Below, in pieces: positions 1 through 64,000 of a DNA stretch of 64,000 bases (the stretch's first letter is position 1; each line of letters begins with the position of its first letter). The notes under the pieces were generated by a model, which was given only the letters and a program-made list of their open reading frames with translations, was not told the DNA's origin and searched no databases. The position numbers and the translations under genes were made by a program. Origin of the DNA: Mesaphorura yosii (taxonomy: Eukaryota; Arthropoda; Collembola; Poduromorpha; Tullbergiidae); NCBI GenBank assembly GCA_009869945.1, contig WIXG01000049.1, positions 124,001-188,000 on the forward strand, in the 5' to 3' direction.

Positions 1-854
1 GAATTCTATTTTTAGAACCTTGAAGGCACGGCATGGCCAACACATCAATCGCATCTGGTGGGTCGTGAATCGTGATCACTTCCTGCAATTCATCTCAACT
101 TTTCAAGTTCTGTTCTGCTTGCTTATTTGGCTTTGGCCTTTGATGGTCACTCATCCACCACGTGCCTGCATGGCCTGCAAGCGATCTTGGAGTCGTTCGT
201 CCAAAATTGCACATTGCCGCTGCCATAAACTATCATATACGCAATTCGCATCTGATTTGCATCAAGTAAACATTCGTTACTGAGAACGTTATAATTACGA
301 AACTGAATATTTCCAGAATCCGTCAAACTGGCCGATCAAAGGGCGAAGCCGACCACGTCAATACTCATACAGTGGCTTCGCTGTTGACGTTGAGTCACAT
401 GGCTGAATGAACGCTTCTTTCTCACGAAAACAAACTTCAAAGCTCAAACACATTGATTAAAATTGTACGACCAATTTTCTTCTTTTTGAGAAGCGAGACG
501 GTGTCTATTGTGGTGCATGTGCGCATTTGCGAATGCATAAGCAAGAAGACAATAACTTGAAAAGGAATGCGTTTTGTTTATCAATATCGAAATATCGTGG
601 TCTTGCTCTGTCCGTGGGTAGTTAAGGTTAAGTCAGTCATAAAGATGTGATGACTGATCATTATAAATCATAATGTAAAGACGTTGTTGTAAAATTCCGT
701 GCTGGTGTTTGTTAGACAAAACACGAAAGTTGACTGACATAATGACTTAATCAATAATTTCCCAACTTTAGTCTCAATTGCGCAATCTGTGTTGCGTTGT
801 TCTGCATGTAACTTGAGCTTTGTTGTTGTTTCCTTACGTTATGCCTTTATTTAC
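1..854. other. Intron of the SLC25A33/36 gene, no exon seen
   Basis: The carrier gene on the minus strand has a donor site (GTAAAT) at 854, and its next exon should lie further left. I searched this stretch on the minus strand for the expected continuation after the conserved end of exon 2 and found none. The intron therefore seems to run past the window edge. The stretch is AT-rich and holds only short chance ORFs. Confidence 0.6.
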
Positions 855-1376
855 CTCAGACATTGAATGAGTCCGATCTTCGGCATCGCCACGGAGTGGC
901 CGCCGCCCACACCAGCCCCCACCGGACTTGAATGATGGAGTTGGAGGTACTGTGCACTCCTCCCACAACTTCCGCACGTACTGAATGACCTCTGTGACGC
1001 ATTCCCACTTCCTCCAGGATTGCCTACTCTGAGCTTGGGCGGTGTCAGCTGCGGTCCTGGCACGCTACTTCCGTGGTAGGATCGGTACGACGACCCGTGG
1101 CGGGAACTGCCGTTAATTGCACCATTGTTATAGTGCGGAGATGCAGAGTGCACAGCATCTGAACCGAAGACGGGGTTGGAGGACTGAAGGCGAGTCTTGA
1201 CAACTTCAAGCGGGCAGGTGACTACCGCGCCAGTGGTGCCAGCAATTCTGGAAGACAAGGGTCGAATTAAAACATCGCAACAGCTACAAACACCGCCACA
1301 ATGAACCTGCACGCACGGCGACAAAAGCTTACCCTCCAGCCACCAGATGAATTATTGTATCGCGTTGAGTTGACAT
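855..1376 (-). CDS. Mitochondrial pyrimidine nucleotide carrier, SLC25A33/36 (Rim2) family, 5' part only
   Basis: Two coding exons are visible: 1333-1376 (ATG at 1376) and 855-1247, joined by an 85-base GT-AG intron with matching phase. The protein starts MSTQRDTIIHLVAGG, close to human SLC25A36 (MSQRDTLVHLFAGG), and continues with IAGTTGAVVTCPLEVVKTRL. That segment is the first helix with the carrier signature PxExxK. A Ser/Gly-rich loop of about 100 residues follows, then IGLIQCLR, where the family's helix 2 region begins. Long loops at this place are known in arthropod Rim2 proteins. The family carries pyrimidine nucleotides across the inner mitochondrial membrane. The remaining five helices lie outside the window to the left, so the gene is cut by the window edge, not broken. 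Confidence 0.88.
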
Positions 1377-4300
1377 CTGAACAGATGTTGATTACATTCG
1401 TCGTACAAGTAATTATGCAATGTTGCTGAATCCCTAACTTCTTGCTGAATTTCAGTTTTTTGTTGATTGATTGTCGGGCACTGACCACAGATGCACTGTT
1501 TACTGCTCTTTATCTTGGTCACTTGTACTGAAGGCAACTAAGCTTCTGGTTATGTGTTTACGATTCGAGCGCTGCACTAAGAATGAGCTCTCCGGAACGT
1601 CTAGCCGATGATTTAAGAGTCTGGTCAGGATGCAATTAAATGCTCGGTTCCAAGTTGAGTGAGTCTGAACGAGCACGAGATGATCAGTAGTTAAATATTT
1701 ACATCTTGAACCAACTTACTTACATGTACATGAACCGTTCATCACAAGAAATAGCGCCTAGTAATTGCAATTGCGCTTTCGCTAATGCTAATTAGTTTTA
1801 CTTTGTACTCTAACGTTATGTGCGTGTTGTCTTCGGCCTGCGTTAATTATTCAAGACGCTGGACTGGAAAGGACCAAGCACCGAACAACAGCAGAAAGTA
1901 GCCAACTCGAAGTAGATAACGTTGTAGGTGAACAAAACACATTGACGGGCACAGGGTGCAGTTCACCGTCTTCACAACAATGAAAACTCAACCATTGAAA
2001 TCGAAATCCCTTTTCGGAGATTGTAAATTATGGAATCTGCCTTTTGGGTGGGTTGTCGTTGTTTGTAAAACTTTCATTGCCTGTTCAGTTGTTCAGTTCG
2101 CTGTCGAATTCAAAACAGAAATGTGTTCCTTTTCAAAATCGAGCACAATACTTTTGTTTTCGGTTCTCTGAGCGCACAAGACGAGTGCGTACATAAACAG
2201 AAGAGGTACGACGGAGATTCTTGGCATAGCATATCGTATATCGATGGGTTTGTGTACTTTGTACACATCTGCGTGCTTCACACTGAATTGGGGGCTTGGC
2301 TTGGCTTGGCAAGCATAAGGCTTGGGAGATGGCAATGGAATATTTCACTAAAAATGCCTTTGTATTTTGTATTGTGTACCTACTTGACAATGTTAACTGC
2401 TATGTGTGGTTTGGTTGCAATTGCGAATACGAATACGAATGCGAATTGCGATTTACGATCCATTATGCAATCCTTCAATTAAAACTTGATTCATTACCAC
2501 TGCCGCAATCCAGTAATCCAGGACTGTAAGACTCCAGTCCAGCCTGACTTGTAAATCTGTAGCACTCCATTTGAGATTAAAGCCCATCCGTTCCGTTCTT
2601 AATCTTGTCGTAAACAAGCGTAGCGTGTCATGTGTGTATCTTGGCTTGCATGTGAGAGGCACATGTCACAGTTGTTTAATAGGCTGACTGGCACCAATTC
2701 TCTTCTGACGCCGCTGACGGCTGCGGCAGGCGCTTCCATACGTAGAAAGTGAAGTAGAAAGGTCATGTCACGATGTCCTGTGTGTCACCGTGCCTTGCCG
2801 TGGCGTGGTCGATAAATTGATTAATCTCTTATCTTTGCAACCGGCTGCTCTCTTGATTCTTTGTGATGTCAAAAGTGAAGGAGCGGCTGACCGATGATAC
2901 ATGCGTTGGCAGGACACACCTTCGAAGTTCGAACGCACTGAACTTAATCTCGGATTTGCGTGGATAATGAAAATGAACTGATTTAATAACTACGTTCGTT
3001 AGTCAGTTCATCCTGCTGAGTCTTCTGATATGTTATGAAAGATCTTGCGTTTGATGTCAGCTATGTCGAAATTAAGTTAAAGCCACTTTTAAGTATGCTG
3101 GAATCTCACGGACTTTGCAATCGAGTTGCGTGATTTCTTTTCCTGCTTGTATGCGAAAGTTTAAGTCATAAGGCTTAGACAAGTCATGCGGACGCAAAAG
3201 TGAGAATTTGCAGCAAGAGAGTGTCAGAGTTGCATCAGGACAATTATCAATCGTGACCGACAGTATTCTGAAAGCACAATGACCCATCTCAGTGCTGCCA
3301 TTTGCCTCATCCAACGACCTTTCAATCATTATCGAACTTAGTTGTATAGATGTGCTCACTTTAGACCCAATTGCATTTATTGTTTACGGATTTCACTCAT
3401 GACCAAGGCTCCAAGATGAGAGACCACTAACTTTGTTGCAAAAGTGACTTATCGCACCATATCTGCAGGTTTCGGTTCAGCAATGAAATTGCCTCCACGC
3501 TTTGTGGACGCTTGGGGTGTTAAACGCTGACGAATCGCAATTTGACCACATTTAAGTACTGATTGAAGTCAGAGTCAACCTCTACCACAAGCTGCGCGTA
3601 ACTCTCGCGAGTGAATTGCTCTGTCAGCGAGAGATGTCCACCGAATCCACTTTCTGCGTCTGCAGGCAAAAACACAAGGCGCAAGGCCGACAGGCAGCTC
3701 GACGAGCCGAAGCCAAGTGCCAAGGTGCTACGCTAGCAAAGCAGATGATCACAACTTCACAACATAACTGTACACATGTCCTTAGAAATTCCTCTGTAAA
3801 TATTTCAAGAGTCGGAATCCAAAATTAGCACCGCAGTCCTCGGTCTCGGTTTTCGTCCGTGTCCTGCCCGTGCGCCCGTCTCCGTGTTTATTTATTATTA
3901 CTGTACTTTGGGTAGTTGTCGACTATACGTTATTATAATCGCGTCTCCTGTTGTTTTATTTTAGCAGTGATGTGATCTCTGTTCACGTTTGCCGTTTTGT
4001 CGCGGTAACGCATCTTCTTTGCTGTGCCAGCGTCTGGATTATCTCCTTCGGTCGGCGGAAGATCATCTCAACTCACAAGTTACAAGCATCCCGAATCGGA
4101 AAGAATTTCTGGGTCCCCTAACTTAAAAGCTTGAACCTTGTAGATCAGTTTGAAGATCTGCACGCTTCTGCATTTCGTACCGTGGAATTTTAGAAAGTTG
4201 GTCTCTCAGTCTCGGTCGCGGTTTGGAGGTACCATCTTCAGCTCAGTTTGAAGCTGACGTTGTTGAGGCGCACTTGGCTTGACTGTCGTGAAAATGTGAA

Positions 4301-4610
4301 AGTTCTCTGAATTAGCACTTAGTGGAATCGATGAATCGTGATTTATATCTTTCGTTGACTGTGACTTGTGCAAGAATTTGTGAGTTGGCATGCATTCAAT
4401 TAAATGAGATCATTCGGCCCTTTTGTGAACTGCGAATTTTGAGTCGTACTTTCGAAATTCATGCGAATTCAAAGCAATAAGAGGCAAGGCTTGATTTCGC
4501 AAGTGGCAATAGTTTTGGAAGTGAATTGCAGTTATGACTGACGCTTCGTACTGACAAGATCGCGAAACGCCAACAGGTAAATTCAAAATAAAATCATAAT
4601 TGTGAAAGGT
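1377..4610. other. Intergenic between two divergent genes
   Basis: The stretch lies between the SLC25A33/36 start (minus) and the first candidate exon of the TMEM47-like gene (plus), so it should hold both promoters. ORFs in it are short, overlap on both strands and resemble no family I know. Minor sequence features are the repeated GCTTGG units near 2288 and a GAATAC/GAATGC run at 2424-2450. Confidence 0.6.
2424..2450 (+). repeat. Short imperfect tandem repeat (GAATAC/GAATGC units)
   Basis: About four six-base units stand in tandem. It is a small microsatellite-like run with no visible relation to a gene. Confidence 0.6.
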
Positions 4611-5056
4611 ATGGCTCTTATCAGGATCTATCTAATCAATTCCAGATTCATATCGATCCCTCGAAGTTCACTTCCGGAATCCCGTCCTGCTCCGAACACC
4701 TGCGTCGGTCCGTTAATTATGCCTAATAGCAGTACGCCAGCTGATGGTAACACTGCGACCAAGACACCAGAGCCAGTCTCCACTGATCCCTTGCAAAACC
4801 CAGCGAAAGTTGCCACCGTCACCGGAAATTGTACTGTGCCCATAATTTCCCTCACAGACAATAATATCGAGCGCCTTAGTGGCAGTGTAGTGAAGACAAA
4901 AGACAGCAAGGACAAAGACATCAAGCAGAAAGTTCCATTCGGGGGATTTAGCTTCGAATCCGAATCTCTGCCAGACTTCAGCGAATTTGAAAACACGTCC
5001 GCAGACTCACAAGACGGTCAATCGGGAGCCAAGACGGCGGCCGAAGCGGGAAAGAG
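4611..5056 (+). CDS. Candidate first exon for a long form of the TMEM47/VAB-9-like protein
   Basis: An open frame of about 149 codons starts at ATG 4611 (alternative ATG 4719). The peptide is Ser/Thr/Pro/Lys-rich and acidic towards its end (LPDFSEFENTSADSQDGQSG), which looks like a disordered cytoplasmic tail and not like chance sequence. A possible donor (AAAGAG|GTTAAT) follows at 5057. It would leave phase 2, and a possible acceptor at 5991 (TACAG|A) continues that phase exactly into the exon ending at 6058. Against it: the donor is weak, the acceptor has almost no pyrimidine tract, and I find no homologue. It may also belong to another transcript or be a chance ORF. Confidence 0.35.
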
Positions 5057-5983
5057 GTTAATGTGTGATGACAGTAGATGTTGCTAATCTAACGAGCTGC
5101 CTTTGATTGCTGTGAAGAGTGAAATTAACCACAGACCAATAGCCACCACCAATCTAAGAGCCTTCGATGCTCTGTTTAGAACAATTTTTCAAAGTAGAAA
5201 CGGCATTAATTTCCTCATACTGATAACGCAAACCGTAGAAGTCTGAATTGTACTTTGACGACTTTAATTGTACCGTTAACTTAACGCAACTTAATCTCAA
5301 CCCGTACCTGCTCTTACGTGCTGCTCACTTGTAATCTTAACCGCAACTGAATACTTAATTATTAGTTTCTATTTTTGTATCCGAAGATCACATGTTCTCA
5401 TACTTTTGCATATCATATGAATCTATGCCGTAATTCGTACTCGTAATCTCATTGACCCAACCAACGTGCTGTCCATGTCTGTCATTCCCTTGTCAGTTAA
5501 AATTTTATTCAAGCTAAGACTCCGTTAATTTAAGACCCGGCAGTATAGTAACTAATTTGCGTCCATGCAAGCTGCTCAAGAATTCAACTCAACCGAAGCA
5601 AGAAAGCGGCCAGGCCCATGTTCTAGCGGCATCCATCACAATCTGTCAATTGTCAACTTCGTGGTTGCGTCGTGCTCGTCATCGTCACTTCCTGAATTGC
5701 ACGAATATTTTAACAAGCGTGCGCGTGTCCCCTTGTGTCGTGTGTCGAGTGCCGTCGACGTGCCTGCAGAGTGTATGACATGCTGAACAAATAAGCTGAC
5801 ATGTTTTCGATGCCTGGCGTTCCCGTGTCGTGTGCGTATAATTTGACAATAACATTAATCTCGAACTTCGACTGCATGATTTGACGTGGCGTGGTGTGCC
5901 GTACTCACACTCGACTCACAACACAGCAAAATCTCAAGAAAAGCTCATCCATTGTTGGTATTCTACAATTTGCAATAATAATC

Positions 5984-8900
5984 ATGTACAGACCGTCGGA
6001 CGGGCAGATGGCTCCCACCACGACCATCGAAACTGTCACCATCAGTCGACCCCTGAAGGTAAGCCAAGTACTATCGATTAATATTTCCATTAAGGCATGC
6101 ACCCGAGCCAGCCGCTGAGCCCATGCAATGTCATGAATCAGAGTCGTGCCATGGCCATGTCATGAGTGTGGAGGAATTAGATCCATTAATCATTCATTCA
6201 TTGCACAGAGAGAGCAAACGAGCAGCAGCAACGAGCAAGACGTGTTATTAATCTCGACGATCGATTTGTGTCATTACAAAGCTACAATCTTTCTCGTCAT
6301 AATGCAAATTGACAGATTTTGATGTTAATTTATTGAGTTCTGAGTTGAGTAGTTGAGTCTAACCATCGGGAAGGATTCTAGCCGGAAATCCAATTTTGTC
6401 GGTTCTATTCATTATTCCGGGATTCGGAGGAATGAATTCAGTTTTTGTACGCGTTGCTTGTTTACGCGTACGAGTGCTCGTGTGCGCATTTACTCATGCA
6501 TTACATTCCGAGCTTCGCTTGATGTGGTATTTCCGCTGCTTGGCTATCGCTATCCACTATCCGCGGACTGGCTGACTGAAGTTAGTCTTAAAAGCTTACT
6601 TTAACCTGAAACTTCTATCCAGACTTAAATTCTGAGCCAGGCATTGCCTAATCCGTCATTCTGTCGCCTCTCTCCATGAAACCTCACTTGAACGCGCTCG
6701 TCTAGTTTTATCTGCTGCGCTTTTTCTCGAAAACAGACGTGCTTTTGAGTTCTATTTTGGGCTCAGAAGCTGAATTCCGAATTCAGATGAATTTGCCGTT
6801 TAGGAATTGTGGATCATTCGATGTTGATGGCAACTTGGCGAATTTTGAGATTTGACGCTAGTTTTGTGGAATTCGCTTAAAAATTTCGAGGCCCCAAAAG
6901 AAATTGAATAAGGAACGTATAGTTTAGTTTTGGAATGTGTGCTTGGAAGCAAGTGAAGTAGGAGTCTGTCAATTCTGGGTGATCGTTCGTCCACGTTGAT
7001 GTAAGCAAGTATCCGTCACCAAAATTCACAATTTTCCCTTTTTGTATACAAAAACAGACATTACAGTTCCAGGGTATTCAGGCGTGGAGAAGAGTTTATT
7101 CCTTTCAGATCTCAAGTGGCCGTGCATGTTTCATGTTTCGTTCATGAGATCACAACATCAGCATATCAGACTGGCTTGGCATGAGAAATGGGAAGATTCT
7201 AGTGTTTGAGTCTGTGAAGTTGAAGTTGGTTGTGTCTTATTTGAGTTTCCCATGAAAGCTTGACGGGATTATTATTGGGTTATTGTTATGTTAGAGGGAA
7301 GAAAATGGAAAAAGAACCACGCAAGACGCTGGCATTGCATTGTTGCAGCAGCTCAGTGCTCAACACAACACTGCACTGGAGTTTAAATAATCATAACTCA
7401 TAACAACTCATTTTCCGAAGCAGTTCAGTCCAGGAAGGCAGGCAGTCTTGACTTGGTCTTGATTATTTCATGAAACCTTGAATCTCTTGAGCCAAGGCAG
7501 CCTTACGTTGGTTTAAGGGTATCAAATTACATGTTTTGTTTTTGTTGTAACTTGTAACTGTAACTTATTTAAATCGAGGTTCCAGAACATTACGCATTAC
7601 GCCCATTTCCTTCTTACATGGACGTTTACTCCACCGCTCGAGCCCATAATTCTTCTTCGGTCTTGCCGTTGTCAATTTTGTCCTGTTTGCGTTCGTATTT
7701 TCAAACGTCAGCTAGTCAGCCTTGTAAATGCAAGTCGTAAATGGACTGGTAATTGCAGGCGCGTAATTACACGACTGTAGTCTTGGTCGACTTCTTCTGT
7801 CCATGCCGGGCAGTCATAGTCAAGGTGTTGAGTTTATTATTACCATTATGGCAAAGGATTACGGTGGACAGCAGCACAGCAGATGTTCGACAAGATGCAT
7901 TTTTATTGCAGATGCACATTCATGGCTGCATGGCATAAATATTTGGAACTGGAACTCATTGTTGTTGTGCCTTTCGAGTGTCTTGCCTCTACTGTGCCGC
8001 CTCTCGTATTTATATTCATTACTTTCGTGTTGTACACTGCAACTGCTTCAACGGACTTGGACAGGCTGTTTTATTGCTCGTTTTTGACCATCTTCGCGGC
8101 CACGGCGCGTACAGAGCTCTGCTGCGTTCTGCATTCCATAAAAGATGATCAACGTCACATGCATATTGCGTATTTATATTTATAAAATGGAAAAATGGTC
8201 GTGGTCTCGCCGTTAATAACCAGAACAAGAGCAGGCTGGTCATGTTGTGCTGGTGCTGGCGTTTTTAGTTGTTGGTAAAGCAACAATGTGCGGCAATGTT
8301 GGCACCGCCTCGAGCTAGCAAAGAGCAAAGCATTGTCGGGGCAGATTCATCCCATCCACTTGTATTTGATTTTATGTGTATAAACTCTGTGTGTGTGAAT
8401 CTTCAGGCAAGTTGGGAGAGAAATGCAACTCTTCCACGGTATGATCGTATAAACACTTGCGTTGAGAATCGAGACTTCAGGCGACTTGCATTTGTTGATA
8501 GAAATCCACGCACAATTTCAGTCGGGCTCTCATTCGACGAGTGAAGCTTAAGCTGCTCTCATCATCATCATCCTCTTTGCTTTGATGCGTGCTACGTATT
8601 CGAGTTACGAGGATCGTAAACGTAAACGCTGTGAGGCAATAACATTTAAGACTGCAGTTGTTTATTTGGAAATTACGCGTACGATTTTGGACTCATCGTA
8701 AATATTTCAGCGCGACAAGCGAACGCTCAGCGAGTGAAGACTCTTTTCATCCTTCGTCTTCGTCGTTGTGCCGTGCTCTTGACACCTTTCTCATCATACT
8801 CGCGTCTCATTGTATTAATAGACGATAATTTGCGTGGCTTGTACGAATATTCACGGCGCAGCGCAAGCGCAGTTAAGATTCCAAACGAGTTAACGAATTT

Positions 8901-11900
8901 AACCTTCAAAACTCGACACAAAAACTACAGCATCTTGCTTGCGATGTAAATGCGAACGACGGCATTGGGCAATTGCAACGAAGAAAAATTTAAATAGCAG
9001 AGCAGCAAGAAGTGAAGTAGCTTGCATCTGCACAGCCTGTAAATGACAAATGGTTGGGTTTTAAACAATAGAATTGCAATCCCAGTTAACCTGTGTTTCA
9101 GTGCTGCTCTGCTTGTCCTTGTGTGAAGCTCATTAGGAGCTACGCCAGCCTGCCTGCACCACAGCGAAGCAGATTACGTCATTGTTGATAGGATCTCAGT
9201 TGCAGGTTGCAACCTCCACCAGTCATCTTACATTCCATCGTCATCGTATTCGCAGTTTGCGTTTGGCTTAGTGTACAGTTGCAATTGGCGTTGGATAATT
9301 GCATTCATTGTAGCAGACAGTGAGCGAAGTGAGTAATTTCGTGGTAATTTGGTAGGTAGGGGTAAGGATTTTGACGTCGGTGATGTGTGGATGAGTCACT
9401 TGGGAAGTGGAATCATTCAACTTTGTAGGAAGATCATAATTTAGCAATTTCCTCCTGAATTCCATTGTGAAACCACACGCTTAAAGGACTTAAGATTCTC
9501 ATTTTGGAACGGCAGCGGCGTGCATCGCATCAGTATTGACGATGCTAATAAATTGATATTCTGAGATTCCGACGACAAAGCAGTAGCAGTGCGTCGTATC
9601 TCGTGTGTGTGCGCGGTCATTCGTCTTGTGAACCTGAAATGGGCAAATCTAAATCCAAGAAACAAATCCTGACTCCTGAAGGAGACGCTAGTGCCAGTGC
9701 GGACACTGAATTACTGAATTCGGCACAAGTTGTTGACGGTGCAGGTGTAAACGAAGCTGCTGTGCATCTGAATCCGAACTCGGGCAAGAATTCCATTAGC
9801 AAGATTGAGAACGGACACAATCAGGTTTCAGATTTGATCGTGGCATCTCAACAAAGTAGGTTCACGAACAGCATTAAGATTGTGCCAAGTCGCAAAATGA
9901 ATGGACAGAGCCAAAATTTCAACCCCTCGTCGCCCGCCAACGCCAACACCAACGTGAGATCACCTCCAAACTGTTCTAACCCCTCGACATTGTCGAAATC
10001 ACTGCCCAGATCCACGCCGATGATCCCGATGCCAATGACCAATGGACACGGACACGCGAACGGCAATGGAATTACAAGCGCTAACGGAATTGCCCTGAAC
10101 CAAATGCGACGTGGTCCAGACTATCAAAGACTTCCTGCACCAGGCTCCAGCTCTCGTCACCGCCCGACTCCGCTCACAGTAGCCCGCATGCGTGCTCGTG
10201 GAGATAAGAGACTGCTGTCCGATTCCTACAAGGTTGTCATTGTCGTTTAAATTAGCTGCAAACACCACAGGAAGATTATTACATTCATTGAACTTTACGA
10301 TCACTGCCTGTATTGCCATTGCATCTGCATTCTGCTGGATCTCTTCTTTCTTCTTCATCGTCTTCTCCTTCGCTTCGTTTAACTTTACTGCCTGATAACT
10401 GCTTTTAAACAAGTGACAATTGGGTGCGGGTGCAGGTTTTATTGTTGTTTGTGTCTGTCCCATGTCCTAAGAGATCGTGACGTGATCAAGAAAGACTTCT
10501 TTTCTTTCCTCTTCGCCCACCTAACATAACCTCTTGACACTCTTCATCAGCATTGTCTCCGAGACAAAGAGGATGGATGGGGACATGTGGTTGTTAATTT
10601 ACCAAAACGGTGCTTGGTGCATGGTGCTCACATCCGGTTAAGCTTTACTTCACATTTTATGCACTCTTAATTAAATGCGTCACGTCATGTCGTCATGCGT
10701 GTGTTGTTTGTAAACCTCATGTATCTTGACTTTGAGTTCTAAGAATTTCTCAAGTCATCCTCGTCCTGCCAGTCCTTCCCTTAAGCCCCTAATCTTTAAG
10801 CCTGCTTTAAGGCTTGCTTTTACCCTTTGGTCTCTTTTCTCGACTCTCAACCGACAAAGATTACGACTTTATCTTGCAGCATTTCAGCTTCAGCTTCGTA
10901 ATCTCTCTTCTCTCTTGCTCGGGTTGGTTCTGGGAATTTTCGGATTTGGTGACTGGTTAAGCCGTTAAGCCATAAATATGAGTTGCAATTGTGGGTCAAA
11001 GGTGAGATCCGACCGAATTTGGCCTAGTCTAGTACTTGCAGTCTTGAAGTTTCTCGAAATCGTACACGTCTTGCTCTGAGTAATGAATGAGTCAGCCATT
11101 TCGGCATATCGCGCCGCGCATCTTTCATCTGCCTAATGAGATGTGCAAAATGAAGTGAAGTCTCACACTCAACGTGCTAAATGAGAAGTGATGCAAAGAT
11201 GCAATGATTCGCAAATAACGAATAAGGAATGGGTTTGAGGTGCTAATTCGTTATTCATAATTTCATTCAATCGCAGAAAGAATCCATTAAGGCAAAGACT
11301 CAGCAAATGCGTGGCATGGCATGGCTCCGGTTCGGTTCGATAATAAAGCCATTAGCGCTGCCAGCCGCAGAGAAGAACTAAATCACTGCTATGCTCGTCA
11401 GACTCTAATCTTAATGTTTTGTTGTTGCATTCCAGGTGATTGCCTTCATCTGTGGTCTGTTTGCCTGCCTGCTCCTCGTCATGGCCCTGGCGTCCTCAGA
11501 GTGGCTGATTGAACCAGGAGGATACAGACAAGGTGAGTGAGTGCGTGCGATTGTGCGCTGTTTGTCGGCTAGTGTAACAATGGGAAGAAGATGTCAATTG
11601 AATTCTCCATCCTCATTTCTTGACTTGACTCGCATCAGCTTCACATCTTTAAATGAAGTACGCGCCTGAGATGAGAGCTGAGTTCATTTGTTCATTTCGT
11701 TTCGAGAGTGACATAAGAATGAGAATCGCATCGATGGACAGACGGACGGGCGGGCGGGCGGTGGACGTAATGATGCGTTGAGGGATGAAATGATTACTAT
11801 TTGATGATGCGATTAGAAGACGATGTGCTGTGCTGGTTTAGCTTGGCGTTGGCCCGTCAATCCGTCTTGCTCTCTGACCATGGCATGCATGTCAAAATGC

Positions 11901-14108
11901 TGATAATGCGAATAGTGAATTGCGAATTGGAATTATGTCTCCTCTGCTTCTTTTGAAATAAGCAATGGCCAATTTATTTTGCTTATTTATACAATTGACA
12001 ATTCGAAATCATTTGCAATGACTATTATGTGTAATTACGGTTAAGCAAAAGCCAGAAGTCAAGGCAGGCAAAGATCATCGCTGTGCAAATTTCAATTCTG
12101 ATTCTCAAACCACAATGGCCACAATCCACAGGAATGTAAAACGATCGTAAATATTTCTTAATGACAGCAGTAAACTTAGCAAACCAGCAAAAGGTTGACC
12201 TTTCGACTGAATTCTGACTCTATCTGCGAGTAGGTACATGATTTGAATTTGTAATTATGTACCAGTGTCATGGCTTGGTTTTGGCTGTGTCCTGATTTTG
12301 TGGTTACGTTACGTGAAAAATTCACTGCTGCTGCACTCACTTAATCCTTCACTCACGACGAAGTGGAATTTGGTGGAATTAAGCTAATCTTTCGTTTCCG
12401 CTTTCCTTTCCGACAGACCCACAAGCCAGAAATTCCTTAAACTGTGAAACGGTGTTCACAGTTTGTTGAAGGCGTAGTTCACGCATTCTATTCTAAATTT
12501 GAGCATAACACTAATGCATTTGACGTATGACATGACTCGTTGACTGTGACCGACTGGACTATAATTAGATTTTTCACCCTAAAATTGGGCGAGTGGAAGC
12601 ATTGCGCCGCCGCGCCTTTAACGCGATTCAAAATGCGTGACAAAACCATGAAACGTAATACAGTTGTGTTTTGATTTTCTTTAGGTCTTTTTGTGTATTG
12701 CCTTCCAAGTCTATCGCCGAATGTCACGGTGCCGTTTGTGGACTCTCCCGACCCCGAGCTGACTTCGCAGGGATGTCATCGTATCGATCTGAGCAAACAA
12801 GGTAAATCCCGCGTCTCGTGTACACCGTTGGTACCATAAATGGGTTAAGGAATTATGAAGTTAATGTCCGTGCGTACGAATTCATGGCCACATCTTTCCT
12901 CTCTTCGTGTTTTGGAGGAACCTGAAAGCTTGACGTGGACGTGAATAGCACAAGATTACGATTTACGAATTAAGGCAATGAATTTCCAGATGAATAACTT
13001 GCCTTTGTTGTTTTGAGCTCATAACTCGCTCGTCGCTCGCATTCTTTTCAATTTTTCTTTTAGTGCCTGTGCCTTCTTGCTTTTCTTTGGGCAACAATGG
13101 GAAAGGGCTGAGCCGTTGAACAAATACAATTATATTTTATTGAACTCATCAACCATCAACATCAACCGCGCTCAGACACGCACGTTATCTTGTATGCTTT
13201 ATCTTTGTGTTTCGTGCTGATAGTGGTGTGTGATTATGTTAAGAATTAAAGCGAGATAAAACAGAAGAGTGTGAGAGAACTGAGCAGGAGGCAGGAACAG
13301 AAGGCAGGCAGGTTTGATGAATGAAATATGCGAGTGTCTAAAACACAAATGCAGGTCCAAAACCGGTCTCAAAGCGTCAAGGATCATGAGACTCAAACTC
13401 TACTAACTTGGATTTAGGAATGTCGATTTCTTATTCTTTCTCTTGCCTTAATAACATTAAGCGGTACGCGTAAGCATTTAAGCTCCTTTTTCAGTGCTAT
13501 TGATATGATCAACGACTGGAAATCGACTGGCCGATTTATGGGCTTTGTTTTTTTGCTTTGCAGCGTACACGCTCGTGGCCGCAGCCTTTGTCGTGGTCAG
13601 CCTCCTCGTCAACGTCTTTGCGACTCTGCTGACAGTTCTGGGTCTTCGATGCCGTGATCCAAATAACAAATACAAATACTACCGGATTGCTGTGTACGTC
13701 ATGGCCGTGGCTCGTAAGTCAAAGTCGACATTTTTGCACTTGCAACTAACTTTTAGTGTGCACTCCTTAATTGGGCAATTGCACTTATCTTCTTGCAGTT
13801 GTCGCCGCTTTGGTCGCCCTCGTCGTGTATCCCGTCTGTTTTGCCAACATCATGGAGAAAAGTAAGTCATTAGTCGTGACCATCGTATTTTTGCTCCATG
13901 CATTGCAAAAATTAATGCAAATATTCTATGCGTTATTGCAGGCAGTCGCCAATACTGGGAGTTTGGCTGGGCGTACGGTGTCTGCTGGGGTGCTGCAATA
14001 TTTCTATTTGGTGGTGTAATTCTACTGCTGTGTGACAAAGAGTCTGAGGAAATTTATTACAAGGAGCGAACAATCGTGCAATACGCTGACACCAACAACA
14101 AAGCTTAA
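5984..14108 (+). CDS. TMEM47/VAB-9-like four-helix junction protein (claudin/PMP22 superfamily)
   Basis: Exons 5984-6058, 11436-11532, 12685-12801, 13564-13713, 13799-13861 and 13942-14108 join in phase to 222 codons. The first exon ends ETVTISRPLK with a good GTAAGC donor. Helix 1 (VIAFICGLFACLLLVMALAS) leads to SEWLIEP, which matches the conserved W of claudin-type first loops. Helices 2 to 4 follow. WEFGWAYGVCWGAAIFLFGG near the end is the TMEM47/VAB-9 signature, and the tail contains EEIYYKER. Family members (vertebrate TMEM47, nematode VAB-9) act at adherens and apical junctions and link them to actin. The first intron is over 5 kb and holds another possible first exon at 9639. The gene converges on the tyrosine decarboxylase gene. 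Confidence 0.9.
9639..10232 (+). CDS. Alternative first coding exon of the TMEM47/VAB-9-like gene (about 198 residues)
   Basis: The ORF opens at ATG 9639 (MGKSKSKKQILTPEG) and encodes a Ser/Asn/Pro-rich, probably disordered peptide ending with a basic stretch (ARMRARGDKRLLSDSYK). Two GT sites near its end both leave phase 0: ACA|GTAGCC after 10178 and AAG|GTTGTC after 10232. The next exon at 11436 begins in phase 0 with helix 1. Splicing there would put a basic cytoplasmic tail of 180-198 residues on the four-helix protein. Both donors are weaker than that of the short first exon. If unspliced, the frame stops five codons later. A gene of its own is possible but less likely, given phase and position. 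Confidence 0.5.
11213..11257. repeat. Short inverted repeat with AATAACGAAT arms
   Basis: AATAACGAAT at 11214-11223 is mirrored by ATTCGTTATT at 11246-11255, with a loop of about 22 bases. The same 14-mer AATAACGAATAAGG occurs again at 40396-40409, also opposite an ATTCGTTATT arm. Its role is unknown. It lies in the intron just before the first transmembrane exon of the TMEM47-like gene. Confidence 0.5.
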
Positions 14109-16602
14109 ATAAGACAACAGAAGCCTACCAGTACCAACTAATACAAAGTATAAAGTGTATAAAGTGAAACTCAATTTGAATTCAAATGTGTTTTTTCAAG
14201 ATTTAAGGCGTAAGTTAGAATTTTAAGTATACGATTTGTTTCCTTTTCTCTGCGAAAGCGAATCTCCTTCTCAATCTCATCATCTTGTACTTTTACGTTG
14301 ACTACTCATGTCCTCGTGTGTAATCGTAATCTCATGTTGATGTTGGGGAATTCTTTGCAAGATTTACGTATTTTGTGTCGTATGAATTTCCTTTTTACAC
14401 ATTGAAATTGTCAACGCGTGTTGCGTGTGTTTTATTTTGTAACCTCTTGTGTGTGTTCTTTTCTTTCCTTTTCCCTGTAAGCCGTAGCTTTTGACCAATG
14501 CTTGCCTTGAGATCCGATGTGCTCGAACGATGGAATTGAAGCTGAAAGCAATTTATTGATTGGAATTTGTAAATGATGAACCGGGCCGAGCAGAGGCCTG
14601 TATTCAGGTGTTAAATCTTTATTTTATGGCGACTCTTCGAGCAGAAAACGTGCTTTGACACGGGAACAGCCTTTTTGGTACAATTTCCCTAGAAAATCCA
14701 CGCAAACTACTCTCGGACTTCTTGTTTGAGAACTTTGGCAGCTTGTAAAATTGCTAGCTACGAATGGATTTCGTGCTGCTGAGAACGCATCGATTTCACG
14801 TTTGGCATTTGTGCTGGTTATCATCAAATTAGAAAATGATGATCCCAGAATCTCGAATTTGATTCTCTTTTCCCTAGGCTCGGAATATAGCAGAGCAATC
14901 GATTTTCGATTGAATCTGAATGAATTGCTGATTTGTGGCTTAAAAGCGAATAGTGAAAGCATTTTGTGCCTTGAATACCCACCATGTGTGCTTGGCGGCT
15001 TTTGTGGGCGTGCAATGAACAACTTTCTTACCTGCTGATCTGATTTCGTTTGGTCTGTACTATCGTTGTATTCTACTATTTACGTATTTATTTGTAAATA
15101 TAGTGACTCAATACATTGTTAACTCACTGCTATATGTAGTTAAGAGTAAGTCAGCCTGTTATCGTACTATTCTATGTAGATTTGCAATATACGTCGGACA
15201 GCTCACATCTAGTCACCATTGTTAAGTATAATATAGAGTTGTCATCTCGTAGTGGAACCAAACAATGCAATTTTAGGCCCTATCTCGCTATCTCGGTCTC
15301 ATACATCCGACTAGACTCTAGAAGCAGAAGTAGCTTTTGACTTTATTGCAACCATTTTGGTGCTTGATTGACTTTATGTAGCTAGAAAAGAACAGCAATT
15401 GAGATACTGGAAACCCACCCTGAATATTTAGAAGGCAGAGCCTAATTTCCTTTAGTGCCAACCGTCCTCGCTATCTAGCTTAACCAAAGCCAAAGCCTAC
15501 CACCACACCATGTCTGTTCATTGTTGTTAATTTTCCCGAGCCCAATTGCAAATAGCGAATTTCAGCCTCCGTATTTCCCGTTCACTGCGTGTTCCCTCGC
15601 GTAATGAGAAAAAGTCGCTACGCGATGGGCGATAAGTATTGTTATGATATATCTGCACTGTATCGGACCACTCTAACAAGAGCACAGAAAGCAAGAGCAA
15701 GAATTAATGTCTGCTCAGCTATAGCAATAACAATACCAGTAATAATAAAAGTACGCATTGCATTGCATTGTTCTTCTTTTGGTTTGTGAATTGTGAATTG
15801 CGATGGAAGAAATAAATTAAAGAATACGATGACAAATATTATGGTTTTTCTCTTTACTGCACAGCGTTGCATTCAAGTGCGCAATTACACGTGTACTCGT
15901 AATTAATGTAATTACCGTCGTAGATGGAGTAAAATAACGCGTATGCGTATGCAATTTGTCCACTTCCGGTATCAATGGTCTCGAAAGTCGTGTCGAATGC
16001 ACAGCTTTGAGGATAGAAATGGAAGATTATACATTACACAGCTTTTTGTGGGTGATGAATTTATTCAGAGACAAATTACAGATTACAAACAAACTCAGCA
16101 GAAAATAACAACAATGGTCGGCCACTCGCCTTTCGTCTACGCGAGGCGCACTCGCAAATTGTCTGTCATACGTGAATACATGCAAGCAGACGTTTGCCTA
16201 AAATAAATCTTACTCTAAACCGCCTAAATAAGCGACTAGCACAGCACAACATAGAGATAACAGGAATAACAACAGTTCGACAATTTAAAAGCTGGAAATA
16301 AATCACTATACTTTGGCTGCTACATTGTTGGTCACTTGGAACCTGGAACCTGGAAATCGATTCAGGTTCCACATGATTGCCTGTACATTAGATTAGACAC
16401 AGAAGCTGAAAATGAACAGAAATGGAAATATAGACCTTCGGAAGCTGTCTAATCTACATAATAACTTGGCCTGGCCATTAACCGGCTAGACTAATGGGTG
16501 TCCTAAATCTTCCCAGGGCTGATGTTATTCACTGAAGCGCATGGAAAGAACTTATCACAACCAATTTTCAAACGAGATCACTGGATCAATAGCTTCAATT
16601 CT
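14109..16602. other. 3' regions of two convergent genes
   Basis: The TMEM47-like gene ends at 14108 and the tyrosine decarboxylase gene ends at 16603 on the other strand, so this stretch should hold two 3' untranslated regions. I found no convincing coding exon and could not assign a poly(A) signal to either gene. Confidence 0.55.
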
Positions 16603-19600
16603 TCAATGCTTCTCCTTTTCATCGTCGAGAAACGCGGTCGGAGACTTGCACCGGCCCAAGCCCTTCGATGGAGACACCGGACGAAGAAGCCCGTCTCCGC
16701 TGCCGCCAGCTGCGTCCGGAGACGTCTGCCTGGAACCTGACGATGGGCCCGGCTTGATTGTGAGTGTGGACTCAAAGTTCCGAAACCTAGCAAAGAAGTA
16801 GAGCATAACCTACAACATGCGCTTTTGTATCAACGAATATTTAGAAATACCTTAACGGAATTTCACTGTTTGAAACCTCATCAAAGACTTCTTGCAGCAT
16901 GAATGCCAGTGGCCAGCTGATCCACGACGCTCTAAAAAATATAATAGACTAATGTACGGGAGGCTCAAAAAATTTTTGTAGACACGGTTGACTTACATCG
17001 GGCTCGAATGCTGCTGAATTGACGACGAGTGGTACTTGCCATTGTTGTTGAGTCCATTCTCGCTTATTTTCCCACGATTCTCGGTAGCACTTGGTTTCAG
17101 CAGCGCGTTACTAACTTTTGGTGGTCTTGGCGTCTGGGACTTCATGATCTTCGGATTGTACAGCTTCGGGTCACTTACCATTCGCACAAACATGGACCGC
17201 TTCTCCTGGAGCGATCGTGGTGTCTTGCGCGGGTCCGTCGGCAACGGAGAAATGGGCTCGTTTTCAATGTCCTGGCCCTCCTGACAAATTAATATATTAA
17301 TCACACTTTCGAATTTCGAAACTGGGATTCTCATTCGAATTGGAGTATCGCCGTCGTTTAGTCTCCAAAAAATTATACAATTTAAAATGTGGACGGTGAG
17401 AGCTTATTAAATTCATGCTCGAACGAAAATAACAAACGGGCAGATTCATAAAGTTCGCACAGATATCGCACTTTCGTGCTTTATTATCGTAACACTTTTC
17501 AGCAAATCAAATAAAGCAAATTCACTAGCAAATTGGGAATCACAATCGCATGCAGCAGTAATGCAAATAAAAAGTAACGCTGTAACATAAAGTAAATAAT
17601 AAAGTTCACAAACAGGAGTCGAGTAAGTCATTCAAGGTCATTCTCATTTCGGTAATTACGTACGACTATGGCTAAGGTATACATGCTTATCTAATTAACT
17701 TATACAACAAATAAGTCGTGGCGTGACATGCAATAATAATAATTAAGCAATCAATTTCAGTAATTAAGTGTGTCATGCATAAAACTAAAGGAACCCTGCG
17801 ACTCGACTGGACGTGGCTCATTGTCACTACAATTTATTGCGTACACGTACAATAATTTTACGAGGGTGTCGACCACCCTTTGCAAATTTGATTTGGGCAC
17901 CGGGCACATATTGACAAACGATCAAATAGTTGACTTCACCGGGATCAGGATATTTATACGTGCTTCGTTATTGTTGTGGTACTAGTTAGTAGTGGTGTTT
18001 TGTGCAGGTGTAGGTGCGATGCTGGAGGCGCGGGAGGCGTGATTATTGGTTTAGTTAATTGGTTAAGGCAGAGGAAGGCGCGTTCATCCTTTGAGATTAG
18101 ATTTACGGCTCTGTTGAAAAAGAAAAGCACAACATAAGTGATAAAGCAAAACAAAACAAAAACAAAGACAACACAAGATAAATAATACAGATAAGTTAAC
18201 AAGTTGATTAGTTAATTGGACTTGACAAGAAGGCAGTGAGGGTACTTTGCGTACGAGTGCAAAATTTGTAACATAAAATCAGACAAGCAGATCAGAAATC
18301 GTAGAAACCTTATAGAGTTCATTTTGATAAATGCGTGCTAAAGCCTACAAGTAAGCGGCGACTTTACGTAAAAACAGCGCCTGCGTGCAAAAGGCCAAAA
18401 ATTCGATTACTCATTATCGTGATTCTCTTCGAATACATTCTCGAGATTGTGCGAACCAGTTCTAATCAACTGATCCGGGAGAAGGCTTCCACTGCGACTT
18501 CGTGCAGCCTGCGGGAAGTCATCAATGAAACTACTGACGGGAAAGAGACTTCCAGCACGGCTACGCGGCTGGATAGTTTCGTCATCACAGAGATCAGCGC
18601 TTGTCCTCCCAGTGATTTCTGTGATTGTGGACGTGTGTTTGGCGAGGGTGAACCGCCTCTTACCCTCGCTTAGTTCCTTGTACAAATCTAATGCATCTTG
18701 GCTAGCTCTACGAGCCTCTACCGGTACCTGTGGAGCGCAGGGGTCGTCTCCTGTGTCCTTCACACCGGCAGCATATTCTTTAATCACGTTCCAGGCGTAA
18801 TCTGCAAATCAAATTGTGCAACTGGAGTAGAATTTTTGCCCGCTACAATTAATTCGTGGTGGGCTTACCCATATCGGCTTCATTCGCCGTTTCACGGCAG
18901 ACACAAAATCTGATAACGTATTTATCGTTGAGGGATGCTGGAACCATGTGAATTTTACCAGACGCATTGATTGCTGAGAGTAATTTTTGGTTGAGACCAT
19001 TGGATCCTTTGAGCCGGAAGCAGACAAGGCCCAACTGTGAAGAATGACGCATAAGAATGCATTAGAACGATTTCTGGGCTAGAATTCTTGCAGCTCGTGC
19101 GAAAGACGTCATCGCCAGATGTCAAGTACCTGAACTTTATTCATAACTTCAAAGCGTGGGTCATTCCGCACAAATGATTCAAAAATTTTGGCCAAGCGAC
19201 AGTGCTCACGGATGTACTTCTGCAGTCCCTGGACTCCATACATGCGAATCACAAACCATAACTTAAGAGCCCGGAAACGACGACTCAATGGAACTCCCCA
19301 GTGCTAAGAATCAGAAGATGCTTTGGTTAAATTGCCCGCTCCGCTTCAGCGCCGACGAATATATATAGTATGTCTTACCCGGTAGTCAATACTCTTCTCA
19401 GAGAAGGAATGCTGAAGGTAGAGAGGATCAACAACAAGTGCTTGCGTGAGCTTAAACTTATCTCGCACCCTTTAACAATTAAAATATGAAAGGTCAAGTT
19501 AAATGTTGTAGTAATGTAGTATCCACTTTGTTCGAGCTCGTCACCGATCGCGTCTACTTACCACATGCAAGAACAGTCGAAATTAACCAGAAGCCATTTG

Positions 19601-21101
19601 TTTGTATTTGTATTCAGGGAACTTGCATGCTGAATACCTTCAAAGAGGTAGCGAAATTCGGGACAAATCATTGCCGATCCAGCATCTACAAAATCCAACC
19701 GAAATTATTAAGAACTTCACGAAGTGGACGAAGCAGTACAGAATTCAGGAGGTCGAATTTGACTCACATGCTGCATCGACATGAAGCCACAGGTCGTGCT
19801 CTTCTGCAATAGGACCAATGTCCTTCAGATTATCGGAGGAACAACAAGACGTTGTGCCAATAGTCAGTGAGACGAAGAATGGGCACAGACCGTTCTTAAT
19901 ATCTTCCTCAATGGCCTACGAGAGTAAAATTGGTAAGATTTGTGAAGGCAATTCAATTCAGGCATTGCGATCGCGAAATTTTACCCGCTTGAGTGTCGAG
20001 CCTTGTAAACTGAAGTTCTCATCTGGTTCCAGAATACGAAGCTTGACAAATGCTATCATCGCTCCCTTCTCAAGACATGAATGCGCTTCTTTCGAACAGT
20101 AAGCCATCAATTTGGAGAGCAGGAGTCCCTCATCAGCTTCAGGATTCTTCTTTTTCAGTTTCTTGATTGCTTGTGCACGGGCCGCCAACAACGCAACTAG
20201 AACGCATTCGCTAGCACTTCCCTGTTTGGAAATATTCAAAATTCAGTATTCAGTCGTGTGCGCAGGTGCACCACAAACTACAATGAAAATGATTTTGCAC
20301 AATCGCACCTGAATTACACCACCGCCGATGCTGTTCTCCGTGAATGACAAGAAAGGGGGAGGAAGTCCCATCATTTTGCCTGCACAAAAAAAGATTACAT
20401 AAATCCATGTGTTCATTATGTCATTTGGGTAAGACTTACCAAACCAGTCGAGCACAATAGTTTCTAATTCTGTACACGCAGGACCGGCAGCCTGCACAAT
20501 TCGAAACAAAATGCGTCAAGTTTATTGGCGTCTGGCGTGTTAATGCACGTGGCATGAGACAAGAATTTCATCACAACTCTGATGAGTGATAGCTTACCCA
20601 TGAAAACCCAATGCATCCAATCGTATCACCAAGAATATCAGCTAGAATTGAGGGGTACGAGTTTCCAGACGGGAAGTAAGCGTGGAATCGTGGATGCTGC
20701 CAATGAGTCATCTGAAAAGGACGACAACAAGCGTTAAGGTTAAACACAAACACGCGAAATATTTACGTATGAAGACAACAACACAGCAAACGAGTAACGA
20801 GCACACGGTAACCTTGAATAAGAACTCGTTGCTCTCCATCTGCGATGCTGAATTGCTAAATTATTGCATGAATAGCACGAGTATTCGCGGTCGTACTTAC
20901 CCCAACCATAATCTTATCTTCGACATCACGCATAATCTGATCGAATTTCTCTGGGTTCTCAGGTGCTTCCAGCGGAATCAGGTTTTTGAGGTAACCTGGC
21001 TCGACGTCCGGTGTGACACGACGCTTCTCGATGGTCTCCAGGTAGTTGGCGACATACTCGATCATCTCCTTCCCATGAATCCGGAATGCATTGGAGTCCA
21101 T
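16603..21101 (-). CDS. Tdc: Tyrosine decarboxylase (tyramine/octopamine synthesis)
   Basis: This is a PLP enzyme of decarboxylase group II that turns tyrosine into tyramine in the cytosol. Exons in transcription order: 20901-21101, 20598-20711, 20440-20491, 20309-20379, 19985-20221, 19768-19915, 19562-19685, 19379-19469, 19130-19303, 18869-19034, then 18728-18801, 16997-17280, 16851-16931 and 16603-16786 (666 residues). Visible landmarks are HVDAAYAGSA (the cofactor-binding Asp), [13 protein letters not shown] (the PLP lysine) and [18 protein letters not shown]. The late exon 16997-17280 contains [13 protein letters not shown], which matches the C-terminal tail of insect Tdc proteins ([13 protein letters not shown]) and is absent from dopa and histidine decarboxylases. 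I therefore prefer Tdc. Tdc is typically expressed in octopaminergic and tyraminergic neurons. The tail exons are less certain than the catalytic part. Confidence 0.92.
18407..18801 (-). CDS. Tdc: Alternative terminal exon of tyrosine decarboxylase
   Basis: After the last catalytic exon this frame ([16 protein letters not shown]) stays open for 130 residues to a TAA at 18407. Read through, it gives a 590-residue enzyme with a different tail. The tail is Ser/Arg-rich, with two related segments, RSRAGSLFP and RSRSGSLLP, that look like basophilic kinase sites. An internal donor CAG|GTACCG at 18728 (phase 0) instead skips to the exon holding the Tdc-type tail. Both outcomes keep the catalytic domain whole. 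Whether both are made cannot be decided from sequence. Another internal GTAAGA site after 18669 is in the wrong phase for the exon that follows. Confidence 0.65.
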
Positions 21102-24100
21102 TTTGAGTCTGTGGACAAGACAAAGCGACGGCTGACTTTAATTCAACGGCTCAACTGAACTGAGGTTCGATTGAATATTGAATGGCTGGATACTACGGCG
21201 CAGCAGTAGCGAAGGACAGAATGGTCAGAATGACACTCAATTCACGCCATAAAATCAGCGAGTCTGGAACTTTAGCAACCGGATTCAGTACCGGGAAGGC
21301 GCCGAGGGAATTTTCATGGAAACTTACACCGCAGTGATTTCCGGTTCACTTGGCAAAAAGGAGCCACGTAACTTCCTTTTATGCAGCCACAGCATAAAAT
21401 TAATCAATTTTTTGTGTAAATTGCTACGAATATTTGGTTCATGGACGATGACGAGTTACACCTGACCACAAGAACTAAATGACACTTAATTTTTTAGTGC
21501 AGTAGCACCATTCTCTGCGATGGGAGCCGAAGCCTCCATGAATGAATGAACAGACTGCGACTGCGACCTGCTCACATTACAATGTCAATGCTATTGCTCT
21601 TGTTAGTTGCTAGAATTCAAGCACCAAGATCCTGATCAGGTCCTGCACGCTTTTGTGTGCTTAGCTTAGCACTTGACACGGCACAAAAAATTCCAAGACC
21701 GATCCCACAACTGCTGACTAATCAAACAACCAACAGCCAACTGCGAGCGATGATCGACATGAGCCATGGAATGAAATGAATGAGGTGCTCGGAAATTACT
21801 GCAGTGGCGGTTTAATTTATTGAGTGTTTAGCATTTCTCTCGTTTGAGCCCAGACGAAGCACGACCTACAAGACAATCGACTTTACAGGGCAGAGTTCTT
21901 AAAACTGGATTCAACTAGTAGTTTCCGGCAAACTACCTATCGCTGTCTTTTTGCAAAAAAGCTGGTCAATCAGTGCATTTCTAAGAACAAGAACCTGTTC
22001 CTGTATTAATTGCTGCTGCTACAGCTACTGAGCTGCTCTGCCCTGTCCTGCCCTTGCCTAGGTTAACATAAAATGGATTAGTCAGGTTCTTAGTTCTTGG
22101 GACGAGCCACCTTCTTCGTGCGAAATGACAAGACGCATTACTAAGCACGAATTAAGACTGGCTATTATTCATAAGTCATTCTTGTAATGAACTCATACCG
22201 GTGGAAAATTCCCTAAACAACTACATCACGGATACACGGATCTGCACTGAAGGCTGAAGATGAATCTCAAATGCAAAAGTGAATTCGCCATGCCCGGCTA
22301 CGGCCAAGATAATGACAATCGTGACAATGACGTCTGTCTGGCCGCAATTCGCAATTCGTAATAAAGAGATCAGGATTCACGAGAGAATTCAAAAACTTAA
22401 TAGCGCATAGCTCTCATTGTACGCTACTATGCGATGCGATGCGACGATGTCCTATTTCCATTGTCATTTGGAACCAGATCACATCATCATCTTCATCTTC
22501 AGACTTCGACTCATTTCACTCCACGCGCACTGATAAAGTCGTACAGAGCAACAACGACACGACAGCGAATAGAGGAAAGCGATGAAATTTCTAATATGAG
22601 AAGGGGAAATGAGATGAGGAGGACGTGTTGGAATTTTTCGGACATGAATACGATGAAAAGTCCTTTGTTATCTGAACTTTGCCGTGCTGTGCATTGAAAA
22701 CACTTGAGCTCTTCAAATTCTAACCTGCCTACTCAATTGTCACGACCCACGACTCATTTCTATTTTTCCCTCACGTTTTCTCCACGTGAGAGTGGGAACA
22801 AATTTCTGGAACTATTGCAGGGAACTGGAGTACGGAGATCGAGATGATGATGAAGATAATGATTTGTCTGCCCTGTTTCTGAAGGCTCTCACTTTCAATT
22901 TCACACGTCAAACTCGAATCATAGCCATAGCTTTCATAGCCATCATCTTCATCTCAATTTCCAGCTCCCGTTCCAGTTCCAGTAATTTTTGCAAATAATA
23001 GAAAACCCGAACACAACAATTCGCTCTGTCTGAGCCATTTGCAAAATATTTCGCCAAAATATTTGCACTCATACTCGCCTCGACTTGCCTCGCACGCATT
23101 CTCTCATCATCCATTCGGCATGGCGTGTGATGGCGTGGAAAAGGGCACGTCCGACCCACTCACTCGCAGCACATCTCAATTCTGTTCGACACTGGCAGCA
23201 ATACCAAGACAGCAAGAATAGAATTCAGCACGACTCTCTAACGAAGTATAAATGCAAAACAGGGCGGCGCGGCAGCGGATTGAATGAATGGAATTTCATT
23301 TTCTGCATTGCTCCTTACAAATACTTTGCCTCTAATGTCTTGATGGGATCGTGTTCTATTTTTATATGAAGTACGAGTGTGAAATATAAATTAAATTAAC
23401 AGTAGATATGAAATTCCAGAAAACACGCGCGGCACGACAATGCAGATTCAATGTATTGAAATAAATCTACAAAAGGTAATAACTAAACACGGCAAGCAGG
23501 AGTCTTTCTCTAATCTACCCTGGCTGGTCAATCCTGTCTTAATTTACCCGGATACGACACAGTACCTGGGCTTAATTAGAAATGATGTTAAGCAAGAGCC
23601 GCCCAATTGTGAGGCAACCCCAATCTCGACATTTCGGAGAAGGCGAGAACTTACGTGCGTCAGTTTCCGGAAGCTAACCAGTAGCGGCAGTGCAGCACGT
23701 CGTTAAGTACACCTCTTATCAATAAACAGTGCAGTAATTGGTCAGAAAGTTAGAGATATAGTTTAGGTGTAGGCCGGGATTTTGCGAGCTCGAACCTAAT
23801 CAATGCTGGGAACTCTTGCACCAACTACGAGGAGACAACTTTAAGCTTGTAAGGCCGTTTAACTAGGAAAACTTTAAACTGTGAATGGCAACAAGACAAA
23901 CACGCACGTAATTTCAGGAACTTTGGCTAATCACGTTGAAATACGCTAAAACTACCCAACAAAACTAGAAACAGGAATTTTGACTGAAAAAGCGTGAATT
24001 TGTGTCAAAGTATCGCTAAGCACGGCGCCTCACGTCTCTGCCTGTGACTCAGACGGCAATGGCTATCGGAGGAGTTTGTGGAGGCTCTGAAGGCGACAGC

Positions 24101-27100
24101 ACCAGCTTCAGCAGTTGTTGACCAGCAGCGTTCAGCAGTCAAGATCAGGACTCGAAGAAGGATTTTGACGTTATTAATAAAAGAAGCGTGTTTTTTCTTT
24201 ACTTTATTCAATGTCAACATTACCACCAATCTACTCAGAGCCGTAATTACTGCGATACAACTTTATAATGAGAAATGATAATTACGGGGCGCAATAAAAA
24301 TTTCAAGTGCACGCCAAGAGACGTGCGGATCGCGAGTTTGATGTCGAAGTGTTCGCCTGATGATTCAATTTACGTCTGACGTGAACGAAATTCGATTCCA
24401 ATAAAATGTTAATTTGGCTTTATGATAATTGCAATTACCTAACTGCAGACTCTCCAAAGTCAACAACGCTCTTGGCTCTTGCCACTACGCGGTTGGCTAC
24501 GACATTGTTGCATTGTTATTAACGAAAGTGAACAGAAACGCTACGTTGGAGCCCACGTTGGAACTTGACCTTGCGAACGAACTGTGGCAGTACAACAATC
24601 AAGAGCGGCAGTAACCAACGAGCAACGTGGTGAACAAAGTGAACAGCACATGTACGATTGTTATATCATTTGCATGTGATTAGACTACAATTACGAAACG
24701 CATCGCGGCTAACTAAACTAGTACACACCAGTACAGGTGACGCAGAAAATTAAGCTCTGCTATACTGCGCGAGTGCGAATTTTTGCAAAAAAGATGACTG
24801 ACCTTTGATTCGTGGGGAGGACGCTGATCCTGTGGAATCTTGACTGACTGGCTACGCGTAAACACTGTCGGACTTAGGTAGGAGTCTTGATTCAGTTCCA
24901 GTTCCAAGAAAGTCACGGAAAGTCCAGACTCAAGATCAAGTTTCAAATTTGAATTCCTTGATCTCTACCCAAATAATCACTGGTATCAAAATTAACCCAG
25001 CCGAGACTCCCTGATGGACTTGTATTTGCTTGGAGTTTGATGAAGTTTGCAAAACATTCCAAGACAAAAACAATTAGCCCGAATCTTGATGGTCGAGTTC
25101 AGTTCAAGTTTCTTCTTTGTTCTCAGCAGCAGCCGCGGCTGGAGCCTGTTTCTAGAATAGAGCTGAAGATGACAATGAAGATGAACCAAGATTCTGGCTG
25201 GATGCTGGAACACTTTCCTTTGAATTGAAGTCAATTGAGCGAGCCGCCGACTCGACCCACTCACGGCACGAACACGTCTGACCCTCGATTTTGGCTCTCA
25301 CGACTGCGTTTGCGGTTCTGCTGCACAGAAGTTCTAATTCACTTATTTCTGCAACGGGTTATTAAGTCATCAGGGTCTTCCTAGTTTTTATGTGAACCAA
25401 TTTTTTGTCCAGGAGAGAGTCGAGGCAGTGCAGAACGCAGAAGTCAAGAAGTCACTACGAGGAAAAGTGCACGCACTCGTGCGGTTTTAAATGCAGTCAC
25501 CGTTCTTATCAGCACCTTCTGTATCAGGAAATCATTAAAATCGCATCGCGTTCATTCATAACACAATTTGGCTCATGTGCAGATTGCAAATTATGCAAAA
25601 AACACAGATTTTGCACACAAAGAACTGGATGACGTAGGACGACAGACGAGAAGCGTGTTGCTGCTCCTGTTTCTTAATGCATGTGAATTTTAATGAACCT
25701 GCGCTGCGTTCCCATGAACCAGTCCTCGATGGTGATGATGAGTGAACAGTTAGGGCAGAGTCACAGTCCACAATAGGCAGTATAAATTATTCAATTATTG
25801 CGTCATCGTCACCCACACTTTTCACTGCAGTCTCACTTTTCGGCTTTTTAGCTTCGGTTTCCTGTGAACTGGAACATAAACAGCCATGACCACGGTGGGC
25901 CAACTTTGCTGGGCGTTATCAGTCCAATTATGTGGCCGTGGCCGCCGTGGCGGTGACAGCATGCCACGCCTTCCACGGGGATTCCCTCGTCGATGTACTT
26001 GTACCCATCTCGGAAATAACAAAAGATGCGTCACGAAGCCAAGCCACGCAATGAAATTAAAATGCAAATGAAATATCTCAAATTGCACACGCAACCTTCA
26101 CCGACTGAATAACTAAATTCAGGGTACCCAAATGCAAAATTCTAATTTGTCAATTCCGGTACCAGTCTGGCCTGCTTCTACTAAACTTCTAAACTGACAA
26201 CTGAGCAATAGAAAAGAAACGCAAACTGAGGCAGACTTAAACAAAGTACGTCTCTTTTGTTCATCTTCTGATCTACTACTGCCATTTTCTGCAAAACTGG
26301 TGAAAAACGAAAATGTTGAATCAAGTGATGGCGACGGCGATTGCGATTGTGTAAGGTAGCAATAGCAAGCAGTACGGCTGACGGTCGTAGACATTGGACA
26401 CAATCACAATCATCTGATCGTCTGTTTAAGGGCAGCCGAGCCGACAAGTCAGGATGGAAAACGAGACATACTCTTTCGCGTTCGCGTCGTTTGCGTTTAG
26501 CCTAGAATTAATCAACTTTTTCACCCCGTCGAGAATTCCCTGACGCAAATTTGTCATTGACGCAGGGGCAAAAGTTATTAAAAGTCAAAATTAATTCAAG
26601 ACGAAAATTATATAACCTGTATCATTCGCAGCGCGAGCAGTCTGCGTTAAGGACAACAATTCAAACCTTGACCAAAGGTGCGCTGCGCGAAAAAAAAGTC
26701 GAAGTCGATCACTTCGCTTCTGGCTTTTCGTTTTTTCTCCGTATCGCCATCGACGTTATGTAACGAAAAGCAGAGCCCAATCGCCAGCGGTAATGATAAT
26801 GGCAGTAATAAGAATGTAAGTCACATTGAAGTGTTAAAGGTAAAGGTTACTTGGATGCTAATTACAAAGAAATCTTCAAGGAATTATTGACTTGATGAGC
26901 CAGCCACGTCAAGACGCGTTGCGTTTTGCGTCGTGTTATGTAATTTGCTTATGCAAATTATTAGGAAGCTGAATCACACCACAAAGTACAGTTGTACATT
27001 GTACACAGTCTAATTTACCATGACCCAATTTATTCCAGGAAAAATTATTATGTGAGAAATTCAACGATACGTAATTGGCGATGTCGGTGAGTGTTCTCGT

Positions 27101-29746
27101 TCATTCATTGCGATCTCGATCGCACTGTTGTGGCAAGCAGCTAGTGAGTTGGTGTAAGCAGTAGGAGCAGCAGTAGCACAGGAACAAAGTTGCAAGTAAG
27201 TAGTTGTCTGCCTTGGTTTTTTATTTTGGTGGCCAAGGTCAAGAAGAAATTGACTTCTTGTATTAACCACTTTTATTCTGCATGCAATAAAACCATGAGA
27301 ATCATTAACTCCAAATTCCCTTTCATCTTTTATGACAGCGCCGTCGATTAAGAGTCGATTCCTGATGCAATTGACACAGCACAGATGTTTACAGCGTTTA
27401 GTTTACAGTTTCTCCGAAAATAGTTGCTCAGCCAGGAGCAGCACGATGACATTTCCAGTATGATTGATTGGATTGACCGGATGCTTGGGACTTTGAATCA
27501 TTGAATTGAATTAAGGTACCTCAAATGAACAGCGAGCACCTTTTCTAAAGTTCATCCCAACAATTTAAAGGTCAGTCAGTCATCATCGCATCGCTTCGAC
27601 TGACTCGTCGGGCTCGTCGCAACGAAAATAAAAATGGCCTTGAATCAACATCAACTCGTCCGAATGTCAAACTTTTCGTCATCATCTGTGTGTTACAAGT
27701 TGGAGCGTCGCTGCTGCTGGTCGAACTCGAACTTGAAGGATATCGATCAATATCAATGCACCTACGACGCAACAGGCAACAGGCAGGAGCCAAGACAAGA
27801 CATAGGACACAGCAACAGAGAGCGAGTGAGACAAGACAAGACAGAAAATTGGCAAGAAGACTGGGCCTGAATGACTCTGCACATTTTCGTTGTGACTGTG
27901 TCTGAGGTGATCTTGAAATGAAAAGGCGAGCTGGAGTGGAGACGCCTGTACCATTGTGCAATTTTCAAGTTTACGTGATTGATCAGTGATCAACTTGCAC
28001 TGAACTGCGATTGCTCACTGCTTCACTGACTTGCATCTTTGTCGTTGCAAGCGCAGAGGGACAGCACAATCTGAAAGTCATCGTCTAATGTAATAAGTTT
28101 CCTGAATTGCATGATGATATTTTGAATTGGCTCTTGACTGCATTTAACCACAAAGTGAATCAAGTCTGCTCTGCAGGTAAACAATCAAAATCAAGAAATG
28201 CAGCTGTGCGCTGTGGTTTGGTTTCACGATACGGGCCATGATCACTGATCACAAGAGTCCGCCTGCGTGTAAACAATCTACGCATAATTACTGTTTACTC
28301 TTGTTAAACTGGTGATCATAAACTTATGATTATAAAGATTGACATTGGCCGGCCAGTAATAAGTGCCACTTGCTATTACATTGACCCAATTCGTCTATTT
28401 GCCATTCGCCGTTGCACGTTTTACCGGCACAGCACCGACCGCACATGGACATTGAAATTTTGTGGATTTGGACTCAGCTTTTTTACAATGTGGTTTGGTT
28501 TGCTTTTACAATTTACAAGGAATTTGGGAGCATAAAAGTTAGACAGCTTTTCCAGGGCTCAGCACATGCTGAATAGGCGTGGATTACAAAGCAAAATTCA
28601 TGTTTCTGCCTCTTCAAAATGCAATCACTCGTGTTAATTGATGAATTGAGTCGAGTGGCTATGAAAAGGCAATCATTCTACGTGAGCACACATTCTGAAT
28701 GCACGATGATGGTGGTACGACAACTGGCTGCTTTATTGTTGTGACTGGCTCACCCTCGCGCTCGTTGTCGTTTCTGGCAGCTGGTGTGATTAAAACATAG
28801 ACTCAAGTAAGTTCACCTGTACGATGCTGGTCACTGTCGCTGAATTCATTGAATACTGTCTCATACAACGTTTCAACTGTTCCAAGATGATGGTGCTTTG
28901 ACTGTTAATGCGGAATTCCCTTTAATGGCGATACACTTGTAATAAATCATCTAAAAAACTCCTCGCGTGCAATTCTTGGAAAATGAAATGAAGTTGCTGG
29001 CGTCTTGGTAGCCGAAAGCAAGAAGCGTTGAGCAAGTGCTCAATTATTGCTATAAGAAAAACGGTATTGATTGCTGTTAGCAAAATTGCACAAAATCCGA
29101 TGACTCCTCATTTCTGGGACCTCATTAATGGGGAATCCAAATTCAGAATGCCCCACAGTTCACCATCTTCTAATGTTATTGCGAATTGAGGAATTGATGA
29201 GTTAAGTTGGTGACTATGAGTTTCAAACGAGCAACGAGTTGTGAGTGCAATATGTCCAGGACTGGACGATTATGCTGCTTTGCCACAATTTTATGATTTG
29301 TGCCAAGCACCGGTACTCCGAAGAAGGGAAATGGCGCAATCAAACCTGATCGAAATTTTGTAGTACTATACAATTTTGTTCATTACCTTTTTTGGGGTAC
29401 AGTCGGCAATTAAATGTCGAGATTACCAGAAACAAGAAAGCTAATTAGTTGCCACACCATGTTGCCAATGACAAACGTTGAATTGTTTAAAATTATGTTA
29501 GTTTTTTTGTTTCAGTTCTTCAGTTTTCAGTTCTCGAAGACATCACCTCCCATTCATGCAATTTATTGATGCGCGAGCAAGCAAATATTGAGAATTTGTC
29601 GGACCCTACATCAGACAGACTACTGCACTGGTAAGGAATTTGTACCAAGTCTCAAGAAAGAATCAAGATTAGTGATTAGTCCTCAGGTAAGTTTAACTTC
29701 CTCCTTGATCTAGTGAGTCTCTTTTGCTTAGAGAAACTGCAAAGTG
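21102..29746. other. Long gene-free stretch upstream of Tdc
   Basis: In 8.6 kb I see only short ORFs that overlap on both strands, with no family resemblance and no exon chain. It contains the Tdc 5' untranslated and promoter region at its left end and the F-box gene promoter at its right end. The length suits distal control DNA for a neuronal gene, but no element can be named. A gene for a non-coding RNA cannot be excluded. Confidence 0.5.
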
Positions 29747-32434
29747 ATGGCAGCAATGGAAGTTGAAGTTCCTGCAGCCTTTGGTGCACAGTCAACCGTT
29801 GATGCTCCAGCTGCTGGCGGCCCTGCAACTTCTGCTGATTTTGAGGTAGGCTCCAAACTAGCATTAGACTTTTAAAACAACGGCATTAATTCATTAACTG
29901 TTGCCTATGGTATTTTGTGCAGATCATCATATACCACATCAGCAGCTACCTCCACTTAAATGACCTGAAAATCTTCCGCCTGGTTAACTCCATCTTCAAT
30001 GACATCGTTAATCGTCACCCAGTCTTTACTCGGAAATGTGTTGGCACAATCAGCACCAAATTCTACAATTCTGTTCGAGGAACAAATCCCAACAATCGGA
30101 TCGCGTTCAAGTACTTCAGGATGAATCACTTCAACTACCATCGTAACGTTGACATTTTCAGACTGTTTTGGAGAAATGTTGGCCAAACCATTACGCACCT
30201 GACACTATCAAACTCCAGCTTCGAATGTGACGGCTTCTGCTTCATTCTTAATAACCTGCCCGTCCTTCACAGCTTGGTGTTAATTGGAATTAAGCTACGT
30301 GATATAGACAACCTTCATGCAATCAACTTAGTTGTAAACGACGATCAAATCCCTCGTCCAAATCATTGCCACGTAGAGAATATCAGGCAGCCGCTGAAGC
30401 ATTTGGTTTTCGACAACATGAATTACGTTGAGAACTGCTTCTTCGACTTTTTGATTGAGCGAACAAGTAAGTGCAATTGATTTGGCCCTCTCCATCCCTA
30501 TTTTTAGGGACGTATTTTGTAAGCAACGTTTCTTGTTCCACAGGCGCACTGGAGTCGATCGCCATAACTTCGTGTTTTCATCCTACTACTACAAATTCCT
30601 ACATTCATCGTCAGCGAGAGCCCAAGCCTCCTCTGGATATTCCTGGTGAAGTGGTCAATGCAGCTATACTCAATTATGCGGTTGAGCAAACCAAGCTTGA
30701 GGCACTATTTGAACAATTTAAGTACTATTTGAGGTCAATTCTGGACAAAAATGGTGCCTACATCAAGAAAGTGACACTCGTCAACAATTTCCGCCAAAGT
30801 GAACTCCTTCCTTTATTCACATCAATTCAAACGTTGGCTCCGACTGAATTCACTGCGGATGTTCGCCACGAAGAGAAGCCTGGCAGAACATTGTTTGGAC
30901 CAACTGTGATTGACCAGGTTAAAGTTATCAACGCTTTCATCTCCACTCGCGGAAGGAATTTGCAGAAACTGTCTCTTGACTTCTTCAAACAATTTACAAA
31001 TGGTTATCTAACAGAGCTGCTGACTCACGCAGCGGCTTCCTTGAAAGAAATTAAAATTTGCTACGACCACAATAATTTGGCGAGTGGAGAAGTCATGAAT
31101 TTGGAAGTTGTGCAACGAATGGGGAATTTGGAGAGGTTTGAGCTGACTGACAAGGTTGCCGTGGATAGAGAAGACAAGAAACAGCTGCTGTCGAAGAAAA
31201 AGTCTCATTCAATCTCTATAGAGCAGAGGGCAGACATTTTGAACAGAATCAGCTCCAAAGTCAACACAAATTTCATCCTAAATCTACCGAAGAGTATGTC
31301 TGCTCTGAAGCTTCTCAGCATTCAAAGTCCAACAAATTATTTGGAGCCAGCTGATCTTGCCGGAAAAGTAAACTTTAGTCTTAGGAGCACGATTAACTAA
31401 AATGCAGTTGGAGCCTTAAAGTAACTACGATATCTCTCTTGATTATCAGGCTCAGCTCCTGGCTTCGTTTGGCAACCTGTCAAGTTTAGAAATTAAAGGC
31501 CCTTGGTTGCACGCGGATCCGGCTCCAATGCTTCAGTCAATTTTTCAACACTTGCGGCAACTCAATCGGCTCAGTTTAGTCAATTGCAATATCAAGGATA
31601 AGCACTTGACCAGCCTTGCGCACAGCACCGTTCGCGACCTACGCAAGTCAAACGTGCTTCTGCTTCCCGTCCATGTTCCAGAGCCTGGATTTGGTGATCC
31701 GTTTCCGTTTTTGAATCCGATACTGGAACATGGTGTTCCTAAACCGAGTTTGGGCGACATGAATGGCAAGTCACGAGTTAAAAGTTGAAGTCCCCTTTAA
31801 TCCTGATTTCGCAATTTACTGACTCCTGACTCTGACATACATTCAGCGTTGGAATATTTGGATTTGTCCGAAAATAATGGCGTAACAATTGCCACAATTG
31901 GATATTCGCTTCCCCGCCTTCCACAACTGAAGTCGTTGGGCTTGTCTTCATGTCACAATGTATGAATCTTGTGTCTTCTAATGTCTGAATCACTAAAGTT
32001 GGGTTGACGCTAGGCTAACTCTCTTTGTCCAACAGGTCAATGATGGAGCACTCACATTAATTGCACATTATTTGCACAATCTGGAAGAATTGAATATTAA
32101 ACACGTTCGGCGTATTACACAGATTGGGTTGAATCATGTCATCGATGGCTGTAAACGATTGAAACGTTTGTATGTGTCAAAGGTGAGACCCTTCTGCCTT
32201 CTGTCTACGCTCTCAGGAAGATAAATGTCATAAATTGACTCGTCCACTGGAATCTTGCAGAAAACTTCCCATCCCGTTCATAAGCATGGGGGACGACTGG
32301 AAGGATTCAAACTGATGAAGGCAGGTGGATGGCTGAATATACAATTGCATTCTCACTATTACGAAATCATTTTGCCGTCTGAAGAAGCGGATCCGATGGA
32401 AGGTGAACCGTCGGACAAGGAAGACAATGAATAA
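29747..32434 (+). CDS. F-box and leucine-rich-repeat protein (FBXL-like)
   Basis: Exons 29747-29845, 29923-30466, 30544-31367, 31450-31765, 31847-31959, 32036-32182 and 32261-32434 join in phase to 738 residues. Residues about 33-75 form an F-box (ISSYLHLNDLKIFRLVNSIF), the part that binds SKP1 in SCF ubiquitin ligases. The rest carries irregular leucine-rich repeats, with clear ones late in the protein (LPQLKSLGLSSCHNVNDGAL, LHNLEELNIKHVRRITQIGL) that resemble FBXL repeats. The tail is acidic. The intron at 31766-31846 starts with GC (ATG|GCAAGT) and not GT. The substrate is unknown, and I cannot assign an ortholog. Confidence 0.8.
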
Positions 32435-34115
32435 ACTAATTAAGCCCATTCAAAAGCAGTAACTAAATTACAATTGCGTAAAATTAGTCAAATTCTATGA
32501 ACCTCATCAAACAACCGCCAATGCTATAAGTCGAAACTGTAACCTATTTTAGTGATCGAATAAAAATCTTCGTTAGATTTTGTGTTTTGTCGCGTAACTG
32601 CTGAGAAATCACTTTGAGCAGAGATTTCAGGAAAATGGAAACGTTTCTTCAAAATTCTAAGATGAATGAGTGATAGAAGAGGAAAGAAACGCGCAACAGG
32701 TTCCCTGGTTCCCTCCGTGCTGCAGACACCATGGAGTCCAGCCAAGATGAAGAATGGGCGCGCGAGAGGCTCGAGTTTGAGATTTCATTTCCTGTCATGT
32801 CTTCTTGTCAGTGGCTCTGTAAATTATGGGCTTTTTAAGTTTTGGTTCTGACCCACTTCAACATTCCATTCCAAAGATTCGTCGTACTGATGGAAAATTC
32901 ACTGAATTCTAGGAGAAACAATGCGAAAGAATGTTAGTAATTATATGATTAAACTTGGCTAATTTCGAAAATTTGAGATGAAGGAGATATGACTCGATGA
33001 CTCTGTCTTGGCAAATTAGTCGTAAATCACCTTTGTAAAATTGTCCCCATTGTATTTTAATCATGTCACTGGAATATTCACACGCACGGAATGACTCGAA
33101 TGACCAGAGAAGTCAAGATTAATTCGCGTCCATGCGTTCTGTTCTGCTATTTGTACGCCCAAATAAGGAACCGCTTTCAAGATCTCTGCACTCTTCAGTC
33201 CACCGCAGTGCTGGCCGCTGGTGCATTGATCGAGTCGAGCCAAGATTCGAGATGAACTCGGCACTGCAGTCTGCAAGCACGGCACGGCACGGCGGAGATG
33301 CACCTACTCGTGTGATTTATGGGGAACACATGGGGACCTGAATAGGAAACCTGGCTCTTAAATTGTGAGGAACACACATGAGAACGAGAATTAAATCAAA
33401 AAGCAATTCTTCACCCGCGTCTCGCGATTCTCATTCATTCATTCATCCTGCGTCTTACAAATTGAGCTAATCCATTCATGACAGACGCAGAAGACGCGGA
33501 CGAAGACGCGGACGTGGACGCAATAAGGCTTTGAAATTAATATTTATGACCTCACGGCACTGTGCAGTGGTGGTGTTAATCCTTTCTTTATCTTGTCTCA
33601 CCTTTCATACTCGGCTGACTCGGGATTAAATATGGACTTAATGTGTTTAATCTTTGTATGGTCATGTACCTGTCATTTTATGAGTTATTTATTTACATTT
33701 GTGGACACGAACATGAAGGCGAACAAGACGGGTTGGCAGCAGAAAAGACCCGAATTCAGTCGTTTCTATTCCTTCTCGAAATTCCAATCTCAAGCCTTCG
33801 CTGTGTGAGCCTTCGGTTTGCATTTTGCAGGTGTGAATCCGTCCCATTTTATGAGAGTCATAGCAAAGCGTCTTGGAAAATATTCGCTATTCGTTTTATT
33901 GCGAATTTAACTACTTGCAGTTTATTAAATGCATTCACAACCGAGTCGAGTGTGGATTAGCTCACAGTTTGACGCTTGGCAGGGAACCATCCTGAAATTT
34001 TGCGCTTTGCCGGAAGAATTACCCGTGAAGCTTCAAAACGACTGAATAAACTATAATCGACAATTTGACAATCTTCAACCATTCACCCTTCTTGATCTCA
34101 ACTTCTCGATTCGGC
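32435..34115. other. Intergenic, no gene seen
   Basis: After the F-box gene's poly(A) signal nothing codes convincingly. At 33480-33520 a short run of GACGCG/GACGTG-like units repeats. Confidence 0.55.
32559..32564 (+). terminator. Poly(A) signal AATAAA of the F-box/LRR gene
   Basis: AATAAA stands 125 bases after the stop codon, on the same strand, and is the first such hexamer there. Confidence 0.6.
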
Positions 34116-34312
34116 ATGAATGAACGCCAACCGGAAGGTGATGATTTTGAAGGTACTGTCGCTCATTGGTATTAATAGAAAGAATTTTCGACACCGTTTA
34201 TGTAATCTCGGTCTCTTCAGTTTATCGGCAAAAGTCGCAGCAGGTTTACAGAAGCCCTATTAAATTGTTTGAACCAAGGATTGCACTTATGGCTTATGTA
34301 ACAGATGCATAA
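34116..34312 (+). CDS. Candidate two-exon small ORF (42 residues)
   Basis: ATG 34116 opens MNERQPEGDDFE, followed by a possible donor at 34153 (GAAG|GTACTG). A good acceptor at 34220 (CTCGGTCTCTTCAG) continues in phase with VYRQKSQQVYRSPIKLFEPR and stops at 34312. The intron would be 68 bases, the size of the smallest confident introns in this window (62-85). The peptide is charged, has no membrane segment and matches nothing I know. The phase fit alone has a one-in-three chance, so this remains a candidate. Confidence 0.3.
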
Positions 34313-34960
34313 TTCATTTTGGGGTAATTTTAAGTACTTTTATTGGGAATGGCAATCCCCGATGCGATACCCGTTGTAGTGATGCGATTATCAAACGATG
34401 TTCCCTATTTTCTTCTCTTCGTAGGTCAGCATTCTCACCGACGCAGTCCTGCGACCTGTGGCTCTTTTACCAACAATTTAAAAAAGGGTCCATGAAACAC
34501 GAGGCGGGTCTCATTCCTTTGTGGCTCGCACCCGTGGCCGTACCAGCATTGATAACAATGCAGCATTAATTATTATAACATTAATTTCTGTAGGAATTCA
34601 GGTGTCCATCTGTCTGGTCCGGTCTTTCTCATTCTCAGCAACTCTGCTGCCATGTTACATAACCCTGCCGAGTATCGAGTTTAACGCAGCGTAGAGCAGC
34701 GCTGGGTTAACAGGTGGAAAAGCGGTTCAATCACACCATAAAACCAAAACAATGCGTGCAGGTATACATGGGCACGTAGAACAAGACTGACACGCCTGGC
34801 AGTGCAGTGCAGTGGACTCCCTGGGTGTGCGACACCGCACGGAACCACGCCAAGTCAGGGATGCGTTTATAATTCTTGAGCTGCTTCGTGTCATTGATGA
34901 AAACACGGTGAATTAGTGAATTATGAGACACGAATGAACTGTGAGATTCCGGTGATGCAG

Positions 34961-34967
34961 TATAAAT
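34961..34967 (+). promoter_or_regulatory. TATA-box-like motif upstream of the micropeptide ORF
   Basis: TATAAAT is followed about 25 bases later by CTCAAGT, a fair initiator-like site. A transcript starting near 34985 would reach the 30-codon ORF at 35169 after about 185 bases. Confidence 0.35.
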
Positions 34968-35097
34968 CATTGCAGCAGCGGCTCAAGTTATTTTTGGAAT
35001 CGCTTCTCACAAATGCTGCAGCAACTTAAACATACGAACGAGACTTGATTCTTGTTCTTTAAAATTGCAAACGACAAACGGGAGTCGATCTGCTTTC

Positions 35098-35169
35098 ATG
35101 ATTTCGAAGAACTGCTTTTCACGATACCGTTTATTAAATTCACACTGTATCTCCTTATCTCCGAAATAA
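35098..35169 (+). CDS. Upstream ORF (23 residues) that overlaps the micropeptide start
   Basis: The frame ATG 35098 to TAA 35167-35169 encodes 23 residues. Its stop codon shares one base with the start of the next ORF (TAATG), an arrangement that can allow termination-reinitiation. The peptide itself (MISKNCFSRYRLLN at its start) is not recognisable, and it may simply be an uORF. Confidence 0.25.
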   Translation: MISKNCFSRYRLLNSHCISLSPK

Positions 35170-35261
35170 TGCAGGTGATAGGTTGGGTTCTGTTATTGTT
35201 GAGCCTAATTATTCTGCTAATTATAATCCTCTGGCTAATCTTACGTGATTACACAGTGTAA
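35169..35261 (+). CDS. Candidate sarcolipin/sarcolamban-like membrane micropeptide (30 residues)
   Basis: A 30-codon ORF with A at -3 of the ATG encodes a single hydrophobic helix, then LWLILRDYTV at the C-terminus. Vertebrate sarcolipin (31 residues) ends MWLLVRSYQY: the W, L, R and Y fall in register, and length and layout agree. Drosophila sarcolambans (28-29 residues) are of similar size. Such peptides inhibit the SERCA calcium pump in muscle. A strong donor (GTAAGTGA) follows at 35279, so the 3' untranslated region may be spliced. Hydrophobic helices match easily by chance, so homology is not shown. It could also be an unrelated one-helix peptide or no gene at all. Confidence 0.4.
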   Translation: MQVIGWVLLLLSLIILLIIILWLILRDYTV

Positions 35262-38200
35262 CATTCCTGGAGCTAATAGTAAGTGACACATGCGACCATG
35301 GAAGCCCCGGCGACTCGGTTCAGATTGAAATGAGATACACCAAACACAGGCAACATGTACTTAAACTTACACGACACGACTTAAAATTGAAATGCACCAC
35401 AGTCGAGCCTCAGAACTCAGAAAGTACCCGGACCCGAATTTAGTTGCGCCATGCTTGCTTCCTTGTTCGTGAAGAGCAAAATGGAATTTAATTAGTAACG
35501 CTTCTCGTTTATGTCGTATTCAAACACAATAATGCATAACACGAGGTTGGTCATTGTGAACGTGGGCCTCTGTACTGCAGCCAGCTGAATTAGAACCTAA
35601 ATAGTCGTTTAGTTGCTTTTATGACGGGACGAACATCTGCATCTCCTGTTCGCAATGACATGTGACATGACGTGTTGTCGAGTCTAATGAGCCACAGCAC
35701 AGAAAACGAGAAATTGGCTACAGCTCACCAGCTCAGATATGGTTTCCAATAATTGAGTAATGTGAATTTGCAAGCGTGACTAGCCAGCTCAGAATTTGGC
35801 TCGGGCTCTTGGAGATATTTCGACGAATTTTCGGTTGCAAATTAATTGAAAGAGTGCGAAGGCATTTATAACTTGGTTGAAGACGCCGTAAGGATCTTCG
35901 AAAAATTCTCACCAATGGAATACGAGTATAGTTTGAAAGGAGCAAAAGTCGCCGAGGTGTCTACCAGAATAGCTTTTGTCTTTATGAAACATCCTGCAGC
36001 CTTTTAAATTGGTCTTTCAGCCAACACACCGCCTGAGACGGTAGACCGCCTGTGTTCAATACGTACGTACGATATTCGTTTTACGATCTGGAGACCAGCA
36101 AATCAAAGCAGCCGAGCCGCTCCATTGAAAAGTCAAAAAGTCAAAGTTTGACTCTTGGACATTATTTCGTGTTGTCCGCCCATAATTTGTGTTCTCGGAC
36201 CAAGAACATGAAAACATGAATAATGTGAATAGATTGTGACACTAAATTGCTATTATTATTGTAATGGAACACGACCGCCGGCCCGACCGGGCTCAGTTAC
36301 AAAGGCGTGCCGAGCCGGTGGTCCTTGCGTGTGCATTTCACCGGCAAAGCAACAATACAGGCGTTGATTGAATTGAACTCAATGGAATGCCATTTTTTGT
36401 ATTGTATCGCGCCTGGCTCTTGCTTGCATTTGTGTTTGTACTTTTGAACTACGCGTAGCCGAAGATGTGGTTGTAGGATATGAATGAATACAATACTACA
36501 ATGCGAGACCTCCGTCCAAGACGCTCGTAATTCATGCCCTGTGTTTGTGTCTTCTTCGCAGTGAAATCCTCAGTGAATTGAAGACTCCTCTGATCTAGAA
36601 GACTCAAAGTCAGCCTACACGTTAATTGCTGTGCCCAACAGGAATAAAATCGCAATTTTTTATGCACAATTAGCATTCTCACCATCGCCGCACGCCGTAA
36701 TTAACCTGAAACGTGTGAAAATCTTTCGAGAATCCATTAACCATTGCCAAACGCCAAATACGCAGGCCGAATCGATGCGATGCGTTGAGACTGCGACCGA
36801 ACGATTCGCACCAGACGAAATTCATCCGGTTCCCGTGCCTTTACGCGAAATTCATCACGCTTGACTTGAATACGAATACGACAGTGAGCATCAGTTCAGA
36901 AGCAGCAGCAGAAATGTTAATGGGAGAAGTATTTTTGGTGCATTCAATTAGTCAAGGTTGAGGTCGAGGCTCGAGTTGTTATAAATTATTGCTCGTAAAT
37001 AACGTGGAAATGGAAGCTGCAACCATTTACGAAGGGTTCACTCACGACACGGCTCACAGTCGTCATGATCATGATCTGTGACCCTTTTTACTTTACGTAC
37101 GCTCGCGTTCGACGCTCACGACAGTTACAAACTGTATTTTGTATTTTTTAAACTCATAACTACCAGATTTACTTTTTAGTGCCCCATTCAATGAATCTGG
37201 ATCTGCATTTGAAGCGATTTGATTCGCTTGCTCCCTTCACGGAGGGGATTTTAGTACTTTAGCGTCAGTCTCAGGTCCGGTCAGGACCCTTAACACAAAA
37301 GTGAATAATAAAACGTTACCAACAGCAAACTACAACCATACTAGAAATTTTGAACCAAAATTTTATTTTTTTCAACCAGCGGCCAGTCAGACGTAGTTGA
37401 AGAGCTGAGAAGCTTCATTAATTCATGAATTACAAATAACAGGTATTAATTAACTAGTGAACAGTCGACCATCGGACAGCGACAGAATCTCGTCGGAAGA
37501 GGAAGGCGTTCACCTTTTCGTTTTTGCATAGCAGCAAGCAATTCAGACGCAAGAATCTCGCTTGGCTTGGTCGGGCTGTCTGCGGCCGTATTTCATTGTT
37601 GTAACTAAATCCATCATTTGAGTTCCTTTTAGTTACGGTTGTCTGTTTCACGACGAACTTTTATACTCGACTCAGATTCATATCGTAGAATTAAGCAAGA
37701 GCAAAAGCCAAGCATTGCGTATTTGTGTTTGTGCCTTCGCTTGTATTGCGCGAGCTAATTTTCATGTTTCATCTATACTGTTGGCTTTTATCGTTTAATT
37801 TTGCATCTGCCTTCATCTTCTTCTGCAATGGGTTGGGACATGGGACATTTGACAGCTCAAATCACGTCACAAGTTGAAATCACAGCGCAGTTGCTGGCCT
37901 CGGATTCTGCATTTCACATTTGCATTTACAGTGCAGGTGTGAATTTAATTTCCCGAAATAAACCTCACTTTTATTGCCATTCCCATTGCCTTGCTGGTTT
38001 AATGACTTGTCAAGAAGGGAAGTCATAATAATTCGCAGTATGCGGCACTGCTGCAAGCAATAAAATCCAAGAACTAAAAATACAACGCATTAACACAACA
38101 ATGACGAAGAAAATTGTATTCCCGCACTTTGACTGCGACAATGCAAAAATATTTACGTTTCTGCATGAGTCTTTGCATCGCTCGGGTGAAAGGTCAATCT

Positions 38201-39734
38201 CTCCAGGGTTTCTTCTTTACTTCTCCCTTCGTGTAGTGCAATGTTTTGATGAGGAGACGGGAAATATTTGCCTTGTTTTTTTGTTTTCGCAAAGATGTGA
38301 TTGAATGGATGCACAATGGGAGGTCATTACTCATCATCGCCGTACCTTCTTGCCTTGGTAGAGCAAAATGGCTTGTACAGAACCACAACGAGAAAATAAA
38401 TCCCTTAACATCTGTCGAATCTATCCTGCTTTAGTGTTGGTGCGGTGGGATTCAGTTTTCGTATTCTATCCAGCGAAATCTGCAATTAATTAAAAGAATC
38501 CGTAATCCAAAGACGAGTGTCGATTTCCTTCGGCTTCCTGGCCTGAAATTCTGAAAATAAGTACGTAAAACTTTATACTTAAGGAATAAACCGGAAGGGT
38601 GATGATATAATCTTTTACACAAACACCCAGTGCAGGAAGTTAAGCCGGTAGTGGCGTGGCCCACGTCCAAGGAACCTTTACCTTAATGCATTAATCCTTT
38701 CTGATCTTGTGTTAATGCGTAATACCAGATGATTTATTTTGAGCTTCCCCAAATGATTTCTTCGAAACGCTGCGATTTCTTGACGATATAAATCAAATCT
38801 CCAAGCGGCTGAAGCAAAGAAAGTCAGAAATTGTGTACACTCTCCCAGCCTTTCTGTGTCGTCAGTGTCGTGTCCTTCCTTTCTTGCTGGGTCTTCAATT
38901 TTTCGATAATGACGGGCAAAGTCAAAAGTCAGATTGCTGGTGGTCTTTGTCCTACAACCTCAAATTGTTCAACACATCGTTCACGCTAAGGCGAAAGCAC
39001 TGATTCGCTATTCAACACTTTTCATGTGAACAATGGAAATTCGATCTATTCACTTTGCTATTGCGCTTGCTTTGCGGCTGTCCATTGTCCACTATCGGGC
39101 AGGATTTCATATTGTGATTGTCCATTCCATACTGACCAGTGACAGTGACTAGCTATTGACACAACTGACTTTAACATTTACATGACGTACCGCGACAAGC
39201 TCAGCAATGAAACGAAGCTAATTTAACATAGAACGTAGACGACCACAACAATGGGTGATGAAATCAAAACTGAATACTACAATGAGTTACAAAATCTCTG
39301 AAATCAAAGACGTGCAAGGCCGACTGACCAACCATTTTTCCATAACTGATTAAATTGCATCAAATTTTAGCTTGCCAGCCTGGCCAGACAGGTACCCATC
39401 AACTTTATCAAGGCCAGTAAACCGCAAACTTTCATCAATCTCAGCATATACAAAGCTTGATTTTTGAAAAACGAAATGGCGCAAAGAGATGAAAAATCGG
39501 AAATAAAGCGTATTCACAATTAAAATTCTATAACTAATTCTAAGAGTCATTTTTAATTGAAAAAATACATAATGGCCAATTCGTCCATGACTCCATGCTT
39601 TCCGTATAATAGAATGTTTAATTGTGCTCGGAACCCTTGGAGCTTGAGCACTTGGTGCAGGTCACAGAACAAAGTCAAAGTCAACACGAAAGAGGGTCCT
39701 CAGCCGGGTCTGTGAAAGTGAGTACGGCAGTCGT
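35262..39734. other. Gene-free stretch upstream of Pax3/7
   Basis: This is 4.5 kb with no supportable exon. Given the developmental gene to its right, part of it probably is control DNA, but I cannot name a site. Confidence 0.5.
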
Positions 39735-40555
39735 CGTCATAAATTCTTCATTCATATTGTAATCAATCGAAATATGGAAACTGAAACTGGCGGCTGACGA
39801 CGGGGACTCGGGACTTGGACCTTGTCTAATTGCCCACAAAAGCAAAAGATTTTGAATGCAGCAAACCAATTGCGTGATTCTGCGTGCCTGTGTGTTTGCT
39901 TGCATCTGGAATCTCAATTCATGCTCAATGCAATTTTCCCTGCATTCAGGACTCAAGCATGAAGCATCAGCCATTTTCATTTCTCTTATTACAGGCGTAG
40001 CGTAGCCGTAATCGTAAATGGTAAAAACGAGGAGCGAATTCGGTTACAAAACGCGTGGAATCCGTCAACAAGCCAAATCTAATCCAATGACTCGCTAGTC
40101 GAGCCGAGTCGAGTCGAAGTCGCGCCGCTAACTAGCTAATAAGAAATCGGAATGCGAATGCGAACGCGCGATACAACGCGGTGACCAAGTACTGTGAAAT
40201 CGACGTGTTTTACGTCAATTAGGATTTGGCCAAAGCGTCCTGTCCCGCTATTTATGCATGGCGAAGAAGATTTGGCACAGTTGGATTTGCGAACCGACGC
40301 GAGACAGTGAGCCTCATTAAGAAAACATCAAAGCAAAGTAGTTTACTCCTCGTTATTCGTTATTTATCCGCATTTGTTCTCAATCTGTGTTAGTGAATAA
40401 CGAATAAGGGCCTATAGGCACGTCGGACTATACAATATGGTGAATTAAATCTTGCAAGACGCAGACGTGGCATGACAAGTTGGTAGTTGGACAAAGGCAA
40501 TTAGCCAAGCATGTTAATTAGCATAACTTGACAGTAATCAGGCTCGCATTAATAA
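39735..40555 (+). repeat. Left arm of an inverted non-coding duplication flanking Pax3/7
   Basis: Read forward, this arm matches 47758-48490 read in reverse complement as a collinear series of blocks. In block 40041-40100, 56 of 60 bases match 48109-48168. In block 40205-40273, 64 of 69 match 47934-48002. Weaker matches lie at 39735-39780, 39809-39830, 39900-39926 and 40491-40550. Frames are interrupted, and the differences show no three-base rhythm, so it is not an old exon. It holds homeodomain-type (TCAATTAG) and octamer-like (ATTTATGCAT) words. The left arm carries about 70 extra bases around a hairpin at 40353-40409. Its end is about 1.1 kb before the Pax3/7 start. Confidence 0.85.
40353..40409. 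repeat. Inverted repeat TTATTCGTTATT / AATAACGAATAA within the left arm
   Basis: ATTCGTTATT near 40355 pairs with AATAACGAAT at 40396. The pair lies in the part of the left arm that has no counterpart of equal length in the right arm. It shares AATAACGAATAAGG with 11214-11227. Confidence 0.5.
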
Positions 40556-41620
40556 TCCAAGAAATAAGCACGTCAAAGTCAGTGCAAATCTTGCAGATTA
40601 CTCTTTCTGTGCAGGCTTTAATTGTTTAATTTCCTATTTCTTTCGATTCTGTGGCTGTATTTGAATCGTCGAGACTCGAGAGGTTGTGCCGGTCGCTCGC
40701 ATTTGTGTGATTGGAATCCGTGTCGTGGACCTTCCCCTTTCACTCCCCAATGCTCCTCCCTGAATAACTCGCGTGTGAATGTGAAAGTCCAACAATGAAT
40801 TTCTGTGTTCGAGGCTTGTAGTGGTCTCCTACCTTTGATTCCAAGGGTGTAAAGTCAAGAAGAGCCGACAAGATGATCAGGATCATGTTGTGTGTGTAGC
40901 GTAAGTGTGAATTGTTAAATGTACAAACTACAACCAAACAACAACTATCACGGGGACAGTAATGTAATGATGATCTTGCTTGCGTAGTGTAGTAAGAAAG
41001 CAGGCAGGATTTGGACCTCCCAAACAGACGAACAGACACCCTAATTCCTGAGTCCGCAGGGTGCCTGTGCCTTCGACTTGACTGACTTCACCCTGCAATG
41101 CCATGCCATGCTATGCTGCACCAAACCGTAGATCGTATTTTAATTGTACAATACATCACTTGGCAGGCAGGCACTTGGCCTGGCAAATAAGAAGTGTTAA
41201 CCACTACCTAATTGGTAATCAGTCCACGTCCTGTCGTACGACGAATCTGACCAGACAACTCGGCTCCAACGTTCTTAGACCGCTCCATAATCATTTCGGA
41301 ACTTCTCATGTTAAACTCATTTAAGTCAAGTTTTTGTCGATTTGTACCGGCATCGAAAGAACTCAATTGGTTTTTAATATCGTGTCTTGGCATTGCGAGT
41401 CAACCAGCCAAAGCTCCAAAGGAAGATTACTGAAAAACGAACAATCCATTGATTTAAATTGCAATTAATTAGTTATTGGAGGTATAGTTGGTAAAGAATT
41501 AGTTTAGTGGAAGTATTGCTATTAACAACCTTGAAGCCCAGAAAGTGTGAAGTGAAAGTGATTCTGATTCATACCTACGAGTGGCCTTTCACGTGTGAGA
41601 ACGAGAGAGATCTGTTACAA

Positions 41621-44450
<2,830 letters not shown>

Positions 44451-44534
44451 ATGTTGTACCGGCAGACCAACTCGACAATAGCAATAATGTCATCTTGTAA
44501 TTCTAGTATCGCTTCCTCCATTTATTATGAATTT

Positions 44535-44540
44535 AATAAA
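44535..44540 (+). terminator. Poly(A) signal AATAAA of Pax3/7
   Basis: AATAAA stands 84 bases after the stop codon on the same strand, with no earlier AATAAA. Confidence 0.6.
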
Positions 44541-46558
44541 GGAATTCTGGAGTTGGAATTTTGATGTCAAAGGATTGAATTATTAATTTCATTGCGGATG
44601 CCACTAACTTTATTCTAAAATAGTTGAAAATCCCCAACAAACCGAGAGAAGTTCAGATGTTCATTTACATATCATGTATCAAATTAAGACGCTGAAACGA
44701 TATCAGAAAATCCTTCCTGTGTCACGTTCCTATCCCTCAAGGCATCATCCATCTTGCCACACCAACCCACGGCATGCATTTTGCACGGTGATTTATGCAT
44801 AATGATAATTTGCGCGGGATAGCTTTGTTAATAAGCAGTTTGCGCCTGTGAATGAAAGCAAAATAAATGGTAAATGATAACCTTCATCTCAGCGATTTAG
44901 GAGCCGAGAAAAGAAAAGCATTCGCCAGAACATTCAAGTTCGAAGAAGCCAAACCGAATGACATATGAAAGCAATGCACTACGCTTTCGTATTCGCTTGC
45001 TTTGCTTTATCTGTCTGCAACAGGTGTTAAGAAAATATTAACACTGATGCAACTCATGCCATGCCCTGGCCTGGCCTCGCTCGCATGAAAACGAAGACGA
45101 AGACGATATTATTTAATAGCAGTCATTGTAATGCGGGGACTCCCACAGTGACGATTCTCTTGTACTTCTCCGATCGCCGATCCATGAATTACAAATTCCT
45201 TTCGCCCTGCGCTGTGGACGTGTTGTGGACGGTGTTTGTCGGCAAATAATCTTTGACGTCAGCGCAGTGAGCCAGCAAAACATCACCAATGCTGGCAACG
45301 CAGTACATGGCGATATGAATTATGAATTATGCATCTGATAGTTCAAGTGTCCAAACTCTCCAAACCATTCTTTTAGTATTTCGCAGACGCAAAGACGCCA
45401 ATGCCAATAAAGAAAAGTGCAAATATCGGTACAGAGTGAGTGTAAGAACCCAGTTGACGTGGCATCTTAGTTTTGTGCCCTTCCATAGATCACCCTTGAT
45501 TTGTTCTCCATTTTGCTCTTCCGTTGTTAATTCGTAAAAACGAATCCAAGCTTCCGAACCGAGCTGAATGGGGCACGGGCACAAAATTGAGTGGAGAATC
45601 GGACAAGGAAGCGAATGCTATCGTAGAAAGGAGCCTGGAACCCTGCGCCATGACCCAAGCGAATCAAATCTCTTCAAATTCTAATGAATAGATCATAAAA
45701 GCAGTCAACCAAAATAGAAACTGGTTGCCAGTTGCTGCGTTGCTGGTTGTTAAAAATATGTATACAGGCAGGCCCTGTGAACATGAATGATAAAAAAGGG
45801 TCGGGTCAGAAGCAGAACCGAACAGCCAGAAGATCCCTCAGCTTCCATTTCCTTTGCATTTTGTAGTTTGTACCTCAACCTTGACTAATTTCCAAACTGG
45901 CACGACGCGGGTCGGCATTAGCATTCTGAATTCCGGCTCGGTTGGCTGTTTGTTGCTCCTCGTAATGCTCGTAATTGAAATGATGAATTTAGTCAAGCGT
46001 GGCAAATTTCGCGTAAACGGACGGGAACTGGATGAATTTTTACTGGCTCGAATCGTTCGGTCGCAGTCTCAGCGTCCCAGGAGCTCCTTGCTCGATTCGG
46101 TAGATTTTCACAGGTTTCAGGTTAATTATTACGGCTAATTATCCCATCGCGGAGCACGCTGGAGGTCTTCTTTACATACGAGTGTACGTGTACGTGAATG
46201 CTCGCAGGATGACAACAAGCACAAAAGCGTGAAGCGTGAGCTGCGTACGTCGAACAGTGCTGGCACATTCCTCGCGTTCAACTCAGTCATCACCTTCATT
46301 ATTGAGCCATTGAGCTTGCGTCTGAGCCTGAGCGAGACGAGACGAAGCGAAGGACCACCGGCAATTCTTTGAATGACTTCATCCAGGCAAGACACAAGAG
46401 GCAAGGCAGGTATTATGATAATGGTAGCAATTTATTGTCAAGACGAATCTGATGGAAGATGCTTACTAGTTACGAGTTCAATGTCCACTTCACTGCACTG
46501 CATTGCCGAGTGCCGAGATTGCTTAATCTATAATTCACATTCACAGTGACACCACACG

Positions 46559-46776
46559 ACGATAAAGGAGAGACCACCCGCCGACTCTTATCTTAATAAG
46601 ATCAATTACTGCCTGCGCGCGTGCCAGAGGAGGCGAACCGTCGACTGTCAATCTTATCTTATCTTACGTTGTCGATCTGATCTTGCTGCAGCGTGCTGTC
46701 ATCGTCATCTGTCACATTCATCACACCTGCACTGCACTCGTCGTCGATTGGTCCGACTCGTCGCTTGCTCTTATCA
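46559..46776. promoter_or_regulatory. GATA-site cluster
   Basis: Three AGATAAG-type sites, two of them overlapping (46653-46664), and two weaker ones lie within about 220 bases. It could be an enhancer read by a GATA factor. Site clusters this dense also arise by chance in AT-rich DNA. Confidence 0.3.
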
Positions 46777-47757
46777 TTTTACAATTCAAACAATCTGTAA
46801 TCAGTAATCAGTGCATCATCAATTTGCTTGTGTTTGTATTTCTGCTTAATTCTGCACTCCAACTCTCGAATCACGTGATCAAAGATCAAAATAACGTACA
46901 TACATGGAATCTTGGGCCTTTGTTCATCGTGGAATCTGATCTTCAGTTCACACCAGACGGACTGGAACCAAAGTCTGAGCTGGGCCAAGTCGAGTCAAGT
47001 TAGAGCAGCCAGGCTGTCTGAGAGTTCCGTGGCCCGTGGAGTGTGAGAAGAGTCAGAAAGAATGATGTGTGTGGTTATTTTATTAAATGCTGACCACCTC
47101 CTGTGAGCAATCCCCATTCATCTTCATCTTGGGTGCGCTGCATTGTGCTTGTCCGTGATCCGTCCGAGACCCGACCACAAACGCAGCGGTTCCGTGGTGC
47201 TCTTGTGTCGGCAATCCTTTTGATTTGGATGCGAGAGCCAAAGCCAAGCCAAGGATGCAAGCACCACAAATTGAATGAGTGACCAGAGTCGAGTCAGAGT
47301 CAGAGGTCAGACAGTCAAATACTTTAACTAAGATAAAAGAACCGGGCCTTCGATTGTGTGCACGATGTTTGTTGGCGTTGGCGAATTTTCGACCGAGCCG
47401 AAACCTTTGAGTCGACTTGAGTGACACGTAACGAAGTAACAAATGTAAATAAATAACTCATAATGTGACAGGAACATGACCGTGCACGGATTACAGCGGA
47501 TTAGACCCGATTTAATCCTCGTGATACAAGAAAGGGATTAATATCAAGGCGGTGTGGTATTCTAATTCATGAATATTCATTGCAAAGCCTAACTCACTAT
47601 CTTAGCCTGAGACAATCCCACTCCATGCAACTAAAAAATGTCGAATTGTAAATTAACGTATTGAAGAACTTTCTTACGCCTTCGGATGGAGTCTTGTAAA
47701 GAACGATAGGATTTCTATCAAATCACTCGTACAACTCTTTTGGGCAATCGCATATCA

Positions 47758-48490
47758 AGCATTACTACGAGCCTAACTACTGTCAAGTGATTTTAATTAA
47801 TGCGTTTGGCTAATTGCCTTTGTTCAACTTGTCAAGCCGAATTGCGTGCATTCTGCTTTCTGCATACCACATTCGTGATTCTTGTATTTATGAGCAGTGA
47901 ATTACTTTAACGCACTTTTAATGAGGCTCGTCTAAATCTTCTTAGCCATGCATAAATAGCGGTACAGGACGCTTGAGCCAAATCCTAATTGACGTAAAAT
48001 ACGCCGATTTCACAGCACTTGGCCACCGCATCGTATCAGGCCATGCCTCCCAACTTTTTCTCATTAGCAATTAACGACTTTGACTTTGACTCGACTCGGT
48101 TCGGTCCTGACTAGCGAGTTATTGGATTAGATTTGGCTTGTTGATGGATTCTACGCATTTTGTAACCGAGTTCGCTTCTCATTACGACTACAGCACGACA
48201 ATGGCGATATGCTCCGAAATCGAAATGGTAATTGCGAAATGCGCGTGACGTGAACTTTCACGAATCTTGAATGAATTCCAGTTCCAGATGCAACGCTAGC
48301 ACTGAATTGCTTTGGTCTCGCCTGGCTTTGCCTAGCACAGCACAAATTCCCTTTGGAGTCCTGCATCGTGTTGCTTACATTCATTCAAAACCGTGCGCGG
48401 AACGCATCTTTTGTGTGAGCAACGCAATTAGACAAGGTCCCAGTTTCCATATTTCGATTACAATATGAATGGAGAATTTATGACTCCGAA
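47758..48490 (-). repeat. Right arm of the inverted duplication flanking Pax3/7
   Basis: This is the reverse-complement counterpart of 39735-40555. Order and spacing of the blocks agree with the left arm: the two best blocks are 106 bases apart here and 104 bases apart there, and that interval also aligns. It begins about 3.3 kb after the Pax3/7 stop. No terminal repeats or target-site duplications are evident at its ends. I saw no further copy in the window. Confidence 0.85.
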
Positions 48491-49790
48491 TTCGAATTCA
48501 GAGTTGCATTCACATTCACAGATACACTAAACGACGACGTCGACCCTTTTGACTTTCAGTGTCTGCAACTTTTTGGTATGTCGAGTCCTCTGAAAAGGCG
48601 GCCACGTAATTAATGCATTCAATTTATTCGCGGCTGTAGTCGCCCGTCCCAGACTCACATCAACCATTTTGAATCAGAGTTTTGAAGAGTCGCAACGTCG
48701 CGTCCCAAGAATGTCTGCCCTGAATCGCATCGCAATTCTACTTCTTTTCACATAATTGAGATTGGGATCACTTTGCTCGGAATTCCCATACGTGCGTGTA
48801 AGTTCACAAATCCCTTCGTCACGCTATCTCATGCATGCCAACTTGGCAGATTTTCGCACCACAATCACATATGTGAATGAATTATACATACGCGAGTCCC
48901 GTGAGGCACTTCACAAACTTGCTTTGACATAAATCATGTGTGACTGCGATCCGGCGAATGCCAATTACTTCAAGAGTTATGAATTAGAAACTGATCCGTG
49001 TAATTTGCAGTTGGCGGCTTTTTAAAAGTTTACACGAGTTCTCGAATCTCGATGCGAAGAGAAAAGAAATGAAATCGGAGAGGATGAGAGAAGATTGGGC
49101 GTAGAAAGCTCACCTTAGTCGAAATAATCTTTATCAATGATGATGACCATCATGATGATTCACTGAAGTAGTTCAATTGCGTAATTTATAATAATTGTTT
49201 AAATATTGTGATTGTATAAGTTTGCCTGAAACAATATCATTTACGAGTTGTGGCTTCCTGCCGCACGACAATCTTTTAACAATCACGCGAACCAAGTAAA
49301 CTACTCTTGTGCTTGTGAGATCAGTCTCTCAAAATGTTAAAAGGTGACGAAGACTTTGTCTCGAAATTCAGGTTAATGCTGTACTCTAGTCGAATTTACT
49401 TTAAGAATAAATTAACTAAATAAGAATTACTTGAATTGCATACGGAAAAGTAGCATGAGTTGATCATCTTGTACACAAATACACGTATCACTGAGAAACA
49501 TTTATTTTGATGCAGAATGCATGTATTTTCCTGTCTCGATTTCGATGCGGGCATCGTGCGCGTGCGCCCTAAATTCTAGTTTTAGATCATCACACCGGAA
49601 TTTCCCTTTGCTTGCTGTATAATTAATTGTTAAGGTAACATCTTGGATGTCGATATCACATTTGATTTATTCATGACTTTCAATTCTGGATCCGAATCGG
49701 ATAATAAAATAGACTCCCGTGCTGGATTTCGTTCCAGGTGTACTAAAAATATATCAACCGACAAAACCTGTCAACCGTCATGTCCGTCGC
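48491..49790. other. Intergenic, no gene seen
   Basis: The stretch lies between the right duplication arm and the 3' end of the methylmalonyl-CoA mutase gene. It is AT-rich and holds only short chance ORFs. Confidence 0.55.
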
Positions 49791-52576
<2,786 letters not shown>

Positions 52577-52932
52577 TTTGAACTGGGCCGACGAAAATGT
52601 TTGCGAAATCTGCTTGCTGCTTGGGGTATTTTGACCAGGAACTGCTGAGTCCCAGCTTAACTATTGTGGGAGTCACTCATAATTAGCAGTTGGCAACAGT
52701 TAAGTCCGAGAATTGTTTCAAACTTCAAGAAGTCGCAAGTTGATTTCATAATTCGATGTCTTGTGTTTTGTCTCACACGTGTTGCACAGTGTGTTATAAC
52801 CTGAGGAGAACTGTCGCGTAAAGTGAGACCGAAACATTGCATGAAACGGCACACAATTCGAATCGAATTCGCTTAGCAGTATTTCTTAACAGAGTTGGCA
52901 GTCAATGTAGAATTGGCTCTTTCTTAGAGTTT

Positions 52933-53183
52933 ATGAGTTTTGAAGTGAGTACAGCTAACAGTTAGTGCGTGTTCATTATTGATAAAGTCAGTTAGTGATT
53001 CGTTTCGTGTTTCAGTGGTTTGTGACTGTCCAGACTCGGTTGGTGCCTGATTCAGATTCGGTAAGTCAAGTCGCGATTAGAAGAGCCCTGATAATTAATT
53101 ACGGGTACCTGCTGCACCTCGTCGGCGTTGCCACCATCTTTGTGATTACTGCTGGAAAGAGATATGAATTTGTAAAGATTTGA
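52933..53183 (+). CDS. Candidate small single-helix membrane protein (59 residues)
   Basis: ATG 52933 opens MSFE, a GTGAGT donor follows at 52945, and an acceptor at 53015 (GTGTTTCAG) joins in phase to WFVTVQTRLVPDSDS and a hydrophobic segment (YGYLLHLVGVATIFVITAG), stopping at 53183. The intron would be 71 bases. I do not recognise the protein. A second GTAAGT donor inside the frame (near 53060) means this stretch could instead be 5' untranslated exons of BLOC1S2. It is divergent from the mutase gene and starts about 360 bases from its ATG, so the two may share a promoter. Confidence 0.35.
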
Positions 53184-53514
53184 AGATAAACCGTTGACAT
53201 AATGTACTCATAATGTGGGTGGTGCGTGTCACGATTGCATTAGCATTATTTGCAACTGCATAGTGGACAGTCCAACGATCTTGCTAATCAGTGACTCTGG
53301 ACCGATCACTCGAGTTGGCAACATACGGATATCTTGCAACATTCACTCTATGTGTGTATCCATTTCTATTCTAACTCGTTGCAATCTGGTTCTAAATTTA
53401 GATTTTGAATCGAGTTCAAGAAGCCCAAGCCAACACGGACGGTCGGAGGAGTGGTGCTAGTTCTGCAAAGTTCTGCTGACGAAATACGACTGTACAGCTT
53501 CAAGTGCGTGCGCA

Positions 53515-54021
53515 ATGAGCGGAGGGGTTGGAGGCGATCAGTCGGCCATACACACAAATGAAGTTGAAGGCGTTGACGATCAAGCACGGGCGCAGATGCA
53601 CGCACAAGGACCGTCTTCAATGGGCCAAGAGAACGAACGATCCCTTTCTCATGACGGAAGCAGCAACCCTGAGTCTTCCTCCTGCGCTGACTCGTCGCTC
53701 AACATTTTAGCCCGGAACATGTTTCAGAAAACCGCAGACTACCTCCAGGGAGAACTGCTCCTGATCAAAGAAGACTACAAGCTGCTGGAAAACTTAAACC
53801 ACGCGACCGCGGCCAAATACGCTGACATGCGACAAGTGTCTGGCAATGTGATCACCAACTTGCAGGAACTGAACCTGAAATTCCAGGACCTGGCGCCAAT
53901 CCTGAAGCAAATTGACCAGATCGAAGACAGCGTGGCGAAACTCGAGCAGGCAGCATACAAGTTGGATAATTACTCGAAAAGACTGGAAGCCAAGTTCAAA
54001 ATGTTGGAGCAGCGACGCTAG
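53515..54021 (+). CDS. BLOC1S2: BLOC-1 subunit 2 (BLOS2)
   Basis: A single-exon ORF of 168 residues. The first 65 residues are polar and look disordered. The rest matches the BLOC1S2 family: MFQKTADYLQGELLLIKEDY, KLLENLNHATAAKYADMR, then a coiled coil ending LEQAAYKLDNYSKRLEAKFK. The human protein reads LEQAAYKLDAYSKKLEAKYK there. BLOS2 is part of BLOC-1 and BORC, complexes for biogenesis and positioning of lysosome-related organelles. The start is the first ATG in frame and gives a length near the family's (142 in human), with a longer N-terminus. Confidence 0.92.
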   Translation: MSGGVGGDQSAIHTNEVEGVDDQARAQMHAQGPSSMGQENERSLSHDGSSNPESSSCADSSLNILARNMFQKTADYLQGELLLIKEDYKLLENLNHATAAKYADMRQVSGNVITNLQELNLKFQDLAPILKQIDQIEDSVAKLEQAAYKLDNYSKRLEAKFKMLEQRR

Positions 54022-55006
54022 CATTCAATTTAAGTTGTTGTTCTGTTTACGATTTTTCCTTTCAACTTCCAATCCAAGTCAGTCATTCCAAACGAACCGC
54101 TTTGTTCACATCCCTGCCTTCGTTAGTCAATACCATTACCATACATATATAAACACTGGTGATTATTGTTGTTGTTTTGTACTAATTAAATCGTCTAAAT
54201 TGGGCCACCACGGTGGCCTAAACCGCTGAGATTGGCCAATGATTCTTTGTAATTTTCCTTGCAGTCTCATGTCATGTGAGTGCAATGGTTGAAGTTGACG
54301 AAAATGCATTGAGTTGACTACTTCGTGGACATGGTCATTAATGCCAATATTTTTCAAGTGGCAGGCCAAACTCACCGATTGTCGACTAAAGCTCCAAGTT
54401 GCAATTACTGCTCTGCAAACATCAAAGTTCATAGAGCATTAAACCGTACGTCATACTTTCACGAAGTAGCACAAGAACCGGGTTGGACCTTGAAACTTGA
54501 AACATTTCCTACGTACGCTACGCACATTTCAACGCAACAACGTGGTGTGGTCTCGTCTCCAAAGTCGGTCGGATCACATGAACTCCTAGCTCCATCACAC
54601 ATATTTGTGCCTTGTGCAGGGCATGAGGTCCACACGCGGAAGGTTCTACGCTTTCACACATACACTTTGTAGGTTATGGGATGGGGAACAGACAGACTGC
54701 AGACGGGTGATGTAATCGAGTAGTGAGCATTGGGTTTTGCACGGTGAACAGCGAATACTGAATACCATTAAATTAACATTTAAAAGCGCGTGTCAGTGTC
54801 AAGTCCATTCTCTCACCTTGTGCTGGTAGCTGGTCTCGCATGTACGTGCAAGAATTACATAATTTTTTGGTTAATTTTGATGGTGAGGGGTTTTTAAGAT
54901 ATGTAATTTGATCCGCATGTGCTTTTTGCAACTTGCAGATTGTGAACCCACCTTCTCTTGCCAATCCACATTGGTGTGCGCTCTTCGACTTAATTAACCG
55001 CTAACA
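54022..55006. other. Intergenic between BLOC1S2 and cytochrome c
   Basis: The stretch holds the BLOC1S2 3' untranslated region (an ATTAAA near 54185 may be its poly(A) signal) and the cytochrome c promoter. No other gene is supportable. Confidence 0.5.
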
Positions 55007-55423
55007 ATGGGTATCCCGGCTGGTGATGTAGAAAAGGGCAAGAAAGTCTTCGTCCAACGATGTGCTCAGTGTCATACCGTCGAGGCTGGTGGAAAGCACA
55101 AGACGGGGCCGAATCTGCACGGGCTCTTCGGCAGGAAAACGGGCCAGGCGTCCGGGTTCGTATACACCGACGCAAATAAGTCAAAAGGTATTACATGGGG
55201 CGAAGACACCTTGTTCGAGTATTTAAAGGTAAGTAAGCCATCACTGCAGCAGGCCAAATGCCAACTACCAGCATCCGATGTGGCCAGGAGTTAACCCAGT
55301 CGTAATTGTTTACTGCAGGATCCTAAGAAGTATATTCCTGGAACGAAGATGATCTTCGCCGGTCTGAAGAAGGAAAACGAGCGTGCTGATCTGATCGCCT
55401 ACTTAAAGGCTTCAACTAAATGA
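55007..55423 (+). CDS. CYCS: Cytochrome c
   Basis: Exons 55007-55228 and 55319-55423 encode 108 residues. CAQCHT is the haem-attachment CXXCH site. [14 protein letters not shown], the segment ending [18 protein letters not shown] (with the Met ligand) and the final [10 protein letters not shown] are all as in animal cytochromes c. The protein carries electrons from complex III to complex IV in the mitochondrial intermembrane space and can trigger apoptosome assembly. The intron lies after the lysine of EYLK. The gene converges on the polymerase I gene, with about 390 bases between stop codons. Confidence 0.97.
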
Positions 55424-55471
55424 AGTAGACCTTAGCAGATTATGAATGAATTAGTGTAACTTATGAGTAGA

Positions 55472-55477
55472 AATAAA
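55472..55477 (+). terminator. Poly(A) signal AATAAA of cytochrome c
   Basis: AATAAA occurs 48 bases after the stop codon, on the same strand. Confidence 0.6.
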
Positions 55478-55814
55478 TCTAGAATCTGTGTTATCCCCAG
55501 AATGTAAATCAAAAGCTCTGAAACTTTAAAGCGCCGTCTTAGCCTGTTTACTTTACTGCACATTTAAGTCGCGATATGTGATCATTAATCGTGATCCGTG
55601 ATCGGATGAGATCAGTTTTAGTAATGATGGTTGCTAATTGCATGGTTGGTGATTGTAGTCAGTCAAGCACATTAACCTTAACTAATACTTTTGGCCGCTG
55701 CTGGTTCCGGCACTGTGTTCACTTCAATTAACAACTCAATTATGCTGCCATCGACGATAATAAAGTGGCTCTATTACCTTCACTGAGTTTATCATTTATT
55801 TCTTATTTATGCTT

Positions 55815-58800
55815 CTATACATGTGTCATATTTAATTTAATCTTTATATTCATCGAAGCCAGTTGCTCCACAAGGTATTTAAATACGTACGGAATTTCCA
55901 CAATGTCAATACTGTCCTCCGATTCACAGAACGAGCATTTGACTCGTGGCCTCTCTACAAGTCCCATTTCCTTCGTCGGCGGAATTTTGACAATCGGGGA
56001 CAGAATCGAGCCACAATCCACACAGGCGTGCGTTGTAGTACGGTCGGATCCGTAGAAAAGTCTGTCTTGGAGAAGAAACGAGGATCCATGCGACAGTAGG
56101 CAGTCTTTCTCCATCTCACCAAATCGTACTCCGCCTCCTCGCCGTCGTCCTTTATTCGGCTGATGCGTCACAGCGTCAAGTGGGCCGGTGGACCGCACTT
56201 GCCATTTCTCGGACACCATGTGCCGAAGTCTTTGATAGTGGACAATGCCAAAGAAAATGTCCGCCGTGAGCTCTCGCCCGTCGGAGCCGCTGTACATCCG
56301 CTCAGTCCCAAAGTAGTTGTAGCCGCCTTTCTCCAGCAGCTTTCCAAAATACTCGGATGTCGTGTCATCCTCAGAAAACTTGAACGGTGACGCGTCGTGG
56401 ACGAGGCCGTGCAGAGCCCCTGCCTTTCCGGCCAATACTTCAACCATCATGGCAATGGTCATCCGAGAAGGGAAGCCGTGCGGGTTGAACACGATGTCGG
56501 GAGTCATGCCCGACTCTGTGAAGGGAAGATCTTCCGCAGGCCAGAGGAAACTGCAAATTCCCTTTTGTCCGGCACGACTGGCGAATTTGTCGCCAACTCT
56601 CGGATTTTTCTAAGGAGACATACAAAAAATTCTTGCAAAACTTGCAAATGGCAAGTTAACCCCGGATTTATGTTCAAAACTTACTGGAACTCTGAATGTG
56701 ATGACGATGCTTGACTTTTCCAGGGTTCCAATGTCATTGCTTTTCAGTTTCACGCTTTCAACGTAAACTCGCTCAGCACCTTGAAAATTCTTGGCCACGT
56801 ACTTGCCTTCCTCCGCGTTGAAGAAGCTGCCGATAAAATGTTTGGCAATCAAGACAGAAATACTCAGCAAAATCAAAGGTAATAGGAAGCTATCGTATGC
56901 AAGTTTTACCAGTAATATGGGTCGCCCTTATCCAGCGGAGTGCCAATGTACGGTAATCCGTCCACATCGAGTTTATCCTCTAACTTGGCATTACCCGGGT
57001 CTCTCATGAATGTGCTCTAAAAGATAATAACGTATGTTCCAGATCCAGAATGTAGTTTCATACCCTCTCGTTAAGGAATGAGGCACAGCAATTCCTTTAC
57101 CTTCGTGGTGGGATTTTGCAGCACAAACTTGAGATCAATGTGTTCAGACTTATAAACGCACCCGTGTCCAAAACCTCGTTCAAATGCAGTCTTACTGATG
57201 ATCATCGCGTCTTCCATGTCAAACCCCTACAATCAAGAAAAGCCGACTCTTGTACTCGATTCCCATTTCCTATTGACCAATGAAGGAAGAGAACATCGAA
57301 TCTTACCGTGTAAGAAATCACAGCGATAATCGCATTTGTGCCCATTGGATAATCATCAAGCTTGAGGTGATCGTAGTGTAGTGTACGAAATAATGGAGTT
57401 CCAGGAAAGTACAGGCGATACAGTTTGTTCTCCGCAAACCGATGATAAGTCATGTACGCAGTTCCCATCGTTTGCTTCCCCATCTGGCATTGGTACATGT
57501 TTCGTGGACTCTGGTTGCAGTCTGGCATCGGAATCAAGGACGCCAAATGACTCATGAAATTCCGCTCACTGATTTCCCGATGAGTTGTGACCTGACAAGC
57601 AGAATTCAACAACGACAATTATGCAATGCTTGCCCTAAATCTAGTTTGTGATGAAGGGAATTGGAGGACTTACTCCAGGATACGCTTCTTCTGGCACAAT
57701 GCAAATATCCAAGAAAAGTTGTTCGAATGTGCCGATATACTCGACCTTATTAAGCTGGAGGTTAATTACGGGTCGTATCATTCTCGCGATGCTCGTGAAG
57801 AGAAAGAATCCTGGAAATTGGCCCTTTTCTCGTTTTTCGATCAGCACGATTTCCATGTATTTTGGAACTCTTTCTCCCTCCACTTTCAAGATCCTCAGTT
57901 GGTCTGCAATCTTTTTGGATTCCTCCCGCAGCACAAAACCAAGGACTCGTCCATCCATGACCACTTTGTAGCAATCCTTCACTTTGTACGGACACTTGTC
58001 TCCAATTGGGATCATTCCCAATTCTACCATTACGTCGGACACCGCAGACGAGTCTTGTGGTTCCGTCAAAACCGAGCACGAAGCACTTAAGTGATTGAGC
58101 AACCCGCACGGACTCCCATCAGGAGTATGAACCGGACAAATGAAACCCCATGCATCTGGTTGAAGTTGACGAGCTTCGGTGGTTCGTAACTCTTGGAAGA
58201 AAGCTCCGCGATGGACGGATCGGAAATGGGCCAGATAGCGAAGTCTGTTCAGATTCTCCACTATAATCGTCAGTCCAGTAGTTTGAGCAAGGCTTTGCCC
58301 CGTGCTAATTGGTACATTCCCAGTTGCTATAAATGCTTCGAAGTTGCGTTCAAATGTGAAACTAGTGGAGACGATGCTCGCCATATCACCTGTGAGGTCA
58401 CGGCATAATTAGTTATGACTAGTTCAATGCGATTAGAGTTTGCGATCTTACTGGGTCTGAAAGATTCCGATGTCAGCTGCTTCGCTTTCCTCAGCACACT
58501 GTACTGAATTGCAGTTATCCAATTTAACAATTTATCCTTAATCAGTTGAACATACAAATGGCCGCCGAGCATTATCTCTTGCAACATTACATGATCCGCA
58601 CTTTCTGGGGCAGACTTTCCTTGTACTCCGCTGTACAATTTCTGTAGGGTGAATACGAGGATGTGGAATTTCTCCAAGTTCGAGTTGCATTGGATGCAGA
58701 TCCCTCGACTAGAGCAAATGAAGCATAAAAAACTGCTTAAGGAAAAGTCCTAAGCCCGTTGAGTCCCTAACAGAAAATCTTGAGCTTACTCGAGAAGATA

Positions 58801-60084
58801 TTCACAGCACTCGCTATCAGTTGCCCATTCGCCAATGATCTTTTGAATCCTGGTACGGAATTTTTCGCCGATGAACTGCTTCGCTTGTGCGTGAGTGTGA
58901 ATTCCTTCACGGTGCAATTCGCGCAACATGGTGGCGATTGAAGCTGCCATTAGCAGATCGTCCTCGCAGCCGGCGGTACAATGTTTGTAAATAAATTCGT
59001 CCGTTGCATCGATCAGTGCTTTCAGTATCATCATGACTGGAACAAAGAACAATTCACGTCCCACGTTGAACATCAACTTGACTGTGCCGTCCGACAAGTA
59101 ATGGGCGACATTATTCTGAGAGGAAGCAGATAGAAACGAATTGCAGTCGATAAATAAATCACGAATTACTTTGTTAGATATCTTACAAGCGACGTCCTGT
59201 CCTCGGTAGTGCACCTGATCAGAACTCCCTTATCTGTAAACATCTTCCCTCTTGCTTCCCATGCCTTCCGTATTAAAAATACTGGATAATTCGATCTTGT
59301 CATCATCAACATTCTGATGAGCTTCTCATGTCCCTTTGCAATAAAATATCCTCCGAATTCAGTCTCGTGCTCACCACGGGCTACAAGTGCCGGCGGCTGT
59401 AACTTGCTTAAATGGCATAGCTTGGACTGTATGAAGAATTTAGAAATTATTGGTAAGCATCAACATCACACCAACGATATTCAAGTCGCTGTTTCTCTTC
59501 AGTACCCTTAACATGATCGGAATGGGCCCCAAGCACTTCTCGATTGATGACTGCTGAATTCCATTGTACCACCAAGCGAGTGTGGCATAAAGATTCCCCT
59601 TGTAGGTTGTGTATCGCTGCCGACATTCTGTTGGAAATACACGCAGCTCATGTGAGGCAATTGTGCCGGATGCGACGGTTGGAGAAGTTAATCTTACATC
59701 CTGTACAACAAGTCCACAACCAGAGCAGTTTAGAGGACATTTGATTACGCAGGATAATAGACGACTTACCAAAATCCGCAGTTTCACCCGGTCCTTATTT
59801 GGCAATTCAAAGCTGATCGGAGTGATATTCTTAACAATCTTTTGCAGACCGACATCGACCATCCAATCGAACGATTTTACATGCGGAGCACCGAAGTCCT
59901 CAAGAGACTGTAATCAGCAGGAACCCAGGAAGCAAAATACGACATACCCAAGAGGAATTGATGCGATAAGGAAACTTACCGGAACAGAGTTCTTTGGCAC
60001 GTATGCGTAAGACTTTTTCAAGTTCGTAAGCTTCGGAACTTCGGGGTATGTCTCCCACAGCATTGTCTTCTCTGATTCCTTCAT
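55815..60084 (-). CDS. POLR1B: RNA polymerase I second-largest subunit
   Basis: This subunit of nucleolar RNA polymerase I, which transcribes rRNA, forms half of the active cleft. Twelve exons join in phase to 1143 residues (human 1135): 59980-60084, 59770-59907, 59506-59700, 59187-59426, 58790-59115, 58452-58708, 57674-58389, 57307-57591, 57101-57226, 56910-57016, 56685-56826 and 55815-56609. Family landmarks are [80 protein letters not shown] and a late zinc-binding region (CVDCGS ... CSFCES). [20 protein letters not shown] at the end matches the Pol I paralog better than those of Pol II or III. Its start lies 395 bases past the methionine synthase reductase stop, on the same strand. An AATAAA lies about 15 bases after the stop, so the 3' untranslated region may be very short. 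Confidence 0.96.
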
Positions 60085-60478
60085 ACTGATTTCTAACTAT
60101 GCGTATGTATCTGATTACCAAGAATTTAAAGCACCTAAATCCTTAGATAGATTAGAATTCTGCACTTTTAGAGGACACTTTATAACACCAAAACTTTTGT
60201 TTCAAGTGCACATGTGCATTCGGCAACGAAACATCATTTGGCACTCTGCTTGGCGCAATGAACAAGGAACGAGAAAGGAAATTCGAGACACCTCAAAACG
60301 CAAACGCACTTGATTCATTGTTCCACGCTAAATTTAATGCGATTAACAGCTGAAACATCAAGCTGATAGCTCAAATCGTAAAATCTGGATTTATTGATTG
60401 TCAATTACACATAACTTCATAATCACATTTATTATCATGTCACAATATCAATATATTAATGATTTAACAAAGATAATG

Positions 60479-63190
60479 TTAAGACCACACATCTTGCAGG
60501 TACTTCTTGTCCGACACCAATTCCGAAATCTTGGCCATCGCATCCGCTTCGCTGAGCCCCTTCACAGCCTGAATGCACGCGATGAGCTTTTCCCTTACGT
60601 TCTTCGCCATGTTCTTGGCATCGCCGCACACGTAAAAGTAGGCGCCTTCGTCAAGAAGAAGGGTGACAAGTTCTTCCTTGTTTTTCCACATCATGTCCTG
60701 TAAAAATCGTAATCAAGACCGTCTATCACGTAACGCAGAGCAAGGATAATGAACTCTCGTAGAATGGGGAAGAATACCTGCACATATCTGTAGTGCGTCT
60801 CTCCTTCTGGAACAGGATCACGGCTGAACGTGGCGTAAAGCCCTGTCAGATGTCCATCGCTCTGAAACTTCTCCAGGACATCACCATACAGAAAATCACG
60901 CTCCTTGTTTCGACATCCAAAGTAGAGGTACATTTTCCCAGTCACCGCTCTGGCCCCGTCTCCAGTGCCAGCGCTCTTTGGGTTTTTGCAGGTACGATGC
61001 TGTATAAAGCCAATGAAAGGCGCCACTCCCGTGCCTGGTCCGACCATTATCACAGAAGGTTCCAGAGCCTTTGGCAGGCGGAAATTGTGATTCTTGCGTT
61101 TGTAAAAGACAATATGAGGCTGCATACTCGACGTCGACGAAGATGCGTCGCCAGCGCCAGCTCCTCCCAAATCAGGCGTAATTGACAAGAGGCCGAACTT
61201 GTTAACCAGTGCGTCCGTCTCCTTTCCAAAGTATCGCGCTCCCAACGCGGCCAGCCAACCAGTGCAAACGCCAAGCCTCTCGAACTTTCTGTATTCTGTA
61301 TCGCAATACTGGTCATTGTCACCGGTTGGAAACTGGATAATGTTGAAAGCAATTGTGAATGTGTTCACAGAATGCAACGGAGACGATGAGATGGAGTAAG
61401 GCCGAGGGATCAATCGGGGTAGATGTTCCAGCAATGCAGCGATCGGCGGCTTGCACGTCGGAAATTTCAGGAGGAGGTCAAGAAGAGAGGTGGATGGCTG
61501 ACGAATGTATTTCTCGTACAGCGCGGATCCTTGTTTACTGCACAATTCGAGCAACGTGTTTTTATCGCTGTTATCAGTGCAGCTGTCCGCCAATAATCGG
61601 AAGATTGCCTACAACGAACACCGAAATTCAAAACAACCTACCTAAAGGTCCGTGTGAGTAAGAAGAATATTTTTTACCTTTTTTGGTGGCGTCCGGATAT
61701 CAACGTACCAAGTCAACATTTGTCTCACGGTGGCTTTCGTCTCTCTCGGAATGTGAGCCGGAATTTTACCCTTTGCGTCCGCCTTAAGTGCCACTGCGCA
61801 TAATTTGTCCGCCACATCTTGCAAGCTCAGAAGTTCAATCAGCCGATTCACTTCAGACACGGGATTCGAGCAAACAATTCCAATCGCGTCGCCTGGCTCG
61901 AACTCGAAATTCTGCGCCTGTGACAATTCCATGAAACTTGGTTTAAAGGACGCTGATATTACGCTTCAAGCTTGCGTCCATTACGCCAGTCTCACCTCGT
62001 CAATCTGAATAGTCAACTCCACTGTTTTCTTAACTGAGTTCCCGCTTGTCAGCAATCTGCCACTCGCGATCATGCCAATGTACGTATCGCCGTCAATTTG
62101 CGGATACGGAGCAGGAGGCTTTTGCAGGTCAACCTTGTTTTCTGTTCTCATCTTGTCCTTAAACTCGAGCGTCAAGGACGTCTTTGGGCACGCTGGTAAT
62201 GTCAGAGTCACAGCCAGTTCTCCGTTTTCAGTTGAAGTTGTAGTCGTCGTGCCCGCGCTGGGCATATTTTCAGCTTGCTTATCTTTCGTCATCATTTTTG
62301 AAAAAAACTTCTTCACTGGACTTTGCGACTTCTGGCTCTTTCCTGGTGACGGTTCCTTAGTCGGGCTCTGATTCTCGCTGTCTCCAATTGCTGTTTGAAG
62401 AGATGACCAAAGATCCTCTGTCCAGGGTTCAACTACTTCCTCTAACCTGGCATAATAATCAACAACAAACTAATAGATAGCTAATAGGTTCTACATTGCA
62501 ATGATTAGACTTACCCTACGGCGTCGTCAGCCCAGCCTGGATTATAAAACAGATTCGCACCAAGCTCCTGCAGTCGCTTGTGTATCGATTTCCCACAGTT
62601 GCAGAAATTATTGAAGTTTGTATCTCCCAAACCTAGAAAAAGCAATATCAAGTTAGTTAGTGATTGTACAGTGCAAGCGCCAATCTGCATCAATAATTAG
62701 CAACTCTTTACCTAAAATTGTATATCGCACACCGGCGAGGGTGTTTGCCTTCAGGAGCCTTCTTTTAATTTTTCTGAAGAATTTGTCGGCGTTTTCAGGT
62801 GCATCACCTATCATGCCAAATGGATACCTCTGATCATCAGTACCCGTACATGATATGAATCAGTATGACCAGACTTACCATCACCGGTAGTGGACGTCAC
62901 AATTATAATTGGAACGCGAATTCTTGCAAATTCGGCCTAGAATGAACAGTCATCAAACACCCCGTTTCACCAACTTTGAATAGCGATTACGACCTAAAGG
63001 GAATAAAATGAAAACTTACAATGTCGCACAACTCGTTCAAAGTGAACAACTTTGGATTCAGGAAATATTCCGAGATTGCCGTGTCCAGTAGTCCTTCCGC
63101 AATCGCTTGGGCGTTTCCGAGCTGTGTCCCGTAAAGAATTAAGCACGAGGTGTCTTCCGATATGATATCTTCTGCCTTGAGTGCTTTCAT
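60479..63190 (-). CDS. MTRR: Methionine synthase reductase
   Basis: This NADPH diflavin enzyme restores inactive cobalamin in methionine synthase. Exons 63020-63190, 62879-62936, 62712-62807, 62515-62632, 61996-62446, 61678-61917, 60778-61608 and 60479-60697 join in phase to 727 residues (human 698). The FMN domain ([38 protein letters not shown]) is followed by a Ser/Lys-rich linker. The FAD/NADPH part has [20 protein letters not shown] and [16 protein letters not shown]. The C-terminus [11 protein letters not shown] ... KKYLQDVWS agrees with human MTRR ([11 protein letters not shown] ... KRYLQDIWS) more than with cytochrome P450 reductase (CGDARNMARDV ... SLDVWS). [19 protein letters not shown] and RPLI-type spacing also favour MTRR. 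There is no N-terminal membrane anchor, as expected for MTRR. Confidence 0.94.
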
Positions 63191-64000
63191 TATTACTGCC
63201 CGCCTAGCACGATAGATAAGGCACGTGTGTAATGTGAACAGATGACGGGTTTAAAATTCGAATTCTCACGGCTGCTGGTAAAATAAATCGGTAGAATGCG
63301 ACGGGGAAACTGAGAACGAAATTCGGACTGGGTCAAGATCAAGATCGGAATCAGTGGTAGTATCAGCGTCAGATCACGAATCGCGTGCCCTTGTGCTCTG
63401 GAGAACTTCAGTCAACGTCAACGTTTTTTTTTTGCTACAATTTAATCACGAACAGGTTTACGGATGACGAAACATGAAGAAGATGGCATCACAAGCCTTT
63501 CATGCATCAAAAGATGAGGAAATACACCAATATAGACGGCAAACTTCATATTCGTCATTTTCATGATAGCGTGCTTCACGTTACTAATCCAATTTCGCCA
63601 ATTTGCCATTGCTATTTACGAAATGATCTTGACCTTGGCAAATGCAGCGATTGACTGATTGGCAATTACACGTCCGTGGGTTCACCGCACGAAAGGAAAG
63701 TAGCATATTCTGGTAATCGCATCAAGTATCAGTGGAAGTGGAATCGATCAGATTCAGATCGAACGCACTGGAAGTTCGACCAAGACGAGGTTGACATGCG
63801 AATATAATCCAAATCCCAAAGGAGGTCAATGGCTCGTGTTTCCAGTAATTGGCAACTGGCTTGCAACGGAAATGGACGCAATTGAGATCTTGATTTTCCA
63901 AGAATTGTCCAATTCAAGTTATTGATGGCTATCTGGAAAGAAATGACAAGAAGGGAGCGAGCGGGCGACAACAAGAAAGGGGATTTTCTGTCTTCTGTGA
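63191..64000. other. Upstream region of MTRR, no gene seen
   Basis: The stretch should hold the MTRR promoter and 5' untranslated region. A run of nine T near 63425 and short ORFs are all I see. Confidence 0.5.

Follow-up and report, generated by a model that had tools for sequence, protein, structure and literature searches.

Inverted copies of a three-module non-coding array flank a Pax3/7 gene in the collembolan Mesaphorura yosii

Introduction

What could place a single Pax3/7 gene between two stretches of non-coding DNA that resemble each other in opposite orientation? The first-pass annotation of a 64,000-nucleotide stretch of the Mesaphorura yosii assembly (contig WIXG01000049.1, positions 124,001 to 188,000; hereafter the window, with all coordinates given within it unless stated otherwise) had described one such inverted module at this gene. 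The readings it offered were a duplicated enhancer pair under selection, a remnant of an inverted gene duplication like that of the fly gooseberry genes, two old copies of a mobile element, and gene conversion between the arms. Here we describe the full extent of the inverted structure, its copy number in the genome, its content and its pattern of identity, and we weigh the explanations against these data.

Results

The gene between the arms encodes both a paired domain (PF00292, E 1.5e-61) and a paired-type homeodomain (PF00046, E 2.5e-23). Its best match among solved structures is 1fjl ('PAIRED PROTEIN', E 8e-35), a Drosophila protein, and the sequence HSINRILG is octapeptide-like. In our gene model, the start codon, exons 1-3 with the first junctions, the stop codon and the AATAAA were checked by translation or sequence, while the later junctions were placed by eye.

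Using a self-comparison of the window, a check that the first-pass annotation had proposed, we obtained six non-self matches at E 1e-3; all six are inverted, and each links DNA 5' of Pax3/7 to DNA 3' of it. A more sensitive comparison of 31800-41600 with 44200-49790 gave 11 inverted and no direct matches below E 0.1. As the best direct match reached E 0.54 and the best match to a reversed, uncomplemented control E 0.18, a chance origin of the inverted matches can be excluded. They resolve into three modules on the left of the gene (A, B and C) and three inverted counterparts on the right (B', A' and C'), the latter delimited by self-comparison, left-versus-right comparison and direct counts. 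The features of the locus are as follows:

33526..33702, forward strand: left copy of module A, roughly 8 kb upstream of the Pax3/7 start codon
36237..37230, forward strand: module B, left copy, a core plus weaker anchors, pairing with 45656-46440
about 39731..40555, forward strand: left copy of module C, some 1.1-1.9 kb upstream of the Pax3/7 start codon
41621..44450, forward strand: Pax3/7 coding region, start codon to stop codon, with AATAAA at 44535-44540
45656..46440, reverse strand: module B', right inverted copy
47439..47590, reverse strand: module A', right inverted copy
about 47758..48490, reverse strand: module C', right inverted copy
49791..50889, reverse strand: methylmalonyl-CoA mutase gene, 3' part (PF01642, E 5e-51 for 50188-50889)

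The core of module C (40026-40273 against the reverse complement of 47934-48183) is 81-82% identical over 258 columns (E 4e-58 to 4e-63), with gaps of 4 and 6 bases. Within it, the two sub-blocks singled out by the first-pass annotation proved exact in both place and count: direct counting gave 56/60 identities at 40041-40100 and 64/69 at 40205-40273, so that both reach 93%, and the 104/106 bases between them also align, more weakly, as had been described. The weaker blocks reported on either side of the core are present too, at 40485-40553 (against 47761-47829, 83%) and 39736-39783 (against 48441-48484, 90%).

While the C pair stands as described, pairs A and B had been missed, and the structure is larger than the single inverted module first seen. 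In module A, the block at 33623-33702 matches the reverse complement of 47439-47518 with 79% identity (E 6e-15), including 25 consecutive identical bases starting at 33678, and is accompanied by a weak anchor at 33526-33549 (E 0.063). Module B has an 84-base core (36783-36866 against the reverse complement of 45991-46074, 86%, E 2e-21) and collinear anchors at 36698 (E 1e-5), 37162 (E 3e-4), and 36946 and 36237 (E 0.022 each). The inverted copies lie 7-14 kb apart, one on each side of the Pax3/7 transcription unit, and the arms lack sharp ends.

The blocks had been called collinear, a term that applies within single modules but fails across them. The left side reads A-B-C and the right side B'-A'-C', or C-A-B when read in reverse, so the mirrored order is kept by A and B alone and is broken by C. 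Since the order differs between the two sides, one simple duplication event does not explain everything. C may have been relocated once the array had been duplicated, the structure may stem from two separate events, or, more speculatively, the copy may have been rotated through a circular DNA intermediate before it was re-inserted, which the rotated order would also fit.

A methylmalonyl-CoA mutase gene converges on Pax3/7 from the right, the frame at 49791-50156 being taken by eye as its C-terminal exon. The B'-A'-C' array thus lies between two convergent 3' ends and is not an evident promoter of another gene. The flanks of Pax3/7, a developmental transcription factor gene, are gene-poor, and neither flank contains convincing remnants of a Pax exon or gene (best tblastn match E 9.3, best blastn match E 0.15). 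Farther left, three F-box-like frames (29890-31788) are without Pfam matches. A first exon of Pax3/7 inside module C (ATGGC at 40258 ahead of a donor-like GTGAGC) was considered and rejected, as the start codon at 41621 comes with a phase-matching donor and acceptor; in the right-hand copy, moreover, the same reading hits a stop after five codons.

We analysed copy number with the C arm, the right side, module A and B DNA and the wider flanks as queries against the 93.0-Mb assembly (E 0.001, some at E 10). In this search, which leaves out very common words and gives scores to the best candidates alone, every query matched this locus only. Each of three identical core words, 23-24 bases long, has exactly two sites in the whole genome at up to 3 mismatches, one per strand, compared with 0, 0 and 1 hits for control patterns made by reading these words backward. 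The arms, for which the first-pass annotation had suggested a genome-wide search, are therefore found in two copies only, both at this locus. Across 124 kb of the window's contig, the only other self-matches at E 1e-3 were four direct ones near -14.4 to -10.6 kb relative to the window. An assembly artefact or collapsed haplotype can be rejected by inference, because the copies are alike in patches only, have unique and differing surroundings, and lie on one 319-kb contig.

A paired-domain search of the genome returned 16 matches from 21 candidates and revealed two more Pax3/7-like genes on another contig (C6), near 175 and 199 kb, on the same strand and 24 kb apart. Both resemble the window's Pax3/7 in the paired-domain and homeodomain exons. 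In the 100 kb around them the modules were not found; at a threshold of E 0.01 this stretch matches the window in five places, all of them in Pax exons. Self-comparison of this 100 kb at E 1e-3 gave seven rows, comprising one inverted pair, two palindromes, three short direct pairs and the paired-domain exons. The inverted pair (C6 positions 217040-217142 against 218398-218500, 95% over 103 bases) is single and young-looking, and nothing in these 100 kb is like the pair around the window's Pax3/7. Inverted pairs as such do, then, occur elsewhere in this genome. On a further contig, C22, Hox-type homeodomains assigned by their signatures to abd-A, Ubx, Antp, ftz, Scr and Dfd form a single row, an arrangement that suits an arthropod and argues against a tardigrade. 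A centipede also carries two Pax3/7 genes, whose orthology to the fly genes is left unresolved (PMC3807789).

Identity between the copies is patchier than simulated uniform decay. There are 25 identical runs of at least 9 bases, totalling 358 bases. Measured per 20 columns, identity has a variance of 18.95, compared with a maximum of 11.93 in 240 simulations of uniform decay at four rates, a rough null with one indel rate in which one copy alone was mutated. With gap columns skipped, runs of at least 10 bases hold 242 bases, whereas the simulations gave at most 221 at any rate and at most 148 at the identity-matched rate. The longest identical run, counted in the same way, is 31 bases; the simulated maximum was 24 at the identity-matched rate and 33 at the mildest rate.

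The modules contain no recognisable coding or known RNA content, in agreement with the earlier view that the arms are not coding. Mismatches in the C core are spread evenly over the three codon positions (14/14/14). Across 8 ungapped blocks in six frames, non-synonymous codon changes outnumber synonymous ones in 46 of the 48 block frames, the two exceptions having only 2-3 changed codons each, and 9 of the 48 short frames, spread over 6 of the 8 blocks, are open in both copies. Coding exons were rejected: the longest shared open frame, on the minus strand of module B, has 27 codons, with 7 non-synonymous changes and 1 synonymous change. Seven stop-to-stop frames of at least 100 codons lie wholly within the two intergenic stretches, and none (0/7) has a Pfam match at E 0.1. 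Rfam returned no match at the curated threshold in the window and none at E 1 in 33000-49800, and no tRNA was found. When 8 segments were folded, one stood out at z -2.26 and its counterpart in the other arm did not (z 0.12), so conserved RNA structure was also rejected. Within the arms, five of the six arm segments have no repeats at E 0.01, and the sixth has one 22-base palindrome at 48483-48504.

The homeodomain- and octamer-like words noted earlier are present, but weakly. The 358 identical bases contain TAAT 7 times, where nearby intergenic DNA would predict about 5, and a single ATGCAT; they contain neither the exact octamer ATGCAAAT nor the paired-domain word GTCACGC. Small numbers of homeodomain-like, TAATCC, TTTATG, forkhead-like and Sox-like strings, judged by consensus sequences, occur in the identical runs. 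These transcription-factor words are not clearly enriched and are not used here as support. Six insulator words were counted in the 3666 bases of the modules. TGCAT[AT], the Su(Hw) core, occurs 13 times against 6.7 expected (P 0.02, uncorrected, for one of the six words tried), and one TGCATA (40258 and 47949) belongs to a run that is identical in the two C copies. No GAGAG occurs (5.5 expected), CGATA occurs 3 times (4.8 expected) and GCTG[AC]G 4 times (3.4 expected); the CTCF word, at 0 against 0.1 expected, is too rare here to be informative.

Discussion

At the level of description, it is established that a non-coding array at Pax3/7 was long ago duplicated locally in inverted orientation and that both copies have been kept. 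Our preferred reading, to which we assign a probability of roughly 0.6, is that what was duplicated is a cis-regulatory array of Pax3/7, retained since ancient times as a paired or 'shadow' enhancer set. The array would have been copied locally and inverted long ago, after which neutral DNA between the elements would have decayed past recognition while the elements themselves persisted, under purifying selection, as identical patches of about 10-25 bases. Both arrays would most likely act as enhancers on the single Pax3/7 promoter, and they may be either redundant, as shadow enhancers that buffer the pattern, or specialised, with tasks shared out between them. The duplicated regulatory pair under constraint that had been put forward earlier gains credibility from the two copies genome-wide, the non-coding content, the patchy identity and the gene-poor flanks of a developmental gene. 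From the location of the copies, their patchy conservation and general knowledge of developmental loci, we infer that they are enhancers and that Pax3/7 is their target; it is probably selection, not conversion, that has kept them alike. The case for constraint is drawn from the comparison of two paralogous copies.

The inverted orientation of the arrays on either side of the gene would also be expected if the whole Pax3/7 locus had been duplicated tail to tail (A-B-C-gene followed by inverted gene-C-B-A) and the second gene then lost. Under that history, which is compatible with an enhancer function, the array of the lost gene would now serve, or merely shadow, the survivor. The other two Pax3/7-like genes, neighbours on contig C6 in the same orientation and at a distance of 24 kb, suggest that this family duplicates locally, and so lend the idea some weight. 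However, the flanks hold no convincing trace of a second gene, as their best matches to Pax exons and genes show, and the right-hand order should have been C'-B'-A' rather than the observed B'-A'-C', so that an extra move is needed; we consider a duplication of the whole locus unlikely. In flies, the Pax3/7-class genes gooseberry and gooseberry-neuro form a divergent head-to-head pair, and the first-pass annotation had wondered whether the arms are a remnant of such an arrangement. The parallel fits poorly, because a head-to-head remnant would place both arrays 5' of the surviving gene, whereas here one array is 5' and the other 3' of Pax3/7, with no Pax remnant found in the flanks.

The arrays could also be chromatin boundary or tethering elements that pair through homology and loop Pax3/7. 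The mild excess of the Su(Hw)-core-like TGCAT[AT], with one copy inside an identical run common to both C copies, speaks slightly for this, while the absence of GAGAG and the lack of excess of CGATA and GCTG[AC]G speak against it. The 7-14 kb that separate the inverted copies on either side of this transcription unit are similar in size to the eve domain of about 16 kb, and shared binding sites are one mechanism of boundary pairing (PMC13405320); head-to-head pairing of inverted copies in cis would give a stem-loop. The eve loop itself is formed by a heterologous pair and not by two copies of one element (PMC4765946), and we rate boundary or tethering elements as improbable. A combined version, in which the homologous arrays pair head-to-head and hold Pax3/7 in a private stem-loop, so that one inverted duplication yielded both redundant enhancers and a confining architecture, strikes us as no less of a long shot. 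Gene conversion between the arms, which could keep the blocks alike without selection on their sequence, is conceivable for inverted repeats 7-14 kb apart, and the two sub-blocks of the C core at 93% might be read in this way. Conversion should nevertheless leave one or two long even tracts, whereas identity here is broken up, over three modules, into many short runs (9-25 bases) separated by indels and diverged stretches, which makes this account very improbable. That the blocks belong to transcribed non-coding RNAs or to unannotated small genes is scarcely credible: the one folded segment of eight at z -2.26 and the 9 of 48 short frames open in both copies could be cited for it, but the segment in the other arm, the empty Rfam and tRNA searches and the mostly non-synonymous changes in the open frames go against it. 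Copies of a transposon, one of the earlier readings, are rejected, as every arm and word searched occurs at two places in the genome with no extra copies, in a search that leaves out very common words, and the arms are without long repeats.

How does a duplicated Pax3/7 enhancer set, if this is what the arrays are, compare with systems already described? With gooseberry and gooseberry-neuro it shares the Pax3/7 class and an inverted arrangement; the fly locus comprises two divergent genes, whereas here one gene lies between two arrays. As with shadow enhancers (Drosophila Kruppel and others), two regulatory regions are presumed to serve one developmental gene, but the Mesaphorura sets are still recognisably related in sequence and flank the gene as inverted copies. 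PMC10234526 regards it as unclear whether shadow enhancers commonly arise by splitting or by duplication. An array of three parts, whose two mirrored copies around a segmentation-class gene are still legible, would show an origin by duplication directly. Every module carries its own internal control, and identical patches mark out the bases that may matter.

Duplicated conserved non-coding elements (dCNEs) of vertebrates are likewise paralogous non-coding elements near developmental regulators. According to PMC3826495, which cites McEwen 2006, the vertebrate elements trace to whole-genome duplication, whereas here both copies are at one gene. The same paper describes conserved elements within one genome as generally unrelated in sequence, except after whole-genome duplication, and finds segmental duplications to contain few or none of them. 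Human regulatory elements that spread through segmental duplication, not through transposons, are under study, to judge by the title of PMC13333887, and would be alike in that respect. In Drosophila, Homie and Nhomie delimit the eve loop; they resemble the present arrays as two elements flanking one segmentation gene, and boundary self-pairing there is head-to-head and orientation matters (PMC4765946). Those two pair as different elements, whereas the two sides here are inverted copies. Among titles and abstract openings in the literature on duplicated or mirrored enhancers, we found no description of mirrored arrays around one gene. Shadow enhancers and duplicated conserved elements are themselves kinds already known.

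Other Pax3/7-like genes in the genome

Two additional Pax3/7-like genes, spaced 24 kb apart, are carried by contig C6 of the same assembly:

C6, ~172-175 kb, Pax3/7-like gene, on the strand shared by both
C6, ~197-200 kb, Pax3/7-like gene, on that same strand

When 100 kb of C6 around these genes was compared, the window's modules, that is, the inverted non-coding pairs surrounding its own Pax3/7 gene, were not found at either gene. C6 also contains a 312-base palindrome with 80% self-complementarity (211006-211317) and a 103-base inverted pair (217040-217142 with 218398-218500; 95%) whose arms, separated by ~1.3 kb, are perhaps the ends of a young mobile element.

Additional repeats and homeobox genes

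On the 3' side of the window's Pax3/7 gene, 48508-48537 and 46533-46562 match in direct orientation over 30 bases (87%, E 0.013), with the copies directly beyond the edges of modules C' and B', respectively. Three successive frames at 29890-31788 of the window resemble an F-box and leucine-rich protein; none of the three has a Pfam match. Diverged direct repeats at offsets of 66-264 bases occupy ~109.6-113.4 kb of C49, the contig carrying the window, and perhaps represent a repetitive coding region.

Finally, within the 93-Mb genome, contig C22 holds six Hox-type homeodomains in a row on a single strand (115.8-395 kb), which, judged by their signatures, resemble abd-A, Ubx, Antp, ftz, Scr and Dfd.
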